Shown here: positions 1 to 64,000 of the stretch, in pieces
How positions within the stretch are numbered: position 1 is the stretch's first letter
How the letters are laid out: every line of letters begins with the position of its first letter
DNA from: Pedobacter zeaxanthinifaciens
Lineage (GTDB): Bacteria > Bacteroidota > Bacteroidia > Sphingobacteriales > Sphingobacteriaceae
DNA length: 64,000 bases
Assembly: GCF_003313335.1 (NCBI RefSeq)
Contig: NZ_QMHP01000005.1
Coordinates: 248,001 to 312,000, forward strand
Reading direction: 5' to 3'
Position numbers and translations under genes: made by a program
The notes under the pieces: model-generated
What the model saw: the letters and a program-made list of their open reading frames with translations, nothing else
Databases searched by the model: none
What the model was told of the DNA's origin: nothing

Positions 1-152
1 GAAATATCTGGATTTCCTTCCGTATCTAAAAAGCAAACTGGCACTTTATCAATGAACTTGATCTTATGTTCAACAATATCCAAACGTTCCTGTAATGCAT
101 CCCGCAATTCTTCACTGTTTTCAGCAATAATAAGCTCATTTAAAACCGACAT
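1..152 (-). CDS. Truncated protein, possibly a metal/cobalamin-type ABC binding protein
   Basis: An open frame starts with ATG at 152 and runs off the left edge, giving about 50 residues beginning MSVLNELIIAENSEELRDAL. A central stretch (RLDIVEHKIKFIDKVPVCFL) resembles the N-terminal helix and first strand of BtuF-like helical-backbone binding proteins. No signal peptide is visible, so the match is weak. It is divergent from the binding lipoprotein at 202 with about 50 bp between them. The reading frame is well supported; the function is a guess from a short fragment. Confidence 0.55.
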   Translation of the reverse strand, partial: MSVLNELIIAENSEELRDALQERLDIVEHKIKFIDKVPVCFLDTEGNPDI

Positions 153-201
153 CTGATTTATTTTATTTAATTTGTACACAAAAATAGTATTTCCACTTAC
201 G

Positions 202-1833
202 ATGCGAACCTTTACACTCAATATATTTTATTGCTGCCTTATCATCTCCTTTTTTTCTTGCCGCTCCAACTCCAATTCTGATAAGAAAATATTTTACATC
301 AACCTCGATCAAAACTTAACTTCACTTGATCCGGCGTTTGCACGAAACCAAAATGCCATATGGATGATTAACCAAGTTTTTAACGGCTTGGTGCAAGTTG
401 ATAAAGCACTGAATACCAAACCCTGCATTGCTAAAAGTTGGGAAATTTCTGAAGATGGCCTTAACTACACCTTCTTGCTTCGGAATGATGTTTATTTTCA
501 AGATGACCCCTTGTTTAAAAATGGCAAAGGTAGAAAAGTGATTGCGGAAGATTTTGCCTACAGCTTTAACCGCTTGATTGACCCAAAGGTGGCTTCATCA
601 GGAGGATGGATTTTTAGCGACAAAGTGAAAGACCAAAACAGCTTCAAAGCTTTAAACGACAGTACATTTCAAATACAGCTTGTAAAACCATTCCCTGCAT
701 TTATCAATCTGCTAACGGCGCAATACTGCTCAGTAGTTCCTAAGGAAGTGGTGGAACATTATGGAAAAGATTTTAGGAACCATCCGGTAGGAACTGGTCC
801 TTTTAAGTTCAAATACTGGAAAGAAGACGAAGTTTTGGTGCTTTTAAAAAACGAAAACTATTTTGAAAAAGATAGTGCAGGCAATGCATTACCTTATCTT
901 GATGCCGTAAAAGCCACTTTCATATCTGATAAACAAAGTGCTTTTATGAATTTCGTTAAAAAGGAACTTGACTTTTTTTATAGTGTTGATGGAAGTTACC
1001 GCGATGATATTTTAACCAAAAGCGGAAAAATGACCAGTAAGTACAAAGGGCAGTTTCAACTGATTAAAGGCCCTTATTTGTGTACCGAATATGTGGGTAT
1101 TTTGGTTGATCCGGATAAAGACATCGTTAAAAACTCACCGCTGAGATTTAAAAAGGTTAGGCAGGCAATCAATTATGCCATTGATAGGAGAAAGCTGATT
1201 AAATACCTGCGCAATAGCATTGGAACACCTGCCACATCTGGTTTTATACCAAGAGGAATGCCTGGTTTTGATAGTGTGAAAGTGAAAGGTTATGATTACA
1301 ACCCGGCCCTTGCTGCAAAATTATTGGCTGAGGCTGGCTTTCCTAATGGCAAAGGAATGCCAGAAGTGAAGTTAAGCACCTCTACCACTTATAAAGATCT
1401 TATCGAATTTATACAAGGGGAACTAAGTAACATTGGCATGAAGGTGAAAGTTGATGTTAGTCCCAGTACAAGCTTAAGAGACCTGATGTCGAAGAATGAA
1501 GTAGTGTTTTTTAGAGGCTCTTGGATTGCGGATTATCCGGATGGTGAAAATTACCTATCAGTTTTCTACTCTAAAAACAAAGTTCCCTTTGGCCCAAATT
1601 ACACCGGCTATTTTAACAAATCGTTTGATAAGCTATTTGAGCAAGCCTATTATGAAAAAGATGATCAAAAGCGATTTGAACTTTACCATCAAATGGACAA
1701 TATGGTGTTGGAACATGCCTCAGTAGTGCCAATTTTATACGACCAATCGGTTGTAATGCTTCAAAACACCATTAGCGGATACAATATTAACCCGCTGAGC
1801 TTAATGATTTTGAAAAACGTAGACAAGAAATAA
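202..1833 (+). CDS. ABC transporter substrate-binding lipoprotein, family 5 (OppA/DppA/NikA type)
   Basis: A 543-residue extracytoplasmic solute-binding protein of the SBP_bac_5 family, which binds oligopeptides, nickel complexes or similar ligands for an ABC importer. The frame opens at a TTG at 172, but the ATG at 202 gives a clean lipoprotein signal: MRTFTLNIFYCCLIISFFSC, with the lipidated Cys at about residue 20. The mature start LDQNLTSLDPAF and the internal motif VGTGPFKFKYW are typical of the family, and the length is normal. No permease or ATPase gene lies beside it, so its partner is elsewhere or it works alone. The substrate cannot be told from sequence. Confidence 0.88.
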   Translation: MRTFTLNIFYCCLIISFFSCRSNSNSDKKIFYINLDQNLTSLDPAFARNQNAIWMINQVFNGLVQVDKALNTKPCIAKSWEISEDGLNYTFLLRNDVYFQDDPLFKNGKGRKVIAEDFAYSFNRLIDPKVASSGGWIFSDKVKDQNSFKALNDSTFQIQLVKPFPAFINLLTAQYCSVVPKEVVEHYGKDFRNHPVGTGPFKFKYWKEDEVLVLLKNENYFEKDSAGNALPYLDAVKATFISDKQSAFMNFVKKELDFFYSVDGSYRDDILTKSGKMTSKYKGQFQLIKGPYLCTEYVGILVDPDKDIVKNSPLRFKKVRQAINYAIDRRKLIKYLRNSIGTPATSGFIPRGMPGFDSVKVKGYDYNPALAAKLLAEAGFPNGKGMPEVKLSTSTTYKDLIEFIQGELSNIGMKVKVDVSPSTSLRDLMSKNEVVFFRGSWIADYPDGENYLSVFYSKNKVPFGPNYTGYFNKSFDKLFEQAYYEKDDQKRFELYHQMDNMVLEHASVVPILYDQSVVMLQNTISGYNINPLSLMILKNVDKK

Positions 1834-1933
1834 TATTGGCAATATTCAATATGAACTGATACGATCAAAGCTATCTCCTTGCAATCGGCAAAGCTCTGGC
1901 ATTTGCACGGAAATCAACAAGTTAAATTGATAG

Positions 1934-2554
1934 CTAAAGCAACTTGTTTGCATAAGCGTACCTCACTAAACCAATGGCATTGTTGGCTCCAGTTTTTCTC
2001 ATTAGATTTTTTCTATGGGTTTCTACCGTACGCTCGCTGATAAAAAGTTTTGCTGCAATCTGCTTACTTGTAAGCTCCTCGGCTAACAACTTCAGCACTT
2101 CCAATTCCCTGTCAGTTGGTCGATTTTCGTTGGTGGCTGTTGGCTGCAATGCCTGTAAAAGCGCCTTATTTACTTCAGCACTCCAAAATTGCTTGCCGCT
2201 AGCTACTGCATGTATGGCATTGAGCAGTTCCTGCTGCGCATATTTTTTCAAAACATAAGCATCCACGCCAGCACTCAGCATCTCTTTGATCATGACAGCT
2301 TCGTCGTGCATACTAAGTACAACTACTTTAAGATTTGGCTTTAATGCCTTGGCTTGCTTAACCAAAGTTAAACCGTCTATGTCTGGCATGGAATAATCGG
2401 TAATCATCATATCTACCTCGTAATTTTTCAAATATGACAAGGCAAAGTTACCTGAAGTTAGCTTTTCTACAATGCTAAGCCCCTCTTCATTTTGCAGTAG
2501 CATTTGCAAACCATCACTCACAATAGCGTGATCATCAACTAGTAGAAGTTTCAT
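1934..2554 (-). CDS. NarL/FixJ-type response regulator
   Basis: A 206-residue two-component response regulator. The receiver domain (about 1-120) has the acidic pair D7/D8, the phosphoacceptor D53 in ITDYSMPD, S81 and K103. A LuxR-type helix-turn-helix fills about 144-206, with TDRELEVLKLLAEELTSKQI and the recognition helix ISERTVETHRKNL. It is transcribed away from the sensor kinase at 2686 across a 131-bp shared region, so the two very likely form a pair. The regulated genes cannot be inferred from this window. Confidence 0.95.
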   Translation of the reverse strand: MKLLLVDDHAIVSDGLQMLLQNEEGLSIVEKLTSGNFALSYLKNYEVDMMITDYSMPDIDGLTLVKQAKALKPNLKVVVLSMHDEAVMIKEMLSAGVDAYVLKKYAQQELLNAIHAVASGKQFWSAEVNKALLQALQPTATNENRPTDRELEVLKLLAEELTSKQIAAKLFISERTVETHRKNLMRKTGANNAIGLVRYAYANKLL

Positions 2555-2685
2555 TATTTCAGTTTGTTTTATTAAAAATAGTAATATTCCTTTTTAGAGT
2601 AAATTTTATTTCAATTTAAAATATCAGTAAAAGCACGGATAACAAAATGTGCTTTTTATTACTAATTTTAAGCTAACTAATTGAT

Positions 2686-4641
2686 ATGCCAGCAAGTAGA
2701 CTTTACTCGATTTTAGCACTATACGTTTTAATACAATTTTTATCCTTGAGTGCAAATGCTCAAAGCAGCATAGACAGTTTACGACATGCTTTAAAAACAA
2801 AACCTGATGAGCAATTGGCGTTATTAATTGAACTTTGTTGGGAGTACCGTTACCATCATCCGGATTCGGCTAGATTGTACGGATATCAGGCACTAAAAAT
2901 TGCCAAGCAGCAAAACAAAAAACGATATGAAGCCGAAGCTTTACACAACCTTGCCGTTACTTATGAGGCTCAGGGAGATTATCAAAAATCGTTAAATTTT
3001 AATTTGGAGGCCTTAAAAATTAGAAGGCAACTTAAAGATGATTTAAAAACTGCCAATACCTTAAACAACATTGGAATTGCCTACGATGAATTGGGGAATT
3101 TCTCCCTATCATTGAAATATTACCGGGAAGCCTATGATACTTATAAAAAGAAGAAACACATAGAAGGCATTGCATTAGTGAGCGTAAACTTGGGTATACT
3201 TTTTAAAGCGCAGCAGGATTACAGAAACGTAATCAAATATTATCGCGAAGCAAATGCTATTTATACAAGGTTGAACAAAGCCAGAGAAATTGCCTTTACA
3301 GAAACCAACTTAGGCTCGGTTTATTTCTATACAAAACAATATGACAGCTGCATTTATTATTCGTTAAAGGCACAACAAAAACTAAAGGAACTTAATATTT
3401 TACAGTTTTTACCAACTACCTATACCAACGCTGGCATCGGCTACGCCGCCCTAAACCAAAATACCAAAGCACTCCGTTTTTTAGAAACTGCCATAGCGCT
3501 AAATAAAAAATACAACAACCGGAAGGAACTGGCTTTTGCAAATATCCACTTAGCAAAGCTGATGCTAAAACTCAACAAGCTGACTGAAGCACAGAAAGCG
3601 GCAAGTGAAGCGCTTAGTGTAGCGGAAAGCATTGGAGCCAGTAAAGAAGTGATGGATAGTAAACTGGCGCTTGCGGAAGTTTTCAAGCGTAAAGGAGAGT
3701 TTAAATCTGCCTTCGAATTGAACCTATCGGCCAACACCATCAAAGATTCCTTATTTCAGCTGGATAAAACCAAATTGATTACCGCTTATCAGGTAAGGTA
3801 TCAAACCGAAAAAAAAGAGGAGCAAATTAAGTTACTACATCAAAGGAATACAATACAACAACTAAAGTTGAAACAGCGCAATTTATGGTTAGGCGGCTTG
3901 TTGGTGGTACTATTTAGCCTTGCCATTGTTGCCTACCTAATAGTGAACCGAAGAAAACTGAAGGCAAAAGCGGAATTGCAGACGGAAATTATCAAACAAC
4001 AGGATTTAGCCTCTAAAGCTGTATTGGATGCTGAGGAGAAGGAACGCCGCAGGATTGCTAGCGACCTACATGATGGTGTAGGTCAAATGCTATCCGCTGC
4101 ATTGATGAACTTGAACGGACTATTTTCAGGATTAAAACTACCCTCCGAAACGGATTTGAAAGCTCAGCAAGTATTGGCACTAATTAATGAAAGTTATGAT
4201 GAAATGCGTTCTATTTCCCATCAGATGATGCCAAATGCGTTGATCAAAACCGGATTGGCTTCAGCGGTAAAAGAATTTATCGGGAAACTAGATAAAGATC
4301 AACTTCAAGTTACTTTAGCTACGGTAGGTTTAAACGAAAGGCTAAACGAGCAAACCGAAACTGTAATTTACCGCGTAATTCAAGAAACCGTGAACAATGT
4401 GATTAAGCATGCCGAGGCTAGCAAGCTCGACATCCAAATTATCAAAGACGAAGAAGGTATATCCGTTACCATTGAAGACGATGGAAAAGGATTTAATAAG
4501 GACAAAGTGGACTTCAAAAATGGAATGGGCTTAAGTAATATTTATTCGAGAGTTAATTTTTTAAAGGGCACGCTTGAAGTGGATAGCAGCGAAGGTAATG
4601 GAACATTAATAGCCATCCATTTGCCTACGCCTACTGGCTGA
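2686..4641 (+). CDS. TPR-containing sensor histidine kinase (HisKA_3/HATPase)
   Basis: A 651-residue membrane sensor kinase. A signal peptide ends near ANAQS. Tetratricopeptide repeats fill about 60-370 and are presumably periplasmic. One membrane helix lies at about 400-420. A HisKA_3 domain follows with the phosphoacceptor H462 in ASDLHDGVGQM, then a HATPase domain with the N box around N570/N571 and the G box DDGKGF. The architecture is common in Bacteroidota for partners of NarL-type regulators, and the divergent regulator at 1934-2554 fits. The TPR region probably senses a protein or peptide partner; the signal is unknown. Confidence 0.95.
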   Translation: MPASRLYSILALYVLIQFLSLSANAQSSIDSLRHALKTKPDEQLALLIELCWEYRYHHPDSARLYGYQALKIAKQQNKKRYEAEALHNLAVTYEAQGDYQKSLNFNLEALKIRRQLKDDLKTANTLNNIGIAYDELGNFSLSLKYYREAYDTYKKKKHIEGIALVSVNLGILFKAQQDYRNVIKYYREANAIYTRLNKAREIAFTETNLGSVYFYTKQYDSCIYYSLKAQQKLKELNILQFLPTTYTNAGIGYAALNQNTKALRFLETAIALNKKYNNRKELAFANIHLAKLMLKLNKLTEAQKAASEALSVAESIGASKEVMDSKLALAEVFKRKGEFKSAFELNLSANTIKDSLFQLDKTKLITAYQVRYQTEKKEEQIKLLHQRNTIQQLKLKQRNLWLGGLLVVLFSLAIVAYLIVNRRKLKAKAELQTEIIKQQDLASKAVLDAEEKERRRIASDLHDGVGQMLSAALMNLNGLFSGLKLPSETDLKAQQVLALINESYDEMRSISHQMMPNALIKTGLASAVKEFIGKLDKDQLQVTLATVGLNERLNEQTETVIYRVIQETVNNVIKHAEASKLDIQIIKDEEGISVTIEDDGKGFNKDKVDFKNGMGLSNIYSRVNFLKGTLEVDSSEGNGTLIAIHLPTPTG

Positions 4642-4662
4642 TCAACTTTTACTTTCAAATAA

Positions 4663-4881
4663 TTAGAGCATTTCTTCTCTGTATTCTTGCTGAAGTTCCA
4701 GCAAACATTTGGCGCATAAGCAACCGTCATAAAGCTCACTTAGGTACTGCACCTCGTTAATAGTTAACTGTACCACACTGCACTGGCATTTGGTGTAAGC
4801 ATTTGCCTTACACTCAATAGAGGTGCCGCAACGCTCACAAGCGATGATTTCGTGCTTACTATGGATAAATGATTTGTTCAT
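4663..4881 (-). CDS. Small cysteine-rich protein (CWC-like)
   Basis: A 72-residue protein with seven cysteines: CERCGTSIEC, CQC, and near the C-terminus CLCAKCLLEL. This pattern and the sequence around ECKANAYTKCQC match my memory of the cysteine-rich CWC family of short, probably zinc- or metal-binding proteins with no established function. No signal peptide is present, so it is likely cytoplasmic. It is convergent with the sensor kinase gene (21 bp between the ends). Codon use and conserved cysteine spacing make it a real gene despite its size. Confidence 0.8.
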   Translation of the reverse strand: MNKSFIHSKHEIIACERCGTSIECKANAYTKCQCSVVQLTINEVQYLSELYDGCLCAKCLLELQQEYREEML

Positions 4882-4971
4882 TAATGCATTGCGTTCACCA
4901 GTTCATTTTTGGCAACGATAATTAATCAACCAATGAGAAATGAACTATTGAACTGCTACAAAAGTAAGAAC

Positions 4972-5007
4972 AAAAAATAAGGTTCTAGACTTTAAGTCCA
5001 GAACCTT
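4972..5007 (-). terminator. Rho-independent terminator of nrdA
   Basis: The arms AAGGTTCTAGACTT and AAGTCCAGAACCTT form a 14-bp stem with one mismatch. On the minus strand it is followed by a run of T interrupted only by one A. It lies about 115 bp past the nrdA stop codon and in front of the small cysteine-rich gene. Confidence 0.85.
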
Positions 5008-5046
5008 ACATAATCATTGCTTTTGTGTTATATTTTCCAATGGCTT

Positions 5047-5080
5047 AAGGTTGCTTCGCCGTTTGCTACTCGCGATAACG
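5047..5080 (-). repeat. REP-like palindromic repeat, copy B
   Basis: On the minus strand this reads CGTTATCGCGAGTAGC, a short A/C/G spacer, then CGAAGCAACCTT. It aligns along its whole 34 bases, with one small gap, to a second copy at 25508-25541. It lies between the nrdA stop and its terminator and so would be in the nrdA 3' untranslated region. The wording resembles the CGTCATTGCGAGG...CGAAGCAATC repeats found between genes in many bacterial genomes. Confidence 0.65.
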
Positions 5081-5122
5081 AAAACCCTTAAAGCCCCTCT
5101 TTTTGCAGAGTTGGGTAGGCTT

Positions 5123-7501
5123 CTATCCAGAGCAGCTGATACAACCTTCTTCCATTGTACAAACTGGGCCTGAAATAATTTCCTCTGCACCATTTTCAAT
5201 TACTGGAGGAATAACTGCCTCAATTGCTTTACCGGCTTGATTTTCAACTGTAAACTTCACTGCTTGCGAAGCTGCCTGCGTACGTAGGTAATACATACCA
5301 GTTTTAAGGCCTTTTTTCCAAGCGTAGAAGTGCATTGAGGTAAGTTTAGAAGTATTTGGTGCATTGATGAACAAGTTCAGCGACTGCGACTGGCAAATGT
5401 ACGCACCTCTATCAGCCGACATATCAATGATGTTCTTCATTTTGATCTCCCAAACTGTTTTGTACAATTCTTTGATATAATCTGGAATTTCTGGGATGTC
5501 TTGAATAGATCCGTTGGCTAAAATAATCCTATCTTTCATTTGTGGAGACCATAAGCCTAAAGCTACTAGATCTTTCAACAAGTGTTTATTTACCACAATG
5601 AACTCACCACTCAATACACGACGAGTGTAGATGTTAGAAGTATATGGCTCAAAACATTCGTTGTTACCTAAAATTTGAGAAGTTGAAGCGGTAGGCATTG
5701 GTGCAACTAATAAAGAGTTGTACACACCTTTTTTCACCACACGTTTTCTCAAGCTTTCCCAATCCCAACGGTTACTATCAGGAGTTACGTTCCATAAATC
5801 AAATTGGAACTGACCTTTTGATAACGGAGATCCTTTGAAGGTTTTGTAAGCACCGTGTTTCTCCGCCAAATCAGCCGAAGCAGTCATGGCAGCGAAATAG
5901 ATAGTTTCGAAAATATCTTTGTTCAAACGCTTAGCTGCATCACTTTCAAATGGATAACGCATCAAAATAAAGGCATCAGCCAAACCTTGTACACCTAAAC
6001 CAATTGGACGGTGACGTAAGTTCGAGTTTTCAGCTTCTTTTACCGGATAGTAGTTATAATCAATGATCTTATTCAAGTTTAACGCCGCTTGATAAGTTAC
6101 ATCGTATAATTTTTGATGATCAAATTCGCCGTTGATTACGAAGCGAGGCAACGCTAAAGAAGCTAAGTTACAAACCGCAACTTCGTCTTTAGAAGTATAC
6201 TCAATAATTTCAGTACACAAGTTAGATGACTTGATTGTACCTAGATTTTGTTGGTTCGATTTGGCATTTGCAGCATCTTTATACAACAAGTACGGCGTAC
6301 CGGTTTCAATTTGTGCATCTAAAATAGCAAACCATAACTCTTGTGCTTTAACTACTTTACGAGCTCTGCCTTCTTGCTCATATTTCACGTAAAGTTTGTT
6401 AAACTCTTCGCTATGGCATTCCGCTAAACCTGGCGCTTCATCAGGAGAGAACAAGCTCCAATCGCCATTTTCTTCTACACGTTGCATAAACAAATCGTTG
6501 ATCCAAAGTGCATAGAACAAGTCACGGGCACGCATTTCTTCTTTACCGTGGTTTTTACGTAGGTCTAAGAATTCGAAAACATCAGCATGCCAAGGTTCTA
6601 AATAGATAGCGAAAGCACCTTTACGTTTACCTCCACCTTGATCTACGTAACGAGCAGTATCGTTAAATACACGTAACATTGGTACAATACCGTTACTTGT
6701 TCCGTTTGTACCGCCAATATAAGCTCCCGTAGCACGGATGTTGTGGATGCTTAAACCAATACCACCAGCGCTCTGCGAAATTTTAGCAGTTTGCTTTAAG
6801 GTATCATAAATTCCTTCGATACTGTCATCCTGCATGGTTAACAAGAAACATGATGACATTTGAGGTTTAGGTGTAGCAGCGTTGAATAATGTAGGGGTTG
6901 CGTGTGTAAACCAACGCTCACTCATTAAGTTGTAGGTTGCAATTGCACTTTCAATATCCTCTTTGTGGATACCAACCGCCACACGCATAAATAAATGCTG
7001 AGGGCGCTCCACAATTTTACCGTTCACTTTTAGCAAGTAAGATTTCTCTAATGTTTTGAAACCGAAATAATCAAAACCGAAATCCCTATCGTAGATAATT
7101 GTGCTGTCTAAAATCTCAGCATTATCTTCAATTACTTTCCAAACATCATCAGCAATTAGCGCAGAGTTTTTACCTGTTTTTGGATCAACATAATTGTAAA
7201 GCAACTCCATCGTTTTTGAAAACGATTTCAAAGTGTTTTTATGTAAGTTAGAAACAGCTATACGCGATGCTAATAATGCGTAATCAGGATGTTTAGTAGT
7301 TAAAGAAGCTGCTGTTTCTGCTGCTAAGTTATCTAACTCAGAGGTAGTAACGCCGTCATACAACCCCTCAATTACCTTTCTAGCAACATCAATAGGATCT
7401 ACTAACTCAGCATTAAAACCATAGCACAGCTTCTCAATACGAGCTGTAATTTTGTCAAATTTTACCGCTTCTTTGCGGCCATCTCTTTTTATTACAAACA
7501 T
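5123..7501 (-). CDS. nrdA: Ribonucleoside-diphosphate reductase, alpha subunit (class Ia)
   Basis: A 792-residue large subunit that reduces ribonucleotides to deoxyribonucleotides for DNA synthesis. An N-terminal ATP cone (about 1-90, beginning [18 protein letters not shown]) gives allosteric activity control. The barrel carries the active-site motifs SSCFLL, NLCTEI (Asn, thiyl-radical Cys, Glu) and [11 protein letters not shown], with the late motif [19 protein letters not shown]. The C-terminus ends CISCSG, the redox-shuttle cysteine pair. It follows nrdB on the same strand after a 138-bp spacer that holds a short word repeat. The length is normal and no residue appears to be missing. Confidence 0.98.
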
Positions 7502-7602
7502 CCTTACAAAATTTTAGGTGCATATTAAACAGCGGCACCTGGTTTCAAAATATTATTTAGCATTTAGATATTGGTTATTTAGTAAAAGATAGGAGGCATT
7601 AC

Positions 7603-7635
7603 TACCTGATATCTAAAACCTGATACCTGATACCT
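7603..7635. repeat. Low-complexity word repeat between nrdB and nrdA
   Basis: The word ACCTGATA recurs three times with small changes (ACCTGATATCTAAAACCTGA, then TACCTGATACCT). It fills the nrdB-nrdA spacer immediately before the nrdB stop codon side. Similar wordy stretches appear at four other loci in this window. Confidence 0.6.
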
Positions 7636-7639
7636 TAAT

Positions 7640-8611
7640 TTAAAAATCTTCATCTAATGAAAACGCTTGTGCTTTATCTTCCGAAGAAGTTAACACACCA
7701 CTTTTTTGGTAATCTCCCACTCTTTTTTCAAAGAAGTTGGTTTTACCCTGTAACGAAATCATTTCCATAAAATCGAATGGGTTAGTTGAATTGTAGATTT
7801 TAGCATAACCTAGTTCGGTCAGCCATCTATCCGCTACAAATTCGATGTATTGCTTCATCAAATCTGCGTTCATACCAATCAATTTCACCGGTAAAGCATC
7901 ACTAATGAAATCTTTTTCGATTTCAACCGCATCTTTAATGATGGTGTGTACCTGTTGCTGTGTTAATTTGTTTTGCAACATGCTATAAAGCAAGCAAGCA
8001 AACTCGCAGTGCGAACCTTCATCTCTTGAAATCAACTCATTACTGAACGTTAAACCTGGCATTAAACCACGTTTTTTCAGCCAAAAGATAGAACAGAAAC
8101 TACCGCTAAAGAAAATACCTTCTACCGCAGCAAAAGCAACCAATCGCTCTGCAAAGGTTCCATTTTCAATCCATCTTAAAGCCCATTCCGCTTTCTTCTT
8201 CACCGCTGGTACAGTTTCAATGGCATGGAAAAGCCTATCTTTCTCTTCAGGATCTTTAACGTAAGTATCGATTAGTAAGGCATAGGTTTCGGAGTGGATG
8301 TTCTCCATCATGATTTGAAAACCATAATAGCAACGAGCTTCGGGAATTTGCACTTCGCTCATGAAGTTAACCGCCAAGTTTTCATTTACAATGCCATCAC
8401 TAGCTGCGAAAAAAGCTAGGATATGCGAAATGAAATGACGTTCTCCACTATTCAAGTTTTCCCAATGTTTGATATCATCAGAAAGATCAATTTCCTCTGC
8501 GGTCCAAAAACTTGCTTCTGCTTTTTTATACATTTCCCAAATTGCCGGAAACTTAATTGGTAAAAGCACAAAACGATCCTTGTTTTCCTTTAATAATAGT
8601 TCTTCTTCCAT
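7640..8611 (-). CDS. nrdB: Ribonucleoside-diphosphate reductase, beta subunit (class Ia)
   Basis: A 323-residue small subunit that houses the diiron-tyrosyl radical cofactor. Metal-ligand motifs are visible in order: ENLAVNFM, the paired Glu/His of [15 protein letters not shown] with the candidate radical Tyr, and late Glu/His in [13 protein letters not shown]. The C-terminal tail ending AFSLDEDF is of the type that docks into the alpha subunit. It lies upstream of nrdA on the same strand, so the operon order is nrdB-nrdA. The 383-bp upstream region carries two inverted repeats that could be operators. Confidence 0.97.
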
Positions 8612-8690
8612 AAAACTCTTTTTTACTTTCTTTTAGAAATGCGGTTACAGCAAACAGGCAAAATTCTTTTAGTAGTGTAAACAGCCAAAC

Positions 8691-8746
8691 AAAGCGTACT
8701 TAGTTTGTACTTTCAGAAAAACTTTGAAAAACGTGTTTTTCGAAAG
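8691..8746. promoter_or_regulatory. Two adjacent inverted repeats upstream of nrdB
   Basis: The first (8691-8713) pairs AAAG(C)GTAC with GTACTTT across 7 bases. The second (8722-8746) pairs CTTTGAAAAAC with GTTTTTCGAAAG around a 2-base centre, with one bulged base. The core GAAAAACGTGTTTTTC (8726-8741) is a perfect palindrome apart from the GT centre. They are 80-135 bp upstream of nrdB in a 383-bp gap without a gene. They could be regulator sites; no typical NrdR box was recognised. Apart from these and the -7 box at 8809, I see nothing in the gap. Confidence 0.45.
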
Positions 8747-8808
8747 AACTAAATAACAATTAGTTACAACGATATTTTGGGTGTTTTCTATTAAAGAACT
8801 TTGTATAA

Positions 8809-8816
8809 CAAATATA
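8809..8816 (-). promoter_or_regulatory. Candidate -7 box for nrdB
   Basis: The minus strand reads TATATTTG, a full match to TAnnTTTG, about 200 bp upstream of the nrdB start. No TTTG is found at the preferred 19-20 bp spacing; the nearest is 24 bp away. If used, the inverted repeats would lie in the transcribed leader. Confidence 0.35.
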
Positions 8817-8994
8817 AAAGATAGGGCATTTTTTATCCTACAAAGTTGTTAACATGCCTCTGATTTTATGGGGATTTCTAATCAGAATTTGGTCATAAAC
8901 ACTGAGAAAAAAAGCTAATTATTTCTTTTTAAGGACTTAGGAAATAAAAATGAGTGTTAATAATTTTAAAAAGTGTATGAATTACACTCGATTT

Positions 8995-9384
8995 TTAGCG
9001 CAATACGTAGGCGATTTCCACACGGGCATAACCTAGCCTGTAAATGCCTAAAGCCTGTGCTGCGGCACGAGAAATATCCAAAGAAAATTTCTTGCTGAAA
9101 GGCCCACGATCGTTCACTTTTACCTCTACCGTTTTGCCTGTACGCAAGTTTTTCACCTTGATGATGGTGCCGAAGGGCAACGTACGATGTGCAGCCGTAA
9201 ATTTGCTCGAACGATAGCGCTCGCCGCTGGTAGTTCTCCTACCTTCGAACTTCTTGGCATAATAAGTAGTTAAAATGATTTTCTTCACTGTATCAGGTGC
9301 CTTCTCCACAATTTCTTGTGATTTTGCAACTACAGCAAACAAACATAAGAGCAATAACAACCGAATGGGTTTTAGGTATTTCAT
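8995..9384 (-). CDS. RlpA-like double-psi beta-barrel secreted protein
   Basis: About 129 residues. The frame opens 24 bases earlier, but the start at 9384 (MKYLKPIRLLLLLCLFAVVA) puts a normal signal peptide at the N-terminus. The mature part is a double-psi beta-barrel with ASYY-like TTYYAKKFEGRRTTSGERY, LPFGTIIKVKNLRTGK and VKVNDRGPFSKK, the RlpA signature including the catalytic-type Asp. Family members are septal-ring lytic transglycosylases or peptidoglycan-binding proteins. There is no SPOR domain, so this is the short form. It probably acts in the cell envelope. Confidence 0.9.
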   Translation of the reverse strand: MKYLKPIRLLLLLCLFAVVAKSQEIVEKAPDTVKKIILTTYYAKKFEGRRTTSGERYRSSKFTAAHRTLPFGTIIKVKNLRTGKTVEVKVNDRGPFSKKFSLDISRAAAQALGIYRLGYARVEIAYVLR

Positions 9385-9435
9385 CAGCATCTTATTTGGA
9401 TGGCCCAATCATCAACAAGTTGATAAACGGGGCAA

Positions 9436-9443
9436 CAAATATA
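9436..9443 (-). promoter_or_regulatory. Candidate -7 box for the RlpA-like gene
   Basis: The minus strand reads TATATTTG about 52 bp upstream of the chosen start. A short palindrome (ATCAAC/GTTGAT) lies between it and the gene. No -33 TTTG is seen at the usual spacing. Confidence 0.4.
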
Positions 9444-9481
9444 ACAAAAGGCTTGATTTTTAAAAACATAAGCCCTACTAA

Positions 9482-9512
9482 AAAAACAAAGCCCCGAAAT
9501 ATTCCGGGGCTT
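9482..9512 (-). terminator. Rho-independent terminator of rpsF-rpsR-rplI
   Basis: The arms AAGCCCCG and CGGGGCTT form a GC-rich stem followed on the minus strand by a T-rich tract. It begins 22 bp after the rplI stop codon and ends the S6-S18-L9 operon. Confidence 0.9.
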
Positions 9513-9533
9513 GTATGTTCTTTGAGTTAGTAA

Positions 9534-9977
9534 TTACTCAGCTACTACTTCGAAAGGTACTTTAACTTTTACTTCTTTGTGTAAGTTCAAGTTAGCTACG
9601 TACTCGCCCAAAGTTTTAGGCTCAGTTTCGAAAGTAATACGACGACGGTCAACTTCAAAACCTTTAGCTTTTAATGCGTCAGCCACTTGAATCGTGTTAA
9701 CAGCACCAAAGATTTTTCCAGTTTCACCAGCTTTAGCGCCAATAGATAATTTAACATCAGCTAATTGTGCAGCTACCGCTTCAGCGTCTTTCTTAATTTT
9801 TTCTTGTTTAAAAGCAGCTTGCTTTAAGTTTTCAGCCAATACTTTTTTTGCCGAAGGAGTTGCTAAAATTGCAAAACCTTGTGGGATTAAGTAATTACGA
9901 CCAAAACCAGGTTTTACCGTAACGATATCATCTTTCTCACCTAGTGATTTGATATCTTGCTTTAAAATAACTTCCAT
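9534..9977 (-). CDS. rplI: 50S ribosomal protein L9
   Basis: 147 residues, near the usual 149. The N-terminal rRNA-binding domain begins MEVILKQDIKSLGEKDDIVT and includes the conserved PGFGRNYLIPQGFA. The long linking helix and C-terminal domain follow. It binds 23S rRNA near the L1 stalk. It is the last gene of the rpsF-rpsR-rplI operon, 10 bp after rpsR, and is followed by a strong terminator. Confidence 0.98.
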   Translation of the reverse strand: MEVILKQDIKSLGEKDDIVTVKPGFGRNYLIPQGFAILATPSAKKVLAENLKQAAFKQEKIKKDAEAVAAQLADVKLSIGAKAGETGKIFGAVNTIQVADALKAKGFEVDRRRITFETEPKTLGEYVANLNLHKEVKVKVPFEVVAE

Positions 9978-9987
9978 TGCTCAGCTC

Positions 9988-10251
9988 CTATTTTAATTGG
10001 TCAGTAACGAAAGGCAACAAACCGATGTGGCGAGCACGTTTTACCGCTTGAGCCACTTTACGTTGAAACTTCAAAGAAGTACCAGTTAAACGACGAGGTA
10101 AAATTTTACCTTGCTCATTAACAAATTTCAACAAAAAGTTTGCGTCTTTATAATCAATGTACTTAATGCCATTTTTCTTGAAACGGCAATATTTTTTTCT
10201 GTTATCCTCCACTTTTGGAGCAGTAACATATTGAATTTGATCTTTTGCCAT
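9988..10251 (-). CDS. rpsR: 30S ribosomal protein S18
   Basis: 87 residues, with the S18 core [20 protein letters not shown] and [20 protein letters not shown]. It forms a heterodimer with S6 on the 30S platform. Its start codon shares a base with the rpsF stop codon at 10251, which suggests translational coupling. Only one cysteine is present, so the zinc-binding form is excluded. Confidence 0.98.
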
Positions 10252-10610
10252 TACGCTGTAGCCTCCTCTTTCTTAGTTTTGTTAAAAGCTCCGCTACGTT
10301 TTTTCTCATTGTAGGCAACCGCGTGACGGTCTAATCTTACAGTCAAGAAACGTAAAACACGCTCATCGCGTTTTAATTCTAGCTCTAACTTGCTTATTAA
10401 TTCACCGTTACATTTGTATTCTGTAAGATGAAAGAATCCGTTTGCTTTTTTCTCAATCGGATACGCTAATTTTCTCAAACCCCAATTATCTTCTGCGATA
10501 ATTTCGGCTCCGCCGTCAGTAATGATGCCTTTAAATTTAGCAATTGCCTCTTTAGCAGCTTCTTCTGACAACAACGGGGTAAGAACGATAACAGTTTCGT
10601 ACTGATTCAT
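10251..10610 (-). CDS. rpsF: 30S ribosomal protein S6
   Basis: 119 residues, beginning [20 protein letters not shown], with the S6 motif [20 protein letters not shown] and [14 protein letters not shown]. It partners S18 in the small subunit. It is the first gene of its operon; a full promoter lies about 50 bp upstream. The C-terminus is a short basic tail and lacks the poly-Glu tail of E. coli S6. Confidence 0.98.
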
Positions 10611-10659
10611 TGTTGTGATTTAATTAATTTTATTTTTTTATTCCGCTTAAAACGGGCTG

Positions 10660-10690
10660 CAAATGTAGCAATATATTTCTATAAATCAAA
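10660..10690 (-). promoter_or_regulatory. Promoter of rpsF-rpsR-rplI
   Basis: The minus strand has TTTG (10687-10690), 19 bases, then TACATTTG (10660-10667), an exact match to the Bacteroidota -33/-7 consensus. The bases following the -7 box are CAGCCC, a GC-rich stretch shared with rpsH and close to that of infA. The predicted 5' leader is about 45 nt. Confidence 0.85.
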
Positions 10691-10836
10691 GCGTTGTTTT
10701 AAAATTTAAAGACGGAAAACGCTCATTGCTATTTTGAAGATTCGCCGTTTAATATAGATAATTGCACATCGATTTGCCCACTTAGCTTATTTGTTTGAAC
10801 TAATAGTCCGACATCTCTATCCAAAACTATGAAAGC

Positions 10837-10867
10837 AAAAAAGCACTACCGTAAACAGCAGTGCTTT
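10837..10867 (-). terminator. Terminator of the secreted-protein gene
   Basis: AAAGCACT and AGTGCTTT form an 8-bp stem with a 12-base loop, followed by T residues on the minus strand. It begins 24 bp after the stop codon of the gene at 10891-11481. Confidence 0.75.
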
Positions 10868-10890
10868 AACTTATCGTATGTAGTTATATA

Positions 10891-11481
10891 TTAAAGGGCA
10901 ATCGTTTCTGAATATTCTTCTCCGTTAGATCTGATCACGAAGGTAAGCTGTTTTGCAGTGGTAGTACCTACATCAAATTTCTTGATCATTGTAGCGGCAT
11001 CTTCATAAGTATCTTCGTGTAGTTTCTCGTCGAATTCATTGTAAATCACCAGTTCCACCTTACCGCTGCAGGTTCCATTTAAATCTATCGTAAGTAAATT
11101 ATTTTTCTTGATGAACAACGGACGCTTAATTTCCTTTACCACCGGCTGCGAAAGTACGGCACTTTCGTCATTCACTTCAATTTGATAGGTTACTACTTTA
11201 GAAGCCGATTCAATCTTCAAACTGTACTCACCAGAAGGAAGCGCATTTAAATCATAAGTTTGGAACTTGTTATTGCTATTTTTCAAGGTTTGCTCATGTA
11301 CCAAATCACCTTTTGCTGTAAACAAAGAAACTTCCACCGCTTGTGCATCATTTGTTATAAAACTAACCCACTTGCTGTTTTCTTTGGCAATTCTAACCAA
11401 AACTTCTATATCGTCCGCTTTTGCTGCGTTAACACCCAATAAAGCGAAGGCCAAAAGCAAAAATTTGTATCTATTTTTCAT
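10891..11481 (-). CDS. Secreted protein with two Ig-like/C-terminal-domain-like repeats
   Basis: 196 residues with a signal peptide ending near NAAKADD. The rest looks like two beta-sandwich units. Residues about 25-105 contain VEVSLFTAKGDLVHEQTLKN and LPSGEYSLKIES, the pattern of a type-IX-like tail or bacterial Ig domain. Residues 110-196 repeat the pattern with VELVIYNEFDEKLHEDTYED. It is probably an exported or periplasmic structural protein. I cannot name a precise family. It has its own -7 box upstream and a terminator downstream. Confidence 0.8.
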   Translation of the reverse strand: MKNRYKFLLLAFALLGVNAAKADDIEVLVRIAKENSKWVSFITNDAQAVEVSLFTAKGDLVHEQTLKNSNNKFQTYDLNALPSGEYSLKIESASKVVTYQIEVNDESAVLSQPVVKEIKRPLFIKKNNLLTIDLNGTCSGKVELVIYNEFDEKLHEDTYEDAATMIKKFDVGTTTAKQLTFVIRSNGEEYSETIAL

Positions 11482-11522
11482 GTTTCTAATTAATTAAATG
11501 TTAGAGACCTAATTGATTGATA

Positions 11523-11530
11523 CAAAGTTA
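11523..11530 (-). promoter_or_regulatory. Candidate -7 box for the secreted-protein gene
   Basis: The minus strand reads TAACTTTG, matching TAnnTTTG, 41 bp upstream of the start codon at 11481. No matching -33 element at 19-21 bp was found. Confidence 0.45.
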
Positions 11531-11655
11531 AGTAGCAAGCAACTGTGATTTATGTTGCAAATACACCAATAAATATGCTATTTTAACATCATTAATTCAA
11601 AAAAGAAAATAACAAGTGAATTTATTACATTTTATTGTTAATTTAGCATTAAATT

Positions 11656-12525
11656 ATGAAGAAGATAAAGCCAAGTTTCGAAATTATAGAGCCTTCGTTT
11701 GGAAGTTCGTTTTACTACTCAAAATATTCGCCAAACGCCAACAATAACGCACATGTTTGGCACTACCATCCTGAAATTGAAATGGTTTTTGTTAATGGCG
11801 GAACCGGCAAGCGCCAAATAGGTAGTCATATATCATACTACACCGATGGCGACCTGATTTTAATAGGAAGCGAATTACCGCACTGCGGGTTTACAGACGA
11901 AACTACAGGGAATACTAACGAAGTAGTTATTCAAATGAAGCCGGATTTTTTAGGTGCTAACTTTTTAGGATTGAAGGAAACTAAGGGTATTGCCAACTTA
12001 TTTGAAAAAGCGAAATATGGAATTGCATTTGGTAAAGATACCATGCGACTTGTTGGTCCGATTTTAGAAAAGATGAGCAACCAATGGCCTTTTGAACGAC
12101 TTTTATCGTTGCTTGGCGTACTGAGGGAGTTGGAGCAAGCCCCTGATTATAAGCTACTGAATGCGCAAAATTTTTCCTTTGAAATGCAGGCTCAAGACAA
12201 TGATAGGATCAATATGATCTTCAACTATGTTAAAGACCACTTTACCGAAGAAATCAATTTAGAGGACATTGCCGAAATGGCAAATATGACAGTGCCTTCA
12301 TTTTGCAGGTATTTTAAAAAGGCGACTAAAAAAACTTTTACCAAATTTGTAAATGAATATCGAGTGGTGCATGCCTCCAAACTATTGGCTGAAAAGCCAA
12401 TGAGTATTGCCAATATTGCCGTAGATAGTGGCTTTCCAAACTTTAGCCATTTCAACAAAGTATTTCATGAGTTTACCGGCAAAAGCGCTTCGCAATACAG
12501 GAAGGAGTTGAAATCGATTATTTAG
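11656..12525 (+). CDS. AraC-family transcriptional regulator with cupin sensor domain
   Basis: 289 residues. The N-terminal half (about 15-110) is an AraC-type cupin with HVWHYHPEIEMVFVNGG and LPHCGF. The C-terminal 100 residues hold two helix-turn-helix units: INLEDIAEMANMTVPSFCRY and MSIANIAVDSGFPNFSHFNK, then the signature FTGKSASQYRKEL. Such proteins usually bind a small ligand, often a sugar, and switch a nearby or distant operon. No obvious target gene is adjacent. A 31-base palindrome lies about 100 bp beyond its end. Confidence 0.94.
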   Translation: MKKIKPSFEIIEPSFGSSFYYSKYSPNANNNAHVWHYHPEIEMVFVNGGTGKRQIGSHISYYTDGDLILIGSELPHCGFTDETTGNTNEVVIQMKPDFLGANFLGLKETKGIANLFEKAKYGIAFGKDTMRLVGPILEKMSNQWPFERLLSLLGVLRELEQAPDYKLLNAQNFSFEMQAQDNDRINMIFNYVKDHFTEEINLEDIAEMANMTVPSFCRYFKKATKKTFTKFVNEYRVVHASKLLAEKPMSIANIAVDSGFPNFSHFNKVFHEFTGKSASQYRKELKSII

Positions 12526-12627
12526 ATGACTTTAATAATTGTACTGGTAAAATTTGGCCAAGTAAGGATAACGTTTGTGAACTAAACCCGACTGACAGCG
12601 AAATCCTTTTTGTAGCATTGCCAGTGC

Positions 12628-12658
12628 AACTTGGTTAAGTTTTAAAACTTACCAAGTT
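12628..12658. repeat. 31-base intergenic palindrome
   Basis: The arms AACTTGGTTAAGTTT and AAACTTACCAAGTT pair almost completely, with one bulged T. It sits in the gap between the AraC gene and dnaX. It has no T-run directly after it, so it is not a classic terminator. I recall near-identical palindromes in other Bacteroidota genomes, which suggests a mobile or structural repeat. The rest of the 12526-12816 gap holds wordy TTCCAACATTCCAA sequence (about 12758-12800) and nothing else I can support. Confidence 0.6.
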
Positions 12659-12816
12659 AAGTACTATCGTTAACAAAAAGATTAAGCAAAAGGCGGGACT
12701 AAAGATACCTATGAAAAGTGTTGCATTGTTTTCAAAATGCTCCTTTTAAACAGTAACTTTTCAACATTCCAATTTCCAACATTCCAACTACATAAAAATT
12801 ACTTATTTTCGTGGCA

Positions 12817-14607
12817 ATGGAAAATTTTATTGTTTCAGCCCGTAAATATAGGCCAGCTACGTTTGAAACCGTGGTTGGGCAGCAACACATTACGGGAACA
12901 CTAAAAAACGCCATTAAGAATAACCAATTAGCGCAGGCTTTTTTGTTTTGCGGCCCACGTGGTGTAGGTAAAACTACTTGCGCTCGTATTTTAGCCAAAA
13001 CAATTAACTGCACAAACCTTACTCCAGAGCAAGAAGCCTGTGGCACTTGCGAAAGCTGTCAATCGTTCCAATCGGGCCATTCATTTAACTTTCATGAGCT
13101 GGATGCTGCATCCAACAACTCTGTTGACGATATTAGGAGCTTAATTGAGCAGGTAAGGATACCGCCGCAAGCTGGCAAGTACAAAATATATATTATTGAT
13201 GAGGTTCACATGCTTTCAACTAGTGCTTTTAACGCCTTTTTGAAAACTTTAGAAGAACCTCCTCCGTATGCCATCTTCATTTTAGCTACTACAGAAAAGC
13301 ATAAAATACTACCTACTATTTTATCGCGTTGCCAAATATTTGATTTTAACCGTATACAGGTTGAGGACATAGCCAATCATTTAGCTAAAATAGCAGAGCG
13401 GGAAAATATCAATACGGATAATGATGGCTTGCACATTATTGCGCAAAAAGCAGATGGTGGATTGCGTGATGCGCTCTCCATGTTTGACCAAATTGTTAGC
13501 TATACCAATAGGAATGTAACTTACCAGGCGGTAATTTCAAACCTGAATATACTAGATTACGATTATTATTTTAAGCTTACTGATTTTTTAACTGCTGGCG
13601 ATGTAAGCAACACGCTTTTGTTATTTAACGAGGTTTTAAATAATGGTTTTGATGGTAATAACTTTATTAACGGCTTAGCTGGCCACTTTAGAAACTTATT
13701 GGTTGGTAAGGATAACCAGACCATTAAATTGCTGGAAGTTAGCGAAACTATTAAACAAAAGTATTTATCGCAAAGCAACAGCGTAAGTTTAGGTTTTATT
13801 TTAACGGCATTGAACTTGGCAAATCAGTGCGATTTAAATTATAAAAACAGTAAAAATCAGCGGTTACAGGTTGAGCTGGCACTCATCAAGATGTGCCACA
13901 TTCCATCCGTTATTCAACTAGCCAACACAGCAACTGATTCAGATCAGGATAAAAAAAAAACTTTAGTTAAATCTGCACCGGCAGAAAGTAAACCTGAAAA
14001 TCAGGTAAAGCCACCAATACCTACCACAGAAAACAAGCCTATAGTAAGTACAACGCCTGCTGCACCGTCAAAAGTGGAAGTTCCTGCGGTTAGTACTGCG
14101 CCTGTTGCTGCTTCTATCAAAACCTCTCCTGTTCAAAAAAATGCCATGCCCTCGTTAATACCATCATTAACTGATTTGAACGCTGGCATTAATTTAAACG
14201 AAGAAGATAAGGGACCGCAGTACGTTAGAGGAAATGAGAAAAAAGCATTTACTGAAGCGCAATTTAAGGAATGTTGGCAAGCCTATGCACAAAAAGCAAA
14301 AGAGGAAGATAAAATTCATCTATTTACTTTATTAACAAGTAATGAACCTATTTTAGACGGTGTTCATGTTACAGTTTTGGTAGAAAATATCGCTTTGGAA
14401 AGCACCCTGCAAACCGAAAAAATTGAACTTTTAAATTACCTAAGGGGAAGCTTAGGCAATTTTGACGTTCAAATTTTTTCAAAGCGTGTAGAGGCCAAAC
14501 AAAGCGACCGTATTTATACCAATAAAGATAAGTACGCCTACCTTATGGAGAAAAACCCGAAGCTGGAAGAGTTTCGCCAAAAGTTTAACTTAGACATACT
14601 TCCTTAA
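12817..14607 (+). CDS. dnaX: DNA polymerase III subunit gamma/tau
   Basis: 596 residues from the ATG at 12817; a GTG two codons earlier is also in frame. It is the clamp-loader ATPase of the replicase. The AAA+ module has Walker A GPRGVGKTT, a four-cysteine zinc site (CTNLTPEQEACGTCESC), Walker B IIDEVHML and sensor 1 ATTEKHKILPTILSRC. Domain III follows, then a Pro/Ala/Lys/Thr-rich linker (about 370-460), then a C-terminal tau-like domain. No clear programmed frameshift site was identified. An imperfect -7 box (TATTTTCG, 12804-12811) lies only 5 bp before the ATG. It is convergent with, and overlaps by 4 bp, the next gene. Confidence 0.97.
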   Translation: MENFIVSARKYRPATFETVVGQQHITGTLKNAIKNNQLAQAFLFCGPRGVGKTTCARILAKTINCTNLTPEQEACGTCESCQSFQSGHSFNFHELDAASNNSVDDIRSLIEQVRIPPQAGKYKIYIIDEVHMLSTSAFNAFLKTLEEPPPYAIFILATTEKHKILPTILSRCQIFDFNRIQVEDIANHLAKIAERENINTDNDGLHIIAQKADGGLRDALSMFDQIVSYTNRNVTYQAVISNLNILDYDYYFKLTDFLTAGDVSNTLLLFNEVLNNGFDGNNFINGLAGHFRNLLVGKDNQTIKLLEVSETIKQKYLSQSNSVSLGFILTALNLANQCDLNYKNSKNQRLQVELALIKMCHIPSVIQLANTATDSDQDKKKTLVKSAPAESKPENQVKPPIPTTENKPIVSTTPAAPSKVEVPAVSTAPVAASIKTSPVQKNAMPSLIPSLTDLNAGINLNEEDKGPQYVRGNEKKAFTEAQFKECWQAYAQKAKEEDKIHLFTLLTSNEPILDGVHVTVLVENIALESTLQTEKIELLNYLRGSLGNFDVQIFSKRVEAKQSDRIYTNKDKYAYLMEKNPKLEEFRQKFNLDILP

Positions 14608-15002
14608 CGAGGCAAATCATTTTTAGGATAGCCCTCTTCGTCTAAGTCATCCCTAAAATCTTCTTCTGTTTGAGATAGAATACGATCTTCAGGATCTAAA
14701 AGCACACTTTCGCCTGAACGGTCTATCCTCATCCCGTTATCATCCAATTGTTCGTCTACCAACTCGTTTTCATTGTATTCGTTACCTACATAAGGATTGG
14801 CTTCGTCGTAAGTTGAAATAGCATCTTCGCCATTGGCCGCAGAGGTTTCATAAGGAAGTGGATGATCGTAAGTTGGCTCTTCACCCTTTACATCAAATTC
14901 GAAGCTATTTTTATCCTTATTAAATGACAGTTCGTTAAAATCTTTAGTTTCGCCCAAATCACTACCATGTAGTTTATCGTTGGCTGGTTGTTGATTTTCC
15001 AT
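14604..15002 (-). CDS. Hypothetical acidic protein
   Basis: 132 residues, very rich in Asp, Glu and Asn, with no signal peptide, membrane segment or recognisable fold; probably largely disordered. It includes repeats of the type DEANPYVGNEYNENELVDEQ and ends DEEGYPKNDLPR. Its 3' end overlaps the dnaX 3' end by 4 bp (convergent). Codon use and length support a real gene. Similar acidic proteins next to dnaX seem familiar from Sphingobacteria but I cannot assign a function. Confidence 0.7.
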   Translation of the reverse strand: MENQQPANDKLHGSDLGETKDFNELSFNKDKNSFEFDVKGEEPTYDHPLPYETSAANGEDAISTYDEANPYVGNEYNENELVDEQLDDNGMRIDRSGESVLLDPEDRILSQTEEDFRDDLDEEGYPKNDLPR

Positions 15003-15150
15003 AATATTTGAATTTATAGAATAACTTTTCGAGGATTAATTTTGTTTGAAGCAAGAGACGATTTATCGTTATTAACGCTTTACTTTAAGCCTAACTATTT
15101 ATAAATGTGTACAATATGCTTCCTCATGCTAAAACGAGGCGCAATAATTA

Positions 15151-15181
15151 TTTGTATTTAATCTAAATAACATTACTTTTG
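15151..15181 (+). promoter_or_regulatory. Promoter of the 123-residue gene
   Basis: TTTG (15151-15154), 19 bases, then TACTTTTG (15174-15181) match the Bacteroidota -33/-7 consensus exactly. The gene's GTG start is 16 bp downstream of the -7 box, giving a very short leader of about 10 nt. Confidence 0.8.
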
Positions 15182-15197
15182 CGTAAACACTGTTGAC

Positions 15198-15569
15198 GTG
15201 CAAAAAACTGGAGAAATTTTAACTACTACACCAACCTTTGAAGAGGTATATGCTACAGACAATGGCGTTGTGTTTCAATGTGATTTGGAAAAATGTTGGT
15301 ATATAGATTTTGCAGGCAAACTTGCTCGTTTTGATTACCGAAATTTTCTTAAGCTGAAAAAAGCGGTTTATCAAATCAATATTGAAGAAAAACTATTAAG
15401 CAGCGATCAAACTGCTGATGTAGAAATTATCTTTATTTGCGCTTGTGACCATGCCTACGTGCTTAGCCTGCTACAATTGATACAGCTTAAAGAACTGCTA
15501 CAAGGTGCTTTTACAATGCTGGAGCTCAATCACATTATTTACGATCGTTTGCATCGTGTCTCTTTTTAA
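15198..15569 (+). CDS. Hypothetical protein (possibly DUF6686-like)
   Basis: 123 residues starting with GTG at 15198, supported by a full promoter ending 16 bp upstream. The middle has VVFQCDLEKCWYIDFAGKLA with two cysteines, then FDYRNFLKLKKAVYQIN. The layout weakly recalls small Bacteroidota proteins of unknown function such as DUF6686. No signal peptide or membrane segment is present. It is followed by the ferritin gene 130 bp downstream on the same strand, but a shared role in iron handling is only a guess. Confidence 0.7.
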   Translation: MQKTGEILTTTPTFEEVYATDNGVVFQCDLEKCWYIDFAGKLARFDYRNFLKLKKAVYQINIEEKLLSSDQTADVEIIFICACDHAYVLSLLQLIQLKELLQGAFTMLELNHIIYDRLHRVSF

Positions 15570-15699
15570 ACAACAGTTCGAACGCTAAGCATTCGATAAA
15601 ATTTCCGTTTTAAAGAACATTCCGCTTTAATTTTTGTATTGTTTAATAACATTACGCTCAAATATTCTATCGAAATAGCGTATTCAAAATTTGGACGAT

Positions 15700-16233
15700 A
15701 TGAAAGATTTAATGAGGATTAAATGTTTACTTTCTTCGGAAATAGAAACATTGATTAACCAGCAAATTAAAAAAGAAGCACTATCATCTGCCATATATTT
15801 ATCGATGGCTTCTTGGTGCAACAGAAATGGCTTTGACTTTTCGGCCGAATATTTTTTTAAACAAGCTGAAGAAGAAAGACAGCATCAACTGAAATTTTTC
15901 AAGTATGTGCTTGATATGGGTGGCACAGCAATTTCACCCGAAATCACCAATATTAAGCAAGAATATAACTCATTTAGAGAAGTTTTTGAAGAAGCGCTAG
16001 ACCAGGAAATTAGTGTAACGCAGTCGATTAAAAACATTGCGGCACGTTGTCATAAGGAGCAAGATTATGTAACCTTGGAATTTTTGAATTGGTTTTTCAG
16101 GGAACAACGTGAAGAAGAATACAAAGCCCGTAGAGCTTTAGAATTGTTCGAAGTAATTGGCGAAGAAGGCACTGGAAGATGGCAAATTGACAAACATGTT
16201 GGACAAATTTCCTATGACAGTGAAGCCAATTAA
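15700..16233 (+). CDS. Ferritin
   Basis: 177 residues from the ATG at 15700 (an in-frame TTG lies three codons earlier). It is a four-helix non-haem ferritin that stores iron as a mineral. Ferroxidase ligands are visible: the helix A Glu in INQQIKKEALSSAIYLSM, EEERQHQLKFF (Glu...ExxH) in helix B, EALDQEISVTQ in helix C and FLNWFFREQREEEYKA in helix D. The length is normal. A strong terminator follows. Confidence 0.95.
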   Translation: MKDLMRIKCLLSSEIETLINQQIKKEALSSAIYLSMASWCNRNGFDFSAEYFFKQAEEERQHQLKFFKYVLDMGGTAISPEITNIKQEYNSFREVFEEALDQEISVTQSIKNIAARCHKEQDYVTLEFLNWFFREQREEEYKARRALELFEVIGEEGTGRWQIDKHVGQISYDSEAN

Positions 16234-16285
16234 ATTACATATCTAAGGATGAGCTGAATTGAAGTAATTTCAACGTAAATAACAG

Positions 16286-16317
16286 GGTGTGTACCAACAA
16301 GTACACACCTTTTTTTG
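16286..16317 (+). terminator. Terminator of the ferritin gene
   Basis: GGTGTGTAC and GTACACACC form a perfect 9-bp stem with a 6-base loop (CAACAA), followed by a run of eight T on the plus strand. It lies about 50 bp past the ferritin stop codon. Confidence 0.93.
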
Positions 16318-16366
16318 TTGTGCATAAGCGAGCAGGATAATTTTTCGCGTCAAATCACCCATCACT

Positions 16367-16477
16367 ATGTCTAAAAAGGATAAAAAGAAAAAGGACAAAA
16401 AAGACAGAAAAAAAAAGAAAGTATGTTGCGAAAAATACTTAAAGGGTAAACGCTGTAAAAGCTGTCCCTTGGCCTAG
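16367..16477 (+). CDS. 36-residue Lys-rich, Cys-motif small protein
   Basis: A short open frame from ATG at 16367 to TAG at 16475-16477. The first 18 residues are almost all Lys and Asp (MSKKDKKKKDKKDRKKKK). The second half is VCCEKYLKGKRCKSCPLA, a CC...C..C motif that could bind metal or nucleic acid. I recall very similar short proteins ending KGKRCKxCPL in other Bacteroidota, which supports it as real. Its last 39 bases overlap the 3' end of the DinB gene on the opposite strand. It follows the ferritin terminator, so it would need its own promoter; none is clear. Confidence 0.6.
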   Translation: MSKKDKKKKDKKDRKKKKVCCEKYLKGKRCKSCPLA

Positions 16478-17029
16478 CATATTTTCCCGCTTAACAATGA
16501 TTTGTTTAATTTGCTCGGCGTGTCGTTCGTGGTGTGCAACCATAAATTCCAACACATCACCTACTTTAAGTCTAATTAGCCTGTTAATGGAAGTAGCAAT
16601 TCTAACATCATCAATAGCTATTTTTTCAAAAGATTTGAGACACTTCAACATTCGCTCTTGCTGAGAAATAAACTCGGCTACCTCAAAATAAGCATCCCTT
16701 ACGCTAGGCAGATGTATTTTTGCCGCTTTAAACCGCTTGCCCCTACGCTGCATCATTTTAACAAAATACGAACCCAACCAACCGGCTGTAAATGCTTTAT
16801 TTGAAAAATGATTTGGCTTGCTTAAAATATCTTCCAGTTTTGGCAGGTAATAATTGCCATATGAATTAAGATGCGAAAGGCACTCGGCAATGTTCCAGGA
16901 CTGTTGATTGGCAGAGAAATAGAGTACCTCCTCCCCTAAGTTTTGATAGCATCTAACTGCTTCATCCAGTAAAACCTCAGTTCGTTGATATAAATTGGTA
17001 ATAAAGTTATTTTTATCTACTGCTTTCAT
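16439..17029 (-). CDS. DinB-like/DUF664-type protein
   Basis: 196 residues of the DinB four-helix fold. The metal-ligand histidines are visible in SWNIAECLSHLNSYGNYY and in the C-terminal MVAHHERHAEQIKQII. Family members are metal-dependent enzymes, some of them thiol transferases (bacillithiol or mycothiol S-transferase-like), but many have no known activity. A -7 box (TAGATTTG, 17049-17056 on the minus strand) lies 19 bp before the start. Its 3' end overlaps the small Lys/Cys protein on the other strand. Confidence 0.85.
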   Translation of the reverse strand: MKAVDKNNFITNLYQRTEVLLDEAVRCYQNLGEEVLYFSANQQSWNIAECLSHLNSYGNYYLPKLEDILSKPNHFSNKAFTAGWLGSYFVKMMQRRGKRFKAAKIHLPSVRDAYFEVAEFISQQERMLKCLKSFEKIAIDDVRIATSINRLIRLKVGDVLEFMVAHHERHAEQIKQIIVKRENMLGQGTAFTAFTL

Positions 17030-17094
17030 GTATTGTTTTTTGATGAAGCAAATCTAAATTACCGCTCAGTAGAAAAAGTTGGCATTTACCAAGA

Positions 17095-17679
17095 TTAAAT
17101 TTTTATTCTATTGATGAGCTTACTAAAATTGGTGGGGTCAATTCCTAAGTAGCTGGCTAAATATTTGTGTGGTACCAAAGTTAAAATGTGCGGACTGCGA
17201 CTTAGCAATTGTTTAAATTTATCTTCTGAAGATAGCAATTGTATTTCTGCTAAACGATCCAAAACCCCGCCTAAAGCAGCACTTACGCCAATATTCACCA
17301 TCTGAGAAATTTCGACGTTATTTACCATCAGCTTTTTAACTTCCGCTATTGGGGCTCTCAAAAAAGATGAAGGCGTTAATGTTTCATAACAAAAACGGGA
17401 AACTTGCCCGGTCATCATGGCATCCAACACTCCACCAAAAGACGGTGCATAGGTAAATATCAATGTGGCCTCTCTGCCATCAGCATTAAGAGAGTAGACG
17501 CGTTGCACACCTTCCAAAACAAAATACAGGTAATTTTCAGATTCCCCAACATTAGTAAGTGTGGTTTTACGGACGCAGTCAAAATATCGCCAGTGGGGCA
17601 AAAAATAATTGATACTAGTTTCCGATAATTGAAAAACAGTTCGAAGATAATTAGCCAGCAACTGATGATCTTTATCCAT
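17095..17679 (-). CDS. Crp/Fnr-family transcriptional regulator
   Basis: 194 residues. The cyclic-nucleotide-binding-like barrel (about 25-125) includes NYLYFVLEGVQRVYSLNADGRE and a C-terminal helix-turn-helix with VPHKYLASYLGIDPTNFSKLI. No cysteine cluster is present, so it is not an oxygen-sensing Fnr. Its start codon lies 2 bp after the stop codon of the dehydrogenase gene upstream, so the two are surely cotranscribed. It may control that operon. Confidence 0.92.
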   Translation of the reverse strand: MDKDHQLLANYLRTVFQLSETSINYFLPHWRYFDCVRKTTLTNVGESENYLYFVLEGVQRVYSLNADGREATLIFTYAPSFGGVLDAMMTGQVSRFCYETLTPSSFLRAPIAEVKKLMVNNVEISQMVNIGVSAALGGVLDRLAEIQLLSSEDKFKQLLSRSPHILTLVPHKYLASYLGIDPTNFSKLINRIKI

Positions 17680-17681
17680 TT

Positions 17682-20624
17682 TTACTTAAGAGCGTTCCAT
17701 AAAATCTCTACTGGATGCTGAGCCAAACGCTGGGTTCCATCTTTAATTTGATGACGACAACTGGTACCAGCTGCAGCAATAATTACATCCTGTGGCTGCT
17801 TTCTAACCTCGGGCAACAATACCAATTCACCAACTTTCATAGACACCTCATAATGTTCTTGCTCATATCCAAATGAGCCTGCCATGCCACAGCAACCAGA
17901 TGGAATCAACTCTACCGTATAGTTAACCGGCAAATCCAATATTTGCTGCGTTGGCAAAAGTGCATTTAGCGATTTCTGATAGCAATGTCCATGCAACTTC
18001 ACTAAACGTTGTTGTTCAGTGAACAAGCCTCTATCTATGCGACCGGCAGCTACTTCTTTCACCAAAAACTCCTCAATTAGCATTGCATTTTTAGCTAATT
18101 CTTTAGCCTTTAGCACTAAATTAGCATCAACCAATTCCGGATATTCATCCCTAAAAGTAAGCAAAGCTGATGGCTCTACGCCTAATAAAGGGGCTTCATC
18201 TTTCACCAAATCCGCCAACATAGTTACGTTTTGGTTGGCCAATAATTTAGCGTCACGTAGTAAACCTTTGGATAAATAAGTCCTTCCGCTTTCCACGTGA
18301 TTAGGGATGACGACTTCATAGCCTAGTTTCTCTAACAGTTGAATTGCCGTGATACCAATTTCTACATCATTATAGTTGGTAAACTCATCGCAGAACAGGT
18401 AAACCTTGCGTGATGCATTCGGTACCGACGATCGTTTATCATGTTTCTTTTTCCAGCTACGCAACGTAGTTTTACCAACTTTAGGCAAAGACCTATCTGT
18501 AGCAAATCCCGCTACTTTTTTGATTAACTTCGACGTAAATCCATTTGAAACTAAAGCATTGTATAAAGAAGGCACCATACTTGCCAAACGTTGCGATTTA
18601 GTAAAATTAGCAATCATTTTAGCTCGGAATGGTACGCCGTTGGCATCGTAATAATGTTGCAAAAACTCAGCCTTCATCTTAGCTACATCCACGCTAGAAG
18701 GACATTCGGACTTACAACCTTTACAGCTTAGGCATAAATCCATCACTTCTTTTATTTCCTCATGGTTAAAAGGATTATCGCCGGTATCGTTTGTTAAAAA
18801 CTGACGTAAAATATTTGCTCTAGCACGGGTGGTATCTTTTTCCTGCCTTGTAGCCATGTATGATGGGCACATGGTACCACCGCTTACTTGAGTTTTTCTG
18901 CAATCTCCAGACCCTGAACATTTTTCTGCTAGGCGGAGGATACTTTCATTCTTAGAAAAATCGAAAATGGTTTGTATTGGCTTAACTTTTTTATCAGCTT
19001 CGTACCTCAAAAACTCATTCATTGGAGGCGTGTCAACAATTTTATTGGCATTAAAAACTCCAATTGGATCAAAAAGTTGCTTTACCTCTTTTAAAAGTTC
19101 GTACACCTTATCACCCAAAACATCCTTAATAAACTCGCCTCTTAACCTTCCATCGCCGTGTTCACCACTTAAAGATCCCTGATGTTTTTTCACCAAAACC
19201 GCAGTTTCTTGTAGTACAGTCCTAAAAAGTTCCTTACCTGCCTGCGTTTTCAAATTGATCATCGGTTCAATGTGCAACTCGCCAGCACCAGCATGCGCAT
19301 AATACGATGCTTTTAGGTTATACTTATCTAAAATTACCTGTAAATCTGCTACGTAAGCTGGTAAATCCTCGGGAGCTACCGCACAATCTTCAATTAAGTT
19401 TACAGGCTGCTCATCGCCAGGTAAGTTTCTAATTAAACCTAAACCTGCTTTACGCACATCCCAAGCAAGCTTAGTTTGTGCACCATACACCACGGGATAA
19501 GCATAGCCCAATTCGGCCAATTTTAAATCAGCAATCAGCGCCGCCGTTTTCAGGTCAAGCTCTTCTTTGGTTTCCGCAAAAAACTCAACCATCAACAAGG
19601 CTTCGGGCTCACCTTCAATAAAAAACCGATTGTACTGATAAACCGGATGGCCTTTGGTAAAATCCATAATATACTTATCTACCAACTCCGACGCCATTGG
19701 CTGATGTTTGAGTATGATGATATTAGCCAAAAGTGATTCTGCTAAGGAATTGAAGTGTACACATACCAACGCTTCTTGTTTTGGTGGCAAAGGCAGCAAC
19801 TTCAATTTCGCTTCAGTTATAAAAACAAGTGTCCCTTCCGAACCTGCAATTAACTCGCACATGTTGAAGTTTTCTTTCCCTTCCTGAGGAATCAGAAAAT
19901 CTAAGGCATAGCCTGTGTTTCTTCTTGTTAATGTTTTTTTGGGATAACCGTTTGTAATGGCTTCAATGTTTTCAGGTTGATTTACTAAATCGGAAATTCC
20001 TTTGTAAATTACTCCTTCCAAACTATTTAATTGTGATTTCTCAGCCAATTCTTCAAAAGTGACGGTGTTAAAAACAACCTCTTGTCCGTTACTCAAGTAG
20101 CCCTTCACTTCTATTAAATTCTGTCGGGTATCACCCCAAACAATGGAGTGCAAACCACACGAGTTATTACCAATCATCCCGCCAATCATTGCTCGGTTTG
20201 CGGTAGAAGTTTCAGGACCAAACATTAAGCCAAATGGTTTCAATGCAACGTTTAGGTCATCCCTAATTACCCCAGGTTGTACCCTAACATACTGTTCTTC
20301 TGCATTTATCTCTATAATTTGATTGAAATACTTAGAGATATCTACCACAATACCGTTACCTACTACTTGGCCCGCCAACGATGTTCCGGCCGCCCTTGGA
20401 ATTAAAGTGAGGCGCTGTTCGCCTGCAAAGGAAATCAGCTTTTCGATATCCGCTTTAGTTTTCGGGACTGCTACGGCCAAAGGCTTCTCTTGGTATACCG
20501 AGGCATCTGTAGCATAAACCATTTTCTGTGCTTCATGAACGCTTGAGTCATCGAAGAACAATTCGCCAGCCATGCTATTGCTTAGCGACTTAAATAATTG
20601 CGGTAGTTGAGTTTGATTTGACAC
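17682..20624 (-). CDS. FAD-linked oxidase with Fe-S domains (YdiJ/D-lactate dehydrogenase-like)
   Basis: 980 residues starting with GTG at 20624. The FAD_binding_4 domain (about 45-240) has RAAGTSLAGQVVGNGIVVDI and IGGMIGNNSCGLHSIVWGDT. A FAD-oxidase C-terminal domain follows (about 290-545, ending GDGRLRGEFIK). Two cysteine clusters come next, CSGSGDCRK...CPSY and CLSCKGCKSECP, which should hold 4Fe-4S centres. A CCG domain lies near the end (SGCCGMAGSFGYE). This is the layout of E. coli YdiJ, a D-2-hydroxyacid dehydrogenase. The substrate (D-lactate, D-2-hydroxyglutarate or similar) is not certain. Two CAAACGTTTG palindromes lie upstream. Confidence 0.93.
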   Translation of the reverse strand: MSNQTQLPQLFKSLSNSMAGELFFDDSSVHEAQKMVYATDASVYQEKPLAVAVPKTKADIEKLISFAGEQRLTLIPRAAGTSLAGQVVGNGIVVDISKYFNQIIEINAEEQYVRVQPGVIRDDLNVALKPFGLMFGPETSTANRAMIGGMIGNNSCGLHSIVWGDTRQNLIEVKGYLSNGQEVVFNTVTFEELAEKSQLNSLEGVIYKGISDLVNQPENIEAITNGYPKKTLTRRNTGYALDFLIPQEGKENFNMCELIAGSEGTLVFITEAKLKLLPLPPKQEALVCVHFNSLAESLLANIIILKHQPMASELVDKYIMDFTKGHPVYQYNRFFIEGEPEALLMVEFFAETKEELDLKTAALIADLKLAELGYAYPVVYGAQTKLAWDVRKAGLGLIRNLPGDEQPVNLIEDCAVAPEDLPAYVADLQVILDKYNLKASYYAHAGAGELHIEPMINLKTQAGKELFRTVLQETAVLVKKHQGSLSGEHGDGRLRGEFIKDVLGDKVYELLKEVKQLFDPIGVFNANKIVDTPPMNEFLRYEADKKVKPIQTIFDFSKNESILRLAEKCSGSGDCRKTQVSGGTMCPSYMATRQEKDTTRARANILRQFLTNDTGDNPFNHEEIKEVMDLCLSCKGCKSECPSSVDVAKMKAEFLQHYYDANGVPFRAKMIANFTKSQRLASMVPSLYNALVSNGFTSKLIKKVAGFATDRSLPKVGKTTLRSWKKKHDKRSSVPNASRKVYLFCDEFTNYNDVEIGITAIQLLEKLGYEVVIPNHVESGRTYLSKGLLRDAKLLANQNVTMLADLVKDEAPLLGVEPSALLTFRDEYPELVDANLVLKAKELAKNAMLIEEFLVKEVAAGRIDRGLFTEQQRLVKLHGHCYQKSLNALLPTQQILDLPVNYTVELIPSGCCGMAGSFGYEQEHYEVSMKVGELVLLPEVRKQPQDVIIAAAGTSCRHQIKDGTQRLAQHPVEILWNALK

Positions 20625-21184
20625 AAGGTAAAATTAAGCATTTTATTGCCTTTTTCTAAAATTAAAAACAGCAAAAAACCGCATAACAATTATAAAGCAA
20701 AACGCGACACAAACGTTTGCTATTTACAACAGCTTTAAGGATACCAAAGCGCCCGCTTTTACATTTTAAAAATGCTGGCAACCTATTAAACACACGCAAA
20801 CGTTTGTAAAGAACGAGGTTATCCAATAAAAAATTTCAAATTTAGTTTATCGAAGATTCAGAAATGTAATTCGAAATTGAAAAGTAATTTCTTAAACCTT
20901 AATGAATGCTTATGGATATTAACCTGTAGAATAACGATTGCTTGGCCTTGAATAGAGCGTTGACCGCCTACAAAATGAATTAGATTGTTATCAAAACAAA
21001 ACCAGAAAAATTCAGTTTGATTTAAGAGATAATTGGAGTAAATTTAGCCTTCAGCCTATCATTTTTAAACTCAAAAAAATAAACTAGCAAATTAATAGAA
21101 GTAAATTAAATATGCGTATACTTTTTAATTTGTAAAACTTAACTTTGGCAACAACTAAATATTCATTTAAAAACTAAATAGTTA
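20625..21184. promoter_or_regulatory. 560-bp intergenic region with twin CAAACGTTTG palindromes
   Basis: Between the divergent dehydrogenase and nucleotidyltransferase genes. Two perfect 10-base palindromes CAAACGTTTG lie at 20710-20719 and 20797-20806, in contexts ACACAAACGTTTGCTA and ACGCAAACGTTTGTAA. With a central CG and GCAAACGTTTGC core they look like operators of LacI/GalR-family repressors (the PurR type is closest). They are 86 and 173 bp upstream of the dehydrogenase start. The region from 20810 to 21130 is AT-rich without a convincing gene. Confidence 0.6.
21140..21147 (+). promoter_or_regulatory. Candidate -7 box for the nucleotidyltransferase operon
   Basis: TAACTTTG matches TAnnTTTG 37 bp upstream of the ATG at 21185. 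No TTTG at the -33 position was found. Confidence 0.5.
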
Positions 21185-22084
21185 ATGAAACCAACCTTAC
21201 TAATTTTGGCTGCCGGGATGGCAAGCCGCTATGGTAGCATGAAACAAATTGATGGTTTTGGGCCTAACGGAGAAACCATTATCGATTATTCTATATATGA
21301 TGCAATAAAAGCTGGATTCGGTAAAGTTGTATTTATCATCAAAGAAGAATTTGCGGACAATTTCAAATCAATTTTTGATGAGAAGCTAAAAGGTAAAATT
21401 GAAGTAGATTACGTTTACCAAAATTTCGACCTAAAACAGTTTGGAATAGAAGAAGAAATTTATAGAGAAAAACCTTGGGGAACAGCTCACGCCATTTTAT
21501 CGGGAAGAAAAGTAGTTAAAGAACCTTTTTGCGTAATTAATGCAGATGATTTTTATGGCTACGACGCTTTCAAAAAGATGGCTGATTTCCTTACCTCGGA
21601 AGTTAACGACGCCAACTACTGTATTATCGGTTACAAAATTGGAAAAACATTATCTGACTTTGGAGCGGTATCAAGAGGCGTTTGTAAAGCAGACGAGTCG
21701 GGAAATTTAACCGAGATTGTTGAAAGAACCAAAGTTTACAAAAAAGACGGAACCATTGTGTATGAGGAAGAAGGACAAGAATTCCCTCTTGATTTTGACA
21801 CCCCGGTTTCAATGAATTTTTGGGGATTCACTCCTTCAGTATTTCAAATCGCAGAAGATTTGTTTAGAACTTTTGCAATGGAAAACAAGGATAAACCTAA
21901 AGCAGAATTTTTCATTCCTCTAGTTGGAGAGCATCTGGTTAATACCAATAAAGCTTCTTTTAAAGTAGTACCAACCGATAATCAGTGGTTTGGTGTTACC
22001 TATAAAGAAGATAAGCCATTAGTTCAAGAAAGCATTGATGAGCTTATAAAAAATGGTAATTACCCTGAAAAATTATGGAATTAA
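21185..22084 (+). CDS. Sugar-phosphate nucleotidyltransferase-like protein
   Basis: 299 residues of the nucleotidyltransferase (GT-A) fold. The start LLILAAGMASRYGSMKQIDG is a variant of the NTP-binding loop, followed by INADDFYGYDAF (the metal-binding Asp pair) and a late WFGVTYKED. Such enzymes join a sugar-1-phosphate to a nucleoside triphosphate. The next gene, a NahK-like sugar kinase, overlaps it by 10 bp; together they would make an NDP-sugar from a free sugar. The sugar is not known from sequence. Confidence 0.88.
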   Translation: MKPTLLILAAGMASRYGSMKQIDGFGPNGETIIDYSIYDAIKAGFGKVVFIIKEEFADNFKSIFDEKLKGKIEVDYVYQNFDLKQFGIEEEIYREKPWGTAHAILSGRKVVKEPFCVINADDFYGYDAFKKMADFLTSEVNDANYCIIGYKIGKTLSDFGAVSRGVCKADESGNLTEIVERTKVYKKDGTIVYEEEGQEFPLDFDTPVSMNFWGFTPSVFQIAEDLFRTFAMENKDKPKAEFFIPLVGEHLVNTNKASFKVVPTDNQWFGVTYKEDKPLVQESIDELIKNGNYPEKLWN

Positions 22085-23154
22085 AAATTGATGAAACTAT
22101 ACTTGAAGCTTACGGCTTAACACATAAAAACATCAACATTCAACAAATAGGTTCTGGCCACATTAACGGAACCTATTTGTTAACCAAAAAACCAAGCAAC
22201 GAAAAATTTGTATTGCAATACATCAATACCAACGTTTTCACCAACCCCCAAGCTATTGCAAATAACATTCAAGCGGTAGCAGACTTTTTAAATCAACAAT
22301 TCCCTTCTTATCTTTTCCCAGCTCCGCTATCAACTATTAATGGCAAAAACATGGCTGTTAACAATGGCTCCTATTGGCGATTATCACCTTTTGTAGATGA
22401 TACCGTTGCTTTAGATACGTTAAGTTCGCCCAAGCAAGCTTACGAGGCTGCTAAGCAATTTGGAAAATTAAGCAGGCTTTTGGATGACTTTGACAGCAGC
22501 AAACTACAAGCTACAATTGTTGGGTTTCACGACCTAGCGCTTCGATTCGAACAATTTCAGACGGCGTTGGAAAATGCTAACACAACATTAAAAACACAAG
22601 CAGCCAAAGAAATTGAAGTGGCCATTGGTTTCCAGTACCTTTTAAATATCTACCAGGAACTAAAAAATCATTTACCTAATAGGGTAATGCACCACGATAC
22701 AAAAATTAGCAATGTACTATTAAATAGCGCTAATTACGAAGGCGTTTGTGTGATAGATTTAGATACCTTAATGCCTGGCAAATTTATCTCCGACTTGGGC
22801 GATATGATGCGCACCTATCTTTGTGAGTTTTCCGAAAATGAAACCGACCTCACTAAAATCAAGATCCGAGAAGATTATTTCTCTGCCATGATTGAAGGTT
22901 ATCTTTTTGAAATGGGCAGCATTTTAACAAACAAAGAAAAACAAGCGATCCTATTTAGCGGAAAATACATCATATACATGCAAGCCCTGCGCTTCTTAAG
23001 CGATTACCTAAACGGAAGTGTATATTATCCCATCCATTACCCTACTCAAAACTTAGATAGAACTAAAAATCAATTTAAGTTGTTGCAAGAACTGGTTGAC
23101 AATGAGGAAAAGCTACAGCATATCATCAATCAAAGCCTGCTTAAAGTGCACTAG
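22075..23154 (+). CDS. Anomeric sugar kinase-like protein (NahK/APH family)
   Basis: 359 residues of the aminoglycoside-phosphotransferase fold. The catalytic loop is VMHHDTKISNVLL and the metal-binding motif is VIDLDTLMPGKFISDLGD. Both match the N-acetylhexosamine 1-kinase (NahK) group, often annotated as mucin desulfatase or phosphotransferase. It would make a sugar-1-phosphate for the nucleotidyltransferase just upstream, whose last codons it overlaps. The pair recalls AmgK-MurU cell-wall recycling or host-glycan amino-sugar salvage. It is convergent with dnaK, separated by a bidirectional terminator. Confidence 0.88.
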   Translation: MELKIDETILEAYGLTHKNINIQQIGSGHINGTYLLTKKPSNEKFVLQYINTNVFTNPQAIANNIQAVADFLNQQFPSYLFPAPLSTINGKNMAVNNGSYWRLSPFVDDTVALDTLSSPKQAYEAAKQFGKLSRLLDDFDSSKLQATIVGFHDLALRFEQFQTALENANTTLKTQAAKEIEVAIGFQYLLNIYQELKNHLPNRVMHHDTKISNVLLNSANYEGVCVIDLDTLMPGKFISDLGDMMRTYLCEFSENETDLTKIKIREDYFSAMIEGYLFEMGSILTNKEKQAILFSGKYIIYMQALRFLSDYLNGSVYYPIHYPTQNLDRTKNQFKLLQELVDNEEKLQHIINQSLLKVH

Positions 23155-23231
23155 TCAACTCAACAGCAGCATAAACGCCAGCAACAAAACACCCTCAAAT
23201 CAAAATTGTAAACCGAACCGTCATAACAAAA

Positions 23232-23264
23232 AAAGCGTTGCTGAAAATTCATCAGCAACGCTTT
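23232..23264. terminator. Bidirectional terminator between the sugar kinase and dnaK
   Basis: AAAGCGTTGCTGA and TCAGCAACGCTTT form a perfect 13-bp stem with a 7-base loop. The minus strand continues into a run of T, giving a strong dnaK terminator; the plus strand is less T-rich but still serves. Confidence 0.9.
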
Positions 23265-23323
23265 GTATTTTAATTTAGCATCGAAAATCTTTCTGAATTT
23301 CGACCTCTAAACTTTCCGACTAA

Positions 23324-25225
23324 CTATTTGTCGTCTTTTACTTCTTCGTAATCCACATCAGTTACAGAATCACCACCTTGTTGTGGCTCAGCTTGTGCAG
23401 CATCACCTTGTGGTTGACCTTCCTGACCCGCTTTATACATCTCTTCAGAAGCAGCGTTCCAAGCATTTTGCAACTCAGTTTGTGCCACTTCAATATCAGC
23501 GAAGTTACGAGCAGCGTGAGCATCTTTTAATTTTTTCAACCCATCTTCAATTGGAGCTTTTTTATCAGCAGATAATTTATCGCCAAACTCTTTCAATTGT
23601 TTTTCAGTTGAGAAAATCAAAGCATCAGCACTGTTAATTTTATCTGCTTCCTCTTTTGCTTTAGCATCAGCTTCTGCATTGGCTTCAGCTTCCTGCTTCA
23701 TTTTTTGAATTTCAGCATCAGTTAAACCAGATGAAGCCTCGATACGGATTTTTTGCTCTTTACCAGTAGCTTTATCTTTAGCACTTACGTGTAAAATACC
23801 ATTGGCATCAATATCAAAAGCCACTTCAATTTGAGGTACGCCACGAGGTGCTGGTGGAATTCCATCTAACATGAAACGACCAATTGTACGGTTTTGTGCA
23901 GCCATTGGGCGCTCACCTTGTAAAATGTGAATCTCTACCGATGGTTGATTATCAGCCGCTGTAGAGAAAGTTTCCGTTTTCTTAGTTGGAATAGTAGTGT
24001 TAGCTTCAATTAACTTGGTCATTACACCACCCATCGTTTCAATACCTAACGAAAGTGGAGTAACATCTAACAACAACACATCTTTTACATCACCTGTTAA
24101 CACACCACCTTGAATAGCAGCACCAATAGCTACCACCTCATCAGGGTTTACACCTTTAGAAGGCTCTTTACCAAAGAAAGCTTTCACCGCATCCTGAATT
24201 GCAGGAATACGAGTTGAACCACCTACTAGGATAATCTCATCAATATCGCTAACTGATAAGCCAGCATTTTTAAGTGCCGATTTACACGGATCGATAGTAC
24301 GTTTAATTAAATCGCCAGCTAACTGCTCAAATTTAGCACGGCTTAACGTACGCACCAAGTGCTTAGGTCCGCTTGCATCAGCAGTAATGTAAGGCAAGTT
24401 AATTTCTGTTGATGTAGTGCTTGAAAGTTCAATTTTAGCTTTCTCAGCAGCTTCTTTTAAACGTTGTAACGCCATCGGATCTTTGTGTAAATCCATACCG
24501 TTTTCGTTTTTAAACTCTTCTGCCAACCACTCAATCAATACGTGGTCAAAATCGTCACCACCTAAGTGAGTATCACCATCAGTTGATTTTACTTCAAATA
24601 CACCATCACCAAGTTCCAATACTGATACGTCATGCGTACCACCACCACAGTCAAACACCACAATTTTCATATCCTTGTGCGCTTTATCCAAACCATAGGC
24701 TAAAGCAGCGGCAGTAGGCTCATTAATGATACGTTTCACCTGCAAACCAGCAATTTCACCAGCTTCTTTAGTAGCCTGACGTTGTGCATCATTGAAATAA
24801 GCAGGAACAGTAATTACAGCTTCAGTAACTTCCTGTCCCAAAAAGTCTTCAGCGGTTTTTTTCATTTTCTGTAAAACCATTGCCGAAATTTCCTGAGGCG
24901 TATATTTTCTGTCGTCAATTTCTACACGTGGTGTGTTATTATCACCTTTAACCACTTTGTAAGGCACTCTTCCAACTTCTTTATCAACTTCAGCAAAGCT
25001 GCTGCCCATAAAGCGTTTAATAGAGTAAATTGTTTTTGTTGGGTTTGTGATTGCCTGACGTTTTGCAGGCTCGCCCACTTTGCGCTCGCCGTTTTCCGTA
25101 AAAGCAACAATAGATGGCGTAGTACGTTTACCCTCGCTGTTAGCAATAACCACAGGCTCGCTACCCTCCATTACAGCTACACAAGAGTTCGTAGTTCCTA
25201 AGTCTATACCAATTATTTTTCCCAT
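23324..25225 (-). CDS. dnaK: Chaperone DnaK (Hsp70)
   Basis: 633 residues, a normal Hsp70. The start [20 protein letters not shown] is the ATP phosphate-1 loop; other signatures are [17 protein letters not shown] and [12 protein letters not shown]. The substrate-binding domain follows at about 390, the lid at 510, and the C-terminus ends in the acidic [10 protein letters not shown]. It refolds proteins with DnaJ and GrpE; neither gene is adjacent. The upstream gap carries no CIRCE element; a possible sigma-54-like promoter is noted separately. Confidence 0.98.
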
Positions 25226-25756
25226 TTTGTTATATATTTTCTTTTCTAATTTTTTACGTTCTAATACTAGTTAACAAGCCATGTGCCAATAGAGTTTTGG
25301 CAGAATTTTGAACAAAAAAGCTGTTAAAATGTAAATGAAAAACCAAATATCTGCTGACAGCTTGGCAGAAAAAAGGCGCAAGGCGTAAAGCTAAAAGCAA
25401 ATATTAAGATATCAGTATTGACGATTTGGAAATGATAGTCAGTATTGCTTGGCCCATGCAGCCCTGCTGTCCGCTCATATCTTTTGTGTGCTGCCTATTC
25501 ACGCTCGCGTCATTGCGAGGAGCAAAAACGAAGCAATCCTTCCCGAAACAGCTCACAAAAGTATAACCGCTTCCATCAGGTTTAATTAACAAAGTTTTAA
25601 ACCCTTGGCTAAAAACGTTGTGTTAAGAAACCAGCAATTAAGTGAAAAGTTATATGAGAAATGTAAAGCGCTTAAAATATTTCTTTTGTTTATTATGTTA
25701 AATGTATAACTTAAAGAGAATTAATTTATTCGGTTATTAACTTTAATTATTTAATC
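25226..25756. other. 531-bp intergenic region between dnaK and a lipoprotein gene
   Basis: Divergent spacer. The minus strand at about 25273-25289 reads TTGGCACATGGCTTGTT, resembling a sigma-54 -24/-12 promoter with one mismatch in the -12 core. A small stem (TGCCAA/TTGGCA) lies at 25284-25302, overlapping it. A REP-like repeat lies at 25508-25541. A 62-codon frame on the minus strand (25404-25592) is mostly repeat-derived and not called as a gene. No CIRCE element was found. Confidence 0.5.
25508..25541 (+). repeat. REP-like palindromic repeat, copy A
   Basis: Reads CGTCATTGCGAGGAGC, five A, then CGAAGCAATCCTT. ATTGC and GCAAT form the outer ends of an imperfect hairpin. It aligns with copy B at 5047-5080 on the opposite strand. 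The wording is the familiar CGTCATTGCGAGGAG...CGAAGCAATC intergenic repeat of many bacteria. Confidence 0.7.
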
Positions 25757-26386
25757 ATGAAAAAAATCTATTTTATCGTTCTCGCAGCTGTTGCATTTGC
25801 TGTTTCCTGCACAAAAAGTAACCCAGAACTTCTTAACCCTACAGAAAAAGAAAAAGTTTTGTCGAAAACAAGCAATGTAACTTATTCTACATGTACATAT
25901 GACAACGTTATAACGCCTAATTCTTACACAGGTTTTACCGATCCATCAACGCAAACCGATCCTGGTTTCGGAATCTTTTCTGACGACTTATACGATAGGG
26001 GTTGGAAGGCAGGATATGAAGATGCTTTATTTTACCATAACTATTACGTATATGATGGTCCAAATCAATGTGGCAGCTTTGAAATGTATAAGGTTGTTAA
26101 AAACACTTCTACCAATGAAATTAAAAATGAAGACATTTATTATAGCCTTTTGGAGAATGAGGTTAATACGGGAATTGGTATAAAATTGGTCTCTAATGAA
26201 ACCTGCAATTACGACTTTCTCTTAAAAAGGTGTGTTCTTCTTAATTCTGGAAGTTCCAAGAGCTTAAGATTACAGTACCAATTTAACACTACCTACCCTA
26301 ATAGAACGTCAGATCAAATTAGTTTTGACAACGGCAGGTATGATGGATTTTATCGAGGGGTATCTCAACAACCATTTTCGAACTAA
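25757..26386 (+). CDS. Hypothetical lipoprotein
   Basis: 209 residues with a lipoprotein signal (MKKIYFIVLAAVAFAVSC, lipidated Cys at 18). The mature protein is rich in Tyr, Asn and Ser, with an internal GWKAGYEDALFYHNYYVYDG and a C-terminal related phrase FDNGRYDGFYRGV, which may be two copies of a short module. It has no recognised domain and is likely anchored in the envelope. It is transcribed away from dnaK. Confidence 0.75.
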   Translation: MKKIYFIVLAAVAFAVSCTKSNPELLNPTEKEKVLSKTSNVTYSTCTYDNVITPNSYTGFTDPSTQTDPGFGIFSDDLYDRGWKAGYEDALFYHNYYVYDGPNQCGSFEMYKVVKNTSTNEIKNEDIYYSLLENEVNTGIGIKLVSNETCNYDFLLKRCVLLNSGSSKSLRLQYQFNTTYPNRTSDQISFDNGRYDGFYRGVSQQPFSN

Positions 26387-26434
26387 AGATATCTTTTAAT
26401 AATTTAAGCCATCAATAATTCAGCAGCTGATGGC

Positions 26435-27646
26435 TTACTTTAATTCAAGCAATCTTTCCAAATGATGATAGTCGATGCCAAAATACGCCTTCGTTTCTTT
26501 TATTTTCTGTAAGATAGTGTTTTGCTCTTCGCTCAGCACATCCAACTTTTCGCTTTTCACTTTTAACTTTTTACTTTTTATTCCTACCACCATTACATTC
26601 TTAGGCGTATGCACATCAGAAACAAATTCAAAAACTTTCGTTTTGTAACCGAAATACTCCAAAATTAATGCCCGTAGGCCATCAGTTACCATTTCAGCCT
26701 GACGTTCCAAAAATATACCGTGTTTAGTAAGGAAAGAAAGCTCATTTTTAGCTTTCCCTTGTTCAATTTCCCTGCGTACCTGCTTATGGCAGCAAGGCGC
26801 CACTACAATTAATTCAGCATTAGCTTTTATTCCTTTATATATTGCATCGTCTGTTGCCGTATCGCAAGCGTGTAAAGCAATCAATAAATCAATATTTTGG
26901 TGCTCGTAGCTATCAATAGTACCTTCCACAAAAGAAAGCTGATCGAATTTCGCCTTTTGGGCTATTGCGTTACATAACTCCACCATGTCTTTTCTAAACT
27001 CCACCCCTACCACATTTGCCTTTTGGCCAATTTGCTGTAAATAATCGTACAGTGCAAAAGTAAGGTAACCCTTTCCCGAGCCCATGTCAACAACATCACA
27101 AATACTTTTTGATGGCAGTTCTTTAATTAGCGAACTTAAGATTTCCACATACTGGTTAATCTGACGGTACTTATCCTGCGCATGCTTTAATACTGTTCCT
27201 TCACCATCCGTCACTCCCAGTGCGCTTAAATAAAAATTATCAACCGCTGCAATTAGTCTCTTCTTCTCCTTATCATGCGTCTTTACCACCATTTTAACAT
27301 CCTTCAATTGATTGCTTCGCAATTTAACCACACCTTTCTGATTGCGCTCTAAAATAAGCTCTTCTGTTGTAGTGAATAACGTAGCAACATTAAATCCATC
27401 TAACAAATAGTTGTTAATGGATTTCAAGGCTTCTTCAAATGAGAAATTTTTAAAGATATCTTTTGTCTGATATCTAAACGTAAAGGCAAACATGGCCTGC
27501 CTCTTAATCACCACAGGTTTTACAAAAATTTGCTTTAATTGCTGCTCTTCACCTTTGTAATTACCCAATGATAGCTTTACGAAAACCTCTTGCTGCATGG
27601 CCTCTCGCAAGTGATTAATAAACTTAGTGATTTGATTTATTTCCAT
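26435..27646 (-). CDS. SAM-dependent methyltransferase (Methyltransf_32-like)
   Basis: 403 residues. The methyltransferase domain (about 185-330) has the SAM loop VVDMGSGKGYLTFALYDYL, LLIALHACDTATDDAI and VAPCCHKQVRREI. The N-terminal 180 residues are of unknown fold. The APCCHKQ motif is shared with GSTCD-type and related putative RNA or protein methyltransferases; the target is unknown. Near the C-terminus, residues about 356-370 (SKKLKVKSEKLDVLS) are encoded by a wordy repeat (26543-26580) that appears to have entered the gene in frame. A -7 box (TAACTTTG, 27656-27663) lies only 9 bp before the start. Confidence 0.85.
   Translation of the reverse strand: MEINQITKFINHLREAMQQEVFVKLSLGNYKGEEQQLKQIFVKPVVIKRQAMFAFTFRYQTKDIFKNFSFEEALKSINNYLLDGFNVATLFTTTEELILERNQKGVVKLRSNQLKDVKMVVKTHDKEKKRLIAAVDNFYLSALGVTDGEGTVLKHAQDKYRQINQYVEILSSLIKELPSKSICDVVDMGSGKGYLTFALYDYLQQIGQKANVVGVEFRKDMVELCNAIAQKAKFDQLSFVEGTIDSYEHQNIDLLIALHACDTATDDAIYKGIKANAELIVVAPCCHKQVRREIEQGKAKNELSFLTKHGIFLERQAEMVTDGLRALILEYFGYKTKVFEFVSDVHTPKNVMVVGIKSKKLKVKSEKLDVLSEEQNTILQKIKETKAYFGIDYHHLERLLELK
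26543..26580. repeat. Low-complexity word repeat inside the methyltransferase gene
   Basis: On the plus strand the words CTTTTCGCTTTTCACTTTTA and ACTTTTTACTTTTTA repeat with small changes. On the coding strand this makes KKLKVKSEKLDV. It resembles the intergenic wordy spacers elsewhere in the window but is inside a coding frame. Confidence 0.6.
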
Positions 27647-27655
27647 ATCGATTTA

Positions 27656-27663
27656 CAAAGTTA
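27656..27663 (-). promoter_or_regulatory. -7 box of the methyltransferase gene
   Basis: The minus strand reads TAACTTTG, 9 bp before the ATG at 27646. It is back to back with the pepE -7 box at 27717; both lie in an 82-bp divergent region, and both predicted leaders are near zero. Confidence 0.6.
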
Positions 27664-27716
27664 CTGCTCTATTTTCAATAATGGCGAAAGCTTGCCTTAT
27701 TATTCAATATGCTACC

Positions 27717-27724
27717 TATCTTTG
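27717..27724 (+). promoter_or_regulatory. -7 box of pepE (leaderless)
   Basis: TATCTTTG ends 4 bp before the ATG at 27729. A TTG lies 22 bp upstream as a weak -33. The transcript would start at or within a base or two of the start codon. Confidence 0.65.
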
Positions 27725-27728
27725 ATAG

Positions 27729-28424
27729 ATGAACATTATACTTGCCTCTACTTCCACTTTATTTGGAGGAACATATTTAGACTATCTTAAATCAGAAATT
27801 ATTTCCCTTTTCCAGGGAAAAACCGAGATCATATTTATTCCATTTGCACGTCCGGGCGGATTATCACACGACGAATACACCGCAAAAGCCAGTTCTTTTT
27901 TTGAGCAGCTCAACATAAAGGTCAAAGGTCTTCATGAGTTTGAAGACAAAGCTGCCGCTATTACTAACGCACAAGGATTCTTTACCGGTGGAGGCAATAC
28001 TTTTCTGTTAGTTAAAACGCTACATGAGCAGGGCTTAATGGATGCGCTTAAAAATGCTGTGAGTAAAGGAACGCCCTATCTTGGATGTAGCGCAGGGAGC
28101 AACATTGGCGGTATGAACATGAAAACCACTAATGACATGCCGATTGTTTACCCGCAAAGCTTCGACTGTATGGGACTAGTGCCATTTAACATTAACCCAC
28201 ATTATCTGGATCCACAACCAGAGCTAAAACATAACGGAGAAACAAGGGAAACCAGAATACTCGAATTTCTAACGCAAAATAACGTTAAGGTAGTAGGTTT
28301 AAGAGAAGGTAACTGGATTAGAAGAATTGGCGATAAAATCACTGTAGAAGGCACGCAACTTACCAGAATATTTGAGCAAGGTAAAGCACCCTATGAAATA
28401 GAGCCTAGCAGTAGCCTTTCATAA
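27729..28424 (+). CDS. pepE: Peptidase E (alpha-aspartyl dipeptidase, S51)
   Basis: 231 residues, the usual length. It hydrolyses dipeptides with N-terminal aspartate. The nucleophile S121 lies in LGCSAGSNIGG; D136 and H158 (NPHYLD) complete the Ser-Asp-His triad seen in Salmonella PepE. GFFTGGGNTF is the family glycine loop. No signal peptide is present, so it is cytoplasmic. Confidence 0.95.
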   Translation: MNIILASTSTLFGGTYLDYLKSEIISLFQGKTEIIFIPFARPGGLSHDEYTAKASSFFEQLNIKVKGLHEFEDKAAAITNAQGFFTGGGNTFLLVKTLHEQGLMDALKNAVSKGTPYLGCSAGSNIGGMNMKTTNDMPIVYPQSFDCMGLVPFNINPHYLDPQPELKHNGETRETRILEFLTQNNVKVVGLREGNWIRRIGDKITVEGTQLTRIFEQGKAPYEIEPSSSLS

Positions 28425-28470
28425 AAGGTTTCACTACCATTTAAAAATTGCAGAAAGAGCAATTGTATCT

Positions 28471-29268
28471 TTATTTTGCTAATTTTTGATAGAATTTTGA
28501 TTTCTTCTTAACTGGAACTTGAAGTTCTGCAGCTGTTTGAGGCGTCACTATTAAGTTAAAATCAAAGCTCAGTTGTTCATTTTTCTTTAATGTGATTTGA
28601 TCAGCGTGAACATCTAGCAACATGGAACCGCCTTTAACATTAATCTGCATTGCACCGCCAATAGGCAACAAAGTAGTGGAATTACTAAGACTAAAATATA
28701 AACCCAAAGAATCGTTACCAATCCAAACATTAGGCTTAACCTTTTTCCAATTACTACGTTGCCAGCGTACAGTATCCGGCCTTAAACCTCCTTTTTCGCC
28801 TAGTCCGCTTAGATATTTACTTGCTGATTTCTCAAAAGGGATGTGAAAATTCATATTAGTTAGCAAAAGATCTTTAATTGCCGATATCTTAATGTGATAG
28901 CTCAGCACCCCCTTAGATAGCATTTTACCTTGAACAGTCATTTTCAAATTGGCAGAAGTACTATTTGCATTCCATACAATTGAGTCTGCGTTTTGGGCAG
29001 TAATTTCAAAACCGGCACCGTTCATCTTCTCCTGAGCCTTTGCACTGGTATAAAAGTGAAAATGCATCGGTTCAAATAAAAGCTGCTGGGTTTTAATCCC
29101 AGTATTATCATCAACTACATAACACTGCTTAGGCATTCCATCATTGTTAATTTCTAATCTAGTAGCTTTAAATGCTATTACTTGCTGATTTATTTTAAGC
29201 GAGCCATCTTGTGCAAAAACCGCAAGACTACCCAGCAGGAAGCACAACAATAAGATTTTTTTACGCAT
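28471..29268 (-). CDS. Secreted beta-sandwich protein (GH123/DUF6067 N-domain-like)
   Basis: 265 residues from the internal Met at 29268 (the frame begins 21 codons earlier), giving the signal peptide MRKKILLLCFLLGSLAVFAQ. The region YLSGLGEKGGLRPDTVRWQR and the phrase NVWIGNDSLGLYF match my memory of the N-terminal sandwich of GH123/DUF6067 glycosidase-like proteins (the YMMGLGxKGG...WIG motif). The catalytic domain is absent, so it may be a binding or truncated relative. Function uncertain. Confidence 0.7.
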   Translation of the reverse strand: MRKKILLLCFLLGSLAVFAQDGSLKINQQVIAFKATRLEINNDGMPKQCYVVDDNTGIKTQQLLFEPMHFHFYTSAKAQEKMNGAGFEITAQNADSIVWNANSTSANLKMTVQGKMLSKGVLSYHIKISAIKDLLLTNMNFHIPFEKSASKYLSGLGEKGGLRPDTVRWQRSNWKKVKPNVWIGNDSLGLYFSLSNSTTLLPIGGAMQINVKGGSMLLDVHADQITLKKNEQLSFDFNLIVTPQTAAELQVPVKKKSKFYQKLAK

Positions 29269-29393
29269 TTTCAAATTAAATACTTTGATGTTGAACAGCA
29301 GAAACTTATAAACTTCACACAAGATAAGCACAAACTAGCACTTACAATAAGTAAAGCGAAATTAATTATAAATCACAGCGGTTAAAATCAGGC

Positions 29394-29427
29394 ACAAAAA
29401 AACCCTTTAGGAAAAACCTAAAGGGTT
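29394..29427 (-). terminator. Terminator of the ribosomal superoperon after rplQ
   Basis: AACCCTTTAGG and CCTAAAGGGTT form a perfect 11-bp stem with a 5-base loop, followed by seven T on the minus strand. It starts 24 bp past the rplQ stop and ends the S10-spc-alpha cluster. Confidence 0.94.
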
Positions 29428-29451
29428 AAGCATAACAATAAGTTAGTTAGA

Positions 29452-30021
29452 TTACGCTTTTTGCTCTTCAGCATCGTCAGCAGCTGGTGCTTCAGGAGCA
29501 GTTTCTTCAGCAGCTGGTGCCTCTTCAACTTCTTCTTTAGCCTCAACAGCTGGAGCAGCTTCTTTCACCTCAGCAGCAGGAGCATCAGCTTTCTTAGTAG
29601 CTTTGCTTCTACCTCTACGAGTAGTTTTCTTTTCAGCTGCCGCTGCATCTTTTCCGTATACTTCGTTGTAATCTACCAATTCAATTAACGCCATTTCTGC
29701 GTTATCACCTAAACGGTTGTTTAATTTGATAATACGAGTATAACCACCTGGACGGTTAGCAACTTTTGCTGCTACATCACGGAATAACTCAGTTACTACC
29801 TCTTTGTTCTGTAAGTAAGCAAATACTGTACGACGTGAGTGAGTAGTATCGTTTTTAGATTTAGTGATGATTGGCTCTACATAAACTCTTAAAGCTTTAG
29901 CTTTAGCTAATGTAGTAGTGATTCTCTTGTGAGTGATCAAAGAAGAAGCCATATTTGCCAACATCGCTTTTCTGTGCGAAGTAGTTCTTCCTAAGTGGTT
30001 GTGTTTTTTACCGTGTCTCAT
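29452..30021 (-). CDS. rplQ: 50S ribosomal protein L17 with acidic/Ala-rich tail
   Basis: 189 residues against about 127 in E. coli. The conserved body begins [20 protein letters not shown] and runs to about 120. The last 65 residues are a low-complexity Ala/Glu/Lys tail (for example [20 protein letters not shown]). L17 lies near the peptide exit tunnel. It is the last gene of the superoperon. The tail is a lineage-specific extension, not a fusion that I recognise. Confidence 0.97.
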
Positions 30022-30098
30022 TTTTTTGTTTATAAAGTGTGTACCGTCTCGTTGAACTTAATCTGAGGGAATTACACACAGTGAATTAATTTAATTCT

Positions 30099-30156
30099 AA
30101 AAGTTATACGTTATAAGTAATACGTAGTACGTAAAACCTACAACCTAAAACTTATA
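30099..30156. repeat. Low-complexity word repeat between rpoA and rplQ
   Basis: Words like AGTTATACGTTATAAGTAAT and ACGTAGTACGTAAAACCTAC recur between rpoA and rplQ. It has no reading frame. The rest of the 135-bp gap shows nothing further. Confidence 0.5.
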
Positions 30157-31149
30157 TTATTCTTCGTCTAACTTAAATTTAGAAAGGTTCATTCCAAACG
30201 ATAATTGTTTAGATTTTACCAATTCTTGGATCTCAGTTAAAGATTTTTTACCGAAGTTCCTGAATTTCAACATATCAGCTACATCGTAAGAAACCAAATC
30301 AGCTAAAGTACGGATATCAGCTGCTTTTAAGCAGTTCAATGCACGTACTGATAAATCTAAATCCACTAATTCCGTTTTAAGGATTTTACGCATGTGTAAA
30401 ATTTCCTCATCAACTTCCTTAGTTTCTTCTTTAGCTTGTGATTCCAATACTAAGTTCTCATCAGAGAATAGCATAAAGTGTTGGATCAAAATTTTAGCTG
30501 CTTCTTTCAAAGCTTCTTCCGGATGGATAGATCCATCGGTTGAAATATCTAAAATTAACTTCTCGTAATCTGTTTTTTGCTCTACACGATAGTTTTCAAT
30601 CGTGTACTTTACGTTTTTCATTGGAGTAAAAATCGAATCGATTGCAATCACTCCAACTACGCTATCAGAAACTTTATTCTCTTCTGCAGGAACATAACCA
30701 CGTCCTTTGTTTACAGTTAATTCAACTTCCAAAGTAACTGATTTCTCCATATTGCAGATTACCAATTCTGGGTTCAACACCTCAAAATTGTTTGAGAATT
30801 TAGTAATATCTCCTGCTAAAAACTGCTCCTGACCATTTACGATGATAAAGATTTTCTCCGAATCGCCAGATTCACCTGTTTTTTTGAAACGAACTTGTTT
30901 CAAGTTAAGGATGATTTCCGTTAAATCTTCAACTACACCTTTGATAGTAGAAAACTCATGAGAAACGCCTGAAAAACGAATGCTTGTAATAGCATAGCCT
31001 TCTAATGAAGAAAGTAAAATTCTTCTTAGGGCATTACCAATGGTTACTCCGAAACCGGGCTCTAAAGGACGAAATTCAAATTGACCATCGAAATCAGTTG
31101 ATTTCTGCATGATTACCTTATCTGGTTTCTGAAATGCTAAAATTGCCAT
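30157..31149 (-). CDS. rpoA: DNA-directed RNA polymerase subunit alpha
   Basis: 330 residues, normal length. The N-terminal dimerisation domain has [20 protein letters not shown] and LSSLEGYAI; the C-terminal domain (about 250-320) has [20 protein letters not shown]. It assembles the core polymerase. A terminator-like hairpin lies between rpsD and rpoA, so expression may be lowered relative to the upstream genes. Confidence 0.98.
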
Positions 31150-31190
31150 TTATTAATGTTTTTAGATCGTTTATTAATGTTTTGTAATGT

Positions 31191-31219
31191 AAAAAAGTTA
31201 AAGCCACAAGGGCTTTAAC
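31191..31219 (-). terminator. Terminator-like hairpin between rpsD and rpoA
   Basis: GTTAAAGCC and GGCTTTAAC form a perfect 9-bp stem with a 5-base loop, followed on the minus strand by six T. It lies 8 bp after the rpsD stop codon, inside a cluster otherwise read as one unit. It may be a partial terminator that adjusts the ratio of polymerase to ribosomal proteins. Confidence 0.7.
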
Positions 31220-31227
31220 AATTATGA

Positions 31228-31836
31228 TTACTTAGAGTACAACTCTACTATAAGGTTTTCCTTAATGTTTTCAGGAATCTCATCGCGGTTAGGGTATGAT
31301 AAGAACTTACCTGATAATTCTTTAGCGTTCCAATCTAACCAAGAATGTTTGTTGATTGCTCTTCCTGCTACTGAATTAGTGATCGCTTCTAAAGATTTTG
31401 ATTTCTCTCTTACCGCGATAACATCGCCAGCTTTCAACTGATATGATGGAATATTTACTACTTCACCATTAACAGTTACGTGCTTGTGGCTAACTAACTG
31501 ACGAGCACCTGAACGGCTAGGAGCAATACCTAATCTGTAAACAGTGTTATCTAAACGAGCTTCTAATAATTGCAATAAGTTATCACCAGTGATACCTTGA
31601 CGAGAAGATGCTTTAGTAAATAAGTTACGGAATTGTTTTTCCAATACACCGTAAGTATATTTTACTTTTTGTTTCTCTTGCAACTGTACTGCGTACTCAG
31701 ATTGCTTTCCTCTTCTTTTAGAAGCACCGTGTTGCCCTGGAGGATAGTTTTTTCTTTCTAATGCTTTATCAGGGCCGAAAATTGGCTCTCTGAATTTACG
31801 GGCGATTTTGGACTTTGGTCCGGTATATCTTGCCAT
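31228..31836 (-). CDS. rpsD: 30S ribosomal protein S4
   Basis: 202 residues with the S4 body [20 protein letters not shown] and the S4 RNA-binding fold ([33 protein letters not shown]). It starts 30S assembly and in other bacteria represses its own operon. A small hairpin (31857-31878) lies just upstream of its start and is a candidate binding site. Confidence 0.98.
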
Positions 31837-31856
31837 TTTGTTGTGATTTTAAAGTA

Positions 31857-31878
31857 TCAGCCCGACCGCATCGGGTGA
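31857..31878 (-). promoter_or_regulatory. Hairpin between rpsK and rpsD
   Basis: The RNA reads TCACCCGA, loop TGCGG, then TCGGGCTGA: an 8-bp stem with one bulged C. It lies 20-40 nt before the rpsD start codon. There is no T-run, so it is not a terminator. It may be an S4 autoregulatory site. Confidence 0.5.
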
Positions 31879-31902
31879 CTCTTAGCTTTAAAAATTAATT
31901 GA

Positions 31903-32292
31903 TTAAACTCTTCTTTTCTTTGGAGGACGACATCCGTTGTGAGGAAGTGGAGTAATATCTTTAATAGATGTTACTTCTAATCCTGCTACCTGCAAAGTTC
32001 TGATAGCCGACTCACGACCTGAACCAGGACCTTTAACGAAAACCTCTACTTTACGCAAACCTAAATCGTAAGCTACTTTACCGCAATCAGAAGCAGCTTG
32101 TCCGGCAGCATAAGGAGTGTTCTTTTTAGAACCTTTGAAACCCATTTTACCTGCTGAAGACCAAGAAATGGTTTGACCATTGTTGTTTGTTAAAGTAACA
32201 ATGATGTTGTTGAACGTAGCATTGATGTGAGCTTGGCCAACTGGCTCAATCACAACAAGACGTTTTTTGGTAACTTTTTTACTTTTAGCCAT
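31903..32292 (-). CDS. rpsK: 30S ribosomal protein S11
   Basis: 129 residues, the same as E. coli. It has [20 protein letters not shown] and the C-terminal signature [18 protein letters not shown]. It sits in the platform near the mRNA exit. It comes after rpsM with a 137-bp gap and before rpsD. Confidence 0.98.
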
Positions 32293-32429
32293 TTTTTCTT
32301 TTAGATTTTAGATATGAGAATTGAGAAAAAATTTCTCGGCACCCATATCTTCATTTTCTTTGATGTATTCCAGATTAGAGTAATACTTTAAAGACTATGC
32401 CTGCAAAGCATCACTCAACCTATCAATTA

Positions 32430-32807
32430 TTATTTAGATGCTTTTTTCTTGTTAGCAACTGTTTTTCTCTTTCCTTTACGAGTACGAGAGTTGTTTTTAG
32501 TGCGCTGACCACGAACTGGTAAACCTTTTCTGTGACGAAGACCTCTGTAGCAACCGATATCCATTAAACGTTTGATGTTTAATTGAACCTCAGAACGCAA
32601 AGCGCCTTCCACTTTAATTTGATCGTTAATGATACCACGAATTGCAGACAATTCGTCATCTGACCAATCTTGTACTTTTTTGTTGAAATCGATACCTGCT
32701 TGAGTTAAAATCTCTTGAGCAGTTGATTTACCTATACCATAGATATAAGTTAATCCAATTTCACCTCTTTTGTTTCTCGGTAAATCAACACCTGAAATCC
32801 TTGCCAT
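32430..32807 (-). CDS. rpsM: 30S ribosomal protein S13
   Basis: 125 residues. Core motifs are [39 protein letters not shown] and a basic tail [14 protein letters not shown]. It contacts P-site tRNA and the 50S subunit. A 43-nt structured hairpin lies between rpmJ and its start. Confidence 0.98.
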
Positions 32808-32830
32808 ATTTGTATTTTTACTTTTTTAAT

Positions 32831-32873
32831 GAACGACCGAACGGCGGGCCACCGTTGTACGGAAAACTCGTTC
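32831..32873 (-). promoter_or_regulatory. Structured RNA element between rpmJ and rpsM
   Basis: On the RNA strand the 3' side CCGTT-CGG-TCGTTC is a continuous 14-nt run that pairs with AACGG, CCG and GAACGA on the 5' side. The 5' side has bulges of GTTTT and TAC; the loop is TGGCCCG. It starts 11 nt after the rpmJ stop and ends 23 nt before the rpsM ATG. There is no T-run. It is a candidate ribosomal-protein leader for the alpha operon. Confidence 0.65.
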
Positions 32874-32884
32874 CAATTTTTTAA

Positions 32885-33001
32885 TTATCCCTGACGTTGC
32901 TTGTATTTCGGATTTTTCTTGTTGATGATGTAAAGCTTTCCTTTACGGCGAATAATCTTGCAATCAGCGCTACGTTTTTTAATTGATGACCTAACTTTCA
33001 T
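32885..33001 (-). CDS. rpmJ: 50S ribosomal protein L36
   Basis: 38 residues, found by translating the gap: [20 protein letters not shown], then a basic end NPKYKQRQG. It keeps only one (C14) of the usual three Cys and one His zinc ligands, so it is the zinc-independent form. It lies between infA and rpsM, as in many bacteria. Confidence 0.95.
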
Positions 33002-33002
33002 T

Positions 33003-33221
33003 TTATTTATATCTATAAGTGATTCTACCTTTTGTTAAATCATAAGGCGACATCTCTAGTTTTACTTTATCACCAGGCAAAATTTTGATGTAGTGCATCC
33101 TCATTTTTCCTGAAATATGTGCAATAATCTCGTGTCCATTTTCAAGTTCTACCCTGAACATCGCATTTGATAATGCCTCTTTAATTACTCCGTCTTGCTC
33201 AATTGAGGCTTGTTTAGCCAT
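33003..33221 (-). CDS. infA: Translation initiation factor IF-1
   Basis: 72 residues, the exact usual length. The OB fold has [20 protein letters not shown] and [20 protein letters not shown]. It binds the ribosomal A site in initiation. It may have its own promoter: a -7 box lies about 45 bp upstream. It ends 1 bp before rpmJ. Confidence 0.98.
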
Positions 33222-33265
33222 ATATTATTGATTTTTACTTAATTAGCTGCTATTAAACAGGGTTG

Positions 33266-33273
33266 CAAAATTA
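33266..33273 (-). promoter_or_regulatory. Candidate -7 box of infA
   Basis: The minus strand reads TAATTTTG followed by CAACCC, very like the box and GC-rich following bases at rpsF and rpsH. No TTTG at 19-21 bp was found. It lies in the map-infA gap. Confidence 0.55.
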
Positions 33274-33292
33274 AATATTATTTTTCAAATTT

Positions 33293-34078
33293 TTAACTTT
33301 TTTCTGCTAAAACTTTTTCTATCACTGAAAAAGTGCTTAAAACGTCTGCTTTACCCTTTTTTACAGCAACAGTGTGTTCAAAGTGTGCAGAGGGTTTATT
33401 ATCCTTCGAAGTTACCGTCCATCCATCAGACCAAAATTTAACAGCGGCAGTACCAGCGTTAATCATTGGCTCAATGGCTATTACCATTCCCTCTTCCAAC
33501 TTAATTCCCTTTCCTCGGCTACCGTAGTTTGGAACTTCAGGCTTCTCGTGAAGTTTAACACCAACACCGTGACCAACAAGTTCTCTTACTACTCCGAAGC
33601 CATTAGCCTCAGCATGTGATTGTACGGCATAAGCAATATCACCGATGCGCATACCAACAACCGCTTTGTCAATAGCGAAATTCAAACACTCTTGCGTAAC
33701 CTTGATCAGTTTCTGACGTTCGTCATCTATTTCACCGATAGCAAAAGTATAAGCCGAATCACCAAAGAAATTGTTCTTGATGACACCACAATCCACAGAG
33801 ATCAAGTCGCCATCTTTGATGACATAATCACTAGGAAAACCGTGGACTACCTGTTCGTTGGGAGAAATGCAAAGCGAATATGGGAATCCGCCGTAATTAA
33901 GAAAAGCTGGCACAGCTCCGTTATCTTTGATAAACTCGTATGCCAGCTTGTCTAATGATAATGTCGTAATTCCGGGTTTAATTACCTTAGCCACTTCGGC
34001 CAAAGTTTTTGAAACCAACAATGAACTTTCTCTAATTAACTCAATCTCTTCTTGAGACTTGTAAAATATCTTAGACAT
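33293..34078 (-). CDS. map: Methionine aminopeptidase, type I
   Basis: 261 residues. It removes the N-terminal Met of new proteins. Metal ligands are present: the Asp of SVDCGVIKNNFFGDSAYTF, the His of ELVGHGVGVKLHEKPEVPN, and the Glu of IAIEPMINAG and HFEHTVAV. It sits between secY and infA in the spc operon, a common order. No zinc-finger extension is present. Confidence 0.97.
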   Translation of the reverse strand: MSKIFYKSQEEIELIRESSLLVSKTLAEVAKVIKPGITTLSLDKLAYEFIKDNGAVPAFLNYGGFPYSLCISPNEQVVHGFPSDYVIKDGDLISVDCGVIKNNFFGDSAYTFAIGEIDDERQKLIKVTQECLNFAIDKAVVGMRIGDIAYAVQSHAEANGFGVVRELVGHGVGVKLHEKPEVPNYGSRGKGIKLEEGMVIAIEPMINAGTAAVKFWSDGWTVTSKDNKPSAHFEHTVAVKKGKADVLSTFSVIEKVLAEKS

Positions 34079-34097
34079 GTAATGTTTTAAACGCTAA

Positions 34098-35441
34098 TTA
34101 AAGCGCTGCTCCGCTAGTGCTTGTAACAGCCGATGGGATACCAGAACGACCGGTTACCCTACCTGTTTTCATCAAACCATCATAGTGGCGCATTAACAAA
34201 TAACTTTCTATCTGTTGCAAAGTATCTAATACTACGCCTACCAAAATCAACAATGAAGTACCGCCAAAAAAGTGAGCAAACTCCTGCTGAATTCCAACTT
34301 TTACTGCCAATGAAGGTAAAATCGCAATAGCTGCTAAGAATAACGATCCTGGGAAAGTAATCTTAGAAATTACATCATCAATGAAAGAAGAAGTAGCTAA
34401 ACCTGGCTTAACACCTGGTATAAAACCACCATTTTTCTTCATATCGTCAGACATTTGCGTAGGATTAACCGTAATTGCAGTATAGAAGAAGGTAAACGCA
34501 ATGATTAAAAATGCGAAGGTTAAGCTATAAGTTAATGAAGTAATATCCGAATATTGGTGCAACCAACTGTTTTGCAAGTTAGGAAACAATCCGATTAAGG
34601 CACTTGGCACAAACATTAAAGCTTGAGCGAAGATGATAGGCATTACCCCAGCAGCATTAACTTTTAAAGGGATGTACTGTCTAACGCCACCTACCTGCTT
34701 GTTACCAACAATACGTTTTGCGTATTGTACAGGCACTTTGCGCACACCTTGAACAATAAGAATGGTGAACATGATAATGGCATATAATGCTACGATCTCC
34801 AATACCAACCTGATCAAACCACCATCGCTACCTGCAAACACCGAGCTGATCTCCTGTGATAAAGCAATAGGCAAACGAGCAATGATACCAACCATGATGA
34901 TTAAAGAAGTACCGTTACCAATACCTTTATCTGTAATTTTTTCACCAAGCCACATTACAAAAAGCGTACCTGCAGTTAAAACTATAGCCGAAACAAAGTA
35001 AAACAAAGTGTGATTGATAATAATCGCGTCCTGAGCTACTTGAGTTTTAACGTAACCAACCGCTTGTACAAGCGTAATAGCTACTGTTAGGTAACGTGTA
35101 TACTGTGTTAACTTTTTACGTCCACTTTCACCTTCTTTTTGCATTTTTTGGAAAGTAGGCACAGCAATACCCAATAACTGCACCACGATAGATGCAGAAA
35201 TATAAGGCATTACACCTAATGCAACGATAGACGCTTTAGAGAAAGCACCACCGGCAAACATATCCAATAAGCCTAAAAGACCAGTTTTTTGCGCATTTGA
35301 TAATTGTGCAGGATCAACTCCTGGCAATACCACTTGGCAAACCAATCTATAGATCACAAGAATCATGAGCGTAAATAAGATACGCCCTTTTAATTCTTCG
35401 ATTTTCCAAATATTACTTAAAGTAGAAAATAGCTTCTTCAT
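34098..35441 (-). CDS. secY: Preprotein translocase subunit SecY
   Basis: 447 residues with about ten membrane helices. SecY motifs include GLLGLLDMFAGGAFSKASIV, GIGNGTSLIIMVGI and QQEFAHFFGGTSLLI. It forms the channel of the Sec translocon. It starts 1 bp after the rplO stop and is followed by map. Confidence 0.98.
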   Translation of the reverse strand: MKKLFSTLSNIWKIEELKGRILFTLMILVIYRLVCQVVLPGVDPAQLSNAQKTGLLGLLDMFAGGAFSKASIVALGVMPYISASIVVQLLGIAVPTFQKMQKEGESGRKKLTQYTRYLTVAITLVQAVGYVKTQVAQDAIIINHTLFYFVSAIVLTAGTLFVMWLGEKITDKGIGNGTSLIIMVGIIARLPIALSQEISSVFAGSDGGLIRLVLEIVALYAIIMFTILIVQGVRKVPVQYAKRIVGNKQVGGVRQYIPLKVNAAGVMPIIFAQALMFVPSALIGLFPNLQNSWLHQYSDITSLTYSLTFAFLIIAFTFFYTAITVNPTQMSDDMKKNGGFIPGVKPGLATSSFIDDVISKITFPGSLFLAAIAILPSLAVKVGIQQEFAHFFGGTSLLILVGVVLDTLQQIESYLLMRHYDGLMKTGRVTGRSGIPSAVTSTSGAAL

Positions 35442-35442
35442 T

Positions 35443-35889
35443 TTATAATTTTACGATTGAGCCTCCAGCAGCCTCGATAGCTTTTTGTGCGCTAGCAGAA
35501 AAAGCGTGAGCTGTTACTTCCAATTTAGCTTTAACTTCGCCACGACCTAAGATTTTCACTAAATCGTTTTTAGAAGCTAAACCATGTTCTTGCAATGTAG
35601 CAAAATTAATGGTGCTTAAGCTAAATTTCTCAGCTAATCCTTGTAATACATCTAGGTTAACGCCAACATACTCGGTACGGTTAATTGGTTTGAAACCAAC
35701 TTTAGGCACACGACGTTGTAAAGGCATTTGACCACCTTCGAAACCTACTTTTGTAGAAGTACCTGAACGAGATCCAGCACCTTTATGACCGCGAGTAGAT
35801 GTACCACCACGACCAGAACCTTGACCACGACCAATTCTTTTACTTGTTTTAACAGAACCTTTTGCAGGTTTTAAATTACTTAAGTTCAT
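35443..35889 (-). CDS. rplO: 50S ribosomal protein L15
   Basis: 148 residues from the Met at 35889 ([20 protein letters not shown]); the frame extends 12 codons upstream, but the shorter start matches the family. It has the glycine-rich [20 protein letters not shown]. It binds 23S rRNA late in assembly. Confidence 0.97.
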
Positions 35890-35948
35890 TTGATAAACTT
35901 TATTGTGTTGCCCCTTCGCTTTCACTAATCAGGAAACAACGATTAAAC

Positions 35949-35987
35949 AAAAAAAATTTGCCTAAGATATATAAATCCTAAGCAAAT
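35949..35987 (-). terminator. Weak terminator-like hairpin between rpmD and rplO
   Basis: ATTTGC and GCAAAT pair around a 20-base loop, with eight T following on the minus strand. The stem is weak, so at most partial termination is expected. Confidence 0.35.
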
Positions 35988-36000
35988 CCTAATAATAATT

Positions 36001-36180
36001 TTATATAGCTTCGATAGCTACTAAGTGATTAACTTTTCTAACCATGCCAATGATTGCAGCATTAGCCTCAACCTCAACACTTTGGTTTAATTTGTTTAAA
36101 CCTAAAGCCTTCATGGTTCTTTTTTGGCGCTCGCTTCTATCGATAACGCTCTTTACCTGAGTGATTTTAATTTTAGCCAT
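36001..36180 (-). CDS. rpmD: 50S ribosomal protein L30
   Basis: 59 residues, found in the gap between rplO and rpsE: MAKIKITQVKSVIDRSERQK, then RTMKALGLNKLN and a C-terminal MVRKVNHLVAIEAI. The length and motifs are exactly those of L30. It begins 4 bp after the rpsE stop codon. Confidence 0.96.
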   Translation of the reverse strand: MAKIKITQVKSVIDRSERQKRTMKALGLNKLNQSVEVEANAAIIGMVRKVNHLVAIEAI

Positions 36181-36184
36181 GATC

Positions 36185-36703
36185 TTATCCGTTAAAAACT
36201 TTGTTTAAATCAACACCACGGTTTTGAGCTACTGTATAAGCGTCACGCATTTTTGTTAATGCATCAACTGTAGCTTTTACCACGTTGTGAGGATTTGATG
36301 AACCTTTTGATTTAGCCAATACGTTGTGTACACCAGCACTTTCTAGTACGGCACGCATTGCACCACCAGCAATTACTCCAGTACCCACAGCAGCAGGCTT
36401 AATTAATACAAAACCACCTGAGTATTTACCGATTTGCTCGTGAGGTACAGTACCGTTCAAAATTGGAACTTTTACCAAGTTCTTTTTTGCGTCGTCTACA
36501 CCTTTAGCGATAGCTTCAGTAACCTCTTTAGCTTTGCCTAATCCGTAACCTACAACGCCGTTCTCATCACCTACAACTACGATAGCTGAAAAGCTGAAAG
36601 TACGACCACCTTTGGTTACTTTAGCAACACGTTGGATGCTCACTAAACGATCTTTTAATTCAATCTCGCTAGTTTTTACTCTTTTTATATTGATAGTTGA
36701 CAT
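36185..36703 (-). CDS. rpsE: 30S ribosomal protein S5
   Basis: 172 residues. It has the double-stranded-RNA-binding region [20 protein letters not shown] and the core [20 protein letters not shown]. It is important for translational fidelity. It is in the normal spc position between rplR and rpmD. Confidence 0.98.
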
Positions 36704-36721
36704 TATATCTTATTTAAATGA

Positions 36722-37075
36722 TTAAAATACTAGACCAGCTTCGCGGGCACCTTCTGCCAACGATTTTACACGACCATGGTACAAGTAACCATTTCTGTCG
36801 AAAACAACTTCCTTAACACCAGCTGCAATTGCTTTTTCGGCAACTAACTTACCTACTGCTACTGATTGTTCTGACTTGTTTCCTGAAGCATTGAAATCTT
36901 TAGATAAAGATGATGCTGCAACTATAGTTTTACCAGTTTCATCGTTAATGATTTGAGCATAAATACCTTTATTGCTTCTATAAACTGATAAACGTGGACG
37001 GCTCTCAGATCCAGTAAGTCTTTTTCTGATACCTTTTTTAATACGCTCTCTGCGTGATAATTTTTTTCCTGCCAT
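36722..37075 (-). CDS. rplR: 50S ribosomal protein L18
   Basis: 117 residues. It has the basic start [39 protein letters not shown] and the C-terminal [20 protein letters not shown]. It binds 5S rRNA. Confidence 0.98.
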
Positions 37076-37080
37076 TTTAA

Positions 37081-37638
37081 TTATTTTTTAGAAGCTGATT
37101 TACCTGCTTTTCTTCTTAACACTTCGCCTACGAACTTGATACCTTTACCTTTGTATGGCTCTGGTGCACGTAACGAACGGATTTTAGCTGCTACTTGACC
37201 AATCAATTGTTTGTCGATGCTCTCTAAAATGATTTTAGGAGTTTGACCTTTTTCTGATGTGGTAGTTACTTTAATTTCAGCTGGCAATTGGAATACGTAG
37301 TGGTGAGAATAACCCAATACTAAATCCAAAGTTTGACCTTGGTTGCTAGCACGGTAACCAACACCTACTAATTCTTGTTCTAATTTATAACCTTCTGTTA
37401 CACCTACAACCATGTTGTTGATTAGTGAACGATACAAACCATGTAAAGCTCTGTGTCTTTTTTGATCTGTTGGACGTTGTACGGTTAATACGCCATCTTC
37501 TTGAGAGATAGTGATATCTTTATCTACTAACTGGGTTAACTCTCCTTTAGGACCTTTTACAGTTACTAAGTTATCGTTATTAACGGTAATAGTTACTCCT
37601 GCAGGTATGTTAATTGGGGCTTTTCCTATTCTTGACAT
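37081..37638 (-). CDS. rplF: 50S ribosomal protein L6
   Basis: 185 residues. It has [16 protein letters not shown], the [20 protein letters not shown] repeat and the C-terminal [20 protein letters not shown]. It lies near the elongation factor binding site. Confidence 0.98.
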
Positions 37639-37656
37639 TGTACTGATCTCCTTTAA

Positions 37657-38055
37657 TTAATAAACGTGACACAATACCTCACCGCCAATGTTCAATTTGG
37701 CTGCTTCTTTATCAGTCATTACACCTTTAGAAGTAGATAAGATTGCGATACCTAAACCATTTAATACTCTTGGCATGTTATCAACGCCTGCATACTGTCT
37801 CAAACCTGGCTTACTGATACGGGTTAACGTACGGATAGCTGGGATTTTCGTGATTGCATTGTATTTTAACGCAATTTTGATTGTACCTTGAGCAGTTGTG
37901 TCTTCAAACTTGTAGTTTGCGATGTAACCTTTGTCGAAAAGAACCTTAGTGATTTCTTTTTTAAGGTTAGAAGCTGGAATTTCTACAATCCTGTGATTTG
38001 CTTTGATAGCATTTCTTAATCTTGTAAGATAATCCGCTATTGGATCTGTATTCAT
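37657..38055 (-). CDS. rpsH: 30S ribosomal protein S8
   Basis: 132 residues from the Met at 38055 (MNTDPIADYLTRLRNAIKAN); the frame begins 12 codons earlier but the shorter form fits the family. The C-terminus KGVMTDKEAAKLNIGGEVLC is the S8 signature. In enteric bacteria S8 represses the spc operon. A strong internal promoter (38172-38202) lies upstream, so rpsH begins a second transcript. Confidence 0.97.
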   Translation of the reverse strand: MNTDPIADYLTRLRNAIKANHRIVEIPASNLKKEITKVLFDKGYIANYKFEDTTAQGTIKIALKYNAITKIPAIRTLTRISKPGLRQYAGVDNMPRVLNGLGIAILSTSKGVMTDKEAAKLNIGGEVLCHVY

Positions 38056-38171
38056 TATGAATCGAATTGTGATACTGGTTTCCGTACGCATCAGCCGACT
38101 TCCGGACCTAATATCGGTTAATAATCTGTTTGTTCACTTATATGCTAATGAGTCATAAGCTGTAAGGGCTG

Positions 38172-38202
38172 CAAAAATACAACTTACAACTTATAACTCA
38201 AA
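38172..38202 (-). promoter_or_regulatory. Internal promoter before rpsH
   Basis: The minus strand has TTTG (38199-38202), 19 bases, then TATTTTTG (38172-38179), and after it CAGCCC, the same as at rpsF. The 19-bp spacer is made of a wordy AGTTATAAGTTGTAAGTTG repeat. The predicted leader is about 115 nt. Confidence 0.8.
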
Positions 38203-38220
38203 AACTTATGTGATATTAAA

Positions 38221-38490
38221 TTACCAGCTAGCTTTTCTTACCCCTGGGATTTTGCCTTCTAACGCCATTTCACGGAAAGTTACCCTTGAAATACCGAAAG
38301 TACGCATATAACCACGAGGACGGCCAGTTAACTTGCAACGGTTGTGTAAACGTACAGCCGAAGAGTTTTTAGGTAATTTGTCTAATGCTGCGTAATCGCC
38401 TGCTGCTTTCAATGCTGCACGTTTCTCAGCATATTTAGCTACTAATTTTTGGCGTTTAACTTCGCGAGCTTTTACTCCTTCTTTTGCCAT
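38221..38490 (-). CDS. rpsN: 30S ribosomal protein S14
   Basis: 89 residues, the long form without zinc cysteines (only one Cys, in [20 protein letters not shown]). It overlaps the rplE stop by one base, suggesting coupled translation. It ends with [20 protein letters not shown]. Confidence 0.98.
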
Positions 38491-39056
38491 TATTGTTCTG
38501 CTTTTTGATTTTTAAATGGTAATCCAAATTGTTTTAAAAGTTCCAATGCTTCAACATCAGTTTGGGCACTAGTTACAAACGTAATGTCCATACCTAAAAT
38601 CTTGTTGATTTTGTCGATGTTGATCTCAGGGAAAATGATTTGCTCGGTAACACCTAAAGTGTAGTTACCTCTTCCATCAAATCCTTTATCATTGATTCCT
38701 TTGAAATCACGGATACGAGGCAAAGCTACAGAAATTAATCTATCTAAAAACTCGTACATGTTGTTGTCACGTAAAGTTACACGTACACCAATTGGCATAC
38801 CTTTACGTAATTTAAAGTTTGATACGTCTTTTTTAGACTTAGCACTTACCGCTTGTTGACCAGTGATGGTACTTAACTCAACGATAGAGCTATCGATAAT
38901 TTTCTTATCAGCTACAGAGTAACGACCAACACCTTGGTTGATAGAGATTTTCTGAAGCTTAGGAACTTGCATTACGCTTTTGTATTGGAATTTCTCTTTA
39001 AGAGCCGATACAATTTCCTCTTTATATTTGCTTTTTAATCTTGGTACGTATGCCAT
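38490..39056 (-). CDS. rplE: 50S ribosomal protein L5
   Basis: 188 residues. It has [40 protein letters not shown] and [20 protein letters not shown]. It binds 5S rRNA and P-site tRNA. It overlaps rplX and rpsN by one base each. Confidence 0.98.
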
Positions 39057-39397
39057 TATTTAATTTCCTCCCCTGAAACTTTAGCAACTCTAACTAATTT
39101 TCCGTCGGCATTTAATTTACGGCCAACACGAGTAGTTTTACCAGATTTTGGATCAACCAACTGAACGTTCGAAATATGAAGAGCAGCTTCTTTTTTAATT
39201 ATGCCACCATTTGGAGTAGCAGCACTTGGCTTAGTGTGTTTAGATACAAGGTTTACACCTTCTACTACCACTCTATTTGCAGATACAAGTACTTCCTGTA
39301 CTTTACCTTGTTGTCCTTTAGAGTCGCCAGCAATAACTTTTACTAGGTCGCCTTTACGGATCTTTAATTTTGCCGGTTTGTTAACTTTGTTTCCCAT
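39056..39397 (-). CDS. rplX: 50S ribosomal protein L24
   Basis: 113 residues. The KOW motif [20 protein letters not shown] and [20 protein letters not shown] are clear. It initiates 50S assembly. It starts 1 bp after the rplN stop. Confidence 0.98.
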
Positions 39398-39398
39398 T

Positions 39399-39767
39399 TT
39401 ATAATACCTCCGGTGCTAATGATACAATTTTCATGAATTGTTTTTCACGCAGTTCTCTTGCTACCGGGCCAAAAATACGTGTGCCACGAGGCTCATCTTG
39501 GTTGTTTAACAACACGGCTGCATTGTCGTCAAAACGGATATAAGAACCATCTTTACGACGGATTTCTTTTTTAGTTCTAACTACAACTGCTTTAGAAACA
39601 GTTCCTTTTTTAATGTTACCAGAAGGCAATGCGCTCTTTACAGTTACAACGATTTTGTCACCAATTGATGCATATCTTTTGCCGGTTCCACCAAGTACAC
39701 GGATAACCAATACTTGTTTTGCGCCGCTGTTGTCGGCTACGTTTAATCTTGATTCCTGTTGTACCAT
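39399..39767 (-). CDS. rplN: 50S ribosomal protein L14
   Basis: 122 residues. It has [20 protein letters not shown] and the L14 signature [20 protein letters not shown]. It contacts 16S rRNA across the subunit interface. Confidence 0.98.
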
Positions 39768-39768
39768 C

Positions 39769-40023
39769 TTATTTAGCTCTTTCTAAAATTTGTACTAATC
39801 TCCAGTTCTTGTTTTTACTCAGCGGACGAGTTTCCATGATCAATACTGTATCGCCGATACCGCATTCGTTTTTCTCGTCATGAGCCATAAATTTGGTAGT
39901 TTTCTTTACGAACTTACCATAAATCGGGTGCTTCACTTTACGCTCCACAGCAACTACAACAGATTTATCCATTTTGTTGCTTACTACTAACCCGGTTCTT
40001 GTTTTTCTTAATTGTCTTTCCAT
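39769..40023 (-). CDS. rpsQ: 30S ribosomal protein S17
   Basis: 84 residues, the same as E. coli. It has [20 protein letters not shown] and [20 protein letters not shown]. It binds 16S rRNA early in assembly. It lies 1 bp before rplN. Confidence 0.98.
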
Positions 40024-40036
40024 TTCGACTCTAAAA

Positions 40037-40246
40037 TTATTTAGTTTCAGTAGCTGCCGCTGCTTTCACAGCAGACAATTCAGTGTTTAATCGGGCAATA
40101 GTTTTTCTGGCCGCAGTGATACGGTTAGGATTTTCGATAGCCGAAATTGTGTGCGCAAATTTTAACTTAACTAAGTTTTGTTTTTCTTCTGCGATCTTAG
40201 CTACTAATTCTTCTTGTGAAAGCCCTTTGATTTCTGAGTTTTTCAT
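40037..40246 (-). CDS. rpmC: 50S ribosomal protein L29
   Basis: 69 residues, with the helical hairpin [20 protein letters not shown] and [20 protein letters not shown]. It lies at the exit tunnel, beside L23. A 75-bp gap before it holds distant GATGGG/CCCATC arms but no clear signal. Confidence 0.97.
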
Positions 40247-40321
40247 CTTATTAATTTTTATAGTGATGGGTCTAGCGGTTATAATAACAAGTTACTTACA
40301 ACATTGATCCCATCTTTCTTT

Positions 40322-40744
40322 TTATGCTTCTACGTAATCTCTACGTACTACAAATTTTGTTTGAACAGGTAATTTCTGAGCAGCTAACCTTAACGCTTCT
40401 TTAGCAATTGCCAAAGGCACGCCTTCTGCTTCGAAAAGGATACGTCCAGGTCTAACTACGGCTACCCAATATTCAGGTGCACCTTTACCTTTACCCATAC
40501 GTACCTCAGCTGGTTTCTTAGTTACCGGTTTGTCCGGGAAAATTCTGATCCAAACTTGACCTTCACGTTTCATGTAACGAGTTACCGCGATACGTGCTGC
40601 CTCAATTTGGCGACTTGTGATCCAAGTAGCTTCTAAAGATTTGATTCCAAAAGATCCGAATGATAGCTCAGCACCACGAGTTGCTAAACCTTTCATCCTG
40701 CCCTTTTGCATCTTTCTGAACTTGGTTCTTTTTGGCTGTAACAT
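40322..40744 (-). CDS. rplP: 50S ribosomal protein L16
   Basis: 140 residues. It has [20 protein letters not shown], the signature [20 protein letters not shown] and a C-terminal [15 protein letters not shown]. It contacts the A-site tRNA region. Confidence 0.98.
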
Positions 40745-40778
40745 TTTATTTAAATATTATCGTTGAACGATTTGTTAA

Positions 40779-41579
40779 CTATTTGCGAGGGCCTCTGTTG
40801 TTGCCACCGCCTCTATTATCTCTTCCGCCTTGACCCGGACGACCGCCACCGCGTTTGTCGTTGTTCCTTCTGTCGCCGCCGCCTCTGTTCTCTCTAGCTC
40901 CGCTGTTACCTGGTGCATTGTTAGCTGCGCCAATGTTTGGAGAAAGATCACGTTTGCCATAAACTTCACCTTTACAGATCCAAACTTTGATACCTATTTT
41001 ACCGTAGGTAGTTAAAGCTTCTGCTAAAGCGTAGTCGATATCGGCACGGAAAGTATGCAAAGGAATTCTTCCTTCTTTGTACTGTTCTGTACGAGCCATC
41101 TCAGCACCACCTAAACGGCCAGAAGTCATGATTTTGATACCTTCTGCTCCCATTCTCATGGTTGATGCGATTGATGATTTCATTGCTCTACGGAACGAGA
41201 TCCTAGCTTCTAATTGTTTTGCAACACCTTCTGCTACTAATTGTGCATCAAGCTCAGGGCGTTTAATTTCAAAGATGTTAATTTGAATTTCCTTTTTAGT
41301 CAATTTCTTTAACTCTTCTTTGATTTTATCAACCTCTTGGCCTGCTTTACCGATTACAATTCCTGGACGTGCTGTGTGGATAGTAACAGTGATACGTTTT
41401 AAGGTACGCTCAATTACTACTTTAGAAACACCGCCTTTTGCAATACGAGCTGAAAGGTATTTTCTTATTTTTTCGTCCTCAACTAATTTATCAGCATAGT
41501 TGTTGCCACCGAACCAGTTAGAATCCCAACCTCTGATGATTCCTAACCTGTTACCTATTGGATGTGCTTTTTGTCCCAT
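40779..41579 (-). CDS. rpsC: 30S ribosomal protein S3 with Gly/Arg/Asn tail
   Basis: 266 residues against 233 in E. coli. The KH domain ([20 protein letters not shown]) and the C-terminal domain are normal. From about 217 on, a tail of repeated Gly, Arg, Asn and Asp (such as [20 protein letters not shown]) extends the protein. The tail is RGG-like and may bind RNA; its job is unknown. Confidence 0.98.
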
Positions 41580-41584
41580 TTCTG

Positions 41585-41947
41585 TTAATTAGTTTGAGTT
41601 TCAACGTTTTTACTATCTACAACAAGGGTTACGTGGTTAGAACGCTTACGGATTCTATAACCGCGGCCTTGAGGTGCTGGTCTAAGTCTTTTCAACTGAC
41701 GACCACCGTCAACCATTACCGATTTAACGAATAATTGGCTTTCTTCAGGGCGAGAACCAGAATTTTTTTGCTCCCAATTGTTGATGGCAGACAATAAAAG
41801 TTTTTCAACTCTTATAGCAGCTTCTTTATTGGTGTACTTCAAAATCTGTAATGCTTTCTCAACACGCTCACCTCTGATAAGATCCACAACTAAACGCATC
41901 TTACGCGGTGAAGTTGGGCAATTGTTTAATTTCGCTACTGCTTCCAT
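41585..41947 (-). CDS. rplV: 50S ribosomal protein L22
   Basis: 120 residues. It has [20 protein letters not shown] and the C-terminal hairpin [20 protein letters not shown] that lines the exit tunnel. It is in the usual S10 order. Confidence 0.98.
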
Positions 41948-41954
41948 CTTTTAA

Positions 41955-42221
41955 TTATTTTTTCTTTTCAGAGTGGCCCCTAAAGGTTCTAGTTGGAGCG
42001 AACTCCCCTAGCTTGTGGCCAACCATGTTTTCTGTTACGTATACTGGTATAAATTTATTGCCGTTATGCACTGCAAATGTGTGACCTACGAAATCAGGAG
42101 AAATCATTGATCTGCGAGACCAAGTTTTGATTACTGTTCTTTTGCCTGATTCGTTCATAGAGTTTACTTTACGCTCTACGTTGTGGTCAATATAAGGTCC
42201 TTTTTTAATTGAACGAGCCAT
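41955..42221 (-). CDS. rpsS: 30S ribosomal protein S19
   Basis: 88 residues. It has [20 protein letters not shown] and [20 protein letters not shown], then [20 protein letters not shown]. It overlaps the rplB stop by one base. Confidence 0.98.
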
Positions 42222-43045
42222 TATTTTTTCCTTTTCTCTATGATGAAACGATTTGAGTATTTTTTAAGTGAACGGGTTTTGTAGCCTTTAGCTAGAACGC
42301 CTGTTCTTGAACGTGGGTGACCACCTGAAGCGCGACCTTCACCACCACCCATTGGGTGATCAACAGGGTTCATCGCTACTGGACGAGTACGAGGACGACG
42401 ACCGATCCAACGGCTACGACCTGCTTTACCCAACACTTCGTTTGCATGATCAGAGTTAGAAACTGTACCAATAGTGGCTAAACAAGTAACTAAGATAGAT
42501 CTTACTTCACCTGAAGGCAATTTGATGGTAGCATATTTACCGTCTCTTGCAGCTAATTGTGCATAAGAACCGGCGCTACGTGCCAACTGAGCACCTTTTC
42601 CAGGGTGAAGCTCTAAATTGTGGATGATAGAACCTAGAGGGATGTTAGCTAATTTCAAAGTATTACCTACTTCTGGGGTAGCTTTATCGCCTGAAAGCAA
42701 TGTTTGTCCTACTTGCAATCCTTCCGGTGCAATGATATAACGCTTCTCACCATCAGCATAGTTAAGTAATGCGATGCGTGCTGTACGGTTAGGATCGTAC
42801 TCAATAGTAGCTACAACAGCAGGAATATCAAACTTATCACGTTTAAAATCAATTAAACGGTAAGATTTTTTGTGGCCACCACCGATATAGCGCATGGTCA
42901 TCTTTCCTGTATTGTTACGACCTCCCGATTTCTTAGAAGATACAACCAATGATTTTTCGGGCTTGGTTGCTGTAATCTCCGTAAAACTAGCACCAACTCT
43001 AAAGCGGGTACCCGGAGTAACTGGTTTAAATTTTCTTAAGCCCAT
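42221..43045 (-). CDS. rplB: 50S ribosomal protein L2
   Basis: 274 residues. The SH3-like and OB regions carry [18 protein letters not shown] and the peptidyl-transferase His-containing [20 protein letters not shown]. It is needed for subunit joining. Confidence 0.98.
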
Positions 43046-43070
43046 AGTTATTAATTATTCAATTTTTATA

Positions 43071-43361
43071 TTAAATATTCGCGTAATAATCTATTGTTTC
43101 TCCATCTTTAAGGGTAACAACAGCTTTTTTGTATTTAGGGCTACGGCCAGTTACCAAACCTGCTTTGGTGTTTCTGGTTTTTGCCTTGCCTTGTACTACC
43201 ATTGTATTTACCGCAACGATAGTTACGCCATACATTTGCTCGATAGCACTTTTAATCTGCAATTTGTTAGCTCTATGATCTACTTGGAAAGTAAAACGGT
43301 TAGCTTTTTCAGTTAATGCAGATGCTTTTTCGGTTAAAATTGGTCTTTGTAAGATTTCCAT
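43071..43361 (-). CDS. rplW: 50S ribosomal protein L23
   Basis: 96 residues from the Met at 43361 (MEILQRPILTEKASALTEKA), which avoids an overlap with rplD; the frame starts four codons earlier. It has QIKSAIEQMYGVTIVAVNTM-like core and the docking site for trigger factor and SRP at the exit tunnel. Confidence 0.97.
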   Translation of the reverse strand: MEILQRPILTEKASALTEKANRFTFQVDHRANKLQIKSAIEQMYGVTIVAVNTMVVQGKAKTRNTKAGLVTGRSPKYKKAVVTLKDGETIDYYANI

Positions 43362-43362
43362 A

Positions 43363-43992
43363 TTACTTGGCAAATGCCTCCTCCAATGATTTAAGCGAAT
43401 TAGCAGTTAACAAAAGTTTACTAGCGTTTAATACATCATAAGTATTTAAATCGCCTGCAGTGATAACTTTAGCTTTCTGAATATTTCTGCTTGATAAATA
43501 AATATTGTTGTTTTGTTCTGGCAACACTAACAAAGTTTTCTCGTCAGCTAAGTTTAATGCGTTTACCAAGTTTACATAGTTTTTAGTTTTGATGCTATCA
43601 AAATTGAAGTCTTCTAAAACCACGATGCTGTTATCTTGAGCTTTGTATGATAAAGCAGATTTACGAGCTAATGATTTTAATTTTTTGTTCAATTTAAAAC
43701 TATAGTCACGAGGTTGAGGACCAAAAACACGACCACCGCCATTGAACAATGGAGATTTAATGCTTCCGGCACGTGCACCACCAGTACCTTTTTGTTTGTA
43801 TAATTTACGTGTAGAACCAGCAATTTCGTTACGTTGCTTAGCTTTGTGCGTACCTTGACGTTGGTTAGCCAAATACTGTTTTACATCTAAATAAATCGCG
43901 TGGTCGTTTGGTGTAACACCAAATACCGACTCAGGAAGTTGCACCTTGGCACCTGTCTCTTTTCCTGAAATGTTTACTACTTTAACTTCCAT
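43363..43992 (-). CDS. rplD: 50S ribosomal protein L4
   Basis: 209 residues. It has the extended loop [20 protein letters not shown] with [20 protein letters not shown] that reaches the exit tunnel. In E. coli L4 also represses the S10 operon. It is 5 bp after rplC. Confidence 0.98.
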
Positions 43993-43997
43993 CTTGC

Positions 43998-44615
43998 TTA
44001 CTTATCTAAGATTACGTAAGAACCTTTAGCTCCTGGTACGGAACCGCTAACTACTACTAGGTTTTGCTCAGGATAAACTTTCAATACTTGTAAGTTTTGA
44101 ACTTTTACTCTGTCGCCACCTGTTCTACCCGCCATACGCATACCTTTGAATACACGTGAAGGCCAAGAAGAAGCTCCCAATGAACCTGGTGCACGCATCC
44201 TGTTGTGCTGACCGTGAGTTTGACCACCCACACCACCAAAACCGTGACGTTTTACCACACCTTGGAAACCTTTACCTTTTGAAGTTCCCACAACATCTAC
44301 ATAGTCACCTTCAGCGAAGATGTCTACAGTAACCGTGTCGCCTAAGTTTAAAGTTGCTTCAAACTCGCCGAACTCAACCAATTTACGTTTTGGAGTTGTG
44401 TTTGCTTTTGCGTAATGGCCTTTTAATGGCTGCGTTACGTTTTTCTCTTTTGCTTCATCAAATCCTAACTGGATTGACGAATAACCGTCTGTTTCTTCGG
44501 TTTTAACTTGTGTTACAACACAAGGCCCAGCTTCGATTACAGTACAAGGAATGTTTCTTCCTTCTGCATCGAAAATACTGGTCATTCCTACTTTTTTTCC
44601 AATAATTCCTGACAT
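43998..44615 (-). CDS. rplC: 50S ribosomal protein L3
   Basis: 205 residues from the Met at 44615 ([20 protein letters not shown]), the conserved L3 start; the frame runs on upstream into the leader but that part is not protein-like. It has [20 protein letters not shown] and [20 protein letters not shown]. It is the first gene of the superoperon in this window; rpsJ is not next to it. A full promoter and about 70 nt of leader lie upstream. Confidence 0.97.
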
Positions 44616-44639
44616 TTCTTTAATTAAGTTAACACCCAT

Positions 44640-44657
44640 CGAAGCAGTAGGGCTTCG
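44640..44657 (-). promoter_or_regulatory. Leader hairpin upstream of rplC
   Basis: CGAAGC and GCTTCG pair around a 6-base loop, 24 nt before the rplC start codon. It could slow or control rplC translation, perhaps through L3 or L4; no direct evidence. It is not followed by a T-run. Confidence 0.45.
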
Positions 44658-44692
44658 TTCAAGGTGGATATACAATCCCCGCAAAGGGACGG

Positions 44693-44723
44693 CAAAGATA
44701 GGCAAGAATTATTAATTTTCAAA
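44693..44723 (-). promoter_or_regulatory. Main promoter of the ribosomal superoperon
   Basis: The minus strand has TTTG (44720-44723), 19 bases, then TATCTTTG (44693-44700), a perfect consensus. It is followed by CCGTCCC, GC-rich like the other ribosomal promoters. An 8-bp inverted repeat (TCAAATAG 44719-44726, CTATTTGA 44760-44767) overlaps the -33 element. The 163 bp between this repeat and the DUF1634-type gene (to 44930) hold nothing I can support. Confidence 0.88.
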
Positions 44724-44930
44724 TAGTTAGCTAAAAAATTTTTGATGTTTTATTAACAGCTATTTGAAGCTTCGGGAAGTAAATGTGTTTCGAAATCAAT
44801 TTAAGGAACAAAAAAACCTAACAAATTGACTTACATACACTTAAACTTATTGAGAATTTAGACCGGTAATTATAAGAATATTTAGTTAAAACAGCACTGA
44901 AAAATGATTGCATCAGCTTTGCTTAAACGA

Positions 44931-45320
44931 CTAATGCGCAAAACCGCCGCTTAAGCTAGCCATGATAATAGCCAGCACCAGCAAACCAATAGCAACATAT
45001 AGGTAATCTTTCTCTATAAAAAAACTAACTACCGCCATTAGTACTCGGGCTATTGGAGTGAATATGAGCATCAACAAACCAAATTGAACAATAGCTACGC
45101 CTTTAAAGGTTAATACTTCGCTAAAAATACCTGCTACAGTTTTTAAGGATACTTTGTTAAAATCGAAAACTTTATAATCAATGGTTTCGGCGGAATGATC
45201 AAAGAGATAAATGATACCGCCAATGACAACGATGCCCATGGAAATGTAAACGCCAACCCTCAATAAGTTGCCTACCAAGCTTTGGATGTCTTTATCTGTT
45301 ATATTTTTTGCTTGCTCCAT
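44931..45320 (-). CDS. DUF1634-type membrane protein
   Basis: 129 residues with three membrane helices (about 20-40, 72-95, 106-125). The layout, with LLRVGVYISMGIVVIGGIIY and FTPIARVLMAVVSFFIEKDY, matches DUF1634 proteins, which usually follow a TSUP transporter as here (one-base overlap with the upstream gene). It is likely an accessory subunit. Confidence 0.85.
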   Translation of the reverse strand: MEQAKNITDKDIQSLVGNLLRVGVYISMGIVVIGGIIYLFDHSAETIDYKVFDFNKVSLKTVAGIFSEVLTFKGVAIVQFGLLMLIFTPIARVLMAVVSFFIEKDYLYVAIGLLVLAIIMASLSGGFAH

Positions 45321-46156
45321 TAAAAACCTCCTGTCAATCCTTTATAAATCATTTGTATTGCCAAAATGGTAACAACTACCGCAAAAACCATTTTCAATTT
45401 ATCTGTTTTTGCCTTAACCAACACTTTGGCACCAACAGTTGCCCCTAACAGTACGCCGATGCACACCGGCATTGCTATACCAGGATCAATTTGTCCGCGA
45501 TGCAAATAAACTACAGCACTTGCCGCAGCGGTGACGCCCATCATGAAATTACTGGTAGTTGTAGAAACCTTAAAAGGCAAGCGCATGATGTTATCCATTG
45601 CAATTACTTTTAAAGCACCGCTTCCTATTCCAAGTAGGCCCGATAATGTACCTGCAAACAACATCATGAAAAATCCACCTCCTACATTTTTTACCGCATA
45701 AGGCGTTTCGACACCCTGATTGGGATACGACCCATTGAGTTTGAAAAATTTTGCGCCTTTGCTGCTGTAATCTATATTGGTATGATCTACTTTTTTACGC
45801 AAAGTCATTAACGAAGAGAAAATCAGTATGCAGCCAAATATTACAGCCACGTAGGCAGCGTTTAAATAAACCGCAATTACAGCTCCTAAAATAGCTCCTA
45901 CTGTAGTGGCAATTTCTAAAAACATGCCAATTCGCATGTTTGTAAGTCCTTCTTTAACGTAAGCCGCCGCAGACCCCGTAGAAGTAGCAATTACAGAAAT
46001 GATAGATGCGCCTATAGCATAATGAATATCAACACCTAAACCTAAAGTTAGTAATGGAATGATGATTACACCGCCTCCTAAACCAGTAAGAGAACCTAAA
46101 AAGCCAGCCAAAAATGCGCCAACAAGTACAATTAATGTAAATACTAGTACTGTCAT
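45320..46156 (-). CDS. TSUP-family transporter (TauE/SafE)
   Basis: 278 residues from the Met at 46156 (MTVLVFTLIVLVGAFLAGFL). An earlier in-frame ATG at 46180 is upstream of the predicted -7 box, so it is unlikely. It has seven or eight helices with GSLTGLGGGVIIIPLLTLGL and LLGIGSGALKVIAMDNIMRL, the two TSUP repeats. The family exports or imports sulfite, sulfoacetate or similar anions. It is followed by a DUF1634-type gene with a one-base overlap. The substrate is not known. Confidence 0.92.
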   Translation of the reverse strand: MTVLVFTLIVLVGAFLAGFLGSLTGLGGGVIIIPLLTLGLGVDIHYAIGASIISVIATSTGSAAAYVKEGLTNMRIGMFLEIATTVGAILGAVIAVYLNAAYVAVIFGCILIFSSLMTLRKKVDHTNIDYSSKGAKFFKLNGSYPNQGVETPYAVKNVGGGFFMMLFAGTLSGLLGIGSGALKVIAMDNIMRLPFKVSTTTSNFMMGVTAAASAVVYLHRGQIDPGIAMPVCIGVLLGATVGAKVLVKAKTDKLKMVFAVVVTILAIQMIYKGLTGGF

Positions 46157-46161
46157 GCCGG

Positions 46162-46169
46162 CAAATATA
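46162..46169 (-). promoter_or_regulatory. -7 box of the TSUP gene (leaderless)
   Basis: The minus strand reads TATATTTG, ending 5 bp before the ATG at 46156. A TTG lies 22 bp upstream. The transcript would begin at or very near the start codon. Confidence 0.6.
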
Positions 46170-46290
46170 AGGCACTTCAATAGGCTTTATGCAATAAATA
46201 CGCAATAAAACAATCTCTATGGAATACTTAGACTTTATAGTGTATAAGGCTAATTATAAAATTGATAAGCAATTTAATTGTAGGCAAGTA

Positions 46291-47544
46291 CTAATCCATT
46301 AGTTCGGTAATCATCTCGGAACTTAGAGCCCTAGCCTGTTCCAAACGGTCTTTAAAAAAAGTTTTAGCAGCTTCAAAATGTGCTTTATAACCTTCCATAT
46401 CTCCATAACAAATCATAGAGGCCCATTCGTGAACTGCAGTGTGGAAAGCTAAGTCATCATTTCTTATAGACTTATCGTATAAGGCCGTTTGTATGGTTTC
46501 TTCTAGCAGTGCATCATTTTTAAAAAGATATTCGGCTATGCCTAGGCGTAATTTAAATGGTGGAGTTTGACAAATTAAATTTTGATAAGGATTGATGCCC
46601 ATCTTATGCCAAGCACAAACCATACTTAATATGCTTAAATGCGAATTAGGTTTTGGGGCACAGCTTTTATTGGAAAGGCTAAACGCTCCCATTACTTCGG
46701 CATCGAAAAACAAAGGCTCATCTGCCTTAAAAACAAAATTTTTAGCAGCCGCAATTCTATCCCTGAACTCAAGTTCTTTCTCGGCAATCATCAATGCAAA
46801 AAGTTCACTTTCGGTTTTTGCATATTGCCGTACCTGTGTTTGAGCATGGGGATTTAAAATGGCCAAGCCAGCATAAATATGTGCTTTATAACTGAAGATT
46901 CGGAGCGTAGTTAATATTTTCACATTATCAATACCGCCAGCGTAGGCTGGGCTATCCCAGGGATAGTAACCTTGATTGGCCCAGGCAGAACCCATACTTT
47001 CGAAGCCCATATGTGTTACCGCCTGGGTATCGGCAACAATTTTATCATGTTGGTGATAGCTTGGCATTTCGATGATATTGGATTGCAATGCTTGATAAAT
47101 TTCAAGCGCCTTCTTATACGCCACCTCGCTAGCACGATGCCTTATGATGACCAGGATTTGCCCTTTGGTAGTTAAGCCGGGACCGTGAAGGGAATGGCTG
47201 GTAATGATGTGCGTATCTGCAGGCAGATAGTTTTCAAAGGCTTTAATTTCTGGATGTTTTACAGATGTTTGCCCTCCTACAATAGCGCCATACTTAGTGG
47301 ATTTAGCATACATTGCTACCACCTGCGCTATTTTTTCTGCCTCAACACTGTAGATGATAAAATCTGATTTGCGAGAAACTTCATGTCCATCGGCTAGCAC
47401 TTCTATGCCTTTATCTTTTAACTCGGTAGCTAGTTGTGGTAGATGATGAGGTAAATCGGTGCCGCAAACTTGATAGCCTGCCGCAGCGAACGTGAGCGCA
47501 TACAACTTGCCCATATCCCCCAACCCGATGATTCCAATGTACAT
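46291..47544 (-). CDS. Prephenate dehydrogenase, fungal TYR1-like
   Basis: 417 residues. The N-terminal Rossmann fold starts MYIGIIGLGDMGKLYALTFA. It goes on with IIYSVEAEKIAQVV, GAIVGGQTSVKHPEIKAFEN, IITSHSLHGPGLTTKGQ and HDKIVADTQAVTHMGFESMG. From memory, this order and wording follow the yeast TYR1 prephenate dehydrogenase (NADP+) far more closely than bacterial TyrA, along the whole length. It would make 4-hydroxyphenylpyruvate for tyrosine. It stands alone, not in an aromatic operon. A -7 box lies 4 bp before the ATG. Confidence 0.85.
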   Translation of the reverse strand: MYIGIIGLGDMGKLYALTFAAAGYQVCGTDLPHHLPQLATELKDKGIEVLADGHEVSRKSDFIIYSVEAEKIAQVVAMYAKSTKYGAIVGGQTSVKHPEIKAFENYLPADTHIITSHSLHGPGLTTKGQILVIIRHRASEVAYKKALEIYQALQSNIIEMPSYHQHDKIVADTQAVTHMGFESMGSAWANQGYYPWDSPAYAGGIDNVKILTTLRIFSYKAHIYAGLAILNPHAQTQVRQYAKTESELFALMIAEKELEFRDRIAAAKNFVFKADEPLFFDAEVMGAFSLSNKSCAPKPNSHLSILSMVCAWHKMGINPYQNLICQTPPFKLRLGIAEYLFKNDALLEETIQTALYDKSIRNDDLAFHTAVHEWASMICYGDMEGYKAHFEAAKTFFKDRLEQARALSSEMITELMD

Positions 47545-47548
47545 GGAG

Positions 47549-47556
47549 CAAAAGTA
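47549..47556 (-). promoter_or_regulatory. -7 box of the prephenate dehydrogenase gene (leaderless)
   Basis: The minus strand reads TACTTTTG, ending 4 bp before the ATG at 47544. No good -33 element was seen. Confidence 0.55.
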
Positions 47557-47702
47557 TCACTGTAAGGTTTAAAAAAAATGACGCCAATCAATTGATTTAT
47601 TGATTAAACATCCTAACTTGAGCCAAATTACGATAACACAATACAACTAAACTTGATAATAAATCTTTACTAATATTGTTTTAGTATTAAATAACATTAG
47701 GC

Positions 47703-48383
47703 ATGAGACAAACTTTACTTCACTTTGCTGGCATTGTACTGCTATGTTTTATTAGTCAGAATATATTGGCACAAACTAAACCCGTTGCCCCACAAACCAA
47801 ACCAGCACCAGTGGTAAAAAAGGTTTATCGCCAACGTGACACGGTAAAAAACACCGATCCGAGCTTAAATGGGCAATACACTTTTATGCTTTCCAGAACA
47901 CGCACTTCTCCTGATGGTTATAAAATGATTGCCAAATATAGGTTAGATGAACTCTGGAAAAACGTAATGGACACCTTGCGCAAGGAAAAAGCTGACAAAA
48001 AAAATCTTCAGCAAAAAATTACCGAGCAGGATAAAACTGTTAATTATTTAAAAACTGAAATTTCTGGTAAAGAGGCTTCGCTTACTGAAAATACCAACAA
48101 GGTTAATGAAATTAGCGTGCTGGGTATGAGTTTTGAAAAAGACACTTACAACATTATGATGTGGAGTGTTGTTGGCGTTTTGGTAGTGGCCCTTATTGTG
48201 GTAATTGCCCGCTCAGGCAAAAGTGTTAGCGAGGCTAAGCACCGCACAGAGCTGTACAACGAAATTTCCGAAGAATATCAAGCCTTCAAATCAAAATCGG
48301 TGGAGAAGGAAAGAAAGCTTGCCAGGGAACTTCAAGACGAACGAAATAGGTTAGAAGAACTAATGAACGGCAGAAAGGGCTAG
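47703..48383 (+). CDS. Hypothetical coiled-coil membrane protein
   Basis: 226 residues. A signal peptide (ending near NILAQ) precedes a Pro/Lys-rich stretch, a coiled coil (about 90-140), a membrane helix (about 148-170, YNIMMWSVVGVLVVALIVVI) and a second coiled coil at the C-terminus. Similar Bacteroidota proteins are sometimes misnamed tRNA (guanine-N1) methyltransferase; there is no such domain here. It is convergent with the M14 gene and shares a terminator with it. Confidence 0.75.
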   Translation: MRQTLLHFAGIVLLCFISQNILAQTKPVAPQTKPAPVVKKVYRQRDTVKNTDPSLNGQYTFMLSRTRTSPDGYKMIAKYRLDELWKNVMDTLRKEKADKKNLQQKITEQDKTVNYLKTEISGKEASLTENTNKVNEISVLGMSFEKDTYNIMMWSVVGVLVVALIVVIARSGKSVSEAKHRTELYNEISEEYQAFKSKSVEKERKLARELQDERNRLEELMNGRKG

Positions 48384-48400
48384 CACCTAGTGCTATTTTT
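48381..48400. terminator. Compact terminator over two stop codons
   Basis: TAGCAC and GTGCTA form a 6-bp stem with a 3-base loop, followed by five T on the plus strand. The stop codon of the coiled-coil gene starts the hairpin, and the stop codon of the M14 gene on the other strand is at its end. Confidence 0.7.
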
Positions 48401-49613
48401 CCTTCAGTAATTCGGCCATTAGCACTTCCGCTACTTTTGTGGCTTTCTGTTTAATGTAAGGGCGAGGCGTGTTGTCGCCTACTTCATACGTTAACGCTTC
48501 GGCGTTAAGCACCTTACCCAGCCACGACTTTGATACGTTGCCCCCATTGCCAGACGGCTTAACAGTAGTCTTGTTATCTCCTTCAAAATCATGTAAGCCT
48601 TTTACCCATGCTGTGGTAAGCCCAGGAAAATTGGTATCTGGCCTATCCTCATTAGTGTAAAGCACATCATTAAAAGTCGAATGAAAATCCAAAGCAAAAT
48701 ATACCTTGGCTTTCTGTTTCTTTACTTTTTCCAATAAAAAATTTCTAACCGCTCGTGTTTCAGGCTGTTTAAAATCAATCCAATCCCTATTTAAATCTAC
48801 CCCGCCAAAATTATGACGCCAGTTACCTTCATCTACGCCATCGGGGTTTATCATTGGGATAATAACCAATTCGTAGTTGGCAATGAACTTTTTGGCAAGC
48901 TCAGTTTGCCCCAATAAAGTTTCAACAAACTGCATCATTGCCATGTAGCCTGATATTTCGGGCGGGTGTTGGCGACTTAGCACGACTACGATTTTCTTTC
49001 CATCACTTTTAGTTGAGTTTAGTGCAATGATAGGTTTGCCTGCAATACTTTTACCAATAACGGTTTGCGTTAACTGATAACGCTGCACCATTTGATTGTT
49101 CCATTGGTAAGATTGTGCAGAAGATATGATTTCTTGAGCGGCTAAAGTTAGCGTATCGGTGCCCAGTTGCAGTTTAAAAGACGCGGTTGTTTTCTCTTTG
49201 TTGAGTTTTACCGCATTAACAGCATCCCAAGTGCTGCCATTATGAGTTATTTTGGGCTGGTAACGATGTTTACTATCGGGATAAACCAAGTTAAGGTAGA
49301 TTTTTTTACCTGCCTTACCCCAAACCTTAAATGCAAACCACGGACTTTGATTGATGGGTTGGTTTTCCGGCTCGATGGTGATGTTAAAAGTACTATCATT
49401 AAGTTGGCTTAAGGCATTTAGCCTTGCAGCAGGAAACTTGTTGCTAAAAAACACACTTCCGTTTGCAAGCGCATAAATTTTGCGTTCCTGCAACTTAATA
49501 CTAACGGCCGTATTTACCGCATTGATTTGATCAGTTGAATTGACTTTTTTAACAGCACAAGCCTGAAAAAATAGTGCAGCAGTTAGTAGAAGGTAAAACT
49601 TAGGATATTTCAA
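48393..49613 (-). CDS. M14-family zinc carboxypeptidase lipoprotein
   Basis: 406 residues. A lipoprotein-type signal (TAALFFQAC, Cys 19) is followed by an N-terminal sandwich (about 35-160) and an M14 peptidase domain. The zinc motif HPPE is at 216-219, the substrate-binding GNWRHNFGGVDLNRDW at 263-278, the third zinc His at 311 (FALDFHSTFND) and the catalytic Glu at 377 (LTYEVGD). It is last in the SusCD locus. It would trim residues from the C-terminus of peptides, or act on gamma-linked peptides, outside the cell. Confidence 0.92.
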   Translation of the reverse strand: MKYPKFYLLLTAALFFQACAVKKVNSTDQINAVNTAVSIKLQERKIYALANGSVFFSNKFPAARLNALSQLNDSTFNITIEPENQPINQSPWFAFKVWGKAGKKIYLNLVYPDSKHRYQPKITHNGSTWDAVNAVKLNKEKTTASFKLQLGTDTLTLAAQEIISSAQSYQWNNQMVQRYQLTQTVIGKSIAGKPIIALNSTKSDGKKIVVVLSRQHPPEISGYMAMMQFVETLLGQTELAKKFIANYELVIIPMINPDGVDEGNWRHNFGGVDLNRDWIDFKQPETRAVRNFLLEKVKKQKAKVYFALDFHSTFNDVLYTNEDRPDTNFPGLTTAWVKGLHDFEGDNKTTVKPSGNGGNVSKSWLGKVLNAEALTYEVGDNTPRPYIKQKATKVAEVLMAELLKEK

Positions 49614-49615
49614 TG

Positions 49616-50569
49616 TTATTTATCTAAAAGTAAACCATAATGATTTTTCATGTATTTAATAATGGCATCGGCAATTTTTATACCTGAAGCTTTACGTTGT
49701 GTAGCATTATTTCTTAAATCGGTGCCATGTGTTTCCAATTGTATGGCTGATACCGTGCCACCATTTCTTGAACCATAGGTTAGCGTACAATACCCTCCAT
49801 TAAAATAGTCGTCATCGTTAGGTGTTGGATCTGTTTTACTTGGTACTGCAGGGATTCCTTCATTGGCCAAAAGCGTACCAAAGGCATAATCACCTCTGAT
49901 AAGTTGCGAAAAAGAGTAGGCAGATGTAGTAGATAGCTGATAAATACTTGAGGTATTAGCAACACCATTCAAAGTGGCATCTGAAGCATTTAAGTTTGAT
50001 CTGGATACAATGTAGCCCACTTCAACCCTTTTTTTGGTATGACCATGACCATGCATATCCAAAAACAAGCCTTTACCTACATTTTTAGCCACCATGTCCC
50101 TTGCAGATTTCAAAAAGCCGTGGTACTCTCTCCAAAGGGCATTTGCAGCCTCACTTTTATGATAAGCCTCCTCTAACGAACGATTAGGCTCCATGCGTTC
50201 CCTTGCCACGTCGTTAACAATAACATGCGGATGAATTCCAGTTTTTGCATAAAAAGCGCTGGCAATTTCCTCTACCAAATCAGTTACATACAAATCCCTT
50301 ACGGTTACGGCATCCGGATTATCCCTAAATGGCATAGTTGAAGGAGTAATGGTGCCATCATGCGGAGAAGCTAAAATAATTGGAGAATTAGCATCGCCAA
50401 CTTCAAACCTCACATATTTATTGCTTCCGTAAATGATGGTATTAGGCTTATAAGCAGTTTCATCAGGTTTGGTAGGATTTCCGCCGTCGCCGCTACTACT
50501 TGAGTTCTTTTTGCAAGATAAGATGATAGACAAAGCCATCATCAACGCCAATAAATTAATCTTTTTCAT
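49616..50569 (-). CDS. N-formylglutamate-amidohydrolase-like lipoprotein
   Basis: 317 residues from the internal Met at 50569; the earlier start would lack a signal. MKKINLLALMMALSIILSC is a lipoprotein signal (Cys 19). The core has SPHDG (69-72), EPNRS (128-131) and LDMHGHGH (170-177), the metal site of the N-formylglutamate amidohydrolase superfamily, which also includes poly-gamma-glutamate hydrolases of M14-like fold. It is 2 bp before the M14 gene. An amide-cleaving role on glutamate-rich or formylated peptides fits, but is inferred. Confidence 0.85.
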   Translation of the reverse strand: MKKINLLALMMALSIILSCKKNSSSSGDGGNPTKPDETAYKPNTIIYGSNKYVRFEVGDANSPIILASPHDGTITPSTMPFRDNPDAVTVRDLYVTDLVEEIASAFYAKTGIHPHVIVNDVARERMEPNRSLEEAYHKSEAANALWREYHGFLKSARDMVAKNVGKGLFLDMHGHGHTKKRVEVGYIVSRSNLNASDATLNGVANTSSIYQLSTTSAYSFSQLIRGDYAFGTLLANEGIPAVPSKTDPTPNDDDYFNGGYCTLTYGSRNGGTVSAIQLETHGTDLRNNATQRKASGIKIADAIIKYMKNHYGLLLDK

Positions 50570-50626
50570 ATCTATTGATTTTAATTGTCTGCTAATACCG
50601 GGCAACAGTTAGCGTGTTTCAACTGG

Positions 50627-51271
50627 CTAAATCATTCCCTTTTTGCTCCACATCTTTAATATTTCCCCAACAATGTTGCCCACACCATAAGCTGGATCTT
50701 CCTCTGTTTTGCGCCCCCATTTATATGCTTTATCAACTTTGTTATCATGCCTAAATCCTCTTACATGCGTAAATTCATGGGCAATATGTCTGGCTAAGCG
50801 CTGTGCAAGCTCTCCGTTTTCAACCAACCAATAATCATAAGTAGTGATGCTATAGCTACAGGCATTGGAAGAGCCCATAGTCCCTTTCTTATCGCCATTA
50901 TTTTTTATATTGATGGTTAGGTTAACTTCTTTATCTGCCAATAAATTATCGTAAACAGCTTTTCCGGGTATGCGACCAGTTGTTTGATCATACACTACCT
51001 CAAAACACTTCTTTTTAGATTTGCTGTATGCGGAATCGTTGTAGTTTTGTTTATATAGCGCCTCTTTAAAATCTGCAGAAGAAAATACCCTACTTAACAA
51101 TTGTTCGGCCTTTCTTAGTGTATCGGCAAAATGACTAGGCACAGTAGCTTTTTCATCCACATTAAAAGAAATTTTAAAACGAATATCAGCTACAACACTT
51201 GGCTTTTCGGCAAATATGTTTATGGCAACAAGTGCTAAAATTACAAGCAGCAGCCATCCTAGTTTTTTCAT
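50627..51271 (-). CDS. Small metzincin-like secreted metalloprotease
   Basis: 214 residues with one N-terminal signal or anchor helix (MKKLGWLLLVILALVAINIF). The zinc motif HEFTHVRGFRHD lies at 165-176, an exact HExxHxxGxxHD metzincin pattern. No long propeptide or extra domain is seen, and a Met-turn is only suggested by the final KGMI. It is much smaller than known metzincins. It lies in the SusCD locus between SusD and the amidohydrolase. Function as a protease is inferred. Confidence 0.75.
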   Translation of the reverse strand: MKKLGWLLLVILALVAINIFAEKPSVVADIRFKISFNVDEKATVPSHFADTLRKAEQLLSRVFSSADFKEALYKQNYNDSAYSKSKKKCFEVVYDQTTGRIPGKAVYDNLLADKEVNLTINIKNNGDKKGTMGSSNACSYSITTYDYWLVENGELAQRLARHIAHEFTHVRGFRHDNKVDKAYKWGRKTEEDPAYGVGNIVGEILKMWSKKGMI

Positions 51272-51385
51272 AATGCTAACATTTAATTTGAAGATTTAAC
51301 CTAAAATAACAGGCAAAAAGAGTGACCGTAAGGAGCAATTAGCTTGCTCCCTCAGTCTTAACATATATAACTAACTTACTATTAA

Positions 51386-52930
51386 CTAGGGATTTTGAAC
51401 CATGTAGGGATTAGCCTGCATCTCACGGCGTGGAATTAAGAATTGCCATGTTACAGCGCCTCTTGCACGATCCATTGCATTGGCTAATGTAGAGGTAGCA
51501 CCTGTATTTGCTCTAGCTAAAGCAAGATCTAACCTCTTCAAATCCAAGAAACGAAAGCCCTCGCCCCACAATTCTATTCGGCGTTGGGTCATAATTAAAC
51601 CGTTATTATCGTTACCAATATCTGTAATGTTATCAGGGCGCACATAATTTGGATCCCTATTTTTCGCTAAAATATCTATAATATCAGCCGCCTCATTGAT
51701 GAAACCATCTTTTGCTTTTGCTTCCGCTGCAATGAGATACATTTCTGCTACACGCATGAATGGAATATCGCCGGCACTAACGGCAGGATCAGCTACTACA
51801 AACTTTTTATGCATGTACAAAGCCCTAGTTTGGCCGGCTGCTGGCTGTCCTGTTGAGGCATCAATTACACCCGGAAAATTCACATAATCGTTTACATTAT
51901 CGCAAAACAACTTTTTCCTGATATCAGTATTACTAAGCGAATTGTACAAAAGCGAGTTAATTTTTTTAGGATTTGGCCTGGTATGTGCCGAATTGAAATT
52001 TGAAGACATGTAAGCGTAAAACGAACCGTAAGTTGGCAGTTGCTCAGGCAATTGGTGCGCACCCCACATCCATTCAGAGTTTTTCATGTCTGTAAAACCA
52101 TCCAAATACGCAGAGTTGGACATTAACTGATATCCTTTTAGTGCTTCTAGTGCATAATAAGCTGCATCAGTCCAGTTTTGCTGAGTTAAAGCAACCCTTG
52201 CTTTCAATCCTTGAGCCACACTTTTATCAATGTGTGTTCTGTATAACCCTCTTGCTGGTGCGCCGGTTAACATCACAATCGCTTCATCTAAATCTTTATT
52301 AATTTGAATGTAAACATCTTCGACGGTATTGCGTGGTTGTGGGTCCAAAGAGTATTTAGTAACAATAGGCACTCCAAGTTGTATCCTTGGTGAATTTGGA
52401 TTGGAAATATCTGTTAGTATAGATTTATCGTAACGTTTGCCGAAGAGTTGCACCAACATGAAATGCGAAAAAGCCCGAAGTGCTAAACACTCCCCTTTTA
52501 TTGCATTTTTTTGTGCTGTAGTTGCATCAGGCACCTTATCAATACCTTCTAACAACAAATTTGCATTAGCAATTATCCTGTAATAAAGGCGGTAGGCAAA
52601 ATAAGGCAGGTCGTTCAAATCAGAGCGATGGTCTGTCCAACGGTAAGCGCCCCTGAAGTAACTTGTACCCGTTGCCGTATGAACGATATCTTCGCCCATG
52701 AAATCCATCACAATCATGATGGCAGCGTGACCATCCTGTTCCTGATCAGAATATTGCATGTACAACCCACGATAGATACCGTTAAGTGCCACCTTTACAT
52801 TGTTGATGTTATCAAATATCTTGTCCGCATCAATTTGATCAGTTGGAACGGTATCTAAGTATGACTTTTTACATGAACCTAGTAGCAGTAAAAAGAAAAA
52901 AGCTGGCAGAATTAAAAAATATTTTTTCAT
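51386..52930 (-). CDS. SusD/RagB-family lipoprotein
   Basis: 514 residues with a lipoprotein signal (FFFLLLLGSCKK, Cys 20) and the start SYLDTVPTDQI typical of RagB/SusD. It has the helical TPR-like body and a C-terminal LWGEGFRFLDLKRLDLA. It binds substrate at the cell surface as the lid of SusC. It follows SusC after 11 bp. The neighbouring enzymes suggest peptides, not glycans, as the substrate. Confidence 0.95.
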   Translation of the reverse strand: MKKYFLILPAFFFLLLLGSCKKSYLDTVPTDQIDADKIFDNINNVKVALNGIYRGLYMQYSDQEQDGHAAIMIVMDFMGEDIVHTATGTSYFRGAYRWTDHRSDLNDLPYFAYRLYYRIIANANLLLEGIDKVPDATTAQKNAIKGECLALRAFSHFMLVQLFGKRYDKSILTDISNPNSPRIQLGVPIVTKYSLDPQPRNTVEDVYIQINKDLDEAIVMLTGAPARGLYRTHIDKSVAQGLKARVALTQQNWTDAAYYALEALKGYQLMSNSAYLDGFTDMKNSEWMWGAHQLPEQLPTYGSFYAYMSSNFNSAHTRPNPKKINSLLYNSLSNTDIRKKLFCDNVNDYVNFPGVIDASTGQPAAGQTRALYMHKKFVVADPAVSAGDIPFMRVAEMYLIAAEAKAKDGFINEAADIIDILAKNRDPNYVRPDNITDIGNDNNGLIMTQRRIELWGEGFRFLDLKRLDLALARANTGATSTLANAMDRARGAVTWQFLIPRREMQANPYMVQNP

Positions 52931-52941
52931 TATTGAACGAA

Positions 52942-55900
52942 CTATAATGTAATGTTTAAACCAAAACTGATGATACGAGAAGGTGCGTAGGTATACTCAG
53001 CATCTCCTGTGTAAGTTTGCGTAGGATCCATACCTTTTCTTGCCGAAGTAATGAACAAATTCTCTCCATTTACAAAGGCTTTTGCATTAGTTAATTTCAA
53101 CCTTGAAAGCATTTTTTTAGGAAGGCTATAAGTTAATGCAACGGTACGCAGGTTCAAGTAATCTGATTTTGTTAACCAACGGTCGGTATCAGAAATAGAT
53201 GATGAAGTGCTAAGTACAGGAATATCAGTTACATCGCCAGGATTTTGCCAGCGTTTTAACATATCTACGTGTAAAGCCCTACCATTGGTAGTGGTACCAC
53301 CTCTGAACATTAGTGAGCGATAATCGTTATCGAACGTGTAACCACCAACCTGATAAATGAACATGACATTTAACGACCAGCTTTTGTAGCTGAAGCCATT
53401 ATTTACGCTACCGAAAAAATCAGGAATTGCACTACCTGCGTAATAATAGGTGGCATCAGCCAAAGTAGTTGTTAAAGTGCCATCTGCTTTGCGGTATTGG
53501 TTTGCCCCTGTTTCTGGATTTACAGAATCCCAATCTCTCAACCAAAATTCGTAAAGTGATTTACCCGTTTCGTATTTTTTAGTTCCACTTACCCTACCTT
53601 CATAAGATGGTGGCAATGACAAGATCTTATTTCTAAACGTACTCCAATTAATATCAATGTTCCATTTAAAACGCTTAGTTTTTAGGGGAACTCCATTCAA
53701 CTGCACTTCAACACCTTCGTTACGCATGGTGCCGAAATTGTCGTTATAAGTAAGTAAGCCCGATGTTAAAGGTAAAGTAACGGCAAACAGCAAATTGCTC
53801 GACTGGCGACGAAATGCTTCTACCGTACCGCCAAACCTATTTTTAAATACCGAAAACTCTACTGCTACATCTGCATTTTGATTGGATTCCCAAACCAAAT
53901 CGTTATTACCAGCCTGTGTAAATAAAGCTCCTGGCTCGCTACCGTTGTTGTAGTTTAACGTATATAAACGTTGATAAGTGAAATAACTTCCGGTACGATC
54001 ATTACCTACCTGACCGTAAGATGCTCTAAGTTTTAAGGCATCTACCCACTTAACTTTGAAGAATGGCTCTCTATCAATATTATATGCTGCACTAAGCGAC
54101 CAGAAGTTGCCCCATCTGCTAGAAGGCGAAAATCTGGAAGTACCATCTCTCCTGAATGAACCAGAGAACAAATATTTTCCTTTGTAGCTATAGTCAATTT
54201 TTGACAAGTAACCTTCAGTTTTATAATCTCTATCATAAGACCCTAAAGCTGTAGTAGTTGTCATGTTATCCAGTACAGGTAAACCCGCTATTCCTTCGCT
54301 TCGTCTTGATCCCGATAGGTAATCATAATAATTAAGGTAGTTTTCGTGACCAACAAGTACACTAATTTTATGTTTGTTGATGGTTTTGCTCCAAGTTAAT
54401 AACTGATTAAAGTTTAAATAGGTTGTAAGGCTATTGGTTCTGGTAGTTCTACCCACGCCCACAGCATCACCCATTACGCTGTTATCATACACGTTGCTAC
54501 GATAGTTACCCAAAGTAAAACTGAAATTAGAAGTAAACTTGAAATCCTTCCAAAATTTAGCTTCGATATTGGCCACACCATTTAATGAGTTTCTTCTCAC
54601 TTGGTTAACGTTGTACAAAGTTTCATACACTACATTTCGGCCGGTAAACAACGGTCTGTAATCACCTGGATCATAAACTTTATTTCCTTTGTTGTCCAAA
54701 ATGTAAGCACCCGTTACCGGATCATGTTTGTACACAGGATAAATTGGTGCCAATATCAAATCGATGTAGAATGGATTTTCATTGATACCGCTGCTCTCGT
54801 TAGCCTGATCAGATTTGGTGTAAGTACCAAATAAATTCAATCCAAATTTCAGCCAATCTTTAGGCGTTGAGTTTACCCTTAACCTGCCGGAAAAACGCTT
54901 AAAATCCGAACCAATCACGTAACCGTTTTCGTCCAAATAATTAAGTGAAACATAATGATCTGTTTTAGCAGAACCGCCACTTAGCGATACTGACATGTCC
55001 GACCTCATGCCTAATCTCTGCAACTCTTCCCGGAAACGCACATCATCAGGATATAATAATTTAGCGTTTGGATTTAACTGTCCGTTTTCTAAAACAATTT
55101 CGTCATCAGCTACATTAAACGGATTCCAACCTACGTAGCTTTTTAAATTGGCCGTAGCGGCTGCCGCAGTGCCAGAAGTTCCATTTTTTAGTGCTTCCCA
55201 CACAATTGGAAAGTATTGGTAAGCATCTAAAGTTTCATAATTTGGCAAGCCACGCTCAGAAAAAGCCTGTGTTAGCTTTGCAGTAATGGTGGTTTTGCCG
55301 TTGCTATTTCCTTTTTTAGTAGTGATTAATACTACGCCGTTAGCTGCCCTAGCACCATACAATGCTGTTGCTGAGGCATCTTTCAAAATGGAAATATTGT
55401 CAATATCTTCTGGATTGATGTTACTGATTACACCTTCGTAAGGTGCACCATCAAGCACATACAATGGGTTATTATCACCTGTGATTGAGCCAAACCCTCT
55501 GATTCTGATATCTGGTCCTTCGCCCGGCTGCCCGCTACCTGCCGTAGTTTGCACACCTGGTGAAGCCCCAACAATTGCAGAGTTTAAGTTACTGATAGGG
55601 CGTTGCTCGATATCTTTAGCTGAAATTTTGGTAACCGAATTGGTAAGCTCGTTACGTGTAGTAGTTCCAAAAGCAATTACTACCTCATCTAGCTGTTTGC
55701 TATCACGGGTAAGCGTAACTTCGTATTTTAATAAGGCCGTTAATGGAACTTCCTTAGTAACATAACCAATTGAACTAAATACCAATATTTTTTCGGTAGA
55801 CTTCACATTGATTGCAAAATTACCTTCCACATTGGTAACCGCACCTGTAGTAGCACCTTTTACCCTAACGGATACGCCAAACAATGCCGAACCGTCTTCA

Positions 55901-56364
55901 GCATCAGTTACCTTTCCTGTAATGGTCCTATCCTGCCTAGCCTGCGTAGTGTTAGCTGCCAAGTCGTTTGCATGGTCAATAGGTTTTACAGAAATGATCT
56001 TATCTTCTATAGTGTAGCTTAAGGACATTCCCTTAAGTACAGATGACAAAACCACATCAATTGGCGCATTGGAAAAGTTAGCAGACACCCTTTTTTCATC
56101 TGAAACTTCCTTACTATTATAAATGAAATAATAGTTGGTTTGATTCCTCAGCTCCTTGAACATTTCCTTTAAAGTAATGTTTTGTTTTTTGATGCTTACG
56201 TTTTGAGCAAGTGTTTTGGCACTTAGCTGTAAACTGAAAACAAACACGATTACTGCAATGATTCTCATAACCAGTAAAGCTTTTTTAAATAGTTGTTTTT
56301 GTTTGGTCGAAAAATCGCAACTAAAAATAGCGTACGACAATCTACAATGTATTTTTTCTTTCAT
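52942..56364 (-). CDS. SusC/RagA-family TonB-dependent transporter with STN domain
   Basis: 1140 residues. It has a long N-terminal presequence with a signal (ending LSAKTLAQ near 53), then an STN domain (about 60-130, VSIKKQNITLKEMFKELRNQ) that contacts FecR for regulation. A carboxypeptidase-regulatory domain (about 146-225), a plug (about 225-350, with LDGAPYEGVISNINPEDIDN) and a beta-barrel ending GLNITL follow. It imports the substrate with SusD. Its own transcription is likely driven by the sigma factor at 59998. An 11-bp stem lies before it, after fecR. Confidence 0.96.
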   Translation of the reverse strand: MKEKIHCRLSYAIFSCDFSTKQKQLFKKALLVMRIIAVIVFVFSLQLSAKTLAQNVSIKKQNITLKEMFKELRNQTNYYFIYNSKEVSDEKRVSANFSNAPIDVVLSSVLKGMSLSYTIEDKIISVKPIDHANDLAANTTQARQDRTITGKVTDAEDGSALFGVSVRVKGATTGAVTNVEGNFAINVKSTEKILVFSSIGYVTKEVPLTALLKYEVTLTRDSKQLDEVVIAFGTTTRNELTNSVTKISAKDIEQRPISNLNSAIVGASPGVQTTAGSGQPGEGPDIRIRGFGSITGDNNPLYVLDGAPYEGVISNINPEDIDNISILKDASATALYGARAANGVVLITTKKGNSNGKTTITAKLTQAFSERGLPNYETLDAYQYFPIVWEALKNGTSGTAAAATANLKSYVGWNPFNVADDEIVLENGQLNPNAKLLYPDDVRFREELQRLGMRSDMSVSLSGGSAKTDHYVSLNYLDENGYVIGSDFKRFSGRLRVNSTPKDWLKFGLNLFGTYTKSDQANESSGINENPFYIDLILAPIYPVYKHDPVTGAYILDNKGNKVYDPGDYRPLFTGRNVVYETLYNVNQVRRNSLNGVANIEAKFWKDFKFTSNFSFTLGNYRSNVYDNSVMGDAVGVGRTTRTNSLTTYLNFNQLLTWSKTINKHKISVLVGHENYLNYYDYLSGSRRSEGIAGLPVLDNMTTTTALGSYDRDYKTEGYLSKIDYSYKGKYLFSGSFRRDGTSRFSPSSRWGNFWSLSAAYNIDREPFFKVKWVDALKLRASYGQVGNDRTGSYFTYQRLYTLNYNNGSEPGALFTQAGNNDLVWESNQNADVAVEFSVFKNRFGGTVEAFRRQSSNLLFAVTLPLTSGLLTYNDNFGTMRNEGVEVQLNGVPLKTKRFKWNIDINWSTFRNKILSLPPSYEGRVSGTKKYETGKSLYEFWLRDWDSVNPETGANQYRKADGTLTTTLADATYYYAGSAIPDFFGSVNNGFSYKSWSLNVMFIYQVGGYTFDNDYRSLMFRGGTTTNGRALHVDMLKRWQNPGDVTDIPVLSTSSSISDTDRWLTKSDYLNLRTVALTYSLPKKMLSRLKLTNAKAFVNGENLFITSARKGMDPTQTYTGDAEYTYAPSRIISFGLNITL

Positions 56365-56433
56365 ACATTTGTATATAAGGGTTTTGAATAAATAGTGGTT
56401 TCGTTTATTGTTATTTCATTTGGGCCTTTTATT

Positions 56434-56461
56434 GCTTTTCTCGGTTGCCGCCGAGAAAAGC
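56434..56461 (-). terminator. Hairpin between fecR and susC
   Basis: GCTTTTCTCGG and CCGAGAAAAGC form a perfect 11-bp stem with a 6-base loop. It lies 18 bp after the FecR stop codon and 70 bp before the SusC start. On the minus strand it is followed by AATAAAA, not a T-run, so it may be an mRNA end-stabiliser rather than a full terminator. Confidence 0.5.
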
Positions 56462-56478
56462 CTTTTTACCCTTCTTGG

Positions 56479-57681
56479 TTATTTCTTCATCTTCTTTTCG
56501 CAGGTAATTACATTATTTTCAATTCCAAAAACTACATCTCCCGTAAGCTCCAACGTTTTTAAAACCTTTGATACGTTGGTATTTCTAGGAATTACACCGG
56601 TAAATGAGATATCGGGCTTTTCACCTTCGTACTTGATTTTAACATCGTACCAACGTGTCAACTCTTTCATGATCTCATCAATACTTGTGTTGTTAAATAC
56701 AAACAAATCATTTTTCCAAGCCATTACTTCTTCAATATTGGCCTCTTGTTGTTTGGTTTCGTTCTCACTTTCAGTATAGATAATCTGTTTGCCCGGCTTC
56801 AACAATTGCGATTGCCCATTTTTAGTAAACTGCACTGAGCCTTCAAGCAAAGTAAGCGCTGAGCGGTACTCATCCGGATAAGCCATCACATTGAAGTGCG
56901 TACCCAGCACTTTGATTTCAGAACTGCCATTGCGTACGTAAAAAGGTTTACGCTTATCTTTCGCTATTTCAAAATAAGCCTCGCCTTTGATCTCCACCCT
57001 TCTGGCATCACCTGTAAATGCTGCCGGAAACTTAATTGATGAGCTAGCATTTAGCCAAACTTTACTACCATCAGAAAGCACTAAACTAAATTTTCCTCCA
57101 GCTGGTGTTGAAAGCGTATTAATTTTGGGTGTCGCTTCATCTGATTGGTTTTTTGCCACATAAACAATCTGCCCATTCGCATCCTTTTCAATCAAGATAT
57201 CACCTTGAGTGGCAAGTTTGCCGGCGGCAGTATGATCCAAAACAATTTCAGAACCATCCGAAAGTGTCAACACAGCTTTTTCACTACCGGGCAATACATC
57301 ATTATGATAAGCCAGTGGACTAGACTTTTGGTAAGAGTGGTTAGCGGTGTAATAAATTGTTACACTGGCCACAACCAATACCACCGCGGCCGCAACGTAC
57401 TTCCAAAGTGGCTTACGCTCACGACCAGCCAACTTTTTTGGGTTGGTAATATTTGCATACATCCCATCCCAGTCTATTTCGTGTACAAGCGCATCAGATT
57501 GCACTTTTTTATTATGTTCATCCAAAAATGCCAAAACCTCATCTTTGGTTTCTGGATTTCTTATGTAAACAAATAACTCGGCATACTCTTCCTCCGTGAT
57601 GCTCTTGTCTACATATTTTTGGAAAAGTTCCGCTAATCTGTCATTTGTTCCTAGTGTCATCTGATGTTCTTGATTGTCCAT
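56479..57681 (-). CDS. FecR-family anti-sigma factor
   Basis: 400 residues. The N-terminal cytoplasmic part (about 1-90) binds the sigma factor, one membrane helix lies at about 94-112, and the FecR domain is at about 190-285 (LSTPAGGKFSLVLSDGSKVW). A DUF4974/STN-like C-terminus (about 325-395) has LTRWYDVKIKYEGEKPDISF. It carries the signal from SusC to the sigma factor at 59998-60591. A beta-helix gene separates it from sigma. Confidence 0.94.
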   Translation of the reverse strand: MDNQEHQMTLGTNDRLAELFQKYVDKSITEEEYAELFVYIRNPETKDEVLAFLDEHNKKVQSDALVHEIDWDGMYANITNPKKLAGRERKPLWKYVAAAVVLVVASVTIYYTANHSYQKSSPLAYHNDVLPGSEKAVLTLSDGSEIVLDHTAAGKLATQGDILIEKDANGQIVYVAKNQSDEATPKINTLSTPAGGKFSLVLSDGSKVWLNASSSIKFPAAFTGDARRVEIKGEAYFEIAKDKRKPFYVRNGSSEIKVLGTHFNVMAYPDEYRSALTLLEGSVQFTKNGQSQLLKPGKQIIYTESENETKQQEANIEEVMAWKNDLFVFNNTSIDEIMKELTRWYDVKIKYEGEKPDISFTGVIPRNTNVSKVLKTLELTGDVVFGIENNVITCEKKMKK

Positions 57682-57702
57682 TTATACATTTATTGTCGTT
57701 AA

Positions 57703-59838
57703 TTATTTCACGACCAATAATGTTTGCTTTTCTTCACTCAGTTTACCTTTGTTGATCCATAAAATGTAAGCACCTTTTGGAACGTTGGTTAAATCAAGTT
57801 TTAAACCTTCTTGTGTAGTTGTTTGAGCGTAATTATTGGTCAGTACGGTTTTACCCGTCAAAGATATTAGATTTAAGGAAACTGCACCCTCAACTGACGA
57901 TGGAACTACATTAACATAGTTGCCCGCCGGATTTGGATACACCTTAGCAGATGCAAGCAAATCAAATCTTAAGCTTTGTATGCCTAAAACTTCCGAATTG
58001 CCATTTTTATCGTATTGTGTTAAACGGTAGTAGTTTAATCCCGAAAGCGGCGAAAAGTCAGTTAATGAATAACTTAACGGCGAATTGCTATCGCCAGCAC
58101 CTGCAACTTCCTTTAAAATCTTGAAATCAGCTGGTGATGAGCCTCGTTCGATAACAAATTTGCTATTGTTTTGCTCACTTGCTGTTTTCCAAGTAAGAAC
58201 GGCCGATGCTCCTTTTTTAGCCACGTTAAACGAAAGCAGCGAAACTGGCAACGTACCTTGGAACTCATAGGCTCCCAAATCAACTACCCCGCTTGATACA
58301 CGGCTGTTCCCCGCCAAATCAGTAGTGATGCCAACTGGAATTAACGTATTATCTCCTTTTTGAGTTGCTTCGCCTTCTACAAGTTGTAGGAAATTCAAAT
58401 CAGTAGCTACGGTGCTTGCAAACAATAAAGTGGGAGTTGCATTAACGATATTTCCATTTACACCGTTAGTTGCCACTGTAGTTGTTTGCATTAAACAGTT
58501 TTTTACCGTGAACGATGCACCGGTATTTCCTGCCGCAATATATACATCGCCTTCATTACCGTTAAAAATTGAGTTCTGTAACGTAATTTTTTGTGTAGTA
58601 GCCGAAGTAAAAAATGCTATTGCACCACCATTATTTGCGTTAGAAGCATTGGTGTTAGTATTGTTGTAAAATGTGCAATTGGTTAACACCGCATCGGTAT
58701 AGGTTGAATTATAAATTGCCCCACCATAAGTAGCATTGTTTGCTGTATTATTAGCAAATACACCATTGGTGATACTAGGCGCTGCGTTATTAGAAGCTGT
58801 ACCACCCAAATACATAGCTGCCCCACTAGATGCGGTATAATTGGCTAAAAACTTACAATTGGTATAGGTAGAGCTTGTACCATAATTATAGACTGCACCA
58901 CCAGCAGAAGTAGATTTATTATTTGAAAACACAACGTTTAAGCAAGTAATTTTCGACGAAGTTGCTGTACCATTTGTAATTGCGCCACCTGAACCTGCAG
59001 TGGCTTCGTTGCCATCAAAAGTTGTGTTGGTAAACGTAGGCTGTGCAAAACTCGACAAATAAATTGCTCCACCCTCAAGGGCAGTATTGTTTGTAAATTT
59101 AACATTGGTAAATGTTGGATAAATATAGGCCGTTGTTAAACCAAGCATATAAATTGCTCCACCATTATTGGCCGATTTATTATTTTTAAATTCTACATTA
59201 TTCAATGTAGCTGAACTATATAAAAAATATGCAGCTCCGCCATTTTGTGAAACGGTGGCATTCTCATTATCTGATATGATTAAATTTTCAAAAGTTGCCC
59301 CAGTGGTTGAACTCAAAAATAAACCTGCTGCTCTACCTTGGTGAAAACTGCCTCCATTAATTGTTGGTGTCGTTGTTCCATCGGCATAGCCCGCAGTAAT
59401 TGTAAAACCATCTAATCTGGCTCCAACCATATTGCCGGTAACTGCCACAACATGGTACACATTATCGGTTTTAACCCCAACAGTGCCAATATCTCCACTT
59501 AAAATAGTTAGGTTGGCGGCTACGTCTCTCGCTGATAAAACTGCCTCAGTACCTACAAAACCTCCATAAACACTAACACCTTGCTTAAGCAGGAAAGTTT
59601 TGTCTCTATCCGTAGTTGAGCTACCAGGAGCAATTGTTGGTTTATAAGTTCCAGCTGCAACCCACACCTGATCTCCAGAAGAAGACGCATTAATCACAGT
59701 CTGTAAGTCGGCAGCTGCATCAGCCCAACTTGTACCATCACCGGCGCCCGTTGCTATTGGTTTAACATAGCGAACAGTTTGCGCAAATGTTGTTAGAGAG
59801 CCTAATACAATTAGAAATAATAAGTAAATTTTTCTCAT
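57703..59838 (-). CDS. Secreted beta-helix protein with type IX sorting tail
   Basis: 711 residues. A signal peptide (MRKIYLLFLIVLGSLTTFAQ) is followed by the RYVKPIATGAGDGTSWADAA start, then a right-handed beta-helix (about 120-500) with repeats of NNGGAIYMLG type, as in polymorphic outer-membrane proteins. The C-terminus is a type A sorting domain (VYPNPAGNYVNVVPSS to KQTLLVVK). It lies between the sigma and FecR genes, 21 bp before FecR, so its transcript may carry both. It is an adhesin or surface protein of unknown target. Confidence 0.9.
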   Translation of the reverse strand: MRKIYLLFLIVLGSLTTFAQTVRYVKPIATGAGDGTSWADAAADLQTVINASSSGDQVWVAAGTYKPTIAPGSSTTDRDKTFLLKQGVSVYGGFVGTEAVLSARDVAANLTILSGDIGTVGVKTDNVYHVVAVTGNMVGARLDGFTITAGYADGTTTPTINGGSFHQGRAAGLFLSSTTGATFENLIISDNENATVSQNGGAAYFLYSSATLNNVEFKNNKSANNGGAIYMLGLTTAYIYPTFTNVKFTNNTALEGGAIYLSSFAQPTFTNTTFDGNEATAGSGGAITNGTATSSKITCLNVVFSNNKSTSAGGAVYNYGTSSTYTNCKFLANYTASSGAAMYLGGTASNNAAPSITNGVFANNTANNATYGGAIYNSTYTDAVLTNCTFYNNTNTNASNANNGGAIAFFTSATTQKITLQNSIFNGNEGDVYIAAGNTGASFTVKNCLMQTTTVATNGVNGNIVNATPTLLFASTVATDLNFLQLVEGEATQKGDNTLIPVGITTDLAGNSRVSSGVVDLGAYEFQGTLPVSLLSFNVAKKGASAVLTWKTASEQNNSKFVIERGSSPADFKILKEVAGAGDSNSPLSYSLTDFSPLSGLNYYRLTQYDKNGNSEVLGIQSLRFDLLASAKVYPNPAGNYVNVVPSSVEGAVSLNLISLTGKTVLTNNYAQTTTQEGLKLDLTNVPKGAYILWINKGKLSEEKQTLLVVK

Positions 59839-59997
59839 GAATTGTTGGTTTAGGGTTTGTTGATGCTATATAGACTAGTTAGCCTGCACAACGGACCGTT
59901 TTTTAACCAACTTTTTTATTTTTTATAGAGAACTGCGATTTGACAAGCCATTGATATGATTTGAAAACTATGGCGAAGGTATGGCAAGAAGATTTTT

Positions 59998-60591
59998 TTA
60001 TAGGAAAAACTTCAACAGTAGCAGTAATGAAACCGTGATGTTATGTTTAGCAATATGATATTTAAGATGCTTAAGCACCTCAACAATGACGTTTTTAACT
60101 CTACTTTTTGAGAGCCCAACCGCCTGCGCTATTTCTTCGTGACTCATATGCTGAGTACGGCTCATTTGAAATATTTCCTGCTTTTGCAGCGATAAGGTTT
60201 GCAAAACTTTGTTGATCAAAAAAGTACTTTCTTTCAAGTTAATTTGATCATCAATATTATTTAAAGAAGTAGAGGTGTTGATCCAGGCGTTGTTAATGGT
60301 TTTTTCTGTACGGCTAATTTTTGCCAAATAATCGTAAGTTTTGTTACGGGCAATGGTGTAGATGTAGTTACGCGGATGTTCTATGGAAAGTAACTTATCT
60401 CTGTTTTGCCAAATTACCAAAAAAGTCTCTTGCACTATTTCTTCGGCGTCAGCTTTACTGTGCACAAACGAATCAACAAAAGCAAGTATCTTGCCTCTGT
60501 AAAGACAAAACATTTTATTAAATGCTAGAGAATTTCCATCTGAAATTTCTTTTAGCAATAGCTTTTCTGCCGTTAAATCGTACAATGCCAT
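59998..60591 (-). CDS. ECF sigma factor (FecI-like)
   Basis: 197 residues. Sigma region 2 (about 25-95, with DAEEIVQETFLVIWQNRDKL) and region 4 (about 130-180, with MSHEEIAQAVGLSKSRVKNV) are clear. It would drive the FecR-SusCD locus when released by FecR. Two tandem terminators separate it from the PorP gene upstream. Confidence 0.95.
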   Translation of the reverse strand: MALYDLTAEKLLLKEISDGNSLAFNKMFCLYRGKILAFVDSFVHSKADAEEIVQETFLVIWQNRDKLLSIEHPRNYIYTIARNKTYDYLAKISRTEKTINNAWINTSTSLNNIDDQINLKESTFLINKVLQTLSLQKQEIFQMSRTQHMSHEEIAQAVGLSKSRVKNVIVEVLKHLKYHIAKHNITVSLLLLLKFFL

Positions 60592-60729
60592 TAAAAATAA
60601 ATATCAGCTAACATAGCTAATAAATAGCAGGTTAGTCAGTTTGTGGTTTAGGTTATCTAAAATTAGTAATCATCTTTTACTCTACAAAATATTACAACTT
60701 ATTTTTTTAAAATAAAATTACCATAATGC

Positions 60730-60760
60730 AAAAAAGCAAACACGTTTAATACGTATTTGC
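60730..60760 (-). terminator. Second terminator after the PorP-like gene
   Basis: GCAAACACGT and ACGTATTTGC form a 10-bp stem with one mismatch and a 5-base loop, followed by six T on the minus strand. It works in tandem with the hairpin at 60777. Confidence 0.7.
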
Positions 60761-60776
60761 CTAAAAATACCATCAT

Positions 60777-60808
60777 AAAAAAGGCGACCTCATTAAAATG
60801 AGACCGCC
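60777..60808 (-). terminator. First terminator after the PorP-like gene
   Basis: The minus-strand RNA GGCGGTCTCAT and ATGAGGTCGCC form an 11-bp stem, with two G-U pairs, followed by six T. It starts 12 bp after the PorP-like stop codon. Confidence 0.85.
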
Positions 60809-60819
60809 AATCGAGTCGC

Positions 60820-61722
60820 TTATTTATATAAATTAATTTTTAGCCCTAATTCTACATTTCCATAGGTATATTTTTGCAGATTACTGTTAATTGGCAGCGA
60901 ATATGAAGCTTGCAATTGATATTTACTCAAAATATTAAAGCCAACACCGAAAGAAAGGTTGTTGCTGGTGTGATAAAATGCAAGCAAATTAAATTTGTCT
61001 TCCAAAAATTGAGCATTCACTCCAAGATCCAAAACACTTTCGTACCCTTTTAAGCCTCTAAACATCGCCTTTGGCGTTAGCTTAATTGTACCATCCGTAA
61101 CCTGATAGGCTGCGGCCGCATAAAATGTGGTGTAATTGTAACCATCGTTTACATTTTCTGTATAGATTAAACTGCGCAAATTAGGTGCAACCACGCTCAA
61201 GCTCAATTTATCGGTGGCATAATTAACACCTAAATCACCATCAAAAACATATCCTTGATCATTAAATTGCGAAGGAATCGGATCATCTAAATCTCCAATC
61301 ACATCAGCCATATTAACTTTTAAGGAAGTTACGCCGGCAGACAAACCAAACCGTAAATTTCCATTTGCTGATGTCTTTAAATTATAAGCATAAGTAGCCG
61401 AAAACCTGTTGACATTTAAAACGCCATCCTTATCAGTATTTACAGTTAAGCCAAACCCACTTTTACCCATGCCGTAATCAAGGGTCAAGGTATTTGCAAC
61501 AGTTTGCCCATTACTTCCTGTTAAGTTATTTTTATAGAAAGCGCCTAAATTTAAGCCCTCCTTCTTTCCTGCCATAGCAGGATTGTAAAGGTATTCGTTA
61601 AGGTAGTACATAGAAAGTGGCGGACTAACCTGTGCCACTAATTTTGATGACAGCAAAAAAAGTGCAGTAGTAAGGACGATATAAGTGATGTTATTTTTTT
61701 TCATTGTTGTTTGGTTAAACAA
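60820..61722 (-). CDS. PorP/SprF-family type IX secretion protein
   Basis: 300 residues (a few less if the Met six codons in is the start). A signal peptide ([20 protein letters not shown]) is followed by [20 protein letters not shown], the PorP/SprF start. It is an outer-membrane beta-barrel that works with the CHU_C-tailed surface protein upstream (31 bp between them). It is a partner in attaching type B tailed adhesins. It is followed by two terminators. Confidence 0.93.
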
Positions 61723-61753
61723 ATTCTTTTTATTGCATTTATTTGCGGCCTAT

Positions 61754-64000
61754 TTATCTCCCTTTAAGGATAGTAATTGTTCCTTTTACCGGTGGAAGTC
61801 CCGCTCCAATATTGATTTCGTAGTAATAAGTACCGGCATTTAAAGTTGCGCCATTAAAGCTTCCATCCCAATCATTTTGGTAATTGGCTTTTTTGAAAAC
61901 CGTTTTACCAACTTTATCATACACAATCACCTCATTTTTAGGATACATCACCTGTAAATCGGTAACTATCCAGAAATCATTTTTACCATCGCCATTTGGC
62001 GTTAAAATATTATTCGCCACTATTTGACCGCTATAAAGCCTTAATACAGTGCTGGTTTTAGGACTTGGATTACTAGTTCCCAAGCTGTTGCTAGCCACTA
62101 CATAAAACGTATGAGCGCCCGGACTTAACTCATCAGTAAAGTTGTAAACCCATTCTCCCTTATCGTTAGAAAATGCAGTTACACTATGCGCTTTATCATC
62201 AACATAAATGGTAATTACACTTAGTGGCTCAGCTAATCCACTCAATTTAGGTCTGAAGCTGGTTAATATGCCATTGCTCACATTTGCAATAATTGGCGCC
62301 TGTGGATCCTCCATCAAATTATTTAATGAAACTATAACCCTCAATACCTGCTCACCGCCAACATTGTTAAATACCTTAACCGTTAAAGTAAACGATCTTA
62401 CCTTTTCGTAATCAAGCTCGGTACTTTTTGCAACTGTGATATTTCCAGTAGTTGGACTAATAGCAAATGTATCGTTGAAATTACCGCTGATGATTGTCCA
62501 GTTTGTAATCACCCCCGTAAGCGTAGTTACCGGTTTTGCCACAAAGGAACCATTGGCCAAATTTTCATCTATGGTAACTTGTAGCGGCGGTACCGGTGCA
62601 GCACCACCAAACTCGAAAGCACCCATATCTAAAATCAAGTTGTTGATACGAGCTTGGCCCGCCAAATCTAAATTAACACCTAACGGCAAGAAAGAACTTT
62701 GCCCGGCGTCAATTGCCGGACTGAAATCCTGCAGATATAAAAATTTCGAATTGCTTGGATCTACACTTTCAAATACCGGATCCTGTCCAACTAAATTTCC
62801 ATCAACACCATTTGTCCCGTAAGCTTCGGTCAAAGTAGCTTTCACTACTAAATTTGCGGGAGTAGCAGTGTAAAAATCTACGGTTGGTAATTCGCCAGCT
62901 AAATTTTTATAAGAGATACTATTATATACCGTTGCCTGGCCACTTGAGGCCACATAGATGGCACCGCCTCTGGAAACGGCCTTGTTGCCATAGAAAGTGG
63001 CATTATGAATTACTGGAGCGGCATTGGTAGACACGTAAATTCCCGCACCGCCACCAGAATTGGTATTGCTTTCGTTGTTATAGAATAAGTTATTAATTAA
63101 TACCGGGCTGGCTAAATTTCCGGTAACGCCAAATAAATAGATGGCTCCGCCGCTAGTAGCTGCTTTGTTGCCAATAAATTTCACGTTTCGCATTTGCGGA
63201 CTGTTGGCATTTAGGTACAAGGCACCTGCGGTAGTGCTGGCTTCGTTAGCCGAAAAAGTTACTTCATTTATGGTAGATGTTAATGTGCTGGTACCTAAAT
63301 AAACGCCGGCTGCCGAACTTGCCTTATTTGCCGTAAACGTTGAACCTGATAAATTTAACGTACCAGTAGTAAAGTAAATACCAGCTCCGCTACCTCCGGC
63401 AATGTTACTATTAAAAGTACAGTTGGTTACGGTAACAGTGGTACCCAAGGCATTGCTGATTGCTCCTCCATTAGTAAGGGCATTATTGTTGCTAAAGTTG
63501 CACTCGGTAAATGTTGCACTAGCCGATGCAGAGTTCATTAAAACTGCTCCTGCAGTGGTAGACAATGATTTGTTACCATCAAAAATACATTTGGTAAAAA
63601 CCGGCGCTCCAGCAGTGGAAACCGCAATTGCCCCGCCTGAGTTAGCTTCATTTCCTATAAACTCCACTTCATTAAATATTGGAATAGATGGCGTAGCTGC
63701 AGCGCTAAATATGAAAATTGCGCCTCCACTTCCTCCGGTAGCTTTATTATTGATGAACTTTACTTTGGTGTAGGTTGGCGAGCCATAAAAGATATACGTT
63801 GCTCCTGCACTTTGATCGGTAGAAGCGTTAAGGTTATCTCTAATAATTAAATTTTCGTAAGCTGCGCTGCTGTAGTAATTGATAATACCTGGCGACCTGC
63901 TTGGAGGGATGGCGTTACCGTTTACTGTAACAGCATTACCAGTTCCAGTACCACTACTGTAGCCCTTAGTTATGGTAAATCCATCTAATTTAGCCGTACC
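61754..64000 (-). CDS. Large beta-helix surface protein with CHU_C tail (partial)
   Basis: At least 748 residues; the frame is open to the right edge, and the first Met-like codon inside (GTG at 63667) is not the start. The first part has LDGFTITKGYSSG and beta-helix repeats (NNGGAISNALG type), as in the protein at 57703. A cadherin-like and an Ig-like region (about 390-660) follow. The C-terminus is a gliding-motility type domain, ILTPNGDGKNDFWIVTDLQV to KGTITILKGR. It is the likely cargo of the PorP-like protein next door. Confidence 0.92.
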   Translation of the reverse strand, partial: GTAKLDGFTITKGYSSGTGTGNAVTVNGNAIPPSRSPGIINYYSSAAYENLIIRDNLNASTDQSAGATYIFYGSPTYTKVKFINNKATGGSGGAIFIFSAAATPSIPIFNEVEFIGNEANSGGAIAVSTAGAPVFTKCIFDGNKSLSTTAGAVLMNSASASATFTECNFSNNNALTNGGAISNALGTTVTVTNCTFNSNIAGGSGAGIYFTTGTLNLSGSTFTANKASSAAGVYLGTSTLTSTINEVTFSANEASTTAGALYLNANSPQMRNVKFIGNKAATSGGAIYLFGVTGNLASPVLINNLFYNNESNTNSGGGAGIYVSTNAAPVIHNATFYGNKAVSRGGAIYVASSGQATVYNSISYKNLAGELPTVDFYTATPANLVVKATLTEAYGTNGVDGNLVGQDPVFESVDPSNSKFLYLQDFSPAIDAGQSSFLPLGVNLDLAGQARINNLILDMGAFEFGGAAPVPPLQVTIDENLANGSFVAKPVTTLTGVITNWTIISGNFNDTFAISPTTGNITVAKSTELDYEKVRSFTLTVKVFNNVGGEQVLRVIVSLNNLMEDPQAPIIANVSNGILTSFRPKLSGLAEPLSVITIYVDDKAHSVTAFSNDKGEWVYNFTDELSPGAHTFYVVASNSLGTSNPSPKTSTVLRLYSGQIVANNILTPNGDGKNDFWIVTDLQVMYPKNEVIVYDKVGKTVFKKANYQNDWDGSFNGATLNAGTYYYEINIGAGLPPVKGTITILKGR

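Follow-up and report, generated by a model that had tools for sequence, protein, structure and literature searches.

A SusCD locus with an FGase-like lipoprotein in Pedobacter zeaxanthinifaciens: a candidate system for the uptake of gamma-glutamyl amide polymers

Introduction

To our knowledge, SusCD systems have been studied almost only for glycans. In a window of 64,000 nucleotides from Pedobacter zeaxanthinifaciens (the whole stretch of DNA that was analysed), a SusCD pair is accompanied by three enzymes of predicted peptide- or amide-cleaving type, which raises the question of what this locus takes up. The original prediction, made from the sequence alone, had proposed a dedicated system for a peptide or amide polymer, with protein fragments, poly-gamma-glutamate (gamma-PGA) and wall peptides as possible substrates. 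Gamma-PGA is an amino-acid polymer of Bacillus slime. Flavobacterium polyglutamicum, which lives in soil, hydrolyses gamma-glutamyl bonds; in the literature searched, it appeared in a folate context only. The polymer resists common proteases (PMC4497714) and is regarded as too large for import without prior cutting (PMC11937826). The same literature searches returned no SusCD locus for gamma-PGA or with an FGase.

Results

All eight genes predicted to lie in a row on one strand were found on the minus strand at the positions originally given, in the order ECF sigma factor, T9SS beta-helix protein, FecR, SusC, SusD, HExxH protein, N-formylglutamate-amidohydrolase-like lipoprotein (FGA) and M14 carboxypeptidase. 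Pfam and NCBIfam models confirmed the families of six of them; for FGA the sequence match was weak, and the HExxH protein fits no family above cut-off. The unit extends past the limits first given to it: upstream lie PorP/SprF and a type B T9SS beta-helix gene, followed by a second FGA gene just beyond the window. All three belong to the conserved neighbourhood and had been missed owing to the window edge. The features are listed below in order of position.

48393..49613, minus strand: M14 carboxypeptidase lipoprotein of the cytosolic-carboxypeptidase (CCP) group (PF00246, Pepdidase_M14_N)
49616..50569, minus strand: FGA1 lipoprotein, proposed gamma-glutamyl hydrolase (ORF from TTG 50605, likely start ATG 50569; PF05013, 25.9 bits)
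50627..51271, minus strand: HExTHxxGxxHD zincin-like protein, assigned by its motif and outside known families above cut-off
51386..52930, minus strand: SusD-family surface lipoprotein with two SusD domains (PF14322, PF07980); nearest solved chain 3lew, SusD-like
52942..56364, minus strand: SusC/RagA TonB-dependent transporter with STN domain (TIGR04056, 749 bits; STN, CarbopepD_reg_2, Plug)
56479..57681, minus strand: FecR-type anti-sigma factor (PF04773, PF16344)
57703..59838, minus strand: beta-helix protein with type A T9SS sorting tail (Por_Secre_tail, Beta_helix, TIGR04183)
59998..60591, minus strand: ECF sigma factor of the Bacteroidetes FecI-like family (Sigma70_r2/r4 Pfam; TIGR02985, 119.7 bits, cut-off 126.4)
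60820..61722, minus strand: PorP/SprF-family T9SS membrane protein in a conserved position (TIGR03519, 150.6 bits, above cut-off)
61754..64000, continuing to about 64423, minus strand: beta-helix protein with type B T9SS sorting domain (TIGR04131, 60.6 bits for the complete gene, L044:1754-4423)
window-equivalent 64655-65545, beyond the window end: FGA2, a second divergent FGA gene

The gaps are 114 bp between FecR and SusC, 11 bp between the adjacent susC and susD, 114 bp between SusD and the HExxH gene, 21 bp (TTG start) or 57 bp (first ATG, 50569) between the HExxH gene and FGA, and 2 bp between FGA and M14. A terminator-like hairpin (60808-60783) separates the ECF sigma gene from the upstream PorP gene, and a promoter scan of the locus gave scores no better than shuffles. 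The ECF factor, FecR and the STN domain of SusC are conserved. The locus contains no glycoside hydrolase, lyase or other CAZyme of the kind that defines a glycan-type PUL, so the combination of a SusCD pair with three predicted peptide/amide-cleaving enzymes and no glycosidase was borne out, and no unassigned gene of at least 110 aa occurs within the core of window-type loci.

The FGA assignment proved right: weak by sequence, it was confirmed by the predicted fold. FGA1 scored 25.7-25.9 bits against PF05013, below the gathering cut-off of 28.9, and this model was matched at E<=0.01 by 33 of the 39 FGA family members, none of which matched PF05908 (PghP/PghL) at the same threshold. The best PDB match of the predicted FGA1 structure (pLDDT 91.6) in the fold search was the FGase 2q7s (E=1.6e-7), a remote relative with 13% identity and TM 0.44-0.51; N-acetylmuramyl-L-alanine amidases were resembled more weakly. 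Homologue alignment revealed the invariant residues H70, D92, R123, N129, D171, H173 and E279, among which H70, D92, H173 and E279 would form the metal site. The original link to the amidohydrolase superfamily needs correction: the fold is not that of the metal-dependent (TIM-barrel) superfamily but zinc carboxypeptidase-like, as in the gamma-PGA hydrolases PghP and PghL. The HutG equivalog model TIGR02017 (cut-off 278.75 bits) was not reached by FGA1 (12.8) or FGA2 (24.6). A third member, FGA3, is encoded elsewhere in the genome. At E<=0.001, PF05013 matched nothing in the host genome, which shows that whole-genome scans with this standard model miss the family. PDB sequence searches with FGA and the HExxH protein gave nothing usable.

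The M14 protein matched its Pfam family with 67 bits, and the PDB chains matched by its profile (4a37, 3k2k, 4b6z and CCP5) include CCPs. It carries the HxxE..R..NR..H..E residues, with H216, E219, R266, N275, R276, H311 and E377 invariant in 13 homologues, and a CCP-type N-terminal domain (PF18027, narrowly below the cut-off with 22.6 bits against 23.2). Cytosolic carboxypeptidases include deglutamylases. The HExxH protein is probably a metallopeptidase, judging by its HExTHxxGxxHD motif, which is invariant in 13 homologues. In fold it weakly resembled deuterolysin 1eb6 (E=0.004, probability 0.99), and no Pfam family scored above cut-off in 13 members (best Reprolysin_5, E=5e-4).

The gene order is conserved across several genera of the Sphingobacteriaceae, and none of the roughly 25 homologous loci contains a glycosidase. 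Within 146 genomes of the genus, SusD (at least 52% identity) and FGA were found together in 19, and each alone in one. The three enzymes remain linked in relatives, as had been expected, and FGA is nearly inseparable from SusCD, but M14 and the HExxH protein are not equally part of the core. Some loci have lost M14, two of them with an M28 peptidase and a gamma-glutamyltransferase (GGT) in its place, and the HExxH gene (0 to 2 copies) occurs outside the Pedobacter clade in a single genus only. The type A beta-helix gene lies between the sigma and anti-sigma genes, as in most Pedobacter-clade loci, and the type B gene and PorP form a pair conserved upstream of ECF.

Genes adjoining FGA in relatives point to gamma-glutamyl substrates. 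Same-order orthologous loci of three genera (G320 L079, G006 L053 and G026 L050) carry an M28 peptidase and GGT after FGA, two of them also an SDF glutamate/dicarboxylate symporter, and in a fourth genus (G076 L092) GGT stands beside FGA2-ECF-FecR-SusCD-M14. Loci with a different SusCD type (L057, L058/L042 and L062; SusC about 30% identical) encode GGT, Asp/Glu racemase and D-aminoacylase-type amidohydrolases in addition to 2-4 FGA paralogues, and one of these loci has S58 and S66 peptidases; beta-lactamase-like proteins also occur beside FGA in relatives. Of 42 genomes, 11 have GGT no more than 15 kb from FGA, versus 0.57 expected, counts that are not fully independent by phylogeny.

In distant lineages, FGA lies within about 16 kb of gamma-PGA synthesis genes. 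The G435 cluster with an FGA homologue encodes PgsB (254 bits, cut-off 222.7), PgsC (123, cut-off 96.45), a PgsW-type protein (257, cut-off 100) and GGT (463, cut-off 358); G581 and G639 likewise have FGA in a synthesis cluster. In a Verrucomicrobium, the distance from FGA is two genes for GGT and about 9 kb for PgsC. Within a 394-genome phylum sample, FGA and PgsC overlapped in three genomes versus 0.37 expected (p=0.004), all three with linked genes. The FGA proteins of synthesis clusters fall into a different subclade from FGA1. The window locus has no GGT; because its genome lacks PgsC and has one GGT, unlinked and with an N-terminus resembling a signal peptide, the host looks like a consumer rather than a producer of gamma-PGA.

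Discussion

We consider it reasonably probable that the locus serves SusCD-based nutrient uptake from a gamma-glutamyl amide polymer, most likely gamma-PGA, a substrate that we infer from gene content, conservation, fold, family links and neighbour associations. The proposal of a dedicated peptide- or amide-polymer system was upheld by a unit kept in several genera with linked enzymes and without internal glycosidases. Among the substrates first suggested, neighbour genes favour gamma-glutamyl polymers, most specifically gamma-PGA, and leave protein fragments and wall peptides less favoured.

The location of the proteins and the direction of cutting may be envisaged as follows. By analogy with known FecIR/SusC systems, a substrate signal relayed by the SusC STN domain and FecR would free the ECF sigma factor, which would induce the operon. 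The SusCD pair would capture and import the polymer or its oligomers, and FGA1 (a lipoprotein), FGA2 and FGA3 would cleave gamma-glutamyl amide bonds. At its C-terminus, gamma-PGA ends in an N-acyl-glutamate residue, which in chemical terms equals the target of N-formylglutamate amidohydrolase. The CCP-type M14 enzyme would trim C-terminal glutamate, and GGT, present in relatives and possibly acting in trans here, would trim from the N-terminus to glutamate. The HExxH and T9SS-exported beta-helix proteins may be accessories, perhaps in surface binding or trimming. The kinship of the M14 group with CCP5 and the modelled similarity of FGA to 2q7s count for gamma-PGA. Whether FGA represents a novel class of gamma-PGA hydrolases that have the FGase fold and are common to makers (pgs clusters) and eaters, within a dedicated SusCD gamma-PGA system with T9SS beta-helix proteins as surface partners, we judge to be evenly balanced. 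Against gamma-PGA, none of the locus enzymes is gamma-glutamyl-specific with proven activity, FGA in synthesis clusters may serve another role (release, editing), and the relative abundance of Bacteroidetes fell, not rose, in one gamma-PGA rhizosphere transplant experiment (PMC11937826).

GGT, peptidase and symporter also fit small gamma-glutamyl peptides; import of such peptides (glutathione, folate polyglutamate), or of general peptides in the manner of RagAB, is unlikely but the strongest of the alternatives. GGT, M28 and the SDF symporter would process glutathione, the M14 and HExxH proteins are peptidase-like, and RagAB is implicated in protein/peptide uptake (PMC11817032). The racemase and PgsBC associations, however, misfit both glutathione and general protein, and the FGA family is not known as a general peptidase. 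Slightly less probable still is the import of peptidoglycan fragments, stem peptides that contain gamma-D-Glu bonds and would be dismantled by the locus enzymes. The D-Glu-handling genes suit wall peptides as well as gamma-PGA. In relatives, FGA has D-aminoacylase-type enzymes, Asp/Glu racemase, beta-lactamase-like proteins and the LD-carboxypeptidase S66 as neighbours, and the weaker fold similarity to N-acetylmuramyl-L-alanine amidases agrees with this; yet muramidase, glucosaminidase and amidase_3 were not recognised among the linked genes, S66 occurs in one locus only, and the linkage of FGA to pgsBC speaks for gamma-PGA. An ordinary glycan locus in which the peptidases occur by coincidence is improbable: SusCD loci mostly serve glycans and the nearest solved SusD chains are annotated as SusD-like carbohydrate-binding proteins (sequence matches that do not part glycan from peptide binders), but all of the roughly 25 homologous loci lack internal glycosidases, and 19 of 20 genomes have FGA and SusD together. 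Cyanophycin, a beta-aspartyl-arginine polymer, is the least probable substrate and was rejected: the SusCD-M14-FGA unit of one Pedobacter group is flanked by genes for cyanophycinase (154.6 and 147.2 bits; cut-off 126.6) and a beta-aspartyl peptidase-like protein, but cyanophycinase is absent from the window genome and seven close locus-bearing genomes and present in all nine FGA-negative Pedobacter of the sample.

If gamma-PGA is the substrate, the locus would represent a new diet for a well-known import machine in a soil-type Pedobacter relative and show how Gram-negative soil bacteria take up this polymer. It would also explain what an exported FGase-like family does whose present name refers to histidine degradation alone, and provide testable new gamma-PGA depolymerases.

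As in PUL/SusCD utilisomes, the ECF sigma factor, FecR, STN-type SusC, SusD and lipoprotein hydrolases are united in one operon, but the hydrolases here are predicted amide-cleaving zinc enzymes, and none of the homologous loci has a glycosidase. RagAB of Porphyromonas gingivalis is likewise a SusCD pair implicated in non-glycan, peptide uptake, whereas the present pair is accompanied by FGA and M14 as dedicated enzymes, and the relatives of these enzymes suggest gamma-glutamyl polymers. PghP and PghL are of phage origin and belong to PF05908. The predicted fold of FGA is, like theirs, zinc carboxypeptidase-like, and FGase structures are reported to come nearest to PghL in fold after PghP (PMC6506827), but FGA is a remote PF05013 member without a PF05908 match. 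FGA resembles HutG (PF05013/TIGR02017) in fold, in the PHxG and DxHG motif pattern and in the proposed N-acyl-glutamate chemistry; unlike HutG, it is a predicted exported lipoprotein, falls far below the HutG cut-off, and is linked to SusCD and, in homologues, to pgs genes. The M14 enzyme has the N-terminal domain type and catalytic residues of cytosolic carboxypeptidases but, unlike them, is a predicted exported lipoprotein encoded in a SusCD operon.

Gene content and layout of the locus

The eight genes of the original prediction, from an ECF sigma factor to an M14 carboxypeptidase, were found in the order stated, and the intergenic gaps are indeed small from FecR onward. The assembly comprises 4.25 Mb and belongs to Pedobacter or a very near relative; the homologous contigs that bear names are mostly from Pedobacter. 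The features are as follows:

61754-64000, continuing past the window end: type-B T9SS beta-helix protein
60820-61722: PorP/SprF protein, upstream of the ECF gene
Minus strand, first of eight in order: ECF sigma factor
Minus strand: beta-helix protein carrying a T9SS tail of type A
Minus strand: FecR
Minus strand: SusC
Minus strand: SusD
Minus strand: small protein with the motif HExTHxxGxxHD (HExxH protein)
Minus strand, probably from the ATG at 50569, 57 bp past the HExxH gene: FGA1, an N-formylglutamate-amidohydrolase-like (FGA) lipoprotein
Minus strand, last: M14 carboxypeptidase

A divergent paralogue, FGA2, lies 655 bp beyond the window end, past the type-B beta-helix gene. The conserved unit is thus larger than originally described, adding PorP/SprF, the type-B beta-helix protein and FGA2. 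As a terminator-like hairpin separates the PorP and ECF genes, the two sides are probably separate transcripts. The PorP/SprF and type-B beta-helix pair travels with the SusCD locus; it is unusual for a surface protein of this type to be associated with a nutrient locus.

Where the str and S10 ribosomal operons meet, rpsJ and rplC are normally next to each other. Here, the entire locus sits between rplC (43998-44705) and rpsJ (window-equivalent about 65764). None of 13 genomes of the genus had rplC within 1.5 kb of rpsJ, whereas the two were neighbours in all seven genomes of other families; the junction is therefore split genus-wide. The SusCD-FGA locus occupies the gap in this species and at least some related ones.

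Conservation and distribution

The gene order, which the original prediction proposed to seek in relatives, recurs as FGA2 - beta-helix - PorP - ECF - (beta-helix) - FecR - SusC - SusD - (0-2 HExxH) - FGA1 - (M14), in Pedobacter-clade genomes, in two other genera (G006, G026) and in G320, which belongs to the same genus but is more distantly related. In further genera the FGA gene is placed elsewhere in the unit, yet SusCD, FGA and M14 remain together. FGA is rare: within the genus 20 of 146 genomes have it, and in the phylum sample 13 of 395 (own genome counted). SusD at ≥52% identity was present in 20 of the 146 genomes, 19 of them FGA-positive (Fisher p about 1e-21, uncorrected for phylogeny).

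In the FGA tree, FGA1, FGA2, FGA3 and the pgs-linked proteins form different subclades. With modest support at some nodes, FGA1 groups with the orthologues of G320, G006 and G026 that are linked to gamma-glutamyltransferase (GGT), and FGA2 with several GGT/racemase-linked paralogues. FGA3, on own contig C26, adjoins a 661-aa alpha/beta-hydrolase-like protein (region L045:7111-10241), a pairing seen in three genomes (loci L045, L083, L103), and accompanies FGA1/FGA2 in most locus-bearing Pedobacter.

FGA, M14 and HExxH proteins

FGA1 scores just below the PF05013 cut-off, but 33 of 39 homologues match this family at E<=0.01. Its predicted model is confident (pLDDT 91.6), and the best PDB match is the N-formylglutamate amidohydrolase structure 2q7s (E 1.6e-7). 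From the fold, the invariant residues H70, D92, R123, N129, D171, H173 and E279 would supply the general base and the sites that bind zinc and a carboxylate. The structures nearest the poly-gamma-glutamate (gamma-PGA) hydrolase PghL, after PghP, are reported to be 2odf and 2q7s (PMC6506827).

The M14 protein keeps every catalytic residue, and its profile matches bacterial enzymes resembling cytosolic carboxypeptidases (CCPs) and CCP5; CCPs are known glutamate-removing carboxypeptidases. The HExxH motif is invariant among homologues and the model weakly resembles deuterolysin; peptidase activity is only likely.

Neighbour evidence for the substrate

Four kinds of neighbour evidence, namely orthologous loci, a second SusCD type, synthesis clusters and counts, agree in pointing to a gamma-glutamyl substrate. 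By this association, the locus probably serves a gamma-glutamyl amide polymer, gamma-PGA being the best candidate. In G320, an M28 peptidase and then GGT (TIGR00066, 570 bits) follow FGA1; an SDF symporter joins this set in G006 and G026, and GGT stands beside FGA2 in G076. Parapedobacter and relatives carry the second type (SusC about 30% identical to the window SusC), with 2-4 FGA paralogues, GGT, Asp/Glu racemase and D-aminoacylase-like enzymes. Of 42 genomes, 11 have a GGT gene no more than 15 kb from FGA, where random placement would give 0.57; the 11 come from about ten genera and are not fully independent. A further, unrelated SusCD pair (L067:3997-13174) has an FGA gene next to it, along with genes for an M81/MlrC-like metallopeptidase and for a beta-lactamase-like protein.

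Some neighbour genes would also fit import of glutathione, small gamma-glutamyl peptides or general peptides, which we consider unlikely. Wall peptides (peptidoglycan fragments), which also contain gamma-D-Glu, are about as unlikely. Cyanophycin, suggested by two genes that flank the unit in one group of Pedobacter, is very improbable: it is contradicted by the lack of cyanophycinase both in the window genome and in seven closely related genomes that bear the locus. In that group (L059, L080, L094, L095, L096), the SusCD-FGA-M14 unit lies between a DctA/GltP-like symporter gene and a pair formed by cyanophycinase and beta-aspartyl peptidase-like genes.

FGA in gamma-PGA synthesis clusters

In G435, FGA lies in a gamma-PGA synthesis cluster whose PgsB, PgsC, PgsW-type and GGT proteins all exceed curated cut-offs; similar clusters with FGA occur in G581, G639 and one Verrucomicrobium. 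G495 has the same accessory genes, GGT and a racemase, and no PgsC was detected there. Across the phylum sample, PgsC and FGA were both present in three genomes versus 0.37 expected (p=0.004), linked in every case.

Distant Bacteroidota (L068, L074, L104, L108, L110, L114) share a conserved synthesis cluster comprising a DctM-like permease, an AstE/AspA-like hydrolase, a DUF6305 protein and a long GGT, then PgsB-PgsC-PgsW. The first four look like unrecognised parts of the gamma-PGA pathway.

Proposed mechanism and comparison with known systems

In gamma-PGA each amide links a glutamate, through its gamma-carboxyl, to the alpha-amine of the following residue, and the C-terminal residue is therefore an N-acyl-glutamate. 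This end is the half-site recognised by N-formylglutamate amidohydrolase. Gamma-PGA oligomers would be imported by SusCD, and the FGA proteins and the CCP-type M14 enzyme may act from or near their C-terminal end. GGT takes residues off the N-terminal side (PMC4497714). The single GGT of this genome, unlinked to the locus and with a signal peptide-like N-terminus, could complete the breakdown pathway. A profile search found no PgsC in the genome; the presence of GGT without PgsC is consistent with a gamma-PGA consumer.

No comparable SusCD locus was found in the literature searched, in which subscription journals were thinly covered. By analogy with known systems, the locus may be controlled through sigma/FecR/STN signalling.
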